Assembly (NCBI GenBank): GCA_033182465.1
Contig: CP137327.1
Span: 1 to 64,000 of the forward strand
Reading direction: 5' to 3'
Origin: Sanghuangporus weigelae
Lineage: Eukaryota; Basidiomycota; Agaricomycetes; Hymenochaetales; Hymenochaetaceae
DNA: 64,000 nucleotides
Of this stretch, positions 1 through 64,000 are shown one piece after another. The position numbers and the translations under genes are program-made. A model generated the notes under the pieces. That model saw nothing but the letters and a program-made list of their open reading frames with translations. It searched no databases and was not told the DNA's origin. How positions within the stretch are numbered: the first letter of the stretch is position 1; each line of letters opens with the position of its first letter.

Positions 1-185
1 CCCTAAGCCTAACCCTAAGCCTAACCCTAAGCCTAACCCTAAGCCTAACCCTAAGCCTAACCCTAAGCCTAACCCTAAGCCTAACCCTAAGCCTAACCCT
101 AAGCCTAACCCTAAGCCTAACCCTAAAGCCTAACCCTAAAGCCTAACCCTAAGCCTAACCCTAAGCCTAACCCTAAGCCTAACCC
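1..185. repeat. Telomere, alternating CCCTAA and GCCTAA
   Basis: The C-rich strand reads into the chromosome, so the physical end lies at base 1. The unit is a 12-mer, CCCTAAGCCTAA, repeated about 15 times. Two units near 121-146 carry an extra A (CCCTAAAGCCTAA). The G strand therefore alternates TTAGGC and TTAGGG instead of the plain TTAGGG usual in filamentous fungi. The tract ends in TAACCCTTAACCCC. Confidence 0.97.
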
Positions 186-284
186 TTAACCCCGCAAAAA
201 GGGCGTCACAAAAAAGGCGCTAGAGTTAATAAATTGTGTCTCGCAAAGTTTTTTGTGTCTGTATATATTTGTGTGCTGGTGTGA

Positions 285-600
285 CGGTGTTGCACCGAAA
301 TTCGGCTACCTAAGCATTTTCATGAATGTGTGGCTATTTATATTTTCTTCTCGGTGTTACACCGAACCTGCAGGTAAGAAGGTGTTCAGGTCAGGTGACA
401 GGTTTCCTGCTTCCGCCTTGTCGGTGTTGCACCGAAATTTATCCATTTAAGTATGAATCATAAATTTAGCAATTCATATTTTCTTCTCGGTGTTACACCG
501 AACCTGCGGGAAGAGGGCAGGGAGGTCAGGTGACAGGTGTTGTCTTTGCTCTACTCTTGTCGGTGTTGCACCGAAATTCGCCCACTTAAGTTTGCTAGCA
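285..600. repeat. Subtelomeric tandem repeat with palindromes
   Basis: A 137-139-bp unit occurs about 2.3 times, starting at 285, 422 and 561. Each unit has two palindromes: CGGTGTTGCACCG (285-297, 422-434, 561-573), followed by AAATT, and CGGTGTTACACCG (352-364, 488-500), followed by AACCTGC. The two forms alternate strictly. The stretch TCAGGTGACAGGT is also shared between units. No coding signal is seen. Confidence 0.85.
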
Positions 601-670
601 GGCCTGGCCTGACCTGGCTGCTTCTGGCCTGCTTCCATGTTCTAGCTGGCCTGGCCTGGCCTGCAAGAGA
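600..670. repeat. CCTGG/GGCCT-rich short repeat
   Basis: Degenerate tandem copies of GGCCTGGCCTG and CTGGCTGCTT follow the palindromic repeat. A short telomere-like CTAACCCTAAG lies just beyond, at 710-720. This looks like ordinary subtelomeric low-complexity DNA. Confidence 0.6.
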
Positions 671-720
671 ACAGGGGACCTGGCCTAGCGTGAGCCTAGG
701 ACCCCCCCTTCTAACCCTAA

Positions 721-1300
721 GCGACTGTGATCATCTATACTTATGAATAAGGTGTGTAACTTATTAGGATCTCCTCGAATTTACATCCTAGGATATAGGG
801 AATATCCTAGGAAATCATACCTCTTAGGTCTAAATATACTTAGGATAGTTACACCTAATAGGGGGTGCCAAAGGGGGGTGCCTGAAGTATCACAAACCCG
901 TGATCGGAAAAAGGTACACGGCCTTACTAAGTGATGACACTGACGATATTACGTTTCGGCCCGTTCACATGACAGCACATGATACTCCAACCAATCAGAA
1001 AGATCGGTGAGTAATAATTTTTGACAACTGACTGACTAACCCCGACTCCGACATGGAGCGGACTGACTAACATGACTGACTAAGTACAGCCTGACGAGCC
1101 TTATAAAAGGCGAAATTGGAGGTGTGTGTTCCCCCACTCACCAATAGCTGATTAGTCTTTTAGCTCGCTTTTGGGATATTTGCTTCACCACCTAACCCTT
1201 ATTAATTCTATAATATCTGTATGCGAGAAAGCTTTTAGGAGATGAATGAGACTAAGAATACTTCTTTTCTGTGCCTAGCTTGACGATCGAAGAAGGAATG
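721..1300. other. Subtelomeric spacer with no gene seen
   Basis: No supported coding region. It holds an inverted repeat with 11-base arms (TCCTAGGATAT at 786-796 and its complement at 802-812, 5-base loop). At 1020-1085 there are several ACTGACTAAC-like words, and a TATA-like TTATAAAAGG lies at 1101-1110. The TATA could be a relic promoter, but nothing downstream on the plus strand is coding. Confidence 0.5.
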
Positions 1301-1310
1301 ATAAAAGCGA

Positions 1311-2150
1311 TCAATATCTGACAAGAATTTCTCCACAGTGTAGTTCCAGCATTTGCAAGGCAATTTCGGACACACCAGGAGTGATTTCTATCTGAGCAGT
1401 CAGTATATGGCCAGGAAGAACGCATGAATGCTGATAACTAACCGTTGATGTCCTGTTGTAAGATAATTGTAAATGGTCCGAAAAGATTTTTCTCAAAGGT
1501 CGAAAGCGACACCGGAGATGTTGCAACAGTAAACCTACACACAGGTCTAGTATGATTTGTACGGAATCTCCGTGTCCACATACCTTATTAGAGCAGATAC
1601 GGTTTCATATTGGTAAAATTTTGAATTGCTTGGACTCTTCGCGATTGCTCCAAGAACGCCAATCAAATGTTGCAAAATATTTTGGTAGGTGAGGACAAGC
1701 ATCGTACGGGCAGTAAGTATGACACGCATGACACCTACACGAAGTAATTCAGATGGAGCCAGAGGACAAAAGTCGTGCATGCACACTTAATCAAGTAGTC
1801 ATTTTCCGCAATCTTCTCCAGCAACCCGCCTGACTCGACTCTAGGTTGACAGCTTTTGAAACTTCGTGAATGTCTTCTTGATTAAATCTAGAAAGTCATT
1901 GAGTCGAGATGCAGTGGTGGCAAGCAAAGTTTCTTACAGCAACTGGGAGTTGCACTTGATGGCAAAGATCCATTCGATAGTTGTTGCGGCGTACATATAC
2001 GTGACACAATCGGAAGAACTGAGTCAGCACAAGAACGGAAGGATGGAAGCAAGCTGTTCCTTTGTGAGCTGCAACAATCCCGTCAATGAGACACTTCAAA
2101 GGTCAAGAGGTGCTTAATAAACCTGCCTGATTTCGAAAACAGTAAGAAGC
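1311..2150 (-). pseudogene. Exportin-2 (CSE1) central fragment
   Basis: CSE1/exportin-2 is the karyopherin that returns importin-alpha to the cytoplasm; it is built of HEAT repeats. On the minus strand 1547-1786 reads QNILQHLIGVLGAIAKSPSN, a good match to the middle of CSE1. Bases about 1950-2010, in another frame, read YAATTIEWIFAIKCNSQLL, which matches the CSE1 motif TYAA...ER. The pieces lie in gene order with the C-terminal side toward the telomere and are separated by intron-like and frameshifted DNA. There is no complete reading frame. The gene identity rests on recognised family motifs and was not searched. Confidence 0.7.
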
Positions 2151-2159
2151 AAATCGAGT

Positions 2160-2770
2160 CGATTTGAACGATCGGATGCACGGTGTCGGATTCAGCTTAT
2201 AGGTCCTCAAACACGTTTCGTGAAAAGAAGTCTATGACATGAACCAGAGCAGCATTTGTGCTCGTCACTCCTTTCTGCGAGATGATTAAAGAATGAGGGC
2301 AGCAGGTCGACAGAATAAAGCATCTTACCTGACCAGTAGCTCCAAGCGTTGCGACAGCAGTGAGAAGACATACACTCTGATCTTTCCGCTTCCGACTATC
2401 TTCACCTCGCAGATCGGACACGTACTCCTGTAAACCTAATTCGATCCATCGGAGAACAATTTCTGTCGTAACTACAGCATATCCGCTGGTAACAAGGGCA
2501 AGCAGAACATCTGCAGCGGCTTCGCGCCGTATCGTTCCTTCTGCAGTCGGACCGTCAGCACTTGCAGCCGAACTCGCACTAGCAAATGAGAGATCGAGAC
2601 GCACATATTCAAGAGGGTCGTCTTCAAACTGCTCTTCTTCATGAATCCCCAGCAACGCATTGGCTACGACAACGCCTTCAACAAGACCATCGACAGTCTC
2701 TCGGCTCTCGAAATCCCCTCGATCGCTCCCGGAGCGGATAGCCATACTAAGAAAACAGAGTGACTGGCTT
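2160..2770 (-). pseudogene. CSE1 fragment, Cse1-domain unit 1
   Basis: The minus-strand reading includes EEEQFEDDPLEYVRLDLSFA, close to the diagnostic CSE1 motif FEDDPLEYIRRDLEG. It continues through LRWIELGLQEYVSDLRG and RKDQSVCLLTAVATLGATGQ. A canonical 54-nt intron (GTAAGA...CGCAG) lies at 2275-2328, after which VIDFFSRNVFEDLQA matches the downstream CSE1 exon. The retained intron shows that the copies come from genomic DNA, not cDNA. The fragment is fused upstream (higher coordinates) to another incomplete unit. Confidence 0.8.
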
Positions 2771-3620
2771 ACGAGGCCATATAGGCGAACGCGGGAGGTT
2801 CTGGCACACAAGGTCATCGAAAATATTGAGGAGGACGACCATTGCATTGCTCGTGCAACAGTCTCCGCGTCTTTGTTGGGAGGCGATGGGCTGTCCAGGA
2901 GCATCCCTGCAGTGCAACGGAGAATCCGCTTGCAACAAGGGCACGCAGAACATATGCAGCGGTTTGGCGTCGTGTCGTTCCTTCTGCAGTCGGACCGTCA
3001 GCAATCGCAGCCGAATTCGCACTAGCAATTGAGAGATCGAGACGCACATATTCGAGAGCGTCGTCTTCAAACTGCTCTACTTCATGAGTCCCCAGCGTCA
3101 CATTCCGCACGACACCGCCTTCAACAAGGCCTCGATAGTCTCCCGGCTCTCGAAAATTCCTCCTCGATAATTCCCAGAGCGATTAGCCATACTAAGAAAA
3201 CGGAGTGACTGGCTTACGAGGCCATATAGGCGAACGCGGGAGGTTCTGGCACACAAGGTCATCGAAAATATTGAGGAGGACAACCATTGCTTGCGCACAG
3301 TCTCCGCGTCTTTGTTGGGAGGCAATGGGCTGTCGAGGAGCATCCCTGCAGTGTAACGGAGAACTTGTAGGAATGGTTCTGCGAATTGGGCCAGGACGAA
3401 GTTGATGACTGTCCATAACTCGTCAGTGCGCATCTCAGACCGCCATCGTCCAAATATAGAGTGCACAGTTTCAAGATTTGAGAAATTGATTGCATATGAC
3501 GCAATTGGAAGAACCGAGATGGCGCAGGAGGAGTGGAAGAACGGAAACAAGCTGTTCCTTTGCGACCCGTCAATGAGACACTTCAAAGGTCAAGAGGTGC
3601 TTAATAAACCTGCCTGATTT
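2771..3620 (-). pseudogene. CSE1 fragments, scrambled units 2 and 3
   Basis: Two further partial units lie head to tail. Both carry LVCQNLPRSPIWPRKPVT at the same internal fusion point, where an upstream exon (DDLVCQ...) joins a later one (YGLVSQSLRFLS) with the exons between them missing. The unit at 3370-3590 adds a more N-terminal part, VINFVLAQFAEPFLQVLRY, which matches the CSE1 region before the first of these exons. Frames are broken between segments. The shared fusion point suggests that a deleted copy was itself duplicated. Confidence 0.75.
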
Positions 3621-4260
3621 CGAAAACAGTATAAGAAGTGAATCGAGTCGATTTGAAGGATCGGATGCACGGCGTTGGAACCGGCTTGTAGGTTCTCGAA
3701 TACGTTTTGTAAAAAGAAGTCTACGACATCAACCAGAGCGTTTGTGCTCGTCACTCCTTCCCGCGAGATGATTAAAGAATGAGGGCAGCAGGTCGACAGA
3801 ATAAAGCATCTTACCTGACCGGTAGCTCCAAGCGTCGCGACAGCAGTGAGAAGACATACACTCTGATCTTTCCGCTTCCAACTATCTTCACCTCGCAGAT
3901 CGCACGCGTACTCCCGTAGGCCTTTTCCGATCCATCGGAGAACAATTTCTGTCGTAACTGCAGCATATCCGCTTGCAACAAGGGCACGCAGAACATCTGC
4001 AGCGGCTTCGCGCCGTATCGTTCCTTCTGCAGTCGGACCGTCAGCAATCGCAGCGGAACTCGCACTAGCAAATGTGAGATCGAGACGCACATATTCGAGA
4101 GCGTCGTCTGCAAACTGCTCTATTTCATGAGTCCCCAGCGACACATTCGGCACGACACCGCCTTCAACAAGGCCTCGATAGTCTCCCGGCTCTCGAAAAT
4201 TCCTCGATAATTCCCAGAGCAGATAGCCGTACTAAAAAAACGGAGTGACTGGCTTACGAG
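3621..4260 (-). pseudogene. CSE1 fragment, Cse1-domain unit 4
   Basis: This repeats the 2160-2770 unit. The minus strand reads EIEQFADDALEYVRLDLTFA, then LRWIGKGLREYACDLRG and RKDQSVCLLTAVATLGATGQ, then the same short intron (donor GTAAGA near 3813), then VVDFFLQNVFENLQAGSN and LQIDSIHFLYCFRNQ. The last block corresponds to the conserved CSE1 sequence before the FRNQ motif. No complete gene is present. Confidence 0.8.
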
Positions 4261-5157
4261 GCCATCCTAGGCGAACCCGGATCGCCGACCGCCACTCAGA
4301 AGACCCCAGAGAGCACGAACAAGACCTTCAACTGAATTTGAGCTAATAAGCAGCTCCAGATACCGATGAGCATGCGCCTCAGCGAGCTCAAAAATACCGG
4401 TCTTTGTTTGAGAAGAAACACCAGCCGTCGGTTCACCCGTATCCGTTTGCAGCTCCGGGGGGGGGGGGGGGGTCCCACAGAAGAAACCGGATGAACATCC
4501 CGTTTTCTGCACCGTCGGTATGAGCGTCCTCAAGCACTGGAGGGATATCCTGACACACGAGGTCATTGAAAATATTTAGAAGGATGACCATTGCTCGTGC
4601 AACAGTCTCCGCGTCTTTGTTGGGATGTAATGGGCTGTCGAGGAGCATCCCTGCAGTGCAACGGAGAATCCGCTTGCAACAAGGGCACGCAGAACATCTG
4701 CAGCGGCTTCGCGCCGTATCGTTCCTCCTGCAGTCGGACCATCAGCAATGAGAGCCGAACTCGCACTAGCAAATGTAAGATCGAGACGCACATATTCAAG
4801 AGCGTCGTCTTCGGACTGCTCTACTTCATGAGTCCCCAGCGACACATTCAGCATGACAACGCCTTCAACAACGCCGTCGATTGTCTCCCGGCTCTCGAAA
4901 ATCCCTCGATCGTTCCCAGAGCGGATAGCCGTACTAAGAAAACGGAGTGACTGGCTTACGAGGCCATCGTAGGCGACCCCGGACCGCTGACCACCACTCA
5001 GAAGATGCCAGAGAGAACGAACAAGAGCTTTTCCTGAATTTGAGCTAGTAAGCAGCTCCGGATACCGATGAGTATACGCTTCAGCAAGCTCAACAACACC
5101 AGAAACACCAGTCGTTAGCCTGAAAAGTGATGAAATCACATGATTGCCAACAAACAA
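4261..5157 (-). pseudogene. CSE1 fragments, units 5 and 6
   Basis: Two partial units retain exons missing from their neighbours: ELAEAHAHRYLELLISSNSV and VRALWGLLSGG, which match the CSE1 stretch AxLYAxRYxxEF...LxxxVxxxWxLL, and DLVCQDIPPVLEDAH, which matches NxQDLPEFFED. A run of 14 G lies at 4459-4472. At 5118-5151 the unit ends against a short piece of the foldback element also seen at 46310-46340 (GAAATCACRTGATTGCCAACAA). Confidence 0.75.
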
Positions 5158-5292
5158 TCTCTGTCAAGTTTACTATCTATTAAAAATAATGATATACATT
5201 ACAACAGTTTAACAAATGATACAATCTTGGTTTCTAAGACCATTCCTACAACTACATAACTGCAGATGTCATCGCATCTCGACGTGAAAGGT

Positions 5293-7847
5293 TTACATGA
5301 ATCGGGACGGGAGGGGGCAGGGATTCTGGCCAAAGTCTCTCGGCCTACGTCTCTTTTGAGGCACGATATTCTTCTTGGCCCATATGTCCAATGGGGGCCG
5401 GCGATGAGGGAACTTGCATGTCAGACGATTCGCGAAATCCTCTAGGTTGTTGCGCCGATTACTCCATTCCGCCCAACGCAAGAATTTCCTGATGGTCACA
5501 CCTAAAGAATACCTATCTGCTAGAATGGGCCTGTACGGTAGACGACGATCGGGGTCTTCGAAATCCCTCTGGTAAACCTCCGGGGCAGCATAACCCGTAG
5601 TGCCCACTTCGTAGTCAATCGTATCGTTCTCGTCCTCAAGTTGGACGGAAACATCGAAGTCGATGATCTGGATCCGCAATTCATCGTCGTACACCAAGTT
5701 GTCGGGCTTGATATCGAGATGGGCCACGAGGTGTCTATGGAGAAATGCCACGCCATTGATCAAAGCTTCGGCAAAGTTTGTAAACATCTGTGACGGTTGG
5801 AGTCCGAATTCTAGTAGTCGCCTAACAGGGTAGCGTACGGGAAGCAGAACCATGGTGCCCAAGTTCGAAGAAATAGTGCTCTTGAAGGGAATGACGTGGT
5901 TGCCCTTCCTGTCCTTCTTGTGCAGATATTCGAGTATCTGCTTCTCGCCAGAGCGCCTGGAAACTTTAGCGACAAATGTCTTGCTGTCTTTAACCCGTCG
6001 GACAACAAAGACATTCGGCGGCTTCTGTGAAACTTATCAGCAAAGAATGTCGTCAAGAGGACAGGGTGAGCTAACGGACCCTCTCCGACACAGACCATTG
6101 TACCACTTCGTAGCCATCCATCGCCACGTTAGTTGCATTCTCTCCCCCACCCCTTCCACTACTACCCTTTCCACTACCCTTACCCCCCCCTCCACGACCA
6201 CCACGACCCCCACCACTACCACCACTCCTAGGGTTTCCAAACCCCTTCCCACGTTTGGCACCTGTATCTGGAGCGCCATCATCATCATGGTCACGTTTAT
6301 TCCCCGTTTCGCGTGTCGTTTCGCGTGTCGTTTCGGTCGTTTTGGTCGTTTTGGTTTTGGCTGTCCACGTAGGCTTGTCTTCCACAGCCTTGTGAATGGA
6401 ATCCAAGTCGCCTTCCAAGGATTTCAGCGTATCCCACAACGAGGTCATCCCGTCAAGCACGTTATACATTCCCTCAATGACTTGAAACCGGCTGGCAGAT
6501 GTATTTTCGAATTTTTCCTCACGATATTTTACCTGATGGATAACCAATCAGTCACATCAATGTCAGTGATATGGACTGCAAGTACTTACCTTGTTGTCCG
6601 TAGCTTGATAGAATAGAGCGCGCTGGATCAGAGTTTCCGACTCCAAATAGAAGGCCATCATAACAAAGTCCCGGGTTTTTCCTTTGCTTTTCAAAAGTCC
6701 ATTGACGAGTCGGACTAAACACGCGCAGCTGAGATACATGCGAGCTTTGTCCGATTCTGCACCCTTCGATTTAACTTCCATAACGATGATAGGGATTCCA
6801 TGAATCGACAAGAAAAAATCGCTCTTGGGCGTGTACCGGCATTCGACCCCATTAAAAATGATCGGGAGAGTAATTGGCCATCCATGCTTGCCACTGATGG
6901 AAGTTAGATAGCGTGTCGCACCAATAATCATGGGCACGTACAAACGACACACGACAGACCTGTCAGTCATGCGGGATTGGGCGTAGTATGAGAGGCAGTA
7001 GCAGAAATGCACGTGCGCATCAAGTTCGGTCCAAACCCTGTCCTCGATTTTGCCAACCGGACCTTTCGGACTTTTCGCAGACGGACTTTTCGCAGACCAT
7101 AGCATGTGGAGTACTTCGCACTCATCCAAATCGGAACTTTCATCATCAGGAACACGCGCTTCGCATACGGCTTTCACGCTCTTTTCAAGCTTCGGGACGA
7201 GTCAAAGAGTGAGACATGTCGAGTCGTTCAAAAGAATATCCACTTACGTCTGGGGGCACCTTTCGCCGCATGTCCAGTACTTTTCGGTAATGCTTTATAT
7301 TGACCTCGTCATCTGAGTCAGCGAGACCGATATTGTTGGGCTCTATATCTGACAACTGAAACGTGTCACTAAGCATTGTAATTGCACTGTCCTTGACGAG
7401 TTGGGAGAACTGGTTAGCAGCGGGAACCGTATCCCCACTGACTTTAGATGTTGGGATCAACTTTAAGCTTCATTTTGTAAAGAAGAATAAGAACAAGTGT
7501 GACGCACTGGGAACCTCGATAAGCAGTATCTCATCGGAGATGCTGAGTGTCGCTATCTCTTGTAGAGGACCAAGCTGGACGGCTTTGGTCTTGTCAGCGA
7601 AGTCGACTTTACTCCAGTCCTCCTTCAACTGTGTCAACGTCACTGTTTTGAGCAGTTTCGGTTCCATGCTTCTCCACACAGTGAGCATTACGGTATCAAC
7701 ATCCTTGAGGAGAGTTGTTCGCTCTATCTTGACCTTCTCCAGCAAATTATAAATGGATGCATTGGGGCTGAGAATAACGGGAAAGGGATTTCCTAAGGTA
7801 GGCTTCTTCTTGCGATCGATGAGGAGGCAACCGACTATGACTTCCAT
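5293..7847 (-). CDS. Crinkler-like protein with PD-(D/E)XK nuclease and kinase
   Basis: Five exons splice in frame with no stop: 7847-7508, 7441-7248, 7189-6590, 6532-6092 and 6024-5293. They give 768 residues. Introns are 57-67 nt with donors GTGCGT, GTAAGT, GTAAGT and GTGTCG; the last is the weakest. Residues 1 to about 115 resemble the ubiquitin-like Crinkler (CRN) N-domain, which ends near LLIEVP. Residues about 210-370 carry a PD-(D/E)XK signature (Asp302, then MEVKSK with Glu316 and Lys318). Residues about 430-510 are a Gly/Arg-rich linker. Residues 526-768 are a protein kinase: VAK Lys545, HLDIKPDN Asp629, DFD in place of DFG at 647-649, and APE at 672-674. A glycine loop is not evident. 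Nuclease-plus-kinase CRN proteins are known from fungi and are thought to act inside target cells. The start was chosen as the first ATG before the CRN domain. Confidence 0.85.
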
Positions 7848-8002
7848 ACCGTCTGTCTTTGTGGTGATAGGTGAAACCAACCAACGACGTAAAGCGGCCA
7901 CGCCACGTCACGTGGTCATGTGATAATGTAATATTCAAATTCCCACAGCGGGCAAGTAAGGGTAGATGCATAGGAGATATAAATTCACATCAGATAAGGC
8001 GG

Positions 8003-9445
8003 TGTAAGATCGATAGAGTGGGTGGACGATCGGACTAGGTCTGTAGGTGCGATCCTAGCAGGCTAGGGTGTTTGATCCTATAGGGAGCGAGCGAGAACAA
8101 ATCAGGGAAACCAAACAAAGAAGGGTGATCCGGAAGACTCCCCTGAGATGGACCGAGACTCCGGCCTACTCTGTGGGAACCAAGGATAGTCGGAATACCT
8201 CCGGCCGGAACGGTCAGTGTGAACTATCTAAAAAGGGAAGAAAAGGGGGAGTAAATACACGTAGGCAAGATGTGATACTCAATGGTTGTCTAGGGAGACC
8301 AATCCAGACGTGCTGTGGTGAACCGAGTGAATACTTCGGTGACTTGATCACCTTGGAGATGAGTTGATGAAGAAAGAAGACAAGCTGAGAGTATCCGAGT
8401 CACCCCCGGGACGTCCGGACTAGTCTAGACAAGGAAGACAAGATACACAAGGTGGGTACTACAGCTTTCTATGACTGACAGAGTCGGTCGGGATGGTCTG
8501 AGAGGCTTCGGAACAGAGGATGTGTGCGCTGAACAGATCTCTGGTATTCGCTATCTGAAAACTACGACATCTGGGTGGGTTTTATAGACTATGGGGGTCC
8601 AAAACATGTACAAAACGACTGATCTGGGACTGGGGGAGGATCGTGACAAGATGTGAGGTGAAACGTAATAAAACCACAACAAGGAGCGTGAAACCGACAA
8701 GACAGAAGTCTAGTGGACTACAGGAAACTGTGAAATGGGATGAAATCATAGCAAGGAGTGTGAAACTGACGCGATAAGGGTCAGATGGACTGCAAGGCAA
8801 TGTGAAACAACATAAAAACTGTCCAGGAAGGGTCCTCCGAACCGCGCAACCAAGTCGGTGAACAAACCGGACAGAGAGATCGAACGGATGTACCAGTCGG
8901 CGAACTCCGATTGGAAGTCCGAACCTCGGAGACCACTTCGGCAAAGTCCGAACAACGGAGCACACCTCGTGGAATGTCTGGGATGAAGGTACGCGATTGT
9001 TGGGTACCTCGAAATAGGTCGGAATGATCCCTGGCGGTGTGAAACACTGATGAAAAGGCCTAGGGTCCCTTCAGGAGTCTGGGTCCAGGCTTTGGAGTGC
9101 CGATATCCACTCGGATGACTGAGGCGGAGGTCGGCGAGTGGTAGTGTGACAAAGTATGGACAACAAAATATGGCATGGTGCCTATCGCGCAGTATTAGCG
9201 GGTCTTTGGGTTCTCGGAATGTGACATATGTGCAATGGAAGGTGAAATGGGGTGAGCCAAAATATGTACGAAGTCTCGGGCGCATCCTAAGGTATGCCAG
9301 AGTGCTCGGAAGGATCGAATTGAGTCGTATACACCCTTTGTGACTGTTGGAGTCACTCGGGCAGCTGATACACCAGTGTGTTGGATACTGGTGAAGTATG
9401 TACAATACTCAACCGCTGACACCCAGAATAGCGGTGTACGCTACA
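8003..9445 (-). mobile_element. LTR-A, full copy, minus orientation
   Basis: This is 1443 bp with ends TGTAGCGTACACC...TTACA on the minus strand, the same length as the copies at 11194 and 23111. It has a TATA-like TCTATAAAAC motif near 8580 (read on the minus strand). No adjoining internal coding region is preserved. Flanks are GCGG and CCGG, so a target duplication is doubtful. Confidence 0.85.
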
Positions 9446-9829
9446 CCGGATGTGTCGTTCTAATCAAGACAGCTAAGATAATGCTTAAGTCCGGACCATC
9501 GAATGTTATGTTGTAGTGAAGGTAAGTAGAATTAAACAACCAAATAATACAAAAGTAGATACCTATGTCGTAGTGAAGGTAAGTAGAATAGTAAGATAGG
9601 GGATCAAAAGGTCAAACTAGCTACTTATATATACTACACTTGTGGGAAAGGTCTACCCTAATAAGAAGTCACATGATGAAGGAGTGAAGTGATTAGTGAG
9701 TGTGATAGAACATCATAGAATGTTCCAGAGAGCAAAAGAATAAGCTCAAAGAAAAATAAAGAAAAGGAAAAGAATATTAAATTGAATGATGACATAAGAA
9801 AAGAAAAGGAAAAATGTTCAAGTCCTTAC
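9446..9829 (+). mobile_element. LTR-B fragment
   Basis: This is related to 10655-11193 (reverse complement) and 48680-49013. Shared features are the repeated GAAGGTAAGTAGAAT, the motif AGCTACTTATATA, and the run ending in GTTCAAGTCCT. The side next to LTR-A is unrelated to the other copies. Confidence 0.65.
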
Positions 9830-10190
9830 AGCACTCCTGAGTTGACAAAGAATGATGATAGCTTCATTGACAAGTGTTCGCAATTATTGTATGCAAATTC
9901 TGCGAGAGCTAACCAGTCTGCCCAGTCCGTCTGATAATGGGTGACATAGAGTCTCAAGTATTGTTCAAGCTCCTGGTTAGCTCATTCTGTCTGGCTGTCT
10001 GGCTGAGGGTGATACGCCATCAACAGGTTATCTTCAATGTGGAGGAGTTTGTATAGTTCCTTCATGAACTTCGCATCAAATTGTACACCCCTGTCATGAA
10101 TGATTTTCTTCAGCAATATGTGGAGACGAAAGATATTGTCCCTATAGATTTGTACCATCTATTCTGCTGATAGCTTTGTCGTTGTTAGGA
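9830..10190 (-). pseudogene. Ty3/Gypsy integrase remnant
   Basis: The minus strand reads KKIIHDRGVQFDAKFMKELY, then AYHPQPDSQTE, a stop, then ANQELEQYLRLYVTHYQTDW and ALAEFAYNN. This is the DDE integrase core around the second Asp and the Glu of Ty3/Gypsy elements. The stop is a TGA at 9982-9984, where the family has Arg (CGA). No start, zinc finger or reverse transcriptase is attached. Confidence 0.8.
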
Positions 10191-10194
10191 TTGC

Positions 10195-10654
10195 TGTATG
10201 ATCAATAGGGTGTGTGAATGATTGGACTAGGTCTGTAGGTGCGATCCTAGCAGGCTAGGGTGTTCAATCCTATAGGGAGCAAGTGAGAACAAATCGGGGT
10301 AAACAAACAAGGAAGGGTGATCTGGAGGACTCCCCTGAGGTAGACTGAGGCTCTGGCCTACTCTGTGGTGTAGCGCACACCGCTATTCTGGGTGTCAGCA
10401 GTCAAGTATTGTACATACTTCACCAGTGTCCAACACACTAGTGTATCAGCTGCCCGAGCGACTCCAACAGTCACAAAGAGTATATACGACTCAATCCGAT
10501 CCTTCTGAGCGCTCCGCCATACTCTAGGATGCACCCGAGACTTTGTACATATTTTGGTTCACACCATTTCACCTTCCTTTGCACATATGTCACATTCCGA
10601 GACCCCGAAGACCCGCTAATACTGCGCCCTAGGTGCCACGCCATATTTCGTTGT
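10195..10654. mobile_element. Two LTR-A pieces fused head to head
   Basis: Bases 10195-10368 are the 3' end of LTR-A in minus orientation. From 10369 a new TGTAGCGCACACC start runs in plus orientation to about 10654. The join falls directly on the LTR terminal TGTAG, so the second copy probably inserted into, or recombined with, the first. Confidence 0.7.
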
Positions 10655-11193
10655 CCATATGTTAGGACTTGAACATTTTCCTTTTCTTTTATTACATCAT
10701 CATTCATTTTAATATTCTTCTTTTACGTTACTCATCCATTTTTACTAATCCCATTTGCTCCGTCATAGCTTATTCATCCTTACTCATTCACCATGACTAA
10801 ATCCGTTCCTTCCGACTAAGACGCTCACTAATCACTCCACTCATTCATCATGTGATTCCTTAATAGAGTAGACCTTTCCCATGTCCAAAGTGTATATAAG
10901 TAGCTAGATTGACTCTTTTGTTTCTTTGTCTTTCTATTCTACTTACCTTCACTATGACATAGGTATCTACTCTTGTACTCTAGTATTACTGAATTCTACT
11001 TACCTTCACTACGACATAGCTTGCGTCTAGCTCGGCAACTCGCATTTAGCCTGTTGTTTGTTGTTGTATTGGCCGCCTCGAGATCGACGCCTGTTAGTCT
11101 CGCCGCCTAACATAATAGAAAGACCTACCCTCTAGCCTGTGGAAACACTCGCTATCACTGCTCCGCGCAAGGAGTCACATCAATGATCACCGT
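10655..11193 (+). mobile_element. LTR-B, nearly complete
   Basis: It starts TGTTAGGACTTGAACATT, a typical Ty3/Gypsy-style LTR start, and has a TATA at about 10890 (GTATATAAGTAGC). It also has two copies of ATTCTACTTACCTTCACTA. Related DNA lies at 9446-9829 and 48680-49013. It ends against LTR-A at 11194. Confidence 0.65.
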
Positions 11194-12636
11194 TGTAGTG
11201 CACACCGCTATTCTGGGCGTCAGCAGTCAAGTATTGTACATACTTCACCAGTGTACAACACACTGGTGTATCAGCTTCCCGAGTGACTCCAACAGTCACA
11301 AAGGGTGTATATGACTCAATTCGATCCTTCCAAGCGCTCCGCCATACCCTAGGATGCGCCCGAGACTTTGTACATATTTTGGCTCACCCCATTTCACCTT
11401 CCATTGCACATATGTCACATTCCGAGACCCCAAAGACCCATTAATACTGCGCGATAGGTGCCACACCATATTTCATTGTCCATACTTTGTCACACTACCA
11501 CTCACCGACCTCCGCCTCAGTCACCCAAGCGGATATCAGCACTCCAAAGCCTGGACCCAGACTCCTGAAGGGACCCTAGGCCTTTTCATCAGTGTTTCAC
11601 ACCGCCAGGGATCATTCCGACCTGTTTCGAGGTACCCAACAATCGCGTACCTTCATCCCAGACATTCCACGAGGTGTGCTCCGTTGTTCGGACTTTGCCG
11701 AAGTGGTCTCCGAGGTTCGGACTTCCAATCGGAGTTCGCCAACTGGTACATCCGTTCGATCTCTCTGTCCGGTTTGTTCACCGACTTGGTTGCGCGGTTC
11801 GGAGGACCCTTCCTGGACAGTTTTTATATTGTTTCACATTGCCTTGCAGTCCATCTGACCCTTATCGCGTCAGTTTCACACTCCTTGCTATGATTTCATC
11901 CCATTTCACAGTTTCCTGTAGTCCACTAGACTTCTGTCTTGTCGGTTTCATGCTCCTTGTTGTGGTTTTATTACATTTCACCTCACATCTTGTCACGATC
12001 CTCCCCCAGTCCCAGATCAGTCGTTTTGTACATGTTTTGGACCCCCATAGTCTATAAAACCTGCCCAGATGTCGTAGTTTTCAGATAGCGAATACCAGAG
12101 ATCTGTTCAGCGCATACATCCTCTGTTCCGAAGCCTCTCAGACCATCCCGACCGACTCTGTCAGTCATAGAAAGCTGTAGTACCCACCTTGAGTGTCTTG
12201 TCTTCCTTGCCTAGACTAGTCCGGACGTCCCGGGGGTGACTCGGATACTCTCAGCTTGTCTTCTTTCTTTGTCGACTCATCTCCAAGGTGATCAAGTCGC
12301 CGAAGTATTCACTTAGTTCACCGCAGCACGGCCGGATTGGTCTCCCTAGACAACCATTGAGTATCACATCTTGCCTATGTGTATTTACTCCCCCTTTTCC
12401 CCCCTTTTTAGATAGTTCACACCGACCGTTCCGGCCAGAGGTATTCCGACTATCCTCGGTTCCCACAGAGTAGACCGGAGTCTCGGTCTGTCTCAAGGGA
12501 GTCTTCCGGATCACCCTTCTTTGTTTGGTTTCCCCAATTCGTTCTTGCTCGCTCCCTATAGGATCGAACACCCTAGCCTGCTAGGATCGCACCTACAGAC
12601 CTAGTCCGATCGTCCACCCACCCTATCAATCATACA
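11194..12636 (+). mobile_element. LTR-A, full copy, plus orientation
   Basis: 1443 bp, starting TGTAGTGCACACCGC and ending ATCATACA. The TATA-like motif is TCTATAAAAC at 12050-12059. With the minus copy at 8003-9445 it forms a large inverted pair. Flanking bases (CCGT and CTGG) do not match as a target duplication. Confidence 0.85.
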
Positions 12637-13140
12637 CTGGGATTATCTCATTTGTACTTATTTGTTATTGTATTGGCCAGTCTCTGAGCTGTCCACCTAA
12701 CATAATAGTAAGACCCACACCTTGGCTCATGCCTGACTTCGTTGTTGTTAAGCCCTCACCTGTGATGTGTCTCCTGGAGTACATCTCTGAAGGTCGACAT
12801 TGAACAAAACCTGGGTTCACCCATGCAAACGACAAGACCCCTATCTTGCCCATCAAGGTCCGAAGTGACTCCAACATGTTCCGATAGTACCCAACCTGAT
12901 AACCAATCACCTCGTCATGGCATTATGTATTAGCGTCTGGTGGGAAAATCATCTGATGTGCTCGTGGGTAACTCGACGCATCCAATCATCAACAAGCATC
13001 TCATTCATCATCTACGTGAGAGTCTTTTGTATAGTCCTTCACTTCCACAACAAGCCGAATATCCAAGGCAGGTCCCATGTGAATGAAGCCCCCCCCCCAG
13101 TTCCACCCCCAGCCTATCAAGGTGGATCTAACTGACGAGC
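12637..13140 (+). mobile_element. Retroelement remnant linked to LTR-B
   Basis: Bases 12655-12715 resemble the 3' part of LTR-B (TATTGGCC...CACCTAACATAATAG). Bases 12917-13135 match the reverse complement of 44417-44632; both end in the shared peptide-like run YQGGSN followed by a stop. The conserved order suggests a leftover of the LTR and adjoining internal DNA of one family. No domain is recognised. Confidence 0.55.
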
Positions 13141-13524
13141 AAAGTGTGGCACTCCCGACCAACTGCAGGTTCAATGTCTGGGTCCTGTGGACAAGAGTAT
13201 CATGATCAAGCACATTAGCTGGCTGCATCTTCTGTCTGGAAGATCTGGACATTGAGTCTGTGTATATGACTGACCGGATGCGCGAATGCACGATAAATTA
13301 AAGGGTGACTGACAAGGCGTGAAAACAGTACAGTAAGATCTTATTTCTTGGACGAAGCACTCCCTCACAGGATTGTAGTATACAGGAGCCCCGAGAGCCT
13401 AATGAGGAATAATGAGCTCATAGTGGTGGAAAGACCGTCATTCAGTCTACGTACCAACAGTCAGTCGTTTTGATATCCGACGTACTATTGAGTCTGAATC
13501 CGATTGCGTATACGAACAATAAAT
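13141..13524. other. Spacer with no gene seen
   Basis: No supported coding region. A TGTCTGGAAGATCTGGACA imperfect palindrome lies near 13236-13254. It is the same motif class as the array at 43419-43879 and the sites near 17000 and 39150. Confidence 0.5.
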
Positions 13525-14509
13525 TTATAGAGGTTGCTCTGTTCCAATCGTGGATATATACTTGTGGATGTTTTCCGCAGCCGTACCATTCCAACTTGTA
13601 CCTTCCATCTGACAGGCTCTCCAGGACTCTGATTTCCATGTTGCCTGGAGTATCTCATTGATGTCGTCTGCGTTCAGTGTGAGCACGTGTCCGCCAGATG
13701 ATGGGTCACCTGGATTATTCGTGCTATGTTGAGTCTGTTGTGGTCCAAGATAGACAGCGCTACCACTAGAGGTTATAGGAGTAGCACGATTGAGAAAACC
13801 GGTTGAAGTATTGAGTACTCTGTCAGAAAGTATCCAATCCTGCCAAGCGGGGTCATCATCGGGCAATACCAAATTAGGATCTTGAAATGGATGGAATCCA
13901 CGAACACGCATTTCATGGATTATGAACAGCGAAGGAAAGGGTGCGTGGCGATCTAAAATGTCGAGCCCAACTGCTTTGCCGTGGAACTGCTGAAAACCGG
14001 GGGAATTGGAATAGTTGACGAATATGAATTTGCGCTTCTGTTTGTCATGAGTAGTTGCACCAAAACTAGGAGAAAAGGGAGAAACCCACGGAAGGTAAAA
14101 AACGTATGAAGAAGTTGTATCTGTCAAATGACCTGTGATGGTTGGCACACATAAGCAGCCCGTCTCGAGGCTCATGCTCTGGATGGCCTTTTGCTTGTCG
14201 AGGGAGCCAGTGGCGCTCCTTGAGTTCAGACCACTGTGTCTTACATGAGTCTCATGAGAAAGTTGGATGCCCTCGACTTACCAAGAGACCTTCTACCCTT
14301 GGAATTATGTGGCAGTGTTCCAAAGCTTCAGGCTCTGGCACCCCGCAGATGATGCAACGACGTGTACCACGGAAGACATCCCGGTCATTAATTCCAGTGC
14401 TGAAAGCCGCGGTTGATGACAAGGCCGAAAACTCGCGTTCCTCCCAGCCGAAGTCGGTTGGTGGCCCATCTGGACGAAGAGGAAGTTGAAATGTTGGCAA
14501 ATCCGACAT
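13525..14509 (-). pseudogene. HNH-domain protein with one frameshift
   Basis: Three exons fit: 14509-14282, 14234-14090 and 14037-13525, with 47-nt and 52-nt introns (donors GTAAGT and GTGGGT). Exon 1 has RCIICGVPEPEALEHCHIIP, the first Cys pair and His of a fungal HNH domain. Exon 2 has ERHWLPRQAKGHPEH and GLLMCANHHRSFD, completing the HNH signature. Exon 3 has FVNYSNSPGFQQFHGKA and ends with the family-like tail WKSESWRACQMEGTSW. Exon 2 is one base too long: AAAGG near 14219-14223 shifts frame just after WSELK. This is either a real frameshift or a one-base homopolymer error. Such proteins are common in basidiomycetes; the function is unknown and nuclease activity is inferred only from HNH. 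Confidence 0.75.
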
Positions 14510-14932
14510 GATAGTCGCAAAAGAAGGTGTGGCATAAGTACGTGACGACATTGTCATTGTGCGGTGGTACACTTTAAGATCATGTGACTCGAAATGGCAT
14601 AGCATATTAGTAATACTATTATTAGCAATAAATAAATGATGACGTTATACTATTATAAACATGCATGTTGGATTGCTTTTCGCAGTCACAAGGCCAGAAA
14701 AAAAAAGACCTGTTGGCACGTCTGTCGGAATTCCGTTTGAACGTACATGTGCGGGTGGTGAAGTCATAGAGCTCGTTGTACCCACTGGTTTGTCGGGGGA
14801 TACTGTGTGTAATCTCTCTCTCGACAACAAAATGTGTTTGGTCATTAATAGACTCTGATACAAGGTCGTTGGAACCATCCGGAATTTGGGGTATGTAACT
14901 AAGCGCAAAGCATGCCAAGCAATAGAGGAAGA
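14510..14932. other. Spacer between HNH and hexokinase remnants
   Basis: No supported gene. Open frames here have no recognisable domain and overlap each other on both strands. The stretch probably holds 5' sequence of the HNH gene and 3' sequence of the hexokinase copy. Confidence 0.4.
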
Positions 14933-16698
14933 CTAAACATGAGAGAAGATCCCTGCTTCCTTGCGCGCCTTCGTCATTGCTGAAGAAGGTTAAGTGAGGC
15001 AAAATCAGCAACAGCAGACAACATCGGGAGAAAAGTAAGAGAATAGCAACGTACCAGCAATGATCGCACTCCCGACTCCACTGCCATCTTCGGCGTGATG
15101 CGTTACTATATTGTTAAAAAGGTATGTTAGCCCAGAGTTCCGCGACTCGAACGAGGCGGCAAGGCACATACCGGCCCTTGTCACCGAAGATGTCGACTAA
15201 ATCCTCGTGCACACGATCTGCAAAGCCGGGGTATTTCTAGTGATGAGAAAACTCATCAGATTTAGTGTGTCGCCAATACTGTGAATCGAACGCACGTTAT
15301 ATAGTGACCCGTCTGCACCAACACTGCATCCTTCGTCTAAATAGCCCATTTTGGTCACGATAGCCGCGATACCGCAGGCATTCAAACGCGCAGCTCGGCG
15401 CCCTACCAAGCGCGCAAGGGCTCGGAAGAATTGCCGTTCGGCAAGCGTTGTCTCAAGAGCAAAGAAATGCGTGAAGATACCGATAATCATGAGAAGCTCG
15501 TCTGTCGGATCACTGGCGAGGGAACATGTCATTCGTAGGGTACAAAGCTGCGCCAATAAAAACCGCACCTTTCCGTCAGTGATAGGAAAGCGGTATCAAA
15601 GCAGTATGGTTTCTCGAGCTTGTACGTATTTTGACCGAGGAAAAGTACACCCTCGTCAATAAGTTCGCAGATGACCAGCCGTAAGATTTCACCCAGGTAT
15701 CGACCTGAGATGAGTTTCTAAACGTATGCGTCAAAGGACGGATATAAGAGAGCAGAAACGAACCCTACGCACTTCAAATGCTTGTTCCCCGGGCTTGTTC
15801 GATGTTTCGTCTACAATCTGATCGTATTTTGTCCTGGGAAGATGTTCATGAAGATGCGAATCGAATGCGCCCTGATATAAAGTTCATCTCAAAGCGTCTC
15901 TTCCCGATAATAAAGGCTGCACGTACCCACTCGCAGTTACCTTCTCAGAGTAAGGACCTGTTTCGGACCTGTCCAGGCCGAGGTCGTGGATCTTTGTGAT
16001 TTCGCTGACTTTCTCCATGTAGGCAGCATTGCATCCTGTACCAAAGATGACGGCAATCTTGGTACGTGGGTTGACATAATGGGAGGCAATACGTGTTCCG
16101 GTGGTATCATTGATGAGCGCAGTCAAACTTATTGGGAGATCCTGGCAACAGGTCGATGAGAGTTTATGCAGGATAGATAGGCAAAGACACGCACTAGCTT
16201 CTCAATGGACTTTCGGAACATCTCTGCGACATCTCGGACTTCAGTATTAGGCGCGCCAAAGCCCTTTGTCCAACGAATGAGCACTCCGTGATCAATGCGT
16301 TCTTGGCTACAGAAGAATGTCATATACGAGATCGCAACAGATAAATACGCGGGTGACTCTGGCCAAGGATAATAAGAAGTCGAACTCACAGTAAAGCCGA
16401 GGGGCAGCTGTTGCCCAGGCTGTAACAAGGTTTCCGTGTGCCCAGTTGATTCTGTCTGCTCTACTCGGAACGACTTCTTATCCTTCTCCTCAGTGTCCAA
16501 AGAGACGTTGGCACCCGGTTCAGAAACGGTAGACAAATTGGTTTCGATGAACGTCTTGAGGCACTCTGCGCAAACATCGAATAGTTTTTCTCCGTCGTCA
16601 TGTTTTTGTTCTTCTGTAAGACGGTATTTTGTTTGGGCGATTTCGAACTTTCCCTCGCCTTGGAGAGAGACGAGAGAGACGTGCAGGTTTGTGCCGCC
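14933..16698 (-). pseudogene. Hexokinase, 5'-truncated copy
   Basis: Hexokinase phosphorylates glucose at the first step of glycolysis. The minus strand starts at an intron acceptor (CCTCTAG) followed by GGTNLHVSLVSLQGEG. It continues SQERIDHGVLIRWTKGFGAP, LTALINDTTGT, HYVNPRTKIAVIFGTGCNAA, WGAFDSHLHEHLPRTKYDQI, KLISGRYLGEILRL, HFFALETTLAERQFF, ACGIAAIVTKMGY and HHAEDGSGVGSAII. The last exon reads AMTKARKEAGIFSHV and stops at 14933. Introns are retained. The N-terminal exons, including the start of the ATP-binding region, are missing, and a frame change near 15950 separates TGPYSEK from NCEWGAFD. This is a genomic fragment, not a working gene. Confidence 0.85.
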
Positions 16699-17427
16699 TA
16701 GAGGTCAAGATATATGCACATGCATTTATTGTGATAGACACGGCGATAGGGCTCCGTGCGTATCCGTAATATACGGATACGGCCGTATACGCATACGGCC
16801 GTGTCCGTACTGGCTTTGGATGCTGATTGGATGCTTATCCGTAAGGTGGATTTCAGTTTTTTTTGTCCCAAAACCTTGTCGGCTAAGGGTGAGCCGAGTT
16901 GTCGGTCGTGCCATCAGTGCACGAAATTTAGGAATCTATGAAGGGGGGTAGACAGGACCCCTGATAATCCCTACAAATGTATGGGGCCGATCCGGACATG
17001 ATGACCCCCGATTTGGGCCTATAGGTCTGAGGCGATCCGGATAATGTGGACCCAAAAATGGCGCATGTTTGAGGTAATTGTCCGGATAAGACGAACGTCC
17101 GGGACGGGATGTGTGAGGCCGTCCGGATAGAGACAGCGCGGTCATGTGGAGTGGACATCATGGGACTCTGCGAACATTTTCCTTAAACGGTTCTCTTTGT
17201 CAACCATCTCAACTCAGATCTTGTTGGTGAAATCAGAATAGGAAACACAATTTATTCGATATTGTATTGCTTATCATAGAAACTCCTGTCTTCGGTAATG
17301 TGGAATGTAATATAAATTTCCTTAATAAGGATAAGAAATTACAAAAAAGGAGCATACAGCCTTAAACCCAAACTGAGACAGACCGAACCACGTCCCGAAA
17401 TTCGCCCAGACCCATACACTCGATACA
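16699..17427. other. Palindrome-rich spacer
   Basis: No supported gene. Directly upstream of the hexokinase break, at about 16757-16800, lie palindromes built on GTATCCGTA...TACGGATAC and ATACGGCCGTAT. Bases 16985-17130 hold five TCCGGA-type words (GATCCGGACATG, GATCCGGATAATG, GTCCGGATAAG, GTCCGGGAC, GTCCGGATAG). They are related to the palindrome family at 43419-43879. Confidence 0.5.
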
Positions 17428-18563
17428 ATGGACACTGGATATGTATCGGGTTCATCTGCAATGGAAAGGATAAGCAGGTCAGTCATCCAGATGCCTAGGG
17501 ACCTCCAGGACAAAAAAATACCTTCGAGTTTGTCTGTTCGGGCTCTCTTGAGTCGCATTTCTTTCGTGACACAGGGCAGTGCGAAGGAGATGGATGATTG
17601 GAGGACGTTATTCAGTGCGAAAGAACCGAATGCAGGACTGGAGGGGCTTTTCCGAGTGTGTGTTCTGCCACCCGAGGGTATGTTGGACAAGATTTTGGCG
17701 AACTATACGAAAGTACGAGCGAAGTCAGTATTGGATTGGTCATGCATGAAATCTGGAAAGGAAGTACGTTACCCGCTTACTGTTTTGGCTATTTATCGGG
17801 AGGTTGGACATGCAAACAAGATACGGATGCTCTGGAGGCAAGCGGAGGACTGGATGGCGCGATGGTCTGGACAAAAAAATGGCATGGAGGACGCAACCCT
17901 GCTAGCAGACAGGCTTATCTGCACACTTGAATGGGATACGTACATCCATGCAACCGGTACACACGTTTCTACGAATAACCTGCTTCCAATCCTCAGTGAC
18001 GAGTGGATGTCAGACAATCAACTCGACATGATGCTTCAAGTACTTACGGAACAGTTGGGTACCTCTACAGAGCCAAGCGAAGCGATAATAGCACCTTCTA
18101 TCTTCGCTCAGCATGTGAAGAACGTGTTTTTAATGAAGGACAAACGGAATGGACTCACTATTGGTCTTCTTGAGCGCTATAAGCGCATGTTAATGACTAG
18201 AAAGAAGAGAACGATTTTTTTCATTTCATTGGTGTGCGGAAACCATTTCGTGGCCTGGAAAATTGATTATGAATGTGCAACCCTGGCACACGGTGAGTTT
18301 TCCCTGCAGGATGAATGTTTTCCGTTTGTAATAATGTGTTTCTGGCGTTGACAGGCGATTCACTTGGTGTTAGTGAGAGGAACCTTGATGAAGTAAAAGA
18401 AAGTATGTTGTGGTGGATGAGAACTTTGTATTTGAATGAACGGCAGGGGACGTACCTTGGAAACAAAATAGTGCACGGCGATCAGATGAAAGGAGATGGG
18501 TTTTCGTGTGGTATGATTGCCTGTAACGCAATTGCTCACGAGGTCTTTGGCGTCTTCATGTAG
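17428..18563 (+). CDS. Ulp1/C48-family cysteine protease-like protein
   Basis: Two exons, 17428-18292 and 18355-18563, join across a 62-nt intron (GTGAGT...TTGACAG) to give 357 residues. The C-terminal third has the Ulp1 peptidase layout: GNHFVAWKIDYE supplies the His, HGDSLG across the splice supplies the Asp, and GDQMKGDGFSCGMIACN supplies the Gln and the nucleophilic Cys. Ulp1 proteases cleave SUMO; in fungal genomes such domains are often found in or beside transposons. A transposase-like pseudogene follows 108 bp downstream on the same strand, so this may be part of a mobile element. The N-terminal 200 residues are unrecognised. The true start could lie further upstream in another exon. 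Confidence 0.7.
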
Positions 18564-18671
18564 ATGTATTCAATGCAATAATTATGCATCACAATCAACG
18601 TGTAAGTAAATTCCACACAGCAACAATGAAATATAGCTCACCTTCTCCCTAAGAGCCTGCAAAGTAATCAA

Positions 18672-21160
18672 GTGAAATCCAACCTCGTCTCTGTTTCTGA
18701 TGATGATGACGACGATGACGACAATGTTGACATTCTCGATGTCACTGTCAGATCAGCCGCAGTACACTCCAGAAATACAAGTCAAGAAGACGAGGCTGCA
18801 GACGAACAGTCTTGCGGCAAGTCTGAAATTTCTATGTGGCGAGAAGATGACGGAATGGACTCGCAAGGTGATGATTTAATGGCCAACTACAGCTCTGGCC
18901 CTCCTACATCCATCACATCCAGCCGACCGTCTTCGCCTACGATTTCCATCCAAGACATGGATAAACAATCATATACGAAAACATTGCAGGAGGAGATGAA
19001 CGAAGAAAGACGAGATAGCCCACCCAAAGGGCGTGTTCTATCGCAAGCCGGTCCAGACGAAGGACACGGAGATTCGCAAGACACACTCATAGGAGCTCAA
19101 GGAGACGTCCTGATGACAGGAGCACAGGGGAATCTGAAGTGAGCCAGAGGAGACAAAGAACACAAAGGAAAGCCAGTAAAACAAAGCAAACCGGCGCCAG
19201 TTGGGCCACTGGACTTGTTTCTCAGGTCAAAGGATACGAGCGCGAGAATGTGTGATGGAGGTGATAAGGATGGGAAAGAGCTCAAAGAGACGATGGACGG
19301 TGAGAGTGAAGGACACGACCAGCTACCGAATGAAGAATATGCGTCCCCCTCAATCGGATTCGTGTCGTACGAGATCACGAGACTGGGTCAGTCACGATCG
19401 GCACAACATGCGAGAAAGATGCGCGAAGCTCGTCTTTCAGGTACTCAAGACGTTAATGAACCACTTTATTATCGCAAAATTCGTCGTCCTTGCCTCGAAT
19501 ACGACCCAAGAGCGCAGTTTGACCCTGGAAACTGGAAGGTATAACATTCAAAATGTGGTTTCTGGTACAGAACGAAATCTCTTTATCAACCTGGCCTCTT
19601 CATCGACCATGCCATCTCTTGCAAGGGTCGCCAGACTCTGGAAAAGTTCCTTGAACCTGTCTCTTCGGATTTGAGATCGTCTAGCATGCATATGAAATTG
19701 CCCAGCAAGCATTGACCCTCTCTGGTACTGCATGCCTGTTCTGGACTCACTGCTGCAGATGACAAGCGCATCGGAACTTATCTTTGATGGCCAACAGCGC
19801 TGGGAGGGGGGGTAAACCTCTTCACGAGTTGGCCAGGGAAAAGTACGGTAAGCTGTACTCCGAACTTAGTGGCAAAAAGAAGAAAGATATCAATCGGCTA
19901 CATGAAGCCGGTTGGACATGGGTTGTGAAGAATCATCATCAAGCTGTCTTTTCGACAGCCTGTGACAAGACCGTAAAGGTTTCAGTAACCTTTTTGGGGA
20001 CTAACTTTACATGCCAGGCTTGCGTGGACCTCCTTCGCCTGAAGACATTCCGAAATGCCATCAGCCGAGCAGAGCCGGAACCCAAAAACATGAAGTATGT
20101 TCCCACGATGTTCCATCACTCGGAAATAAGTCAAAAGTTTTTGAAAATCAAAGGTGTTGCCGAGCTTATTGATCCCAAGGTGAGTATCAACGACTGGAGC
20201 TTTCTTTTTCCTTATTTACATGCGTTTTTATAGAATCAAATGACCAGCATAGCTGTTCGTTATGCAAAAGGAGTGGCTAATGGAGATTTTGTCGACCATG
20301 TGGTCTTTACTGGACTGGTCGAAACTTTCATGCGGCGAATGGAGCGTGATCGAAAGGGTTTGAATATGACCAATTTCAAGTATCCCACAGCTTTTGACGA
20401 GTTTATAACGACTGTGCATATGGTCTGTCCACAAGCATATAGACTAATCAAGGACTATTTTCCGGTAAGATCAGACAGGAGCATTCGGTATGATTCACTT
20501 TTTTGTTCATCTGTATTTTCCTTCTTCGACTGACAAGCCTTTTTTCAGTAGACGCAATGGAAGAGACGGCCAGTTCGTTGGGGGTATATCCGACCGCTCG
20601 TTTGAATGGGCAGCGAGGTTCGTGAAGGCATTGAAGGTCCCGGGGGACCATGTTGCGCTCAGTGCCGATGACACGAAACTTTTTGCAAAGTTTTGACCTT
20701 TCTTGGACAGGGAGAAGGATAAGTGGTACATTGTCGGAGCAGCCGGAGACCCATACCTTGTTGGAGATCCGGCAGACCTCCGAGATGAACTGGAGAAGGC
20801 AGATCTGGAGAAAGCAACAAAGGTGAGTGTTGATTTTTTCTCTACTGTGGCTGACATTGATTAATTTCGTGTCTATAGGTTCGCATTTGGGTCCTTATGG
20901 TTCCTCTCCCGAAGGTACCCCCAATTGTTCTAGCCGCGCTAGCGATCACCAAAAAGATCTCCGCAGAAGACCTTTACTCATACACGATGCGAGTTGTCGA
21001 CAGCCTTCACAAGGTCAGAATTTGGCCAGTTTCTTACGCTTGTAATGGCACCGAGAAGGAGAGAGCGAACCAACGAAGACTGCTCGATCAAGCACATTCC
21101 TCGGACACCAGACGAATTCCGGCCCCTTCGAGTGCAGCTCCAGACGCGTTACAAGTGTAG
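18672..21160 (+). pseudogene. Transposase-like gene, decayed
   Basis: An acidic start (poly-Asp at 18699-18722) leads into SAQHARKMREARLSGTQDVN, HSKCGFWYRTKSLYQP, CSGLTAADDKRIGTYL, NSAGRGGKPLHELAREKYGK, FVKALKVPGDHVALSADDTK, KDKWYIVGAAGDPYLVGDPA, VRIWVLMVPLPKVPPIVLAA and PVSYACNGTEKERANQRRLL. I recognise the pattern as a repetitive Agaricomycete family. The spaced ADDTKL and ACxGTE motifs suggest an RNase-H-type DDE transposase, but that is inference. Introns with GTGAGT and GTATGA donors are retained (20192-20233, near 20487-20549 and 20823-20878). Stops at 19140-19142, 19542-19544 and 20694-20696 and a frame change near 19783 break it. It stops abruptly at an LTR piece. Confidence 0.65.
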
Positions 21161-21162
21161 GG

Positions 21163-21960
21163 ATGATAGAGAAGTGTCCCTAGTGGCAACACGAGTCGAA
21201 CTGATCACACAGGACTTGGGTGCGACTGCAGGGCAGGGGACACAAGACGTATGGCACAGAACTATTGTATATTCAAAGGAGACGAGTGAGTTGGGTGAGT
21301 ACAGAGTGAGTCGAGTAGAACTGTGACTGTAGCTAGCTGAGGAGACTGAGCTGGACTGGAACTGGGCTTCTGGTCCGTACTGAACTAACTGCCAACTATA
21401 CGAATAGCACGCCTATTTATAACATTGTCCAGACCCGAGCCTTCGAGGCATCAGGGAGCATAACGAAGAGAAATCGGAAGGTATGTCACAAGGGTAAGCA
21501 TGGAAACAAATGGCAAGGTGAGTATAATGAAGAGAAATCGGAAGGCATATCACGAGGGTAAGCATGGAGAACAAATGGCGAGCTGAGCATATTGGGTGGG
21601 CATAAGGGTCGTAGAGCATAAAACAAAATGTCGAGCGTGCGTAAAGAGCGCAACACGTCAGACTGGTTGAGGTGTTGGGGATCAGCTCCGAGTCCTATGG
21701 TTCAGTTCTTCGGTTCAGTCGAGCGATAGGACGAGTCAGCCATATCGTCCTTGTAGGGTCGAATGGGCGGCTCATACGTCCGAAGCAAGCCTTCGTTGGA
21801 CTTTCAAGTACCGCATGCACGTCCTCACTTACAAATTGATTGAGAGTAGTCCTAGTGGCCGTTTCCAACTTCGGACGAGTCGATCCACACAGGGTCTCGC
21901 TGTTATGATGCAGAACCCAGCGGAACACGTATCATGTGCCCAATTCCGGACTTAGCATGT
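21163..21960 (-). mobile_element. LTR-C fragment
   Basis: This matches 42140-42880 in the same orientation. Shared runs are CTGGACTGGAACTGGGC/CTAGAACTGGGC, CTATTTATAACATTGTCC, GAGCCTTCGA, GAGCATGGAGAACAAA and CTGTTATGATGC. Only the 5' part of the LTR is present. It cuts off the transposase-like pseudogene on its left and the CSE1 fragment on its right. Confidence 0.65.
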
Positions 21961-21965
21961 CGGAA

Positions 21966-22836
21966 CTCTCTTCAGTGCATAAGTGATGTAATTTGAAGAA
22001 CCGAGATGGCGCAGGAGAAGTGGCAATGATGTCATCAATGAGACTCTTCGAGGGTCAAGAGGTGCTTTATAAACCTGCCTGATTTTGAAAAGAGTATAAG
22101 AAGCAAATTGAGTCAACCTAAAGGATCGGATGCATAGCGTCGGAGTCGGCTTGTAGGTCCTCGAATACGTTTCGTGAAAAGAAGTCTATAGCATCAACCA
22201 GAGCATTTGTGCTCATCACTCCTTTCTGTGAGATAATCAAAGAATGAGGGCAGCAGGTCGACAGAAGAGAGTATCTTACCTGAACGTCGTGATAGCAGAA
22301 GATATACACTCTGATCTTTCCGGTTCCAGCTATCTTCACCTCGCGGATTGGACGCGTACTCCTGTAAGCCTAATTTGATCTATCGGAGAACAATTTCTGT
22401 TGTAACTGCAGCATATCTGCTTGTAACAAGAGCACGCAGAACATCTGCAGCAGTTTGGCGCTGTGTCGTTCCTCCAGCAGTCGGACCGTCAGCAATGAGA
22501 GCCGAACTCGCACTAGCAAATGTAAGATCGAGACGCACATATTCAAGAGCGTCGTCTTCGGACTGCACTACTTCATGAGTCCCCAGCGACACATTGAGTA
22601 TGATGATGCCTTCAACAAGGCCATCGATAGTCTCTCGGCTCTCGAAAATTCCTCGAAAATTCCCAGAGCGGATAGCCGTACTAAGAAAACGGAGTGACTG
22701 ACTTACGAGGCCGGATCGCCGACCGCCACTCAGAAGACGCCAGAGAGCACGAACGAAAGCTTCAACTGAATTTGAGCTGACGAGCAGCTCCGGATACCGA
22801 TGAGCACATGCTTCAGCAAGCTCAAAAATAGCGGTG
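21966..22836 (-). pseudogene. CSE1 fragment, continuing the copy at 37295-39113
   Basis: The minus strand reads IFELAEACAHRYPELLVSSN, LVSQSLRFLSTAIRSGNFRG, EVVQSEDDALEYVRLDLTFA, RKDQSVY and, after the same short intron, AIDFFSRNVFEDLQADSD. This is CSE1 in order. It ends at AAAATAGCGG, and the gene resumes at 37295 (GTGGTCTTTATTTGAG). The uninterrupted form of this junction is visible at 4388-4405 (AAAAATACCGGTCTTTG), which shows that 22837-37294 is an insertion. Confidence 0.8.
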
Positions 22837-23110
22837 TAGTGGGTGGTGTGTGTCTCTGAAGGCGCTACCAATGTCTGTCCTACTAAGGGTGCTGAATGTA
22901 TGAAGAAACCTCCGAAAACGAGATGCCGACACTGTCAGACTCTAAATCCCCACTACCCAGCAGATGCCAGGGACTGTCAGAGACATGATAGAGGGGTGTA
23001 GGGATGCCGAAGTATGAAAGGGATAAGCTAATAGGGCTGCTGCTCAAAAGGGGGGGTCACAGGAGGCTGCCGACGTACTAGAAACTCGGACACAGGGTCA
23101 GCAGGACCGT
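22837..23110 (+). mobile_element. Left part of a split LTR-like element (LTR-J)
   Basis: It begins TGTAGTGGGTGG exactly at the break in the CSE1 copy, and its partner at 36980-37294 ends GTGCACTACA. The CSE1 flanks GCGG and GTGG fit a 4-bp target duplication with one C-to-T change. It is split by LTR-A and then by Gypsy-1. No coding signal is seen. Confidence 0.6.
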
Positions 23111-24553
23111 TGTAGCGCACACCGCTATTCTGGGCGTCAGCGGTCGAGTATTGTACATACTTCACCAGTGTACAACACACTGGTGTATCAGCTGCCCAAG
23201 TGACTCCAACAGTCACAAAGGGTGTATACGACTCGATTTGATCCTTCCGAGCAGTCCACCATACCTTAGGACACACCTGAGACTTCGTACATATTTTGGC
23301 TCACCCCATTTCACCTTCCATTGCACATATGTCACATTCCGAGAACCCAAAGACCCGCTAATACTACGCGATAGGCACCATGCCATATTTCGTTGTCTAT
23401 ACTTTGTCACACTACCACTCGCCGACCTCCGCCTCAGTCACCCAAGCGGATATCGGCACTCCAAAGCCTGGACCCAGACTCCTGAAGGGACCCTAGGCCT
23501 TTTCATCAGTGTTTCACACCGCCAGGGATCATTCCGACCTGTTTCGAGGTACCCAACAATCGCGTACCTTCATCCCAGACATTCCACGAGGTGTGCTCCG
23601 TTGTTCGGACTTTGCCGAAGTGGTCTCCGAGGTTCGGACTTCCAATCGGAGTTCGCTGACTGGTACATCCGTTCGATCTCTCTGTCCGGTTTGTTCACCG
23701 ACTTGGTTGCGCGGTTCGGAGGACCCTTCCTGGACAGTTTTTATATTGTTTCACATTGCCTTGCAGTCCATCTGACCCTTATCGCGTCAGTTTCACACTC
23801 CTTGCTATGATTTCATCCCATTTCACAGTTTCCTGTAGTCCACTAGACTTCTGTCTTGTCGGTTTCACGCTCCTTGTTGTGGTTTTATTACGTTTCACCT
23901 CACATCTTGTCACGATCCTCCCCCAGTCCCAGATCAGTCGTTTTGTACATGTTTTGGACCCCCATAGTCTATAAAACCCACCCAGATGTCGTAGTTTTCA
24001 GATAGCGAATACCAGAGATCTGTTCAGCGCACACATCCTCTGTTCCGAAGCCTCTCAGACCATCTCAACCGACTCTGTCAGTCATAGAAAGCTGTAGTAC
24101 CGGCCTTGGGTGTCTTGTCTTCCTTGTCTAGACTAGTCCGGACATCCCAGGGGTGACTCGGATACTCTCAGCTTGTCTTCTTTCTTCATCAACTCATCTC
24201 CAAGGTGATCAAGTCGCTGAAGTATTCACTCAGTTCACCACAGCACGTCCGGATTGGTCTCCCTAGACAACCATTGAGTATCACATCTTGCCTACGTGTA
24301 TTCGCTCCCCCTTTTTCCCCCTTTTTAGATAGTTCACACCGGCCATACCGGCCGGAGGTATTCCGTCTATCCACGGTTCCCATAGAGTAGGCCGGAGTCT
24401 CGGTCTGTCTCAAGGGAGTCTTCCGGATCACCCTTCTTTGTTTGGTTTTCCTGATTCGTTCTCGCTCGCTCCCTATAGGATCGAATGCCCTAGCCTGCTA
24501 GGATCGCACCTACAGACCTAGTCCAATTGTCCACCCACCCTATCGATCATACA
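23111..24553 (+). mobile_element. LTR-A, full copy, inserted in LTR-J
   Basis: 1443 bp, starting TGTAGCGCACACCGC and ending ATCATACA. It is flanked by CCGT and CTGT, a plausible 4-bp target duplication with one C-to-T change. It is almost identical in layout to 11194-12636. No internal region is attached, so this is a solo LTR. Confidence 0.85.
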
Positions 24554-24688
24554 CTGTATAAGATGAATATAAGGGCTGAACTGGAGTAAGTGGGTGGAGA
24601 AGGCGCCGCTGGGTCATCTGGTATGATGCCTGTGTCACTGGATAGCCGCCGACGTCAAATAGAGGGCTGCAGGAATGAGAGGGAGGCC
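24554..24688 (+). mobile_element. Middle part of LTR-J
   Basis: 135 bp of unrecognised sequence lie between the LTR-A copy and the 5' LTR of Gypsy-1. By position it belongs to the element whose ends are at 22837 and 37294. No gene is seen. Confidence 0.4.
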
Positions 24689-26200
24689 TGAAAGGATCCG
24701 CTCAAAATCTCGCATCAGGATCGACACGATCAACAGAGCTACACGATCAGCTTTCCAAACGCGACCGGTAACCAAGCCAGCTATCAAAGGCCCAAGCAAT
24801 CGAGCGGCCTAGGCAACAGTAACCCGTTACCACCCGAGCGCTAGAAGCACCGAAGCGGATACGTAATCCCGCTAACAGCTAACACCGCCGACCGCCTATT
24901 ACCGCGGACTACCACTCTAACGCCGCCGACCAAGCAACCAGAGCGACCTCGATCAAAAGAAGCGATCAAACTTCTTAGAAGTCCAGAAGCACAACTACTA
25001 AAGCCTAAACGCTAAAAGGCTAAAGGCTAATAAGGTTTATGGAGACCTCACTGGCATTTCAGCACTGTCAAGTCTGTGCACGAGTTTACATGGTCCTTTA
25101 TGAAGTATACTACTTAGTATGCACGGCAACGGTTGGTACGCGTGACTGTCACATCGAAACCGAGCGACACCTTCAGGATACAATGCATTCCAATCCACCA
25201 AGCCCAATAGTACCCAAGAAACGAGAGGAACTCACGATCACAACTCGGACCCCTCGAACTGCGAACCCGATAACTTGGAGAATGATTGGATGGTATAGAC
25301 CGGAGTTGCACACACCATGTCCAGCATCTACGATACAGGCAAACCTTTATTTACCGAGAGATGCGAACCTGGAGACCAAGCAATTACAACTCCTTATACA
25401 ACGGAGGATATGGCGCTACATTCGAGATATACGATACGAAGGCAAAGCATGGCTAGTCACCAGAACCCAGCAGAACCCACCAGCAGAGCTTATGCAGTTC
25501 ATGATATGCCTTGGACCATACTCTACACCGACCCGACACCTTAACACTGACGTGCGAGTTATGCTTACCCTCGCTGGACCTCGAGATGAATTCCGAAGAA
25601 TCACATACCGAGCAGCCTACATCGCTCCAAGAGCAAAGATGCCACTCAATGACGGCAATAACATCGTTATGGAGTACTGACAGTGGAGCATTCCATATCG
25701 GAGCACCACCTCTATTGTCTCAGTCAGCAACTCCAAAGAATTCTGTCATAGTGGAGACGACCTTACAGAGATTGGAGCAAAGTGGAGCGAAGCGCAACAG
25801 GATGACAAAGGAACAGATGTAATGGTGGAGAAAAGTGGAGTAAAGTGGAGACAGGATGAGTAAGAAATAGGACGGAAAATGGAATATCTGGGAGCATAAA
25901 TAGTTGTAGGATTAGGCCCTCATTTCCCCATCTTTCGATCCTCTTAACACACTGGTGTAAAGCTTGCCCTACAGCGAGCTATTACTGTGTGCTTTGTACT
26001 ATCACGCCTCTTGGAAATCCCAATCTGCTTTACTATCACCTCGTATCTGAAAGTATCCATAACTCGGACCGCGACTAAGAAGGCTAGTAAGGGACCGCGT
26101 GGTACAGCCAGACGTGGGTAGATAAGATCACCTTTGCACAACATATCGCTGCTTAGGCAAAAGGATCGAACCGGTGTAACCCCGGGCCTACTCCCTAACA
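24689..26200 (+). repeat. Gypsy-1 5' LTR
   Basis: 1512 bp with TG...CA ends. A TATA-like CATAAATAG at about 25894-25902 puts the likely transcript start near 25920, making about 1.2 kb of U3. The U3 holds the 213-codon ORF. No indel separates it from the 3' LTR: every ORF in it recurs at an offset of exactly 10779. Confidence 0.95.
25039..25680 (+). CDS. ORF inside the 5' LTR (U3), 213 residues
   Basis: An uninterrupted 213-codon ORF sits in the U3 part of the LTR and is repeated in the 3' LTR at 35818-36459. I recognise no domain. It has a basic, Pro/Thr-rich middle (residues about 50-95) and a more folded-looking C-terminal half with QLLIQRRIWRYIRDIRYEGK. Only the 3' LTR copy would lie on the element's own full-length RNA. 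ORFs within U3 are rare but known in some retroviruses. It may be chance, since the LTR is poor in stop codons; identical LTRs give no test for selection. Confidence 0.4.
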   Translation: METSLAFQHCQVCARVYMVLYEVYYLVCTATVGTRDCHIETERHLQDTMHSNPPSPIVPKKREELTITTRTPRTANPITWRMIGWYRPELHTPCPASTIQANLYLPRDANLETKQLQLLIQRRIWRYIRDIRYEGKAWLVTRTQQNPPAELMQFMICLGPYSTPTRHLNTDVRVMLTLAGPRDEFRRITYRAAYIAPRAKMPLNDGNNIVMEY

Positions 26201-26201
26201 T

Positions 26202-26219
26202 TGGATCGAAAGATCACTC
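26202..26219 (+). other. Candidate primer binding site of Gypsy-1
   Basis: TGGATCGAAAGATCACTC begins one base after the 5' LTR. It starts with TGG, as expected for pairing with a tRNA 3' CCA end. The tRNA was not identified. Confidence 0.5.
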
Positions 26220-26261
26220 GCTAGTTTTACCACCACCTCTCACGGGCAAGGTTCTTGGCTA

Positions 26262-26603
26262 GTGTTCTATCGAGGCGAGGACCGTCGACCTCAAGTCCCT
26301 ATCGACGTCACTAGTTTCGAGACTAGTACCCATATCGAATCCTCAGGACAAGTGCACATCCTGGAGAACGACAAACCCGATTCACTTAAATCACATATCT
26401 ACTATCATAACCCCTACAACGACGAAGTGTACCTAATAGCAAAGGCATCTGGTAGCCCTGCAGTTGGGAGCACGCAAACAACAACCACGAAAGTAGCAGC
26501 AGTCCCTTCCACTATTGCTACATTCGACGAGAAAGGAACTACTTGGTTAACAGCACCAAGGAACAATAACCCTGAAGCATCAGGCGAGAAACGAAGTTCA
26601 TGA
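26262..26603 (+). CDS. Gypsy-1 ORF A, 113 residues, unknown
   Basis: This is the first ORF of the internal region, 60 bp after the 5' LTR. It is Ser/Thr-rich with no recognised domain. A readable middle is HIYYHNPYNDEVYLIAKASG. Its stop overlaps the start of the next ORF in ATGA (26600-26603), an arrangement that allows reinitiation after termination. It could be a leader or an accessory gag-like protein. There is no evidence of function beyond its intact frame in an apparently young element. Confidence 0.55.
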   Translation: MFYRGEDRRPQVPIDVTSFETSTHIESSGQVHILENDKPDSLKSHIYYHNPYNDEVYLIAKASGSPAVGSTQTTTTKVAAVPSTIATFDEKGTTWLTAPRNNNPEASGEKRSS

Positions 26604-27634
26604 ACCGATCAGGAAACGCCAACAACAGAAGTAACGGTCATCGAACGAACGAACGGGCGAACGATAATCAAACGAGGTTCACACCTAGATCCCTCGACGA
26701 ACGAGTTCAACATATCACCAACAGGCTACGTAGTCTGGAAAGCGATCACGACATACTATACGCGACAACGAACCACAGCATATTGTATCCACCAGTGATC
26801 AGAAGGCTACAAGAAAGGGTTGAAAGACTGGAAGAACGAACTGCAAACACGGGGCAGTCAAACAGTCTACCAACCGGAGCATACGCGACAGCAGTAGGAG
26901 ATCGATTCGAAGCACTCGAAACAACTACTCGAAGAATTGGAGCACAGGTAGCAGCTCTAGAGAGATATACTCTGGAATTGGATCGAGCAGCAGGGGCACT
27001 CAATCAACGGGTCATAGAAGGAAACGGAGTACTTGACCGAGAGCTCAACGCTATCCGAAACAGGATTACTGCTCAGGAACAACAACTACAGACAATCGAG
27101 ACAAGAGTCGGAGAGCTTAACAGGACAGCTCTAGATCAACCAAGGATTGTTCAAGACATCCATAACCTGCGAGAAGCCCTACTCCAACTAGGACAAACAA
27201 TCGAGTCGAGTCAACGCACCTACGCAGCTATACTCACATCGGTACAGACAACCGAAACTACCTCGAGGAACATACTCGAACACGCTCAACGAATTCGAGA
27301 AGTAGCTCAGGCAGCACAACGCTGGGAATACTTTCTACCAAGAGAGAGAGCCCAACAGGAACAGAGTTCTGACGAATCAGTGTCCTCAGACGAAGAAGCA
27401 TCACGAAGGCCATTCTTACTCAGAACCCCACCTCGAACGGTTATCATCCAAGTACCAACAGTACCTGCAGTACCAGCAAGTGGTTCAGTAGCAACCCAAG
27501 CGCCAGAGAATCCACCACCACCATCCTATTCACCACCAGCAGTGCCCATAAGCACTTACGATCATGTCGACAACCGACCAGAAGGTGCAAGCACTGGAGC
27601 AGCAACTACAGACTCTTCAGACACAACTCTCTAA
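26600..27634 (+). CDS. Gypsy-1 ORF B, coiled-coil protein, 344 residues
   Basis: Residues about 30-230 are heptad-like and charged (RLRSLESDHD, RLQERVERLEERTANTG, ITAQEQQLQTIETRVGELNR), predicting a long coiled coil. The C-terminal 100 residues are Ser/Pro/Ala-rich and acidic. It overlaps ORF A by 4 nt and gag by 71 nt in a different frame. A coiled-coil ORF of similar character is seen at the start of the element at 63399. An assembly or RNA-packaging role beside gag is possible but is inference. Confidence 0.7.
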   Translation: MNRSGNANNRSNGHRTNERANDNQTRFTPRSLDERVQHITNRLRSLESDHDILYATTNHSILYPPVIRRLQERVERLEERTANTGQSNSLPTGAYATAVGDRFEALETTTRRIGAQVAALERYTLELDRAAGALNQRVIEGNGVLDRELNAIRNRITAQEQQLQTIETRVGELNRTALDQPRIVQDIHNLREALLQLGQTIESSQRTYAAILTSVQTTETTSRNILEHAQRIREVAQAAQRWEYFLPRERAQQEQSSDESVSSDEEASRRPFLLRTPPRTVIIQVPTVPAVPASGSVATQAPENPPPPSYSPPAVPISTYDHVDNRPEGASTGAATTDSSDTTL

Positions 27635-28652
27635 ACACAGCATCAAGCTTCCGAAGTACTATGGCAAGCGAAGCGAAGATATTGATCTGTGGATTAGTCG
27701 ATGTATCTCGAAGCTGGCACAGCATGGAGTCAAGGATGAGGAGGAGATCGCAAAGAGCCTATTTGCGGCACTAGAAGGCGACAGCTACGATTGGTTTGCA
27801 GAGAAGAATACCCTAACATCATTCGATGCCAATGGGAAACTGAAACCAGTACCTGCGATTATCGCTGCAACAAATGGAATGTTCGCATCACTCAAGGACA
27901 TGCTGAACTGGATGAGGATCCGAGCAGGACATCCGATCATTGGAGAACAGGAAGCCCTATTCCAACTACTATGCATCCAGCAGAAAGGAGCAAGCATTAG
28001 GGCGTACAACGACGAATTCCGACGACTCAAAGCACGAGCACCAGACACGATGGATAAGCAGATGCTCAAGTACATCTATGTCAAAGGACTAGACATGTGG
28101 GTCAAACGACGAGTCAAATCTGTACAACCCGACGCTTTCGAGAAGAACGACCTCGATGCATGGATGGAATGGACAAGCAACCTAGCAAACTCTGATGCCA
28201 GGCAAAGGCTCATGGGTAGTCAAACATATACCCCAAGATTCAAATCGAATGGACAGTCATCTTTCCGACCACCAGTACAAACAACGAAACGAGATCCAGA
28301 CGCCATGGATGTAGATGCACTCCGAGGCTTGCCGAAGAAGGGAGGCAAATGCTACAACTGTGAAAAGTCAGGACATTACGCAAAGGATTGCAAGGCACCA
28401 AGGAAGCAAAAGGGTTCTTCCTCTAAGCGGCCGAAGAAGACTAATGGTGTAAAACGGAGGACGATGACAACACGAACAATCGATTTCAAGGAAACATGTC
28501 CCGATCCACACTGCCGAAGGCCAGTCCACTACGATCATGTAGCATGGGCTAAAGGCGATGAATCAGCAGGATGGACTTGCAAGCATGACGAAGAATACCG
28601 AAACAACATTCGCAAATCCCTAGCAAGTAAAGAGCAACAGGGAAAAGATTAA
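27564..28652 (+). CDS. gag: Gypsy-1 Gag
   Basis: 362 residues. A short coiled coil at the N-terminus (VQALEQQLQTLQTQLSKH) is followed by a capsid-like region: LPKYYGKRSEDIDLWISRCI, then GEQEALFQLLCIQQKGASIR and FRRLKARAPDTMDKQMLKYI, as in Ty3/Gypsy Gag. A CCHC zinc knuckle, CYNCEKSGHYAKDC, lies at about residues 264-277, followed by a basic tail. The start ATG lies inside the end of ORF B. The pol frame begins in the -1 frame just before the gag stop, so a Gag-Pol fusion by -1 frameshifting is likely. Confidence 0.93.
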   Translation: MSTTDQKVQALEQQLQTLQTQLSKHSIKLPKYYGKRSEDIDLWISRCISKLAQHGVKDEEEIAKSLFAALEGDSYDWFAEKNTLTSFDANGKLKPVPAIIAATNGMFASLKDMLNWMRIRAGHPIIGEQEALFQLLCIQQKGASIRAYNDEFRRLKARAPDTMDKQMLKYIYVKGLDMWVKRRVKSVQPDAFEKNDLDAWMEWTSNLANSDARQRLMGSQTYTPRFKSNGQSSFRPPVQTTKRDPDAMDVDALRGLPKKGGKCYNCEKSGHYAKDCKAPRKQKGSSSKRPKKTNGVKRRTMTTRTIDFKETCPDPHCRRPVHYDHVAWAKGDESAGWTCKHDEEYRNNIRKSLASKEQQGKD

Positions 28653-31600
28653 GACCTCCATCGAACGAGACTGCGCGATGTGAGTGTAACAAGGGTGACG
28701 AGAAAGGTTTCAACAACCAGTGTTTCAAACCTCCTGGGTTCAACCCCAGTGAAGCGATGTACAATAAGCGATTGCCAATACAAGCATTGCATCCCCGATT
28801 ACCTATTCGAGTGAAGGTTGGAACAAAGACCCTAGCAGTCAAAGCGTTAATCGATTCCGGAGCTACATGCAGCACGATACACCCCAACTTGGTACGACAC
28901 TACAGCCTATTCAAAAAGAGGCTTGATCACCCTCGACCTTTGAATAATGCGGATGGAAGTCCCAACCAAGGAGGAGCAATCACGCACGAGGTCTACACAT
29001 TAATTTTTGATGGACCTAGACCGCAGCCACAAACGTTGGCAGTAGCAACCACAGGACAGGATCAAGTGATCCTAGGAATTGACTATTTGGCCAAAGTCAA
29101 TCCCGAAATTGATTGGAAGAATCAAGTATGGAATCGGAATGGTAATTCGATACCATTCGAGCTCAACGTCATACGAGCTACCAAGAAGCGAAGGCACAGG
29201 AAGCGCAAACGGAAACGGCAAACGAAAGGCAAACCTGACAAGACAAGACCTAGGCATAACACGAAGCAACAGGCTCAGGACAGAGACAACTATCGACACT
29301 CTGGAGCACCAGGAATAATATTTGCGCCAAGGAGAGACAACAACGGACACTCTCACGAAACGAAACCACAAGCGAAGCCGGAAACCAGACCAGCAATACC
29401 AAGACTGGAACAGGCAAAACAGACGCCAGAAGTGAAGAGTCCGAGCACGGAAAATATACCAGACTCTGCAACGAAACAGCCACAACAGGAAACGGCAAAC
29501 AAGCATCATCGAGATGAGGAGGAAATAAACTACACTCCCAAGCGATGGAAGAAACAGGCACCACAAGGAACGAGTATAGTGCAACGACGACCAAGGCACA
29601 TACCGAGACGGATGATCCCAGCACGGCAATTGTACCAGACATCCGAAGGCGAAACAGAAGAGATAACAGGCAAGCATAGCCTAGACGAACAGGAGGAAAT
29701 AAATGACTCTCCGAAACGTTGGAAGAAACAACCACCACAGAAGATACATCCACTAAGGCAAAACATGCCGGAAGATGAAGAACTCTGGCCATCACCAGAA
29801 GAAAACCCGGGCATGAAGTATAGGATACGACCACGAAAGACACGGTATCCAGAGAAGCCAGTGGCAGGCATTATACGACCGAGAACGGCATCGTTAATGC
29901 GAGGAGCTAGTCCCACACCGAAGCGTACAAGATGGGCAGACAACGAAAGCGATATCGAGATGCAAGACGAGCAGGAGACAACAGAAGACACTCCTATGCA
30001 CGACATAGAGCCAGAAGACATTGAAAGTCTTAGGACGACCAACCAACCAGCTACCCTTACCAGAAAGGAAGAGCTCGCTGCAAAGCTAGAGCTAGACATC
30101 AATCGAAATTGGTCACCAAGGCAGCAGAACCAAGTCTCACAGCCTCTGAACAAAGCGAGTTCAGTATCCCAGCAGTATTCTCAACAAAAGGCAGCTGCAG
30201 AAGGACTACTAGGAACACAGAAACGAGATTGGCGAAAACTCCTACCAAAGGAAATAGAAGACTACGCAGATGTCTTTGATCCTGACAAGTCAAGAAGGTT
30301 ACCCAAGCATACGAAATGGGATATGGCGATTAACCTCAAAGAAGGAGTACCATTACCGAAACCAAGGCCTATTATCAAGCTCACACGAGAAGAGCAGGCA
30401 GCACTCGATGCTTACGTCAAAGAGTTACTTGACAAAGGATGGATTGAAAAGGTTCAACCACATGAACCATGTCCGGTAGCAGCACCAGTCTTCTTTGTAG
30501 GAAAGAAAGACGGAGGAGCACGAGCAGTAACCGATTACCGAGACATCAACGACACGACAGTATCAGACCCATACCCGATACCGATCATGAGTGTTCTCCC
30601 AGAGAAACTGGAGAAAGGAAAATTCTTCTTTACACTCGACATGCGATCAGGTTACAACAACCTGCGAATCCGAGAAGGAGACGAGTGGAAGGCAGCATTC
30701 CGAGTTGGCAATGCAGTCTACAAGCCAAAGGTCATGATGTTTGGAATGAAGAACTCACCTGCAGTATTCCAACGATTCATGAATGACAACTTCGAATATT
30801 GGCTCAGGACAGAAGAAGCACTCAACTATTTGGACGACCTTATTGGTCAAGCACAAACTGAAGAGGAACATTGGAAACTCCTCAGGGCAATTCTACAGAA
30901 ATGCCGAGAGCTCGACATTTACCTCAAAATCGAGAAATGTCACTTCCTCCAAACCCAGCTCGACTACTTGGGATTTGTAGTAGGAACAAAAGGCATCCAG
31001 ATGGATCCTTATAAGCTCAAAGCTATTCACGAATGGCCAGTGCCAAAGACGAAACGACAAGTTCGAAAGTTCCAAGGATTTTGTAACTTCTACCGAAGAT
31101 TCATCAGGAACTATGCCGATACATTCGCACCTATTGGCGACCTTATCAAAAAGGATCGCAAGTTCATATGGGCAGAGGCACAAGATAAGGCATTCGAAAG
31201 TATCAAGAAGGCATTCGAAACGGAAGTCGCATTGGCAATGCCAAAGCCAGACAAACCACATACATTGGAAACCGATGCATCCGATGTAGCGATTGGTGCA
31301 GTCTTACAACAAGAAGACAACCAAGGAGAACTGAGACCTTTAGGTTTCATGTCGAAAACTCTAACGAACACCCAACGAAACTATCCGACGCATGACAAAG
31401 AGATGCTAGCAATCATGGAAGCACTCAAGCATTGGAGACACCTATTGGAGGGAACCAAAGAACCAGTAACAATCCGAAGCGATCATGCAAACCTCCGATA
31501 CTTCATGACAGCTCAGAATCTATCGAGACGTCAAGCAAGATGGGCACTAGAGTTATCACGATATAACTTCAAGATTCTCCATTGGCCAGGCAAGAAGAAC

Positions 31601-33235
31601 CAAGCTGACGAGCTATCACGACGATCCGACTATATGCCAGAGGACAAGGACAACTTAGGAGTTACCTTGTTACCTCCTGATACGATCAAGCAACAAACAT
31701 TGCGACGCACAGAGATCAACGGTCTATACAAGCTAGAAACTGAAATGGTCACTATCTCTGATCCTATTATCCGAACGATCAAGAGGAACTACAATACCGA
31801 GGAGGCTAAGAAGGAAATTCAGGCGATCAAGCAGAGCAACGGCTACAGTTACAGGAACGGCTTGCACTACGTAACCAATGCATTATATATCCCGCCGTCC
31901 GCCAACCTACGAGCGTTGCTAATCCGAAGGCGCCATGATCACAAACTTGCAGGCCACCCAGGAGCAGAAAAGACCATAGAGCTTGTAAAGCGATCATACT
32001 ATTGGCCGAAGATGGAAGAAATGATCCGAGCATATACCGCAACCTGCGACATATGTCAGCGTGCAAAACCGATTCGACAGTTTCGAAATCCGCCGCTCCA
32101 ACCGTTGGAGGCACCACATCAACCATGGGAAACCATAACCTGTGACCTGATTACCGACTTACCAGTTAGCAATGAAGGCTACAGTGCGATACTCGTTATA
32201 GTGGACAAACTCACTAAAATGGGGAAGTTCATTCCTTGCCAAGGAATACCCAATGCTAAGCAGTTGGCACGTTTGTTCCGCCAACATGTCTTCAAATACT
32301 ACGGGGCCCCTAAACGAGTAATCTCCGACCGAGGTAGCAACTTCACCGCGCAATTCCTCAAGGAGTTCTGCAGACTCATCGATGTCGATTGGAAAACTAG
32401 TACAGCGTATCATCCACAAACCGATGGTCAAACCGAGCGACTAAATCAAGAGCTTGAACAGTACTTACGCTGCTATGTGTCCTACCGACAAACAGATTGG
32501 GCAGAGTACATCGATATAGCAGAATTCGCCTACAACAACAGGAAGCACAGTGCTACACATCAGTCACCATTCTATACACTGTATGGATGGCATCCTCACC
32601 TGGACGTTGCGGAGACCGGTGATTCAAACGTCCCAGAAGCAATAAATCACCTGAAGGAGCTTCGACAAGTACAGCAAGAAGCCTATAATTCGATTAGGCA
32701 AGCGAATGAGGCAATGAAGCTTTATGCAGACCTGCATCGAGGCAAACTGCCAGAGTACAAGCCAGGAGACGAAGTGTTACTAGACATGAGGAATCTCAGT
32801 CGATTGGAACCAACGAAGAAACTTGCAATGAAATGGGCAGGGCCTTATAAAGTCGAGAAGGCAGTCGGACAAGTGTCATTCAGATTACGCTTACCCGAAA
32901 CCCTTCCGATCCACCCAGTGTTTCATGCGAGTCTTCTCAGGCCTTACAAACGAAAGGAATACCCTGGAAGACCCACTTTGGATGAACCACCACCTATTGA
33001 AGTGGAGGGAGAAGCAGAGTACGAAGTGGAGACAATTCATAACACAAGACGTCATCGGAGCAAGGTCCAATACCTTATCCAATGGAAAGGATACCAGGAG
33101 CGAACATGGGAGCCACTTGACAACCTCAAGAACTCCTATCAAATGATCGAAGCATTCCATAAAAAGTATCCTCAGGCAATCCAGCCACCGAACCTTAACC
33201 AATGGATCGCCGCACGAAAACGAATGAGGCAATAG
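28631..33235 (+). CDS. pol: Gypsy-1 Pol with chromodomain
   Basis: The frame is open from 28631; the first ATG is at 28757 (residue 1 for the positions given here). Protease: LIDSGATCSTIH at about 32. A long basic, Gln/Lys-rich spacer covers about 130-470. Reverse transcriptase covers about 510-730 (FFTLDMRSGYNNLRI and YLDD at about 690). RNase H begins near 830 (LETDASDVAIGAVL). Integrase has an HHCC finger at about 1060-1105 (HKLAGHPGAEK...CDICQ) and D, D, E at about 1129, 1188 and 1228 (CDLITDLP, VISDRGSNF, QTERLNQELEQYL). The C-terminal chromodomain (about 1420-1475) includes VQYLIQWKGYQERTWEPLDN and would direct integration to modified histones. No stop or frameshift is seen, so it is probably functional. 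Confidence 0.95.
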   Translation, partial: RATGKRLRPPSNETARCECNKGDEKGFNNQCFKPPGFNPSEAMYNKRLPIQALHPRLPIRVKVGTKTLAVKALIDSGATCSTIHPNLVRHYSLFKKRLDHPRPLNNADGSPNQGGAITHEVYTLIFDGPRPQPQTLAVATTGQDQVILGIDYLAKVNPEIDWKNQVWNRNGNSIPFELNVIRATKKRRHRKRKRKRQTKGKPDKTRPRHNTKQQAQDRDNYRHSGAPGIIFAPRRDNNGHSHETKPQAKPETRPAIPRLEQAKQTPEVKSPSTENIPDSATKQPQQETANKHHRDEEEINYTPKRWKKQAPQGTSIVQRRPRHIPRRMIPARQLYQTSEGETEEITGKHSLDEQEEINDSPKRWKKQPPQKIHPLRQNMPEDEELWPSPEENPGMKYRIRPRKTRYPEKPVAGIIRPRTASLMRGASPTPKRTRWADNESDIEMQDEQETTEDTPMHDIEPEDIESLRTTNQPATLTRKEELAAKLELDINRNWSPRQQNQVSQPLNKASSVSQQYSQQKAAAEGLLGTQKRDWRKLLPKEIEDYADVFDPDKSRRLPKHTKWDMAINLKEGVPLPKPRPIIKLTREEQAALDAYVKELLDKGWIEKVQPHEPCPVAAPVFFVGKKDGGARAVTDYRDINDTTVSDPYPIPIMSVLPEKLEKGKFFFTLDMRSGYNNLRIREGDEWKAAFRVGNAVYKPKVMMFGMKNSPAVFQRFMNDNFEYWLRTEEALNYLDDLIGQAQTEEEHWKLLRAILQKCRELDIYLKIEKCHFLQTQLDYLGFVVGTKGIQMDPYKLKAIHEWPVPKTKRQVRKFQGFCNFYRRFIRNYADTFAPIGDLIKKDRKFIWAEAQDKAFESIKKAFETEVALAMPKPDKPHTLETDASDVAIGAVLQQEDNQGELRPLGFMSKTLTNTQRNYPTHDKEMLAIMEALKHWRHLLEGTKEPVTIRSDHANLRYFMTAQNLSRRQARWALELSRYNFKILHWPGKKNQADELSRRSDYMPEDKDNLGVTLLPPDTIKQQTLRRTEINGLYKLETEMVTISDPIIRTIKRNYNTEEAKKEIQAIKQSNGYSYRNGLHYVTNALYIPPSANLRALLIRRRHDHKLAGHPGAEKTIELVKRSYYWPKMEEMIRAYTATCDICQRAKPIRQFRNPPLQPLEAPHQPWETITCDLITDLPVSNEGYSAILVIVDKLTKMGKFIPCQGIPNAKQLARLFRQHVFKYYGAPKRVISDRGSNFTAQFLKEFCRLIDVDWKTSTAYHPQTDGQTERLNQELEQYLRCYVSYRQTDWAEYIDIAEFAYNNRKHSATHQSPFYTLYGWHPHLDVAETGDSNVPEAINHLKELRQVQQEAYNSIRQANEAMKLYADLHRGKLPEYKPGDEVLLDMRNLSRLEPTKKLAMKWAGPYKVEKAVGQVSFRLRLPETLPIHPVFHASLLRPYKRKEYPGRPTLDEPPPIEVEGEAEYEVETIHNTRRHRSKVQYLIQWKGYQERTWEPLDNLKNSYQMIEAFHKKYPQAIQPPNLNQWIAARKRMRQ
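28640..28646 (+). promoter_or_regulatory. Candidate -1 frameshift heptamer GGGAAAA
   Basis: In the gag frame the heptamer reads G GGA AAA, the X XXY YYZ form used in -1 programmed frameshifting. The gag stop TAA (28650-28652) follows one codon later. The pol frame is open from 28631, so a shift here enters pol. A weak 5-bp stem (28659-28663 with 28676-28680) lies 12 nt downstream. This is predicted from sequence only. Confidence 0.6.
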
Positions 33236-33410
33236 TTGCATCACATGCACTCCACCCGATGGAGCCGCTTATGGATCCACAATAGAGACGATGAGTAAGG
33301 TCCCCAATGACCTTACCAAGCGATGACATCAATGTGGCACACCAAAGCGAGAGCAGAGATAGAAGAATTAGGCAAGACATCGCCGACATACCAACAAGAT
33401 GGTATAAAAC

Positions 33411-34487
33411 GTGGAGAACTTCGAGCTAAGGAACAACAACTCGAATCTCAACAGCTCTACTTCACTGCAGACGAACCACTACTCAGCTATGCCTATTTTC
33501 GACGAGCTACATGCATTCTGTCAACCAGAAGATGCACCAGAATGGACATTTACACTCAGGCCACCGACCGAACGTTATCAATGGCCACAGCTGTGCAACC
33601 GATTCAACGAAGAGAACTACGAAGACGAAATCGTACCCCTATGCCCAGGAAAGTACTTCGACGATCTATTTGACAAGTGGAACGCAGTCCACCACAACCG
33701 AGACGAAATACCCCATCTTATGATGGCGAATCACTCAGACGAGTGGCTATTCAAACTCAGTAACCCTCGAGACGCAGCATTACGCCGACTCAATGATGAT
33801 GCATTTCTAACCTATGCGATCGAACTCGAAACACAAGCATTACACCGAGGCAAGATCGACTTTAGGCACGAAACGACATACAAGAACATCATGGGCATCT
33901 ATCATTCGGCAATTCAAATTTGCGCCTACCGACGAGACATGACTACCGCAATTCTTAACCGAATGATGCGATGGAGTCACTATCATCCAATGAGCATCGA
34001 TGCGATGAAGTACATCATATACATAGCCGACCAGACGGGCTTCTACGCATCCCACACCATGCAGTTCATGACGGTACTCAACATGACGAAGTATTACGAA
34101 GGAACGAGATACCGAACGGTTATTGAAGCGAGGAACTCTACTACGGACGAGCTACCACTCGATGCCATAGAGCACCACGTAGTCGAAGGCAAAGAGGTTA
34201 ACTACGACCCTCATTACCTTATGGAACTCAACAACCGAGAGGAAGAAGCCAGAGAGAAACTACAGGCTACACGACACCCATTGCTGGAAGATCTGATGAT
34301 CTCAGTCTACCAGTACCCGAGCGAACTCTACCAGCCGGACGAGATGCTTACGATGTCAGAACAGGAGGACATGTACATACATTCCGACGACACAGAGTCA
34401 AGCGAAGAAGGTGAAAGCAGGGAACTAGATACCCCAGCGAACTCGGCCCAGACTACACCTGAGGCTGAAGAATCCGAAGATTTGTAA
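33411..34487 (+). CDS. Gypsy-1 ORF after pol, 358 residues, unknown
   Basis: An intact 358-codon ORF, 175 bp after pol on the same strand. The middle is rich in aromatic residues and His (RMMRWSHYHPMSIDAMKYII, FYASHTMQFMTVLNMTKYY) and looks helical. The last 60 residues are strongly acidic and Ser/Glu-rich (DDTESSEEGESRELDTP). No signal peptide, membrane segment or known motif is seen. The position resembles that of env or accessory genes in retroviruses, but nothing in the sequence indicates an envelope protein. Expression would need a subgenomic RNA or an internal start. Confidence 0.65.
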   Translation: MENFELRNNNSNLNSSTSLQTNHYSAMPIFDELHAFCQPEDAPEWTFTLRPPTERYQWPQLCNRFNEENYEDEIVPLCPGKYFDDLFDKWNAVHHNRDEIPHLMMANHSDEWLFKLSNPRDAALRRLNDDAFLTYAIELETQALHRGKIDFRHETTYKNIMGIYHSAIQICAYRRDMTTAILNRMMRWSHYHPMSIDAMKYIIYIADQTGFYASHTMQFMTVLNMTKYYEGTRYRTVIEARNSTTDELPLDAIEHHVVEGKEVNYDPHYLMELNNREEEAREKLQATRHPLLEDLMISVYQYPSELYQPDEMLTMSEQEDMYIHSDDTESSEEGESRELDTPANSAQTTPEAEESEDL

Positions 34488-35027
34488 ACAACTCTTCTTT
34501 TATGCAACCCCTTTCCCATATCGTGACCCGACATGGTCAATTATGCATTTTATTCTTACCCTATGGTATTTATGGTCACATCCGACCAAATTATGCTTTA
34601 TGCACCTCGTTATTTCACGCTCATTCGGCCAACCAGCACAAATGAAGCACTATGCAGAAGTGTCAAAGAACCTACAAGGGCCTAGACATTTTGTATATTG
34701 CGTCATTGTGCCGGCGCCGAATTGGCAGATTATGCCTACCTTTTATTATCCTCTATGCAACGGAGAAGCCAAAAAGGTTACGTGAAGTCACTCCCTTGCA
34801 TTATGCTAGGATGTGCCTTCACGCTGAAAGGCACTCCAATTACACTCTTTCTTCGAAAAACTCCATTTGGGGGTTGAAGAGCCGTAGGTAAACACCTGGA
34901 ACTTCACTCCCAAATTGGTATAAAACTTATTCATTAACGACTTTATGATTTCTTTCTTATCACTTTCAATTGCGTCATATTCTTTACATGATGCACATTT
35001 CATATTCATATCCCTTCCCACCACCCT

Positions 35028-35343
35028 TTACAAGTCAATGTCTTCCCAGACACCCTTTTCACGACGTTCCTGCGAAGCAATACCTGCATTTTCGACGACT
35101 GGATCGATATCCTCAACGTCATAACCGAGCGCGAGGTGAACTCGAAGCGCGACAGTAGTAACATCGCGCTGGAACGATTGCATTTCGAAGTCAGCCTCCT
35201 AGAGGATGATTAACAACTCGAAACGGCACAGAGCATGCATCACTTACCTGAGCACGCCTCTTACGCTCCAAAATCCAATGATTTAGGCCGAAAATCGCGA
35301 CAATAACGACAAAAACAGTAACAGCAGCGGCGACTTTCGACAT
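35028..35343 (-). CDS. Antisense spliced gene in Gypsy-1, small membrane protein
   Basis: Two exons on the minus strand, 35343-35248 and 35198-35028, join in frame across a 49-nt intron with ideal signals (GTAAGT...TTAATC...CTAG). They give 88 residues. The start context is CAAAATG. Residues 4-20 are a hydrophobic segment, VAAAVTVFVVIVAIFGL, followed by a basic stretch, LERKRRAQ; this is the pattern of an N-terminal signal anchor. The C-terminal 56 residues are soluble and acidic, ending EKGVWEDIDL. It lies between the 358-residue ORF and the 3' LTR and is transcribed against the element. It is too short and too split to be found as one ORF. No homologue is recognised. It could be a captured host gene or an accessory gene. 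Confidence 0.65.
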
Positions 35344-35455
35344 TTTGGAGCAGAGATGATGATGGTTTGATAGCAAAAATCAACCATCACTAGGCGACCC
35401 TTTATCCGAGCTTTCTCACGGATTAGGATGAACATTTCTCCGAAAGTTCATCTTA

Positions 35456-35467
35456 GGGGGGGTGTAG
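35456..35467 (+). other. G-rich polypurine-like tract of Gypsy-1
   Basis: A run of seven or more G (TTAGGGGGGG) ends a few bases before the TGAAAGG start of the 3' LTR. It is the likely primer site for plus-strand DNA, though it is interrupted by TGTAG. Confidence 0.45.
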
Positions 35468-36979
35468 TGAAAGGATCCGCTCAAAATCTCGCATCAGGAT
35501 CGACACGATCAACAGAGCTACACGATCAGCTTTCCAAACGCGACCGGTAACCAAGCCAGCTATCAAAGGCCCAAGCAATCGAGCGGCCTAGGCAACAGTA
35601 ACCCGTTACCACCCGAGCGCTAGAAGCACCGAAGCGGATACGTAATCCCGCTAACAGCTAACACCGCCGACCGCCTATTACCGCGGACTACCACTCTAAC
35701 GCCGCCGACCAAGCAACCAGAGCGACCTCGATCAAAAGAAGCGATCAAACTTCTTAGAAGTCCAGAAGCACAACTACTAAAGCCTAAACGCTAAAAGGCT
35801 AAAGGCTAATAAGGTTTATGGAGACCTCACTGGCATTTCAGCACTGTCAAGTCTGTGCACGAGTTTACATGGTCCTTTATGAAGTATACTACTTAGTATG
35901 CACGGCAACGGTTGGTACGCGTGACTGTCACATCGAAACCGAGCGACACCTTCAGGATACAATGCATTCCAATCCACCAAGCCCAATAGTACCCAAGAAA
36001 CGAGAGGAACTCACGATCACAACTCGGACCCCTCGAACTGCGAACCCGATAACTTGGAGAATGATTGGATGGTATAGACCGGAGTTGCACACACCATGTC
36101 CAGCATCTACGATACAGGCAAACCTTTATTTACCGAGAGATGCGAACCTGGAGACCAAGCAATTACAACTCCTTATACAACGGAGGATATGGCGCTACAT
36201 TCGAGATATACGATACGAAGGCAAAGCATGGCTAGTCACCAGAACCCAGCAGAACCCACCAGCAGAGCTTATGCAGTTCATGATATGCCTTGGACCATAC
36301 TCTACACCGACCCGACACCTTAACACTGACGTGCGAGTTATGCTTACCCTCGCTGGACCTCGAGATGAATTCCGAAGAATCACATACCGAGCAGCCTACA
36401 TCGCTCCAAGAGCAAAGATGCCACTCAATGACGGCAATAACATCGTTATGGAGTACTGACAGTGGAGCATTCCATATCGGAGCACCACCTCTATTGTCTC
36501 AGTCAGCAACTCCAAAGAATTCTGTCATAGTGGAGACGACCTTACAGAGATTGGAGCAAAGTGGAGCGAAGCGCAACAGGATGACAAAGGAACAGATGTA
36601 ATGGTGGAGAAAAGTGGAGTAAAGTGGAGACAGGATGAGTAAGAAATAGGACGGAAAATGGAATATCTGGGAGCATAAATAGTTGTAGGATTAGGCCCTC
36701 ATTTCCCCATCTTTCGATCCTCTTAACACACTGGTGTAAAGCTTGCCCTACAGCGAGCTATTACTGTGTGCTTTGTACTATCACGCCTCTTGGAAATCCC
36801 AATCTGCTTTACTATCACCTCGTATCTGAAAGTATCCATAACTCGGACCGCGACTAAGAAGGCTAGTAAGGGACCGCGTGGTACAGCCAGACGTGGGTAG
36901 ATAAGATCACCTTTGCACAACATATCGCTGCTTAGGCAAAAGGATCGAACCGGTGTAACCCCGGGCCTACTCCCTAACA
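35468..36979 (+). repeat. Gypsy-1 3' LTR
   Basis: 1512 bp, matching the 5' LTR with no visible difference. It ends CCCTAACA and is followed by TATATACGG, which is not a copy of the left flank. Confidence 0.95.
35818..36459 (+). CDS. ORF inside the 3' LTR (U3), 213 residues
   Basis: This has the same frame as 25039-25680. It would be at the 3' end of the full-length element RNA, after the 358-residue ORF, and so is the copy available for expression from genomic-type RNA. No domain is recognised, and chance openness is not excluded. Confidence 0.4.
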   Translation: METSLAFQHCQVCARVYMVLYEVYYLVCTATVGTRDCHIETERHLQDTMHSNPPSPIVPKKREELTITTRTPRTANPITWRMIGWYRPELHTPCPASTIQANLYLPRDANLETKQLQLLIQRRIWRYIRDIRYEGKAWLVTRTQQNPPAELMQFMICLGPYSTPTRHLNTDVRVMLTLAGPRDEFRRITYRAAYIAPRAKMPLNDGNNIVMEY

Positions 36980-37294
36980 TATATACGGTAAATCATAAGA
37001 TCGGCAGCCTGTAGTCACTGAGGGATGTGTCCTATAGTGCCTGGTGCTGGGTAGGAGTTGTCAGCAGACCTGACTGAGTGTCGGAGAGCCATCAGCGGAT
37101 TGATCTGGGCTTTAGAAGGGTGCCGCAGTACAGTACATGCGCTGGAATTGGTGGAAACATGCTCAAATGGTGTCTCGAGTGCAGTAGAAGTATGTCCTCA
37201 CACTCTGAGGTGTAGGCGACACTGGGATATGGTATCTGTAGTGGGAGGGAGTCATAGTATGAGTGTACTGGCATAGGAGGGGCCAGTGCACTAC
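36980..37294 (+). mobile_element. Right part of LTR-J
   Basis: Unrecognised sequence ending GTGCACTACA, immediately followed by resumed CSE1 sequence (GTGGTCTTTATTTGAG). It pairs with the left part that starts TGTAGTG at 22837. Confidence 0.5.
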
Positions 37295-39113
37295 AGTGGT
37301 CTTTATTTGAGAAGAAACACCAGCTATCGGTTCATCCAGATCAGTTTGCAGCTCAGGGGGGGTCCCACAGAAGAAATCGGATGAACATCCTGTTTTCTGC
37401 ACCATTGGTATGAGCGTCCTCAAGCACTGGAGGGATGTCCTGACACACGAGGTCATAGAAAATATTGAGGAGGATGACCATTGCTCGTGCAACAGTTTCC
37501 GCGTCTTTGTTGGGAGGCAATGGGCTGTTGAGGAGCATCCCTGCAGTGCAACAGAGAATCCACTTGCAATAAGGGCACGCAGAACATCTGCAGCGGCTTG
37601 GCGTCATGTCGTTCCTTTTGTAGTCAGACCGTCAGCAATCGCAGCCCAACTCGCACTAGCAAATGTAAGATTGAGACGCACATATTCCAGAGCGTCGTCT
37701 TCAAACTGCTCTACTTCATGAGTCCCCAGCAACACATTCGGTACGACACTGCCTTCAACAAGGCCTCGATAGTCTCCCGGCTCTCGATAATTACTCGATA
37801 ATTCCCAGAGCGGATAGCCGTACTAAGAAAACGGAGTGACTGTCTTACGAGGCCATATAGGCGAGCACGAGAGGCTCTGGCACACAAGGTCATTGAAAAT
37901 ATTGAGAAGGACAAGCATTGCTTGCACAACAGTCTCCATGTCTTTGTTTGGAGGCAATGGGCTGTCGAGAAGCATGCCTGCAGTGCAACGGAGAATCCGG
38001 TTGCAATAAGGACACGCAGAACATCTGCAGCGGCTTGGCGCCGTGTCATTCTCTTCCGCAGTCAAAGTGCAAGCAATCAGAGCTGAACTCACACTAGCAA
38101 ATGTGAGATCGAGACGCACATATTCCAGAGCGTCGTCTTCAAACTGCTCTACTTCATGAATCCCCAGTGACATTCGGCACGACACCACCTTCAACAAGGC
38201 CTCGATAGTCTCCCGGCTCTCGAAAATTCCTTGATAATTTCCAGAGTGGATAGCTGTGCTAAGAAAATGGAGTGACTGTCTTACGAGGCCATATAGGCGA
38301 ATGCAGGAGGTTCTGGCACACAAGGTCATTGAAAATATTGAGGAGGATGACCATTACTTGCACAACAGTCTCCGCGTCTTTGTTGGGAGGCAATGAGCTG
38401 TTGAGGAGCATCTCTGCAGTGTAACGGAGAACTTGTAGGAACGGTTCTGCGAATTGGGCCAGGACGAAGTTGATGACTGTGAATAAATCGTGAGTACGCA
38501 TCTCCGACCGCCATCGTCCCAAATATACAGTGCGCAGTTTCAAGAACTGAGAGATTGACTGCATATGCATCCGGTGCAGGATTTTGCGTGTTCACGAGTT
38601 CCTTAGCTCAAGGTGAGAGCAGCATACAACCTAACTGACTTGGACATACCTTGACAAGACCCTCCCATCGTTCCCAAAAACCGTAAGCTGCAATTATCGA
38701 AACAGTCTCCGCCACCTGTGCACGAAGGTTTTTGTCGAGCGGGCTCGCGAGAGAGATCATTGTGGGAACAAGTTGTGTACGCAGAGGATGCTTTTCAGAA
38801 TTGGGAATAACTGGTTCATCCTAGTGCCCGTCAGCACTTTTAGACACGTAATTAAGCAAGAACACAGTACCTCTTCCCATCTACGCTTGACTGTATTCTT
38901 GAGATAAACACTAGCAGCTAATCGGACGGATCAATCTTGACCTGGGGTGATGACTAGTTGAAGAAGAGCCAACAGAAAGCCCGGCTGAGCTGAAAGAGCA
39001 GGGAGATCTTGCTCTGCCGGTTTGCAAGTTGCCGGTTTGCGAGTTGCCCCTTTGCGAGTTGCAGGATTTAGCGAAGCAGTCGGGATGCGTGGTCGCGGCT
39101 TGCGTGCCAGCAT
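37295..39113 (-). pseudogene. CSE1 copy with N-terminal exons, plus partial duplicates
   Basis: The 5' end of a CSE1 copy is at about 39113 (minus strand): AEQDLPALSAQPGFLLALLQ, a TGA stop at 38931-38933 where Arg (CGA) is expected, then SVRLAASVYLKNTVKRRWEE. After an intron (GTACTG...CACTAG) come DEPVIPNSEKHPLRTQLVPT and QVAETVSIIAAYGFWERWEG, all matching the importin-beta N-terminal region of CSE1. Downstream, 38330-37300 holds INFVLAQFAEPFLQVLRY and several duplicated partial units with EVEQFEDDALEYVRLDLTFA-like blocks and the same faulty LVCQNL-WPRK fusion seen at 2771-3620. The N-terminal exon also has a short in-frame repeat (ATRKGATRKPATCKPA). Confidence 0.8.
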
Positions 39114-39139
39114 AATCATGTGACACAAAAAGCCGTCCC

Positions 39140-39170
39140 CCTTGTCCGGATCCTCCGGACATCTATGGCT
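39140..39170. repeat. TCCGGA palindrome upstream of a CSE1 copy
   Basis: TGTCCGGATCCTCCGGACA lies in the 5' region of the CSE1 copy. Nearly the same palindrome is at 43419-43437, in the matching position upstream of the next CSE1 copy. It may have been duplicated with the gene. Confidence 0.6.
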
Positions 39171-39218
39171 AGAGTTCAAAAGCGACTCTGGAGACGTTGC
39201 GATGGTTAACCTACACAC

Positions 39219-40051
39219 AGGTCTAGTATGATTTTCATGGAATCTCCATGTCCACGCACCTCATTAGAGCAGATATGCTTTCAAATATATATTGGTCAAA
39301 ATTTGGATTCCTCGGATTCTTCGCGATTGCTCCAAGATGCCAATCAAACGTTGCAGAAGATTTTGATAGGTGAGGACGAGCGTCATATGGGCAGTAAGTA
39401 TGACACGCATGACAAGTACACGGAGTAATTCAGATAGAGCCGGAGGACAAAAGTTGCACACGCACATTTCATCAAGTAGTCGTTTTCCGCAATCTTCTCC
39501 GGCGACCCACCTGACTCGACTCTAGAAGGTACAGCATTTGAAACTTCACGGACGTCTTCTTGATCAAATGTTGAGTCGAGCAATGGCGAGCAAAGCTTCT
39601 TATAGCACTTGCAAGTTGCACTTGATGACGAGAATTCATTTGGTAGTTGTCGCGGTGTGCATATAAGTGACGCAATTGGACGAAAGGTTAGCACAGGAGT
39701 GGAAGAACGGAAACAAGCTGTTCCTTTGTGAGCTGTAATGATGCCATCAATGAGACTCTTCGAAGATCAAGAGGTCCTTAATAATCCTGCCTGATTTCGA
39801 AAAGAGTATAAGAAGCAAATCGAGTCAACCTGAAGGATCGGATGCACAGCGTCGGAGTGGGCTTGTAGGTCCTCAAATATGTTTCGTGAAAAGAAGTCTA
39901 TAGCATCAATCAGAACATTTGTACCCATCACTCCTTCCTGCGAGATAATTAAAGAATGAGGGCAGCAGGTCGACAAAATGAAGTATCTTATCTGACCGAT
40001 AGCTCCAAGCATTACAACAGCAGTGAGAAGATATACACTCTGGTCTTTCCG
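39219..40051 (-). pseudogene. CSE1 fragment, central part of the next copy
   Basis: The minus strand reads RKDQSVYLLTAVVMLGAIGQ up to an intron, then LIDAIDFFSRNIFEDLQAHS and LQVDSICFLYSFRNQAGLL, then (39220-39470) CPPALSELLRVLVMRV and TYQNLLQRLIGILEQSRR. This parallels 1311-2330. It is cut at 40051 by an LTR and continues at 42884. Confidence 0.75.
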
Positions 40052-42883
40052 CTGAAACTCCTGTGTACTGTCTGTTAGCAGAGGAGTGTCACAGTTCTGT
40101 TGGGGGCTGTTCTGTAAGATTGAGACGAATGGGATAGCAGAAGGGTGACTATAGGCCAAAGCTGGGGTGATCCCGAAGGGTTGAGCTAGGTTCCGAAGCG
40201 GTTTCGGAGGGGATGAGTGAGTTGAGATTAAAGGCTGCTGAAAGTGTGCGAGGGTGGGGATTTGAGCAGAGAAGAGAAGCTGAGAAGCAAGCGGGAGAAG
40301 TCGAGGTGAGGAGGATCAGTGGTGGTGATACGATAGTACGAACGATGTCCTCACAGGTAGTCTTCGATGGATTTGAACCCTGGGGAGTAGTAACGATGAG
40401 ACGAAGCTTGGGACGATATTTCCAAAGCTTAGAACGAAGCTAGAGTGATCCTACAAGGATCCGATACGACGCGATGAAACTCCTGTGGGCGTTCTGATAC
40501 CGGACAGGGAATATAAAGTTCGAGGGGCTGCCCTAGAATACCTTTGAGTAGTCAGCAGAGAGATCCACCTAGACCAAAGGCAAGTGGAAACGAAGGGATA
40601 ATGGAATATACGAGAGAAGGGTTGTATGAGGGCTGAGGAACACGTGGGAAGCGCTCGAGGAAGGATTCCGAGGATGGGCTTCTCCCGAGATTGATGGTGG
40701 CGGTGCAAAGGCTAAATCGACTCTCCGGCTCAACTGCGAGCTCTGGACTAAAGCCGACTAACACAAGGCACGAGAACTAATCTAACTAAGGCTACGCTAG
40801 TCGAACCACCAACTCGAACGTGACTAATCGACTGTGCTAACTCACTGGGAAGCGACGGCAGCCGATCTCACTCGGAGTCTAAAGTGTCGGAACACGGCAT
40901 AATGATTCGAAACGCGATATGAAGGACGGGGACGGTAACTGGGCGATCTAAACGTGATACAAGAGACGGAGGGACTTTACGGTGATGGAAAGGGATAATA
41001 TGGTGTCCTTTTCCGACGACAGTGGAGAGGGGAAGGTGTTACGAGACCGAAAGCACGCGGCACGCTAAGTAACTGGGTTACGAGCGAAACCAGCGAAACC
41101 GATCGGAACACGCAATGAAGTTTCGATCCGGATGACAGAGACAGGAGGAGTCCTTTATATGAACCAGGCGAACTATACGAACGTACGAACGGTTCTGCTG
41201 CGAAGAGAGGTCACCGATCGACTGTACAGAACATGAAATATTATATATTAGGCTTTAGAGACGAGAGAGTTTTCTACGAACAAGAAGAACTCAAAGCTGT
41301 GGGACTTGGGACGATCTAAGAGCTCCTCCGCTCCCCCTCCCCCCTCCACTACGAGAGTTGTGCTAAATTTATACTAAACGTCCAAACTGAGCCTCCCATC
41401 GGTCAGAAAACATAAGCCATAAGAAAAGGGGAACGCATATCACTTATCTACAAAGGAGAAGGGCGCATATGAATGGTTAAGGGACACATAAAACAGAAAG
41501 AAACAATACTAAACATGGTCGGAATGAGAGCATAAAGAAATAAAAGGGACGCATATAGAAAGGTGAGATCATAAGCGAAGCCTTCGGAACTGGGTGTCTT
41601 TGAGCGGAACGAGTCGGAACTTGGGGAAAAGACTTGGAAAGACCTCGGCTAGCCTTACAGGGCAAATCTGCGATGTTTTGAATGGGAGAGGGACTGTGGA
41701 CGACGCTGCAGGGTCAAATCTCTTTGTCAGGAGTACGGATCCAGGATCCGGAGACTTGTGATTGACGCGTGTAGGATCGTCGCGTGATTCTTCCGCCGTG
41801 TCTTATATGATGGCCGATCACGGAACGGTGCATGTGCCATTTAGACTATGGCGTTCTTGCTAAGTCCACTCGCTCCAGCAAAACCAGTCGGAACCGGGCA
41901 AAACCAGTCGGAATATCGCGGAACTGGTCGTAACGACTTCGTACGCTCCCAAGCTTTAGTCTTACTCTTCAGCGACAGGATGCGATGAAACATGAGGTGT
42001 TGCGCAGCATAACAATGCAATACGACGTGGAACAGAGCGGGGGGGGGGGATGAGAGTTGAACAAAGGGACCAGTAAGTTGCGAGTAGAGACTCTAACAGC
42101 AATGCGAGTTGAACTGAGCACACTGGTCTCGGAACACGACTGCTAGGCAGGGGTCTCAGGATGAATGAAACAGAACTATCATATATTTGATAGAGGCAAG
42201 AGAGTCGAAGTGAGTACAGTGAGAGTCAAGGTGTTTTCGACTGTAGCAAAGAGAGAAGACGAGTAGGACTAGAACTGGGCTTTCTGGTCCAGACTTGACT
42301 CCTGTACTGATCTGCAGGCCGGACTGAACTGAACTCCCCTACACAAATAGATCGTCTATTTATAACATTGTCCATCCTGAGCCTTCGAAGCACCAGGGAC
42401 CATAAACGAAGAGAAGTTGGAAGGCATATCTCAAAGGGGAGCATGGAGAACAAAAGACGAGGTGAACATATCTAGAAAGTGGCAAGCACATAGATCATAG
42501 GGCATAAAACAAAATATGAGCGCATATAGAACATAGAGGGGAGAAGTTGGAGCGCATTGCATCGGATCGAAGCTTGGGAGGTGTTGGGCGTCGGTCCTGA
42601 GTCTCACAATTCAAATCTTGGGCTTGGGACTAATAAGATGAGTCGGCTGAGCCTTCCTTTGTGGAGTCGACTGGGTGGCTCAGGCATCTGATCTGCTATC
42701 CTTGAGTGATTTCCAACATCGTAAGTTTTTCCCTGGCAGCAGTCCAATGCATGAGGCTGTAATAGATTGCTCCGCTTCGAATCATGTCGATCCGCGCCGG
42801 ATTAAACTGTTATGATGCGGAACATGGCGGAATGTGTGTCACGTGGGTGATTTCAGACCTAGCACGTCGTTGCTTCTTACACT
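40052..42883 (-). mobile_element. Solo LTR-C, split by a solo Gypsy-2-type LTR
   Basis: In minus orientation it starts TGTAAGAAGCAACG at 42883 and ends CACAGGAGTTTCA at 40052. The flanks in CSE1 are CCGC and CTGC, a 4-bp target duplication with one C-to-T change; the empty site is seen at 2376-2390. The net length without the inner LTR is about 1.33 kb. A run of G lies at 42042-42050. Confidence 0.75.
40475..41971 (-). mobile_element. Solo LTR of the Gypsy-2 family
   Basis: A 1497-bp reverse complement of the LTR at 50986-52368, with ends TGAAGAGTAAG and GGAGTTTCA. It is flanked on both sides by GCGA (40471-40474 and 41972-41975), a perfect 4-bp target duplication. It has about 105 bp (near 40870-40975) that the Gypsy-2 5' LTR lacks. 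Confidence 0.88.
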
Positions 42884-43300
42884 GCTTCCAGCTATCTTCA
42901 CCTCGCAGATCAGACGAATACTCCTGTAAGCCTAATTCGATCCATCAGAGAACAATTTCTGTCATAACTGCAGCATATCTGCTTGTAACAAAGGCACGCA
43001 GAACATCCGCAGTGGCTAGGCACTGTGTTGCTCCTTCTACAGTCGGACCGTCAGCAATCGCCACCAAACTCGCACTAGCAAATGAGAGATTGAGACGCAC
43101 ATATTCGAGAGTGTCGTCTTCAAACTGCTCTACTTCACGAGTCCCCAGCGACATATTGGGTACGACGACGCCTTCAACAAGGCCATCGATAGTCTCTCAG
43201 CTCTCGAAAATTCCTTGATAATTCCCAGAGCGGATAGCTATACTAAGAAAATGGAGAGACTGGATGCACGGGCGTCGGAAATGCGAATGGTTCGACAGTC
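42884..43300 (-). pseudogene. CSE1 fragment, upstream part of the split copy
   Basis: After the LTR, CSE1 resumes at GCTTCCAGCTATCTTCACC, the exact partner of the break at 40051. The minus strand reads VEQFEDDTLEYVRLNLSFAS and LRAFVTSRYAAVMTEIVL. It ends near 43300, where sequence like that upstream of other CSE1 copies begins. Confidence 0.7.
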
Positions 43301-43418
43301 CCAGCTAGCAGTGAGAAGGTGCGTGTGAGACGAAGAGGATGGAATCAAGGACATGGGCGAGGAGTGAACTTAAGGTCGCAAGGCGCTGAGGTCACATGAC
43401 ACAGACGAGCACTCCCTC

Positions 43419-43879
43419 TGTCTGGATCCTCCGGACATCTACTGTGAAGCTGGTGCATCTAACAAAAAATACATTTGTAAACTATATATTGGAGTCCATC
43501 AAGCTTGTTACATATCATGTATGAATTTAATATACTTGTATATTAATATTGAAACTTTGTAGTATGCCATTTGTGATAAAGTAAAAGTAAATTTTATGAA
43601 AATGTCAAATAAAGGATTCTCTCATGCATGTCCAGATCCTCCGGACAAATGCATACATGCACCATTAATAATGATATTAATATTGCTGACTTCAAAACAA
43701 GAACAATAAAATATCAAGGACTCCCTCATGCGTGCCCGGAGAATCTGGACAAATAGTAACATACTCTATCTTTGTATGTCATAGCTTACTCTCTCATGTG
43801 TCCAGATGATCTGGACATATGATGTACTAAGCTCTGAGTTATTAGAGTACTTCTACTGCATGTCCGGACCTTCTGGACA
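43419..43879. repeat. Five TGTCCGGA-type imperfect palindromes
   Basis: 19-bp imperfect palindromes of form TGTCYRGATNNTCYGGACA lie at 43419-43437, 43629-43647, 43733-43751, 43799-43817 and 43861-43879. Each is preceded by a run like ACTCCCTCATGCG. Spacing shrinks from 210 to 62 bp. The DNA between them is AT-rich with no gene. Confidence 0.8.
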
Positions 43880-43905
43880 ATTAGCACAAATATTGTTATT
43901 CATAA

Positions 43906-44255
43906 GTGTCCCCTAATCAGGGACACTTTCTGCATAAGAAAGAGGACGTGCCAGTGAGTTTTGGCACATCCTAGATCCCATGCACAGTTGTCCCCAAATT
44001 GGGGACACTTTCTGCATAAGAAGGAGGATGTGTCAGTGAGTTTTGACAAGTACTGGGTCCTATGCACAGGTGTCTCCAATTCAGGGACACTTTCTGCACG
44101 AGAAGGAGGACATGCTAGAGTGGCTGGCTTGGCATGTCCTGGGTCCCATGCACAGGTGTCCTCAAATTGGGGACACTTTGCTTGAGAGAGAGGCCATCTT
44201 AGCTTATTTTAGTATGTCCTACCTCCCATGACCAGGTGTCCCCAAATCGGGGACA
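43906..44255. repeat. Tandem array with TGTCCCC palindromes
   Basis: Five units of 80-86 bp start at 43906, 43988, 44070, 44156 and 44236. Each starts with a palindrome; the best is TGTCCCCAAATTGGGGACA at 43989-44007. Shared text follows: ACTTTCTGCAYRAGAAGGAG, then GGTCCCATGCACAG. Open frames across the array are by-products of the repeat. Confidence 0.88.
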
Positions 44256-44399
44256 TTTGACATGCTCAACTGTCTTATGCTGAAGTGTCCGGATTATCTA
44301 GACAGCCAGGCAGTAGCCTCAGAGCCTAGTCTGTCTCCTCTAAAGTCTAACCCTATGACCCTACTCAAATTCACCTTCAACCCTAATGAACTTGGGGTA

Positions 44400-45034
44400 G
44401 GGTGAAGCGTTGTTCGTCAGTTAGATCCACCTTGATAGTGAGGGGGTGGGACGGGGATTGGCGTGTTCAAACGGGCCTGACCTCGAATGTTCGGCTTATC
44501 TTGGAAGTTGATGACTAAACGGAAGACTTTCAAGTGGATAACAAATGAGATGCTTGTTGACGATTGAACTCTTTGAGTTACCCACGTGTACCTCAACTGA
44601 TTGCCCCACCAGATGCTAATCTGTAGCGCCACGTTGACTAATCTTCTTCAATCTTGACCTCAACCTCTTCTTCTTTGATCACTGGTTCTAAACGAAGTTG
44701 ACATTTGAGCATTCTTGGCAACAGTCCTTCAATGTGAGTCAGCACTTGTTTGCCTTGCTTACTCAGAGCAGAAATGTTGTCGTTTGGGTTGAAGTCGGGG
44801 TGGACATGTACATCATCAAAAGGAGTGATAAAGTGCTTGGTTAATGCATGTCAATGTTTGTGTGGTTGGTAATGAGTCTGATAATGAGTGGGTGCCAGGG
44901 TGATTGGTTGTTTGTTAAAGATATCAAAACACGTCGGCGTTAAATACCAACGGGCTAGATAGGGGTTGCTCAGATAAATCCGGGATGGACACAATACGGT
45001 GATCGTCGATGTGACTCCTTGCATAGAGCAATGC
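44400..45034 (-). mobile_element. LTR-B element internal remnant
   Basis: Bases 44417-44632 match the reverse complement of 12917-13135. Bases 44990-45034 match the 3' end of the LTR-B copy at 11150-11193 (GGTGATCGTCGATGTGACTC). It is interrupted at 45034 by the TIR element and resumes at 48680. No intact gene is seen. Confidence 0.6.
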
Positions 45035-45267
45035 ACACCAGGCAAAGAGTTATTATAATCTAAAAGAAATTTATAATTAGCTGACAAACAAGATTTGAAA
45101 TTAAATACTGCATTTAATTACGTGAAATATTTCATGTTTGTTCCTTGATAGAACTTGAAATAACAATAAGGATTTAGATTTGGATTAGGAAAACAAAGAG
45201 ATTTCAAATAATGTCGTGTGAGGAACACATAAAGAAACTTGAAGTCTTAAAAAAGCAAAAATGGTTA

Positions 45268-46351
45268 CAGCTAGTTGCAAAATTGTTGGCAATCACGTGA
45301 TTTCACCACTTTTCTCGCCATGAGAGCCTCAAAACACAGATAAAATCATATCTCACCCAAATCTCAACGGTTTCACATCATCTAAGTTGATAAATTCATA
45401 TTTTCAAAAGGGCTTTCATTTAGGAAAAACAATCGAGAAAATAGAGCAAAAAGTGACACCAAAATGGCAAAAATATTATTTTTTGCCTCTTCCTTGCATA
45501 TGCAATTTTTTCTGTGATCCCTGCTGGTCCAGCACCTCCCCAAAGCTATCCAGAATGATAATATGACTATAAAATGAATTTACAGACTGAGTTTGAGTTG
45601 AATTGTGTACCAGAATGTGCTACTTTGAGGCATGCCTGAATCACTCAAAACTCATCATTTCCCCCTAGCCTCTCAGGCTCCAGGAAAAAATCTTACAGGC
45701 TAGATTCATGCATGTAAATTTGTTTTAGATATAATAGACTAGGTTTATGTGCTAGCTAGGTCCTCAGCATCCACTGGTGAGCTGGGAAGATGCTGTCTAA
45801 AATGATGCATACAACCAGAATCTTATGTTCAGGCTAGCTCACCAGTGGATGCTGAGGCCCTAGCTAGTGCACAAACCTAGTCTATTATACCTAAAATGAA
45901 TTTACATGCATAAATCTGGCCTGTAAGAATTTTTCCTGGAGCCTGGGAGGCTAGGGGGAAATGATGAGTTTTGAGTAATTCAGGCATGCCTCAAAGCAGC
46001 ACATTCTGGTACACAATTCAACACAAACTCAGTCTGTAAATTCATTTTATAATTATATTATCATTCTGGATAGCTTTGGGGAGGTGCTGGACCAGCAGGG
46101 ATCACAGAAAAAAATGCATATGCAAGGAAGAGGCAAAAAACAATATTTTCGCCATTTTGAGGTCCTTTTTTGCTCTATTTTCTCGATCGTTTTTCCTAAA
46201 CGAAAGCCCTTTTGAAAAGATGAATTTAGCAACTTAGATGATGTGAAACCGTTGAGATTTGGGTGAGATATGATTTTATCTGTGTTTTGAGGCTCTTATG
46301 GTGAGAAAAGTGGTGAAATCACGTGATTGCCAACAATTTTGCAACTAGCTG
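45268..46351. mobile_element. Foldback element, 1084 bp, TA target
   Basis: Arms of about 520 bp (45268-45790 and 45832-46351) are complementary, starting CAGCTAGTTGCAAAATTGTTG. It is flanked by TA on both sides (45266-45267, 46352-46353). The empty site GGTTAAGTTTAG is preserved in the opposite arm of the host TIR element (complement near 48450-48465), which proves the insertion point. TA targets suggest mobilisation by a Tc1/mariner-like transposase. Non-coding. Confidence 0.88.
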
Positions 46352-46439
46352 TAAGTTTAGTTATTGCCAAAATTTTATGTCTTTGATAGGAAGAAATTTA
46401 AAATTCTTTTTATTATTCTGACAAAGAAAAAATAAGTTT

Positions 46440-46545
46440 GACTCTCAGTGGGCGCTCAGCGGGCGCTCAGAGGATGCTCAGCGGGCACTCAGAGGGCACT
46501 CAGCGGGCGATCAGAGGGTGCTCAGAGGGCGCTCAGCGGGCAATC
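46440..46545. repeat. GCTCAGCGGGC minisatellite, left
   Basis: About nine degenerate 10-11-bp units (GCTCAGCGGGC, GCTCAGAGGGC) follow GACTCTCAGTGGGC. The inverted counterpart is at 48255-48360. They form part of the subterminal inverted repeats of the TIR element. Confidence 0.75.
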
Positions 46546-46734
46546 CTGATATTTCACTATACATACAATGCTTAACCAGTCCATGCATCCTCTATATAGC
46601 TCTTCAATAAAATAAGCATGTAGATGCATTTCTTCAGTATGGATGGATCTTTAAAAGGCACTTAATGAACGGAGAGTAAGTCTACTATTCAGTAGCACCT
46701 GATCTAGTCTTATTTATCTATCAACGCAGTTATG

Positions 46735-48240
46735 TCCTCTTTAACAGACAGCCATAATTGCACGCACAAAGGTCTATGATGTGTCACAAGATCCGACTAA
46801 TGCCCTATTCAAGTGCATGCTTGACCTATATGTTTATGTCTGAACTCTGACCAATTCTATGCAACCATTTGTCTCAATCTTTCCATTACTCCTCCGTACA
46901 ATGCTGACTTCGATGGTAATAAAATGAACATGCAGTACGTCGTATCACTGCCGCCTTGTGCTGCCGTTTCTCATCTTTGTGTAGTGTCCCCCAAAGCGAG
47001 AAGACTTGGGCCGAGCTCAGTCAAATAGAATGGGTCCCCAGGCAGATCATTTCACCCCAAGCGAACAAGCCCGTTATTGGTATCGTGCAGGATACTCTTT
47101 GCGGTATCCGCAAGTTCACCTTGCAAGGTTGTTCCCTTGATTGGCAACAAGTACAGAATATACTGCTTTGGGTACCGAATTGGGACGGCACGATCCCAAC
47201 ACCAACCATTTTGAAACCCAATTTTTTATGAACGGGCAAGCAAATTCTTAGCATGACAATCCTGTGTGGGATCAACATTTTTCGGTCGCCCGAGAACAAG
47301 TCATGGAGTCCTGTCTTCGATGATGGCATACTGATCGAGAATGGCGAGATCATCTTTGATATTGTTGAGAAAGAAGACTGTTGGTGCATCCCAGGGTGGC
47401 TTGATGCACGTTGTTTTCTGAGAGAAAGGTCCTGAAGCTACATGATCGCTCTTTACGGGTCTGCAGAATATCGTCAATTATTGGCTGTTCCACAATGGAT
47501 TCAGTATCGGTATTGACGATACGGTTGCAGATAGAAAAATGATGTCGTACATTACGGAGCAGATTGAGATGCGGAAACAGAATGTTGCCAAAGTCATAGA
47601 AGATGCGGCCATGGATTGCCTAAAAGCAGCTCTGGGTATAACTATCCATGAATCCTTCAAGAGTCAAGTCGAACGGGAGCTCAATTTGGCTTGTGATCCC
47701 TCTGGTCAATATGCTCAGGAGAACCACAAAGAGGACAATAATGCCAAGTAGATGGTAGTCACTGGTTCCCAGGGTTCCTTCATCAACATCTCCCAGATGT
47801 CTGTTTGCATCGGTCAGCAATTCGTGGAAGGGAAGTGTATCCCGTTCGGCTTCAGACATCGAACACTACCGCACTTCATGAAGGATGATTTCAGTCCAGA
47901 GGTGCCGGGTTTCATTGAGAATTCCTACTTGCATAGATTAACACCGCAAGAGTTCTTCTTTCACGCCATGGCGGGTCACAAGGGATTAATTGACATGGCT
48001 GTCAAGACGGTAGAGATTGGCTACATCCAACAGCGGCTTGTCAAGACTCTAGAAGACCATGGTACATTATGATGGGACTGTTCGGAACTCGTTGGGTAAT
48101 CTCATACAGTTCGTCTATGGCAAAGGTGGCATGGATGAGACTTTCATTGAGAGACAGAGCATTAAAATGTTCGATATCAATGATCGCGAATTCGAGTATC
48201 GCTACCGTGTCGATGTTACAGATCCAAAGGTGGCTTCCTT
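46735..48240 (+). pseudogene. Captured RNA polymerase II largest subunit (RPB1) fragment
   Basis: RPB1 is the catalytic subunit of RNA polymerase II. The plus strand reads RQP, a stop, then LHAQRSMMCHKIRLMPYS; an intron with damaged sites (GTGCAT donor, CAAC where CAG is expected); [20 protein letters not shown]; a second intron (GTACGT...TGTAG near 46936-46984); then [106 protein letters not shown] and [20 protein letters not shown]. The metal-binding loop DFDGD is DFDGN. Stops at 47229, 47419, 47443 and 47749 and at least two frameshifts break it. Retained introns mean capture from genomic DNA. Confidence 0.9.
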
Positions 48241-48254
48241 CTTATTGCCCGCCG

Positions 48255-48360
48255 ATCGCTCTCTGAGTGCCCGCTGAGCATCCTCTGAGCACCCGCTGAG
48301 CACCCTCGGATCACCCGCCGATCACCCACCAATCGCCTGCCTGAGCGCCCACTGAGAGTC
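48255..48360. repeat. GCTCAGCGGGC minisatellite, right (inverted)
   Basis: Inverted counterpart of 46440-46545 (CCCGCTGAGCATCCTCTGAG and similar units), immediately inside the right inverted repeat. Confidence 0.75.
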
Positions 48361-48679
48361 AAACTTATTTTTTCTTTGTCAGAATAATAAAAAGAATTTT
48401 AAATTTCTTCCTATCAAAGACATAAAATTTTGGCAATAACTAAACTTAACCATTTTTGCTTTTCTAAGACTTCAAGTTTCTTTATGTGTTCCTCACACGA
48501 CATTATTTGAAATCTCTTTGTTTTCCTAATCCAAATCTAAATCCTTATTGTTATTTCAAGTTCTATCAAGGAACAAACATGAAATATTTCATGTAATTAA
48601 ATGCAGTATTTAATTTCAAATCTTGTTTGTCAGCTAATTATAAATTTCTTTTAGATTATAATAACTCTTTGTCCAGTGT

Positions 48680-49013
48680 AATGATAGCGAGTGTTTCCAC
48701 AGGCTAGAGGGTGGGTCTTTCTATTATGTTAGGCGGCGAGACTAACAGACGTCAATCTCGAGGCGGCCAACACAATAACAAACAACAGGCTAAATGCGAG
48801 TTGCCGAGCTAGATGCATGCTATGTCATAGTGAAGGTAAGTAGAATTTAGTAAACTAGTAATACAAGAGTAGATACCTATGTTGTAGTGAAGGTAAGTAG
48901 AATAGAAAGACAAGGAAACAAAGGAGTCAATCTAGCTACTTATATACACTTCGAGTGTGTAAAAGGTCTACTCTAATAAGGAATCACATGACAAAGGAGT
49001 GGAGTGATTAGCA
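48680..49013 (-). mobile_element. LTR-B, resumed right part
   Basis: GATAGCGAGTGTTTCCACAGG to GAGTGGAGTGATTAG is the complement of 10850-11170. It contains the two GAAGGTAAGTAGAAT words and ACTTATATACACTT. It ends where the AT-rich foldback element begins. Confidence 0.65.
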
Positions 49014-49929
49014 CAGCAGGCAGCTGTGGAATCACCATGGGAGATATAACTATTTATATCTATATGGATATTTAAAGTATTATTAAGTGTTTCCATTTGG
49101 ATATGCCGAGAGGAGATATTTTAAGTATCATCACATAAGATTCTTAAAATAAAAATTTAAATATCCAAAAGAGTCTTGGTAGTGTGGATACTTGCAGCTA
49201 ATATAGTAATAAATACTTAAAATATCCCAAAAGGTATGGAAGGCTTAGATACATAGCATGGATACCATAATATATACTTTAATTATCCAATTGGGTATTA
49301 AAGGATTGGATACTCATTTCAGATATGCTTATGGATACTTTAAATATCCAAAATGAGAATATCAAAAGGATAATTAGCATATCAACTAACCATATCTGTA
49401 AGCATATCCATAAATGTATCCTGAGTTCGGATATTTTTAGAGAATATTTTAAATATTTCCTTTCATATTCTTTTGAATATCCACATCTGGGATTCTATGA
49501 TAACTTAGTCATATGATTTTTGGCTCTCAAAAGACAAGAAATCATATCTTTATAAATACTCAACCATTTTGCATGATCTAAGTTGATGAATTCATTGTTA
49601 AACCTCTGCTTTTATATTGCAAGTAGAATGAGAGAGAAAGATCAAGAAATGGTCCCAGAACATTGCAAACAACTGATTTTGTATGTTGTCTGAACCTGTA
49701 TGTCAATCCTTTGTAATATTCTGGGACCATTTCTTGATCTTTCTCTCTCATTCTACTTGCAATATAAAAGCAGAGGTTTAACAATGAATTCATCAACTTA
49801 GATCATGCAAAATGATTGAGTATTTATAAAGATATGATTTCTTGTCTTTTGAGAGCCCAAAATCATGTGACTAAGTTATCATAGAATCCCAGATGTGGAT
49901 ATTCAAAAGAATATGAAAGGAAATATTTA
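49014..49929. mobile_element. AT-rich element with 210-bp inverted arms
   Basis: Arms 49451-49660 and 49719-49928 are complementary almost base for base around a 58-bp spacer. The left part (49030-49450) has many GGATAYTTTAAATATCC-like short palindromes. There is no coding signal. The right arm ends at the TA used by the next foldback insertion, so the true right end is displaced. Confidence 0.75.
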
Positions 49930-50985
49930 CAGCTAGTTGCAAAATTATTGGCAATCACGTGATTTCACCACTTTTCTCGCCATGAGAGCCTCAAAACACA
50001 GATAAAATCATATCTCACCCAAATCTTAACGGTTTCGCATCATCTAAGTTTCTAAATTCATCTTTTCAAAAGGGCTTTCGCTTAAAAAAACTATAGAGAA
50101 AAAAGAGCAAAAAATGACCCTAAAATGGTAAAAATATCAGTTTTTGCCTCTTCTTTGCATGTGCATTTTTTTCTGTGATCCCTGCTGGTCCAGCACCTCC
50201 CCAAAGCTATCCAGAATGATAATATGATTATAAAATGAATTTACAGACTGAGTTTGTGTTGAATTGTATACCAGAATGTGCTGCTTTGAGGCATGCCTGA
50301 ATTACTCAAAACTCATCATTTCTCCCTAGCCTCCCAGGCTCCAGGAAAAATTCTTACAGGCCAGATTTATGCATGTAAATTCATTTTAGGTGTAATAGAC
50401 TAGGTTTGTGCACTAGCTAGGGCCTCAGCATCCACTGGTGAGCTGGGCTGAACAAGTGTTTCTAGTTGTATGCACTATTCTAGACAGCATCTCCCCAGCT
50501 CACTAGTGGATGCTGAGGCCTTAGTTAGTACACAAACCTAGTCTATTACACCTAAAATGAATTTACATGCATGAATCTGGCCTGTAAGAATTTTTCCTGG
50601 AGCCTGGGAGGCTAGGGAGAAATGATGAGTTTTGAGTAATTCAGGCATGCCTCAAAGCAGCACATTCTGGTACACAATTCAACACAAACTCAGTCTGTAA
50701 ATTCATTTTATAATCATATTATCATTCTGGATAGCTTTGGGGAGGTGCTGGACCAGCAGGGATCACAGAAAAAAATGCACATACAAGGAAGAGGCAAAAA
50801 ATGATATTTTTGCCATTTTGGGGTCCTTTTTTGCTCTATTTTCTCGATCATTTTTCCTAAATGAAAGCCCTTTCGAAAAGATGAATTTAGCAACTTAGAT
50901 GATGTGAAACTGTTGAGATTTGGGTGAGATATGATTTTATCTGTGTTTTGAGACTCTTATGGCGAGAAAAGTGGTGAAATCACGT
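49930..50985. mobile_element. Second copy of the TA foldback element, cut by Gypsy-2
   Basis: It starts CAGCTAGTTGCAAAATTATTGG after TA, folds back about 50450, and its right arm stops at GAAATCACGT, where the Gypsy-2 LTR begins. About 30 bp of the right end are missing and should lie beyond the far end of Gypsy-2. Confidence 0.85.
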
Positions 50986-52368
50986 TGAAGAGTAAGACTA
51001 AAGCTTGGGAGCATACGAAGTTGTTACGACCAGTTCCGCGGTATTCCGACTGGTTTCGCCCGGTTCCGACTGGTTTCGCTGGAGCGAGGGGACTTAGCAA
51101 GAACGCCATAGTCTAAATGGCACGTGCACCGTTCCGTGATCGGCCATCATATAAGACACGGCGGAAGAATCACGCGACGATCCTACACGCGTCAATCACA
51201 AGTCTCCGGATCCCGGATCTGTACTCCTGACAAAGAGATTTGACCCTGCAGCGTCGTCCACAGTCCCTCTCCCATTCAAAATGTCGCAGATTTGCCCTGT
51301 AAGGCTAGCCGAGGTCTTTCCAAGTCTTTTCCCCAAGTTCCGACTCGTTCCGCTCAAAGACACCCGGTTCCAAAGGCTTCGCTTATGATCTCACCTTTCT
51401 ATATGCGTCCCGTTTATTTCTTTATGCTCTCGTTCCGACCATGCTTAGTATTGTTTCTTTCTGTTTTATGTGTCCCTTAACCATTCATATGCGCCCCTCT
51501 CCATGGTGGATAAGTGATATGCGTTCCCCTTTTTCTTATGGCTTATGTTTTCTGACCGATGGGAGGCTCAGTTTGGATGCTTAGTATAAATTTAGCACGA
51601 ATCTCGTAGTGGGGGGGGGGAGTGCTCAGACCGTCTCTAGTTCCCCAGCTTCGAGTTCTTCTTGTTCATAGAAAACTCTCTCGTCTCTAAAGCATAATAT
51701 ACGATATTTCATGTTCTGTACAGTCGATCGGTGACCTCTCTTTGCAGCAGAGCCGTTCGTACGTTCGTATAGTTCGCCTGGTTCGTATAAAGGACCCATC
51801 CTGTCTCTGTCATCCGGATCGAAACTCCATTGCGTGTTCCGATCGGTTTCGCTGGTTTCGCTCGTAACCCAGTTATTTAGCGTGCCGCGTGCTTTCGGTC
51901 TCGTAACACCTTCCCCTCTCTACTGTCGTCGGAAAAGGACACCATATTATCCCTTTTCATCACCACTCCGAGTGAGATCGGCTGCCGTCGCTTCCCAGTG
52001 AGTTAGCACGGTCGATTAGTCACGTTCGAGTTGGTGGTTCGACTAGCGTAGCCTTAGTTAGATTAGTTCTCGTGCCTTGTGTAAGTCGGCTTTAGTCCAG
52101 AGCTCGCAGTTGAGCCGGAGAGTCGATTTAGCCTTTGCACCGCCACCATCAATCTCGGGAGAAGCCCATCCTCGGAATCCTTCCTCGAGCGCTTCCCACA
52201 TGTTCCTCAGCCCTCATACAACCCTTCTCTCGTATATTCCATTATCCCATCATTTCCACTTGCCTCTGGTTTAGGTGTATCTCTCTGCTAACTACTCAAA
52301 GGTATTCTCAGGCAGCCCCTCGAACTTTATACTCCCTGTCCGGTATCAGAACGCCCACAGGAGTTTCA
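50986..52368 (+). repeat. Gypsy-2 5' LTR
   Basis: 1383 bp, TGAAGAGTAAG...GGAGTTTCA, matching the solo LTR at 40475-41971 except for a deletion of about 105 bp near 51965. TGGAGCCCACGG at 52371, two bases after the LTR, is a candidate primer binding site. Confidence 0.9.
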
Positions 52369-52379
52369 AGTGGAGCCCA

Positions 52380-54881
52380 CGGCGAGGGGGATTTCACTGT
52401 CACATCATCACGAATACCCCATCGAAATCGTCTATCAGACGGGTTACACGCAGTCAGTCCACCCGAGTCCCGGTAGAACATCAGGTTTTGCCGCCGGCTC
52501 GAAGGCCGAGGTTAGTTGATCGCAGCTTATGTTCCGCCGCGGAAGACGCGCAACACAGCGAAACATCCTTGCGCCATTCCGTTAGTGCCATTCCTTCACA
52601 CACCGACTCCCTAGAGCATTCCCCATCTACCATCGCCGACTCAGAGCTTCCCAACCTCTCGTCCTTGCCAGTTTCTACCCTAGAATCACCGAGCAGACCA
52701 GCCAGTCCGCCAACCAATTCCCAGCTACCAACCGAAACTCAACAGATCTTAGCTAGCAACGCAGCGGTAATAGCTCGTCTGTCGGCTAACGCTAACGTTT
52801 TACAACAACTCGCCAATAGACAAACGGCAATGGCGTACCAACCGCCCTCGCGTGGGGACAAACGTGCCCCTACGTTTAACGGCTCGGAGCCGAAGGAACT
52901 CCCTAGGTTCTTCGAAGACGTAGCAGAGATCGCAAGACAGGCCGCGTGGACCGATAGAGATCACGTCCGAAGGTTCCTGTACTATGCAAAGACCGACGTC
53001 GCAGAACTATGGGAAGCCACCGATCAGATTAACGACCAGAACCCTGATGTGGAGACGGTGAAGAAGGAGATCATAGCCCTGTACCCGAGTCTCACGGCTG
53101 GGAAACGCTACTCCAAGGGAGAACTGGAGCATCTGGTCGTGGAATGGGCGAAGAAAGGGATCAAGAACTGCGAAGACCTAGGCGAATATCACCGAGAATT
53201 CGTCAGGCGCTCTAAGTATCTTATAACGAACGGAAAGATCTTAGAGTCCCAAGCCGACGAGATGTTCCTGACGGGAATTACAGGAGATCTTTGAGAGGCA
53301 CTCATCCGTCGTATCGAGATCAAGTTACCCGACCATGATTCGTCTACGCCGTACAAGATTAAGGACGTGCTCGAGCATTCGAATTTCGTGCTGGGAGGAA
53401 AGATTGTAGGGAGTTTCGGCAGCAACTTTCCACCCCCAGCTAGCAGAGAAGCTTCGACAAGTATCGTGAAGAAGGAAGAGGTAGATTTGGCCAAGGTAAT
53501 GGACACGTTGAAGAGTTTCCAGGTTACGCTCGATGCCCTGAGCAAAGGAAGCGTTCCGCAGCGATCAGGTGCGGAACGTAGCGAAGCCCCGCGTAACCTG
53601 GTATGCAACTTTTGTGGCAAAGCAGGACATTATATTCGTTCGTGTACGAAGGTTCTCGAGTATATCCAGGCTGGCAAGTGCGTCAGGAGCCCGGATGGAA
53701 GGATTGTGCTGCCGAACGGCGGTTTCATCTCGAGGTCGCTGCCGGGAACCAATCTCAAGGAACGAATCGATAGCTTCCATGCAAAAGCCCCTGCGACACA
53801 CACTGTAGGGATGATCGAATCAGTCACGCATGCCTATAGCCACCAAGCCGGTCCAGCGTATGCATATAGCCACGAAGAGGTAGAGCAGGACGAGCAGGAA
53901 GATTACGACATCGAACGTTTGGAGATTTTGATCAACGAGGCAAAGAAGAAGGCAGCTGGAGGACGAAGAGTGAAGTTCGATGGCGTGGAAATCCCGAGAG
54001 TCCAGCCTCATAAGAAGGCGCAGTCCAAACCGCAGCCCGCGCCACCGAGTGGCGCGCGGCCCTCGACAATGTCACCCCAGTCACCGCAGCAGGACGACAT
54101 CACCAAGAAACCCCAACCCCAGTACAAATACGTCGTACCAATAGAAGACTCGAACGCAGTCTCTAACGTCCTGACTCGTACCCTCGATATCCCTATCACC
54201 ATCAGTCAACGTGAACTCCTCTCGATCGCCCCGGATGTTAGGAAACAGATAAAGGAGTTGACGACGGCTAAGAGATACAATGCGGCCAAAGTCAAATATG
54301 GTGAGGTCGTGGATGATTCACTTACGTTGCAAGTTGGGCGTTTCGCTTCGGAACAAGGCGAAACGAACAGAACGTTATCAACACAAGAAGTACTAGCGCT
54401 CGGTGGACAAGGAGTCGCCGCGGAGGCGTCCATGCCTCTCAGGACCGTTAGCGCGTTGATCGAAGACACCCTGGAAGTCGAATGCGTACTTGACCAGGGA
54501 GCCATTGTGTGTCTGCTCCGCGAAGATGTATGGGAGAAGTTACAGATACCTCTGTCCCCTGACAAAGGCATGATCCTAGAAACGGCAGACGCGGCTAGGT
54601 CATCTACAATTGGCATGATCTCAAACGCGAAGTTTACGATAGCCGGGATTGATGTTTCGCTCCAAGTGCAAGTCGTTCCGAACGCTCCTTTCCAGGCCTT
54701 GCTGGGAAGACCGTTTTTCGCTATTACGGAATGCGAAACAAAGGACTACACGTCAGGTGACCAACATATTACTTTAACGGACCCGAACGATCGTAAAAAG
54801 CAAAGCAAAGTGGCCACCGGAATACGAACGATCGCGCGTGGACCACCTCAGCAGGGTTTTCGGCAAGCGTTGAGGAACTGA
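52380..54881 (+). pseudogene. gag: Gypsy-2 gag-protease with one stop
   Basis: One frame runs through, broken only by TGA at 53292-53294 (GDL, stop, EALIRR; Arg CGA expected). The capsid-like part has RGDKRAPTFNGSEPKELPRF and AEIARQAAWTDRDHVRRFLY. The zinc knuckle is CNFCGKAGHYIRSC. A retropepsin-like block, VECVLDQGAIVCLLREDVW, has DQG where DSG or DTG is usual. There is no clear start ATG after the LTR; the frame is open back into the LTR (52275). The following pol is in the -1 frame and overlaps the gag end. Confidence 0.8.
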
Positions 54882-54919
54882 TTGAAGGAAATCGGCGAGA
54901 CGAGAATAGTAGTAACCAA

Positions 54920-57900
54920 TTGCCGGTTCAGGTATTTTCTTATGATTTCGAACATTTTTCACATATGATCCCATCTCTTTTCACCCATCGATTGCCTTAT
55001 TTATTGAACGAGAATTGCTATACTACTGACGTTGGAGAACGATCATATCGTTCCTGTGTTTTAGAAACCCCAGACGAAGAAGACGCAGCGGTACTGGCTT
55101 ACAAACGGGTGGCACAGAAAGTCAGGCCAATCCCGGGAGTCCTTCCTGAAGAGTACAGGATCGTACGAAGGCGGCATCCAGATCCGTTGCGAGGGATGCC
55201 CGAGATACCGATCATCCCGAAGCCGTTCGAACCCACGGGTCGAGTAACTGCCGAAAGGATGGAAGCACTGAAGATCGACGAAAATACCTTTCTGTGGCCG
55301 GCAGAGAGGTTATTGGTGAAAAACCTGTTTATGTTGCAGGAAGGAGCGTTAGTGTGGTCCGAGTCCGAACGCGGAACGCTAGATCCGACGTATTTCGACC
55401 CGATACGCATTCCCACGATACCGCATATACCGCGGCAGCACAAGAGCATTCCTATTCCCCCAGGAATTCATGACAAGGCTCTAGAGCTTGTTCGAGAAAA
55501 GATTCGAAACGGTGTTATCGAACCGTTGAATTCGTCGTATCGGTCAAGGTAGTTTTGCTTGGTAAAGAAAGACAAGGAAACGTTACGTTCCATTATCGAT
55601 TTGCAGGATCTCAATGCGGTTACGGTCAAGGACTCAGCAGTTCCCCCGAACATCGAAACGATCGCAGAAAGCAGTGGAGGACGAGCTTGTTACACGGAGT
55701 TGGATTTATTCGTGGCATTCGACCAAAGGAAATTAGATGAGCACTCACGAGATCTTACGACGTTCCAGACACCCTTGGGAACATTTCGAATGACGGTTCT
55801 ACCAATGGGGTACACGAATTCCTTGCAGATTATGCATAACGACGTAGCCTTTATCCTTCAGGACGAGATTCCGCACGTTACGAACCCTTTCGCGGACGAT
55901 GCGCCCGGTTTAGGTCCGAAATCGCGATACGAGTTACCAGACGGTTCGTACGAGACCATGCCGGAAAACCCCGAGATTCGTCGTTTCGTGTATGAGCATA
56001 TTTGCGATGTGAACAGAATTTTGCAACGAATGAAGGCAGTAGGAGGAACGTTTTCAGGGAAGAAGTTGGTGCCGTGTGTGGAGTCAGCGGTATTCGTTGG
56101 GCACAAGTTGACGTACCAAGGACGCGAGCCAGACAATTCGAAGGTGCAGAAGGTACGAGATTGGCCACCATGCAGGACTTTGATGGAAGTCAGAGGATTT
56201 CTGGGAACGGTAGGAGTCCTTCGGATTTTCATCAAAGATTATTCGAAGATGGCTCGCCCGTTGTATCGCATGACGAGGAAGAACCAGATTTTCGAGTGGA
56301 CAAACGAAGAACAGGACGCGATGGACGAGCTGAAGCAAGCAGTTATTCTTTGCCTGGCGTTGTGCGCAATCGACTACGCGTCAGACAACGAGGTAATCTT
56401 GGCAGTCGATTCGTCCATTATTGGAGTTGGCTGGTATTTGGGACAGGAGCATTCAGATGGAAAACGAAGGATCAATCATTTCGGTTCTATTAACTGGAAT
56501 CAGACACAAGCATCGTACTCCCAGCCAAAAATCGAGCTATACGGATTATTTCGAGCATTGCACGCGATGCGACTGTATCTCATCGGAGTCCGGAATCTGG
56601 TAGTCGAGATGGACGCAGCATACATCAAGGGGATGATCAATAATCCCGATCTGCAGCCCAATGCGACCATTAACAGATGGATCGCGGGTATACTTCTCTT
56701 CGGTTTCAAGCTCAGACACATCCCTGCAGCAGATTTCAGATGCACCGATGGGCTATCCAGACAAAGAGCAGCAGAAGAAGACCCCCCTCCCGATGAAACG
56801 TACGAAGACTGGGTAGACGAAACGTACAGTTTTGCGATAGAGGAGCCGGTTTCGACATACCAAGTAGCGCTACAGAGCGGAACACCTAGCGAAACAGCGA
56901 CGGAGAACCCATTTCCTTCTACGGAATCTGTGAGAAGGAAAGATAGCCGGTTAGATGACGTCACGAAGCTAATCACGCATCTGAAGCGCCCGGACTATCT
57001 TAGCGATAGTGGCTATGCGAAGTTAATCAGGTACGCAGCGGACTTCTTCGTGAAAGGAGGCCGTCTATGGAGAAAAGCACGAAACGGCCGGCATCAAGTC
57101 GTAATAGATGCGAAACGCAGGTGGGACCTAGTCAAGCAAGCCCACGACGATCTAGGACACAAGGGAGTCTTCAGCACCCGAATGCGTTTGCTAGAGAGAT
57201 TTTGGTGGCCGTCGTTAGGACCAGACGTGAAGTACTTCATGCGCACCTGCCATGAGTGCCAGATTCGCCAAACTAAGAACATTCTTATCCTACCAAACGT
57301 ACCAGAGGTAGCCCCTCTGTTCCAACGCATCCATATTGATTCGAAGGTCATGCCGAAATCAGGCGGATTTCGGTATATTGTGCATGCGCGTTGTTCGCTA
57401 ACCGCGTATCCCGAATTTAGACTTCTTCGCGAAGAGACTGGTAGGATCGTAGGCCAGTTTATCTTCCAGAACCTTTTGTGTTGATATGGAGCGTGCCCCG
57501 AGCTCGTTACCGATAACAGCACACCATTTGTTGCCGCGCTAGATTACCTGAAGACGCGATACCACATCAATCATATTCGAATTTCGTCATACAACTCAAG
57601 AGCGAATGGATTAGTTGAGCGCAGACATTTCGACGTACAAGAAGCCTTGATTAAAGCTGCGGACGGTAATGACAAGCGTTGGAGTGATCACGCTGACTCG
57701 GTATTTTGGGCAGAAAGAATCACGATCAATAAAGCAACAGGAATGTCTCCGTACTATATGGCTCATGGCGTCGAGGCAGTTTTGCCTTTTGACCTCGCGG
57801 AGGCGACATACCTAGCACCGCCACTCAATTCGCCAGTTTCGACGTCGGAACTCATCGTAATACGTGCGAAACAACTTCAGAAGCGCCCAGAAGAGTTAGA

Positions 57901-58303
57901 TCGCGTTGCACGACTCGTCATGGATGCAAGGCATGCATACGCAAAGCAGTTCGCGGAGATGGAAAAGCATAAAATCAAGGACTACGATTTTCAACCAGGC
58001 AACCTCGTACTCCTGCGAAACACGCGTATCAAGATGGAGCTCAATCGTAAAACGAAACCCTGCTATTTAGGCCCCTACGTGGTAGTTCGACGCACCCAAG
58101 GCGGTTCGTACATCATCGCCGAGCTCGATGGAGCTGTTTCGAAACTCCGAGTAGCTGCGTTCCGCCTGATTCCGTACTTTCCGCGTTCACATTTGACCGT
58201 ACCAGTGACCAAGCTCGTTGGATCTGAAGGAGATGACGAAATACCCGAAGTAGAAGATTCGCCAGAGAAATCCCCTGACGATGAGTCCCAAAATTCCGAT
58301 TAA
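54920..58303 (+). pseudogene. pol: Gypsy-2 pol with two stops
   Basis: One frame, broken by TAG at 55550-55552 (Trp TGG expected in SSYRSRW) and TGA at 57482-57484 (Arg CGA expected). The reverse transcriptase has YTELDLFVAFDQRKLDEHSR and NPFADDAPGLGPKSRYE, so the catalytic motif is FADD, not YxDD. RNase H-like: VILAVDSSIIGVGWYLGQE. Integrase: HDDLGHKGVFSTRMRLLERF with HECQ, then IHIDSKV, ELVTDNSTPF and SRANGLVERRHFDVQEAL. There is no chromodomain. The frame is open upstream to about 54848, overlapping gag. Confidence 0.85.
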
Positions 58304-58747
58304 AACATGCTTTTCCTTTCATATATGCTCCCCATTTATCTCCGTTTCTCTCCATCAGTCTCTGATCGATTCTAATCTTTCAATTCTCCTTCTGTAGTTT
58401 CTTCTCTGCTAGCGTTACCCACTATAGGGTCTAACACGTGTACTTTATTTAATACGCAGTTCCGCTCGGTTTTGCCGTTTGACACAGCGAAACGACGGCG
58501 AAACGCCTCATTCCACTTCGTATCAGTTTCCTTTCGCCCTACTCACTGAATTATTTGATCTGTTCTCCTAGTTATCACTCAGTGTTGCTCCATCACACGA
58601 AAATTCACCAAACCGAAACAAAATCGTATAAAATAACAATAAAAACAACTATGTACAGTACAGATTTTTTTTCTTTTTCTTTTTCCTTTTCTTTTTCTAT
58701 TTTACAAAAGTCCGACCAGGACATAGAGCATATACGACGATCACTCC
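58304..58747. other. Intergenic region of Gypsy-2
   Basis: It lies between convergent pol (plus) and the antisense gene (minus). A TTTTTCTTTTTCTTTTTCC-type pyrimidine run lies at 58665-58700. No gene is seen. It probably holds both 3' untranslated regions. Confidence 0.5.
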
Positions 58748-61003
58748 CTATCTCCGAGCCCTACCTTTCCCCTTCGACTGCTGCACCCTCTCCTCTTCCC
58801 CTCCTTCTTCCTCTTCCTCTTCCTCTTCCTCTTCCTCGTTTTCACCTTCTCCAGTCTTCACTCCCGCCAACTCGAGCAGCAGACGACGATCCGCGTGCGC
58901 CTGCGCAACGAGGACGCTGATTTTGTTCAGCATCCGGGACAGGACCTTATCCCGGTGATCCATCCGCGCCAGCATGAACTGCAGCTCGGATTCCCCGACC
59001 TCCCGCTGCAGAACGTCATGCTCGACGTGACCACCCACCGAACTGGCCACCAGAGCCGTGACCTTCCGTCATTTCTCCTCCCGATCGCGCGCCTCCCGAG
59101 CAGCCTTTCGCTTCGCGGCTACAGCCCGTCCCTTCGTGGCTAGGCTGCAGCCCTTCGCCTGCTTCAAGCACAGAGCGCAGGTCCTCTGCGGAAGACCCAC
59201 GCAATCACGGTCACGCTTCCGACACTGGTCACACGGAACTCGATGACGAACGCGCCCATCACCTAAATGTTCGTCGTCCTCGTCATCGTCCTCGTCCTCG
59301 TCCTCGTCGTTGTCAACATCAACACCAGACCCACCACCATTAGCCGGAATCCTAGAAGGACCAGCCTCAGGCTGAGGAGACGCTCGTCGCGCCGAAGAAA
59401 CACGTTTCGCTCGTGTTTCGACAGTCCCGTGCGGAACAGCAGCAGTACTACTATTGTTGTTGCTGCTGTTGCTGTTGTTGTTGTTGCTCGCAGTAATAGG
59501 AGCCTGAATCTCTTCAGGGCTCGCGTCTACCTCAAAAGGCTCGATCGTCTCCATTCCCACATCTCCGAAATCCATCTCACCGTCACCTTGACTCATGATG
59601 ATGGAATCTTCTCCTCGATGACCAGGAGGAGGACTTTCAGGACTTTCCTGAATTACTGGAGTCTCCTCATCCGAGTCCACCACCTGCCGACCACCGCGAA
59701 CGCGGCGAGTCCCTGCACCTTTTCGTCGTCGTATGTTGGCTTCGACTTCGGCGGACATCCGGGAGATTTCGACGAGTTGAGCGGCGAGGTCTTCTTCATC
59801 ACGTCTTTCACTCTCGCGAAGCTCAATCTCAAGCATAGTAGGTTCGAGCGAGGTTAAGGGTGTAGGGCTTCTAGCCCCTTCCGAACGTTCCGCTCCGGTT
59901 TCGAGTGTTTCGACCGGTTTCGAGATTTCCCCCTCCTCAAGCGTTTCGCCAGTTTCGACATTAAGGGAAGCAGAATCAACCTCCATTGGACTATCGACGT
60001 CCTCAGGCAGAACCAGTTGCTGTTGCTGTTGTTGTTATTGTTGCGGAGGAGTTTGTTCAGGCAGCACTTGATGTTGCTGCTGCTGCTGTTGTTGTTGCGT
60101 TTGAGATTCCTGGGCCTGAACGAGCTGATCGAGTCGACTACAAAAGATGGGAAGCCCGAAGTATCGCCAGACGAGCCTGAGCGTTCTCATTTTCACCTTG
60201 TCAACGCAAAGGGGGCGCACTCCACGAAGGCGTTGTTGCTCGATTTCCTCCCAATACTCGAACACTTCCTGGAGGAAAGATTAGGTGGAGTAGATAAACA
60301 AGAAGAAGTACCTACATGACTTCGGAGAGCTTCGTCTCGTGCGTAGTCCGTGTCGCCGGCCAAGTCCACCACGCGATGGACCTTGGAGCTCTCTATCCTC
60401 ACGTTCTCGAGCATCTTTTCGACGACAGGATCAGGTCTCGGATACACTAGAGAGAGCGGTTGACCCATGAACACTCCACGAGCCGGATCGAAGAAAACAG
60501 AACGAAATGGTACCCCGCGGCGGCGAAAGACACCTCGGCGCTGGGTCTCCATATTGGCATAGAACTCCAGTCGTTCCCAGTACAGTGTCCGTAGGAAACC
60601 GTTCGTTTCCCAGTAATTGTCGTACGCCGTCTCCGACCAGACTTCCTTCGTACCTTTGGGACGCATCCGTTCTAACGCGTCCTTTCGTGCCTGTGGAATT
60701 TCGTTACTAAAAATTATCGATTAGACTGTATAGCCTACGCACCGAGGTTTCCTTCCACCCATCCATCAATGATTCCATCACCGGCCTCGTCAACCACCGC
60801 ACCGTCATCGAACCGGTAGGCGCGACCCATTCCACCGGTTTTGACCTATCCGGTAGGACTACCGTTGTAACGCCGTGGTCCAGTTCATCTATCGCTGACC
60901 TGGCCAAGGCAACGTCAGCCTCGAATTTCGCGACAGCTGCCTTCCAGTCGTCATCAGAGTTGATGGGTCCTACGAGCGCGTTGATTTCTTCAGGAGTGGA
61001 CAT
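58748..61003 (-). pseudogene. Antisense Zn2Cys6 gene in Gypsy-2 with two stops
   Basis: Exons 61003-60743, 60690-60316 and 60268-58748 join in frame (introns GTGCGT...CCACAG, 52 nt, and GTAGGT...CTCCAG, 47 nt) to give 718 residues except for TAA at 60035-60037 (in a Gln run, CAA expected) and TGA at 59069-59071 (CGA expected). Early residues include DWKAAVAKFEADVALARSAI and VWSETAYDNYWETNGFLRTL. The C-terminal half is acidic, then has CDQCRKRDRDC...CALCLKQAKGC, fitting a Zn(II)2Cys6 spacing (2, 6, 7, 2, 6), and ends in a Glu run. A DNA-binding regulator carried against the element's strand is the simplest reading. It was intact until recently. Confidence 0.75.
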
Positions 61004-61087
61004 GGTGGATGATGAAGAAGAATTGTTAGCGAGAGAAAATTTGGATGTGATGCGATACACTTCGAAACTCCCACGAGTCAGATTGGG

Positions 61088-62053
61088 ATGGGAGTGACCG
61101 AGGACGGTCACTATTTCTGTTACAAAAATTGTGGTTATCTATTGCGGCGTGGGCTAAATTTTACACACCGAGTTGCGATGCCAAATCAAGACTATTTCGA
61201 AAGGCTACTACGGCAGAACAGTGGTGGCGACTCAAGAGTAGCAAACCACGGATCGTCTGGAGAAGACACGGAGGACTCTAATGATTTGCAATTAGGACTA
61301 ACTAATATGCACATTGGACATACTCCACCGCCGGAACGCAGTCTGGCAGCGATGGAAGAAAGGAATGTCGCAAGGTATACGGAACTCCTGCAACGAAGAC
61401 ATTATCGGCGTGGTGCAACTAGAAGATTTGTACATGAGAGCTTGGTGTGCGCCAATTGTTACTTGGCCTACCAACGAAGCTGGGTACTTGCGGAATGGCT
61501 CATGAAGAACTTCACGGAACGGTTAGTGTCAAGGGAAGCAGCCGATGTCAAGATTCGGCATAAGCCCGGACCCTCGGAACGAACAGAAGACCAACCATTA
61601 CCGAACCACGGAATGAGTGCATACGACCATGAGGTATCCATATGGCTTAGCGATAGGGATGTCTATGCATTAAAGGTCGGCGTGCGAGCTTGGATCAATC
61701 AGCATCGGCACCAGACCTTGTGCAGTCACACGGCAGTGGAAGTAGATTGGCCAGTTTACAAGCGGCCACCTTCGGACATTGAACATCTTACAGAAGAAGC
61801 GATAGAACGCTTAATGCAGGCTTGGCGAGCGTCAGAGCCAGGGGTAATTACAGTTGATGAGTGGAATGGCCGCGAGCACCTTGGACAGAGGCTACGGCTA
61901 ACCACGGGCCCAGGACTACAACTATCGGACATCGAAGTCGCGGCGAGGCACAGAAGGAGTGTAGCGGAGTACACTCATTCGCCGGGAGAAGATCGGCAAG
62001 CTCTGCCGATCTCTAACCCTGATATCACTATCTCCCCCATGATCGAGGATTAA
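61088..62053 (+). CDS. 321-residue ORF, unknown
   Basis: An intact 321-codon ORF, divergent from the antisense Zn2Cys6 gene with 84 bp between their start codons. It contains SLVCANCYLAYQRSWVLAEW (an isolated CxxC) and a charged C-terminal half with IERLMQAWRASEPGVITVDE. No known domain is recognised. It precedes a promoter-like TTATTTAAGG (62405-62414) and two new ORFs. By analogy with Gypsy-1 it could be an LTR-internal ORF of a third element, but no second LTR copy is in view. Confidence 0.5.
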   Translation: MGVTEDGHYFCYKNCGYLLRRGLNFTHRVAMPNQDYFERLLRQNSGGDSRVANHGSSGEDTEDSNDLQLGLTNMHIGHTPPPERSLAAMEERNVARYTELLQRRHYRRGATRRFVHESLVCANCYLAYQRSWVLAEWLMKNFTERLVSREAADVKIRHKPGPSERTEDQPLPNHGMSAYDHEVSIWLSDRDVYALKVGVRAWINQHRHQTLCSHTAVEVDWPVYKRPPSDIEHLTEEAIERLMQAWRASEPGVITVDEWNGREHLGQRLRLTTGPGLQLSDIEVAARHRRSVAEYTHSPGEDRQALPISNPDITISPMIED

Positions 62054-62787
62054 GCGGCAGAAGCTCGGCCCGGGAACGGAGCGCCAGAGAAGCGATAGCT
62101 TGGCAACTATCATGGGAACCCGTCTGGGAACGGAGAAGGATCGCGGGGTAAAGATAAGGAGAGATTAACATGTGATAACGATTGCAGATCGGAGGAAGCA
62201 CGGAAGAAGCTTCTCGAAGCATCGGGGTAGTAGGACTCAAACAAACCCTCCTAATATGGTAGAAGTATTGTGATTCAACACTAGAGGAAAGTATCGGTGT
62301 TGGCACCAGAGTAGAGTACTGGTGTCAGAGAAAACATATTGTCTAGACCAATAGCAAGGCTGTAGTCGGTAGTAATAGGTAGTCGGTACTATTTAGTAAA
62401 TAGGTTATTTAAGGGCCAGCTGAGCGGGGCATTGTCCCTCAGCAAAATTATTTTGTACTCTCAATCGAAAACTGTACCCTTTGATTGAAACCCTGTTCTA
62501 CTACTGAGGTCAAGCTTGAGCCTATCGCTCGCTTCTAAAGTAGTACATCTACAACCTTCGATTCCGTCTCCAATCAATCATCATCAGAAGGAATAAGCAG
62601 GGACTTGTTCCGGTACGCTTAGACTGACCACCTCGTCTAAAAACACTGGTCCTAACATTATAATTTTGCTCCAATCTTGGGGTAACCAATCTTGCTGTTT
62701 CGTAGTGCAAATACCCACTAACGATCAGTAAGTATTGCTCTGCCTCAGGAGGGTTCTCTTCCTGTGCCTGTGACACATTGAGACTGA
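62054..62787. other. Promoter-like, possibly LTR, region
   Basis: No supported gene. TGTTGGCACCAGAG at 62299 could be an LTR-type start, and GGTGTTGGCACCAGAG with CTGGTGTCAGAG makes a small inverted pair. TTATTTAAGG at 62405-62414 is TATA-like. A minus-strand ORF at 62549-62776 has no recognisable features. Confidence 0.4.
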
Positions 62788-63714
62788 CACACGCCAGCGT
62801 GGCGACAACAGCTCAAGCAGGCTTATCAAGTACACAAGGGATTCGTTCAAGCCCTTCGAAGCTTCGAAGAAGAGTTAACTGTCGCCTTTCGCACGCTTAA
62901 CTTCTATCGAGGTAAGAAGGATTTAACAACCCCTATACCAGAACCCTACAGGTCGGTTATACTATCCGCCCTGGAGCTTCAATTTGCCGCCGCCCAACAA
63001 GAAGGGGTTGGGAGAAGATTCCTGTGTCAGCAGGTAGACAAACTGCTAGACGGCAGTAAAGTCAATTGGGAAGTACTGCGAGGACAAACACCGGAAGAAA
63101 AGGAATTGTACGCTCTCACCCAACAATATAAAGCTTTCGAATACACCCTCTTGGAACACGGACACTTCCTACACCAAGTACTAGCACTGGTCTACCGAGG
63201 CAACTACTCATTCGCGAAACAACTATGTCACCGATGGAACTGTGGCAAGCTTGTTGGACTAGTTTCTGGATTGCATCAAGCGTCCTCTGGTTTTCTTCCC
63301 TGGTATACGTCCTTACTCAACAATGCGCAGGTAGAGGAGGCGTACTTCACGGCTTTGCAACGGTACGGGTCTGGCTGGAACGGGAAATCATCCAAGGAAT
63401 GTCCTCACTCCGTCAAACCGGTCGGAGAGTTTTACTCTACGCTCAACGACTGGCGGTACCTCAGCACGGAGCTGGAGAACACCTGGAATCCGTTTTGGAC
63501 CGCATCCGAGAACGACTCGACGGTCTACATGGACGCCTGGATCGAATGGTCGGCACTAACGGGAATGCTGACGAAGCTCTCGCCCGACTACGGAATTCCA
63601 TCATCAGCCTCGATCTCCGACTTACAAGCCTTGATCGGTCCATGCGAACTCTCACCGCTACTGTCTCTCGACTCTATGACATGGGTTCAGAATTTTCCGA
63701 ACACATCACAGTAG
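62788..63714 (+). CDS. Unknown ORF of a possible third element
   Basis: Open from 62788 (after TGA at 62785-62787) to a stop at 63714. It has no early ATG, so it may start by splicing or at a non-ATG codon. It contains KGFVQALRSFEEELTVAFRT, QLCHRWNCGKLVGLVSGLH and YMDAWIEWSALTG. No domain is known. The last 315 bases overlap a coiled-coil ORF in another frame, the same layout as ORF B and gag in Gypsy-1. Confidence 0.5.
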   Translation, partial: HTPAWRQQLKQAYQVHKGFVQALRSFEEELTVAFRTLNFYRGKKDLTTPIPEPYRSVILSALELQFAAAQQEGVGRRFLCQQVDKLLDGSKVNWEVLRGQTPEEKELYALTQQYKAFEYTLLEHGHFLHQVLALVYRGNYSFAKQLCHRWNCGKLVGLVSGLHQASSGFLPWYTSLLNNAQVEEAYFTALQRYGSGWNGKSSKECPHSVKPVGEFYSTLNDWRYLSTELENTWNPFWTASENDSTVYMDAWIEWSALTGMLTKLSPDYGIPSSASISDLQALIGPCELSPLLSLDSMTWVQNFPNTSQ

Positions 63715-64000
63715 AAGGACAGACTCTGGGAGAATTCCTACACCACACCCTCGAACACACCCTGGAGGGAATGGTAACGACGATCAACGAGCAGACAGAT
63801 CGAGTCACCACGATGCAGGACACAAGGCTGAACTTCGCCTTTGGACTCTTGCAAGGACGACTTCTTGGTGCAATAACGGCGACGGCTAATGGCAGTCAAT
63901 CAGCCATGACTCAACAACTCGTCAATGCCCAACAAGAGATCGTCCGACTTTGTGGGGTAGACTTCCTGCAGCTTCATACGCAGGTCGCCTATCTGATCGA
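63399..64000 (+). CDS. Coiled-coil ORF, partial at window end
   Basis: It starts at ATG 63399 and is open to the end of the window (about 200 codons). It reads GEHLESVLDRIRERLDGLHG, ALARLRNSIISLDLRLTSLD and MVTTINEQTDRVTTMQDTRL, a clear heptad pattern. It resembles ORF B of Gypsy-1 in character and position, so the region probably is the 5' end of another Ty3/Gypsy-type element. Confidence 0.55.
   Translation, partial: MSSLRQTGRRVLLYAQRLAVPQHGAGEHLESVLDRIRERLDGLHGRLDRMVGTNGNADEALARLRNSIISLDLRLTSLDRSMRTLTATVSRLYDMGSEFSEHITVEGQTLGEFLHHTLEHTLEGMVTTINEQTDRVTTMQDTRLNFAFGLLQGRLLGAITATANGSQSAMTQQLVNAQQEIVRLCGVDFLQLHTQVAYLI

Follow-up and report, generated by a model that had tools for sequence, protein, structure and literature searches.

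Four accessory genes apparently maintained by purifying selection in a young chromodomain Ty3/Gypsy retrotransposon of Sanghuangporus weigelae

Results and Discussion

An element at positions 24689-36979 of the window (the whole 64,000-nucleotide stretch of Sanghuangporus weigelae DNA that was analysed) is probably a chromodomain Ty3/Gypsy retrotransposon that was active recently and carries four accessory genes of its own, with self-priming, leaky scanning and separate accessory transcripts. Judged by their substitution patterns, the four extra ORFs are kept by purifying selection and are inherited with the element. It is a known kind of element with an unusual accessory set, whose features are as follows:

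24689-26200, forward: 5′ LTR, 1512 bp, TG...CA
25039-25680, forward: U3 ORF, 213 aa, located within the LTR, ahead of the main promoter
25895-25903, forward: TATA-like box, main promoter
25930-25941, forward: ATCTTTCGATCC, predicted mRNA 5′ end and self-primer
26202-26603, forward: "ORF A", open leader without an ATG, unlikely to be a gene
26203-26214, forward: primer-binding site GGATCGAAAGAT, reverse complement of 25930-25941
26600-27634, forward: ORF B, 344 aa, with a coiled coil and a proline-rich tail that contains a PPSY motif
27564-28652, forward: gag, 362 aa, CCHC knuckle
28640-28646, forward: GGGAAAA, possible site of -1 frameshifting, just ahead of the gag stop
28646-33235, forward: pol, with protease, RT, RNase H, integrase and chromodomain (about 33020-33166)
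33403-33409, forward: TATAAAA, possible internal promoter of ORF C
33489-34487, forward: ORF C, 332 aa, acidic and lacking a membrane helix
34501-34806, forward: cluster of 8 TATGC motifs, non-coding
35028-35343, reverse: antisense gene, 88-aa protein with one N-terminal membrane helix (exon 1, 35343-35248; intron of 49 nt, 35247-35199; exon 2, 35198-35028)
35427-35467, forward: inverted repeat GATGAAC...GTTCATC, then polypurine tract AGGGGGGGTG (35455); identical in a second family
35468-36979, forward: 3′ LTR, holding the second U3 ORF copy (35818-36459)

Structure and age of the element

The first-pass annotation had described a young Ty3/Gypsy element with identical LTRs and open main frames, and this is borne out: 24689-26200 and 35468-36979, 1512 bp each, are identical, and gag has an open frame, as does pol, which encodes RT, RNase H, integrase and a chromodomain. 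Perfect 5-bp target-site duplications flank 8 of 11 complete LTR pairs, the window pair being one of the 11; comparison of its own flanks revealed no duplication. LTRs bounded by TG...CA with short duplications (8/11 pairs, the window copy having none) are those of Ty3/Gypsy elements, and the Pfam order of protease, RT, RNase H and integrase with a C-terminal chromodomain (Chromo, 3.9e-10) is that of the chromodomain group of Ty3/Gypsy (Metaviridae). Pol also matches the Ty3 Gag-Pol structure 7q5b (E=1e-127), with Pfam matches to the protease falling below their cut-offs. Gag carries a zf-CCHC match (8e-6) and a match to Ty3_capsid (7.5e-5) that lies under that profile's curated cut-off. Most genome copies are at least 98% identical, 103 of 110 close gag copies in the genome lack stops, and both gag and pol show frame-specific dN/dS.

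The pol frame is open from 28631, and a -1 slip at GGGAAAA, which is retained in decayed copies L071-L073, would yield Gag-Pol; RNA structure downstream of this site is nothing unusual (z=0.37). As a separate observation, three open gag relatives of 28% identity occupy loci missing from the match lists of ORF B, ORF C and the antisense gene. The TATGC motif, chosen by eye, occurs 8 times in the non-coding region against 0.58 expected from 2000 base shuffles, and 8 times against 0.85 expected in the second family. Viral-contig and Rfam searches with the element returned nothing informative.

The leader and the route to gag

The TATA-like box of the main promoter is conserved in the second family, and a transcript start near 25928 is predicted from it. 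ATCTTTCGATCC, the 12-nt complement of the primer-binding site, sits 35 nt past the start of this box and is unchanged in the second family; the primer-binding site itself is retained in four decayed copies (L071-L073 and L075). If transcription begins there, the first transcript bases would pair with the primer-binding site, and reverse transcription would thus prime itself as in Tf1.

The leader downstream had been annotated as a gene before gag, ORF A. On present evidence we reject it: it has no ATG and no codon signature, substitutions by codon position being [1,4,4] in young and [5,10,11] in old copies, and third positions holding only 15 of 35 distinct substitutions (p=0.15). The decayed copies have accumulated fewer distinct changes per site in the leader (0.065) than in ORF B (0.132), so the leader, being the better conserved, probably carries RNA signals.

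ORF B, in contrast to ORF A, behaves as a protein-coding gene. Its dN/dS across four decayed copies is 0.16-0.22 in frame against 0.72-1.95 out of frame, and 101 of 107 full-length copies in the genome are free of stops. The second-family copy L069/L070 lacks the leader-B-gag region and ORF B was therefore tested within one family only. A protein search covering 7212 candidates gave no significant match.

The only ATG in 25880-27563 is the start of ORF B, in a weak context; that of gag has a better one. Shuffle controls indicate that ATGs are depleted both in the leader (0 vs 6.6 expected) and in ORF B (0 vs 6.1 by dinucleotide shuffle, or 5.5 by synonymous shuffle, p=0.0002), whereas by the same controls gag, pol, ORF C and the U3 ORF are not depleted. 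No additional ATG occurs in 17 loci from 15 young copies, and each of four decayed copies has 5-9 clear new ones. Among the ATG sites of the decayed copies, eight are common to two or three of these copies, and one of the shared sites, at 27101, is in frame and two changes away from the window sequence. This ATG may be ancestral, in which case ORF B may have contained an internal ATG in active copies of an earlier age.

We propose that scanning ribosomes reach the ORF B AUG first and that some bypass it owing to its weak context; with no AUG in between, these would start at gag. Such leaky scanning would supply the coiled-coil protein in a fixed ratio to Gag, most likely as a partner in particle assembly or of the genomic RNA. 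Alternatively, gag could be reached through splicing of the mRNA or through internal ribosome entry, with the absence of ATGs serving another purpose. The conserved leader and the shared in-frame ATG at 27101 would fit this second route, and leaky scanning is itself read from sequence. However, ATGs are avoided across ORF B too, by synonymous choice, for which scanning is the simplest explanation, and we regard the alternative as unlikely, though a genuine contender.

The antisense gene

Between pol and the 3′ LTR lies a spliced antisense ORF that is conserved in copies. In two diverged copies its intron borders are kept and its exons carry no indel. Exon 2 has a dN/dS of 0.16-0.17 against 0.84-1.93 out of frame, and 108 of its 109 matches lack stops. 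Exon 1 alone gives no codon signature ([5,3,3]), and its dN/dS does not separate the frames. A dedicated promoter would drive the spliced antisense mRNA for the predicted membrane protein.

The locus might instead act mainly as an antisense RNA regulator, not via its protein. Antisense promoters and dsRNA control have been discussed for other elements, as far as the relevant passages of one paper go (PMC7264820), and the lack of a codon signature in exon 1 would agree with such a role. The constraint on exon 2, the kept intron borders and the intact exons argue against it, and we consider this reading improbable.

ORF C and the U3 ORF

The ORF after pol had been given 358 residues. We place its start at ATG 33489, giving 332 aa, since annotated relatives begin at the same MP(I/V)F; its presence and its selection stand. 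Homologues were found in four Sanghuangporus species, and 101 of 106 copies in the genome are open. Among young copies, substitutions by codon position are [11,3,60] (p=4e-17), and against the second family dN/dS is 0.19 in frame vs 0.82 and 1.31 out of frame. No ATG lies between TATAAAA and the ORF C start, and GGTATAAA at this possible promoter is also present in the second family. ORF C would be expressed from a separate mRNA, through the internal TATA-like box or a 3′ splice site.

The U3 ORF is open in all 150 own-genome copies that were scored among 430 candidates. Its product has counterparts of 212-213 aa in S. baumii and S. vaninii, at 70-73% identity, and against four diverged LTRs the dN/dS of the ORF is 0.23-0.25, compared with 0.72-1.36 in the other frames. 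If, as we propose, the protein comes from an LTR-borne transcript, solo LTRs keep a complete U3 gene. MMTV sag, which encodes a mammalian retroviral membrane protein, is also a protein gene in the U3 of an LTR; we claim no similarity beyond this shared position.

PDB profile searches with the ORF C and U3 proteins gave nothing useful, and Pfam searches with these and the antisense protein gave no match or only sub-threshold ones. AlphaFold models were poor for both the U3 protein (pLDDT 48; best E 0.14 in one Foldseek search) and the ORF C protein (pLDDT 37), so any functions for these two are guesses. Our guess would be that they and the membrane protein are RNA-export, anti-silencing or trafficking factors.

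An env-bearing, errantivirus-like element, with ORF C or the antisense membrane protein as envelope and the PPSY of ORF B as budding signal, is very improbable. In its favour, ORF C sits where env would be, the antisense protein includes a membrane helix, and the PPxY at ORF B residue 307 lies in a PPPPSY readable in 3 of 4 decayed copies, the region being interrupted by an insertion in the fourth. However, a search of ORF C for a hydrophobic segment found none (best 19-residue mean 0.42), leaving no sense membrane or fusion glycoprotein after pol, and we reject ORF C as env. Moreover, a fusion protein would be expected to be larger than 88 aa, and a PPxY may arise by chance where a tail is rich in proline.

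Inheritance and selection of the extra ORFs

ORF C and the antisense exon lie at the expected distance in 100 of 107 full-length ORF B matches in the genome, and the U3 and ORF C proteins recur in other Sanghuangporus species at 50-73% identity. The proposal that the accessory ORFs travel with the element thus holds for the four genes in their own genome and for U3 and ORF C in the genus, with 96 of 186 candidates scored in the own-genome search for pol copies. Since most copies are nearly identical, open frames alone prove little. The comparison of dN/dS across copies, suggested beforehand, gave about 0.2 in frame for ORF B, the U3 ORF, ORF C and antisense exon 2, vs about 0.7-1.9 in other frames. 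That the extra ORFs are chance frames or passengers, open merely through the youth of the copies, is the likely reading for ORF A and draws some strength from the high copy identity, but for the other four it is rejected by these frame controls, by the third-position excess in ORF C (60 of 74 substitutions) and by the homologues in other species, and as a general account it is scarcely credible. Hence, of up to six genes initially proposed beyond gag and pol, four stand (the U3 ORF, the coiled-coil ORF B, ORF C and the spliced antisense gene, the last on the signal of exon 2), and ORF A does not.

Comparison with known elements

To our knowledge, fungal chromodomain Ty3/Gypsy elements (Tcn1-like, MAGGY) and Tf1/Tj1 are essentially gag-pol. 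They share LTRs, the same protease-RT-RNase H-integrase pol and the chromodomain with the S. weigelae element, which differs in adding four accessory genes. A figure legend in PMC2864245 does point to one extra ORF, of unknown function, in an element. Self-priming is described for Tf1 and Tj1 in the portion of PMC4600332 that deals with them; the likeness here rests on the 12-nt complementarity and a predicted transcript start.

Boty of Botrytis cinerea, also a fungal LTR retrotransposon, has an antisense gene, brtn, between pol and the 3′ LTR (Zhao et al. 2011, as cited in PMC7264820 and PMC8365987); we liken the two by position, not by the brtn sequence, and the excerpts of the citing papers mention no U3 ORF, ORF B or ORF C. 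The plant elements Grande (gene23), RIRE2, Retand and Bagy2 carry sense or antisense extra ORFs after pol, the antisense gene of Grande having its own promoter; they have other hosts, and the excerpt describes no LTR gene or coiled-coil pre-gag ORF (PMC7264820). Bdelloid rotifer LTR elements with varied ORF3s (PMC5408684) and the giant planarian Burro elements (PMC6431247) are likewise gypsy-like with accessory ORFs, some with membrane helices; according to the sections concerned, those ORFs carry recognisable domains or env, whereas here there is no Pfam match above cut-off.

Rice tungro bacilliform virus and badnaviruses, as outlined in part of PMC4926197, have ORFs before the main ORF with weak starts and leaky scanning. 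The long AUG-free stretch and weak upstream start before a Gag-like ORF are found here as well. However, those are DNA viruses in which ORF I is a real gene with a weak or non-AUG start, and its counterpart here, ORF A, has no codon signature. Cer1 of C. elegans offers a precedent for an export role: its extra protein, CERV, acts in genomic-RNA export (PMC10309623, in the passage on CERV). We compare this LTR retrotransposon by description, not sequence; it differs in that CERV comes from a spliced sense mRNA.

The first-pass annotation had considered the system undescribed. Its kind is known, given the extra sense and antisense ORFs reported for plant elements and Boty in the excerpted parts of PMC7264820; the particular four-gene set was not found in literature searched by titles and abstract openings.

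Implications

Accessory genes of LTR retrotransposons are mostly orphans of unknown role. Here the genome of a medicinal Sanghuangporus mushroom contains roughly a hundred copies of a very young family. Intact and decayed copies are available together with diverged relatives in sister species, and of the extra genes one lies within the terminal repeat and another runs antisense. On a broader and speculative view, which we think rather doubtful, the element would follow a genome logic like that of complex retroviruses: a structural co-factor made before Gag through leaky scanning, a regulator encoded after pol, a membrane protein from the antisense strand and a trans-acting U3 protein still supplied by solo LTRs, such that the scattered LTRs (some 430 first-look candidates) jointly form the element's control or anti-silencing system. 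The ATG-free bicistronic leader, if true, would clearly exemplify leaky scanning in a Ty3/Gypsy element. With this system it becomes testable whether accessory genes help in export, in assembly or in evading silencing, and whether a solo LTR can donate a gene.

Element structure and copies

The first-pass annotation had placed the element at 24689-36979, and these coordinates proved correct. Its two LTRs, at 24689-26200 and 35468-36979, show no difference across their 1512 bp, and their ends read TG...CA. The features are as follows:

25039-25680: U3 ORF, 213 aa, inside the LTR
26600-27634: ORF B, coiled coil, before gag
27564-28652: gag, between the LTRs
28646-33235: pol, between the LTRs, with RT, RNase H, integrase zinc-binding and core domains, and a chromodomain
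33489-34487: ORF C, after pol
35028-35343, minus strand: antisense gene, two exons, predicted 88-aa protein with one membrane helix

Pol matches the solved Ty3 Gag-Pol structure (E=1e-127). A perfect 5-bp target-site duplication (TSD) bounds 8 of 11 LTR pairs, the window's pair counted; it is absent from the window copy and two others. Both flanks match one repeat at a diverged locus (L078), where they lie ~1 kb apart, and loss of that ~1-kb stretch may explain the missing TSD of the window copy. To the right of the element (37433-38431) is a tandem repeat of ~436 bp, to which stretches on the left (22415-22722) are related. Positions 1-192 are telomeric, comprising 15.3 copies (98% match) of a 12-base unit, CCCTAAGCCTAA, which is TTAGGG and TTAGGC alternating on the other strand.

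In the organism's own genome (33.87 Mb, 13 contigs) ORF B had 113 matches, 107 full-length or nearly so and 101 of these stop-free; for ORF C the figures were 111, 106 and 101. Antisense exon 2 gave 109 matches (108 stop-free) and gag 110 close copies (103 stop-free). The RT-RNase H stretch was stop-free in 93 of the 96 scored out of 186 candidates, whilst none of the 150 U3 ORFs scored, out of 430 candidates, contained a stop. ORF C lies at the expected place and strand in 102/107 full-length ORF B matches, and both it and the antisense exon do so in 100/107. Own-genome matches to ORF C and the antisense exon are element copies, fragments or diverged relatives, with no separate host gene seen among them. 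Three copies form a tandem at G000:C6:1183069-1205658, spaced exactly 10,779 bases as if sharing LTRs, and some copies sit within others, as at L055 and L063, where the flanking DNA is ORF C and U3 ORF sequence. Open gag relatives of 28% identity (G000:C13:463678, C1:1727871 and C1:3835758), at which no ORF B, ORF C or antisense matches were listed, are probably another Ty3/Gypsy family.

Selection on the accessory ORFs

Within the family, four decayed copies (L071-L073 and L075; 94.6-96.4% identity over the aligned part) gave dN/dS for ORF B of 0.16-0.22 in frame vs 0.72-1.95 in other frames, and 0.07-0.21 for gag. L075 has an insertion within ORF B, and a short adjoining stretch aligns badly. 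A further locus, L074, which holds the first part of ORF B only and is excluded from this range, gave 0.45 in frame vs 0.91 and 1.12 out. ORF B was tested within one family only, because the second family's copy is without that region. L074 (G000:C6:1999637-2002337) retains the first 245 ORF B codons at 89% identity, with neither a matching leader nor a matching gag; on either side are stretches resembling the element flanks, in reversed order. In the four decayed copies most changes are G>A and C>T, a pattern to be expected from decay through cytosine methylation or from a mild process resembling RIP.

Against the second, diverged family, which shares this genome (L069 and L070), in-frame dN/dS was 0.23-0.24 for the U3 ORF, 0.17-0.28 for pol, and, with dS near saturation, 0.19 for ORF C and 0.17 for antisense exon 2; out-of-frame values for all four were 0.79-1.58. 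At L078, in-frame dN/dS was 0.24-0.25 for the U3 ORF (other frames: 0.72-1.09) and 0.16 for antisense exon 2 (other frames: 0.94 and 1.93). Frames were not separated for antisense exon 1, of only 32 codons, in two diverged copies (0.43 vs 0.26/0.47; 0.30 vs 0.19/2.84). Both diverged copies keep the intron's GT and AG and have indel-free exons.

Substitutions at codon positions 1, 2 and 3, with P for third-position excess, in 68 loci (L001-L068; almost all from young copies, with some solo LTRs and parts of adjacent LTRs among them); distinct substitutions are counted, and these should not be taken as independent events
ORF C: 11, 3, 60; p=4e-17
U3 ORF: 10, 8, 34; p=2e-6
ORF B: 5, 1, 18; p=4e-5
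Antisense exon 2: 2, 1, 9; p=0.004
Antisense exon 1: 5, 3, 3; p=0.77
Pol C-terminus: 6, 4, 32; p=2e-8

Stop-making changes in these loci numbered 4/52 in the U3 ORF and 1/74 in ORF C. A further gene, ORF A, had been proposed ahead of ORF B; it carries no coding signal (1, 4, 4 in young and 5, 10, 11 in old copies; pooled p=0.15).

Priming and expression

ATCTTTCGATCC, at 25930, starts 35 nt past the start of a TATA-like box (25895), and its exact complement occupies 26203-26214, just inside the LTR. The R stretch containing it is unchanged in the second family. The mRNA would start near ATCTTTCGATCC, its predicted 5' end pairing with 26203-26214 as a self-primer, which would be the arrangement described for Tf1 and Tj1 (PMC4600332).

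The inverted repeat and polypurine tract ahead of the 3' LTR do not differ between the families. TATGC, a motif chosen by eye, occurs eight times in a cluster 3' of ORF C vs 0.58 expected, and eight times vs 0.85 in the second family, with partly different spacings.

From 28631 onward the pol frame is free of stops, and GGGAAAA, 3 nt ahead of the gag stop, agrees with the -1 frameshift rule; no RNA structure stands out downstream. Gag-Pol could arise by a -1 slip at this candidate site. ORF C has TATAAAA ~80 nt ahead of its ATG, with no ATG between, and CTACTCAG immediately in front of it; the second family largely retains both, and ORF C may be expressed from its own promoter or via a 3' splice site. 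The U3 ORF is present in both LTRs and intact in solo LTRs, and genomic RNA would contain it towards its 3' end.

Relatives and novelty

Protein matches to ORF C (6 of 604 candidates) were confined to S. weigelae (98% identity), S. sanghuang (70%), S. vaninii (64%) and S. baumii (50-73%, the 73% match spanning 43% of the query). The U3 protein (4/39 candidates; 212-213 aa) matched S. weigelae (98%), S. baumii (71-73%) and S. vaninii (70%). The S. weigelae locus tags, ACEPAI_3465 and 3467, are two apart, as the element predicts. A protein search with ORF B gave no match. AlphaFold models of the U3 and ORF C proteins were too poor for use, and functions suggested for the accessory proteins are guesses.

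Extra ORFs, as in this element, are a known kind of feature in LTR elements: they have been described, sense or antisense, in plant elements and Boty (PMC7264820, PMC8365987), and in rotifer (PMC5408684) and planarian (PMC6431247) elements. The particular set is without a fungal match in a literature search at the level of titles and abstract openings.

Translation of gag

Past 25879, the first ATG in any frame is that of ORF B (26600, T at -3) and the one following is that of gag (27564, A at -3). From shuffles the leader would be expected to hold 6.6 ATGs and ORF B 6.1 further ones, vs none in either; synonymous shuffling of ORF B predicts 5.5 (p=0.0002 for none). Gag, pol, ORF C and the U3 ORF show no such depletion. 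No ATG occurs in the 671-nt leader or the covered part of ORF B (198-575 nt) at 17 5'-LTR loci (15 distinct copies, the window's included), the other 21 LTR loci, which are 3' or solo LTRs or lack the motif, standing outside this count. The simplest reading of this pattern is that ribosomes would reach gag by leaky scanning past ORF B. Leaky scanning has been shown in RTBV (PMC4926197).

The four decayed copies carry 9, 9, 8 and 5 clear new ATGs (8 in the last with three from the badly aligned stretch). Eight sites are common to two or three copies, and therefore the events are not all independent; one, an in-frame ATG at 27101, may be ancestral. This weakens the control and slightly lowers our confidence in the whole explanation, whilst slightly raising that in a rival in which gag is reached via a spliced mRNA or internal entry site and the ATG absence serves something else. 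The shared ATG at 27101 speaks for that rival, which we nevertheless consider unlikely. Taken as a whole, the data make it probable that this is a recently active Ty3/Gypsy element with four accessory genes, which would prime itself and translate gag by leaky scanning.
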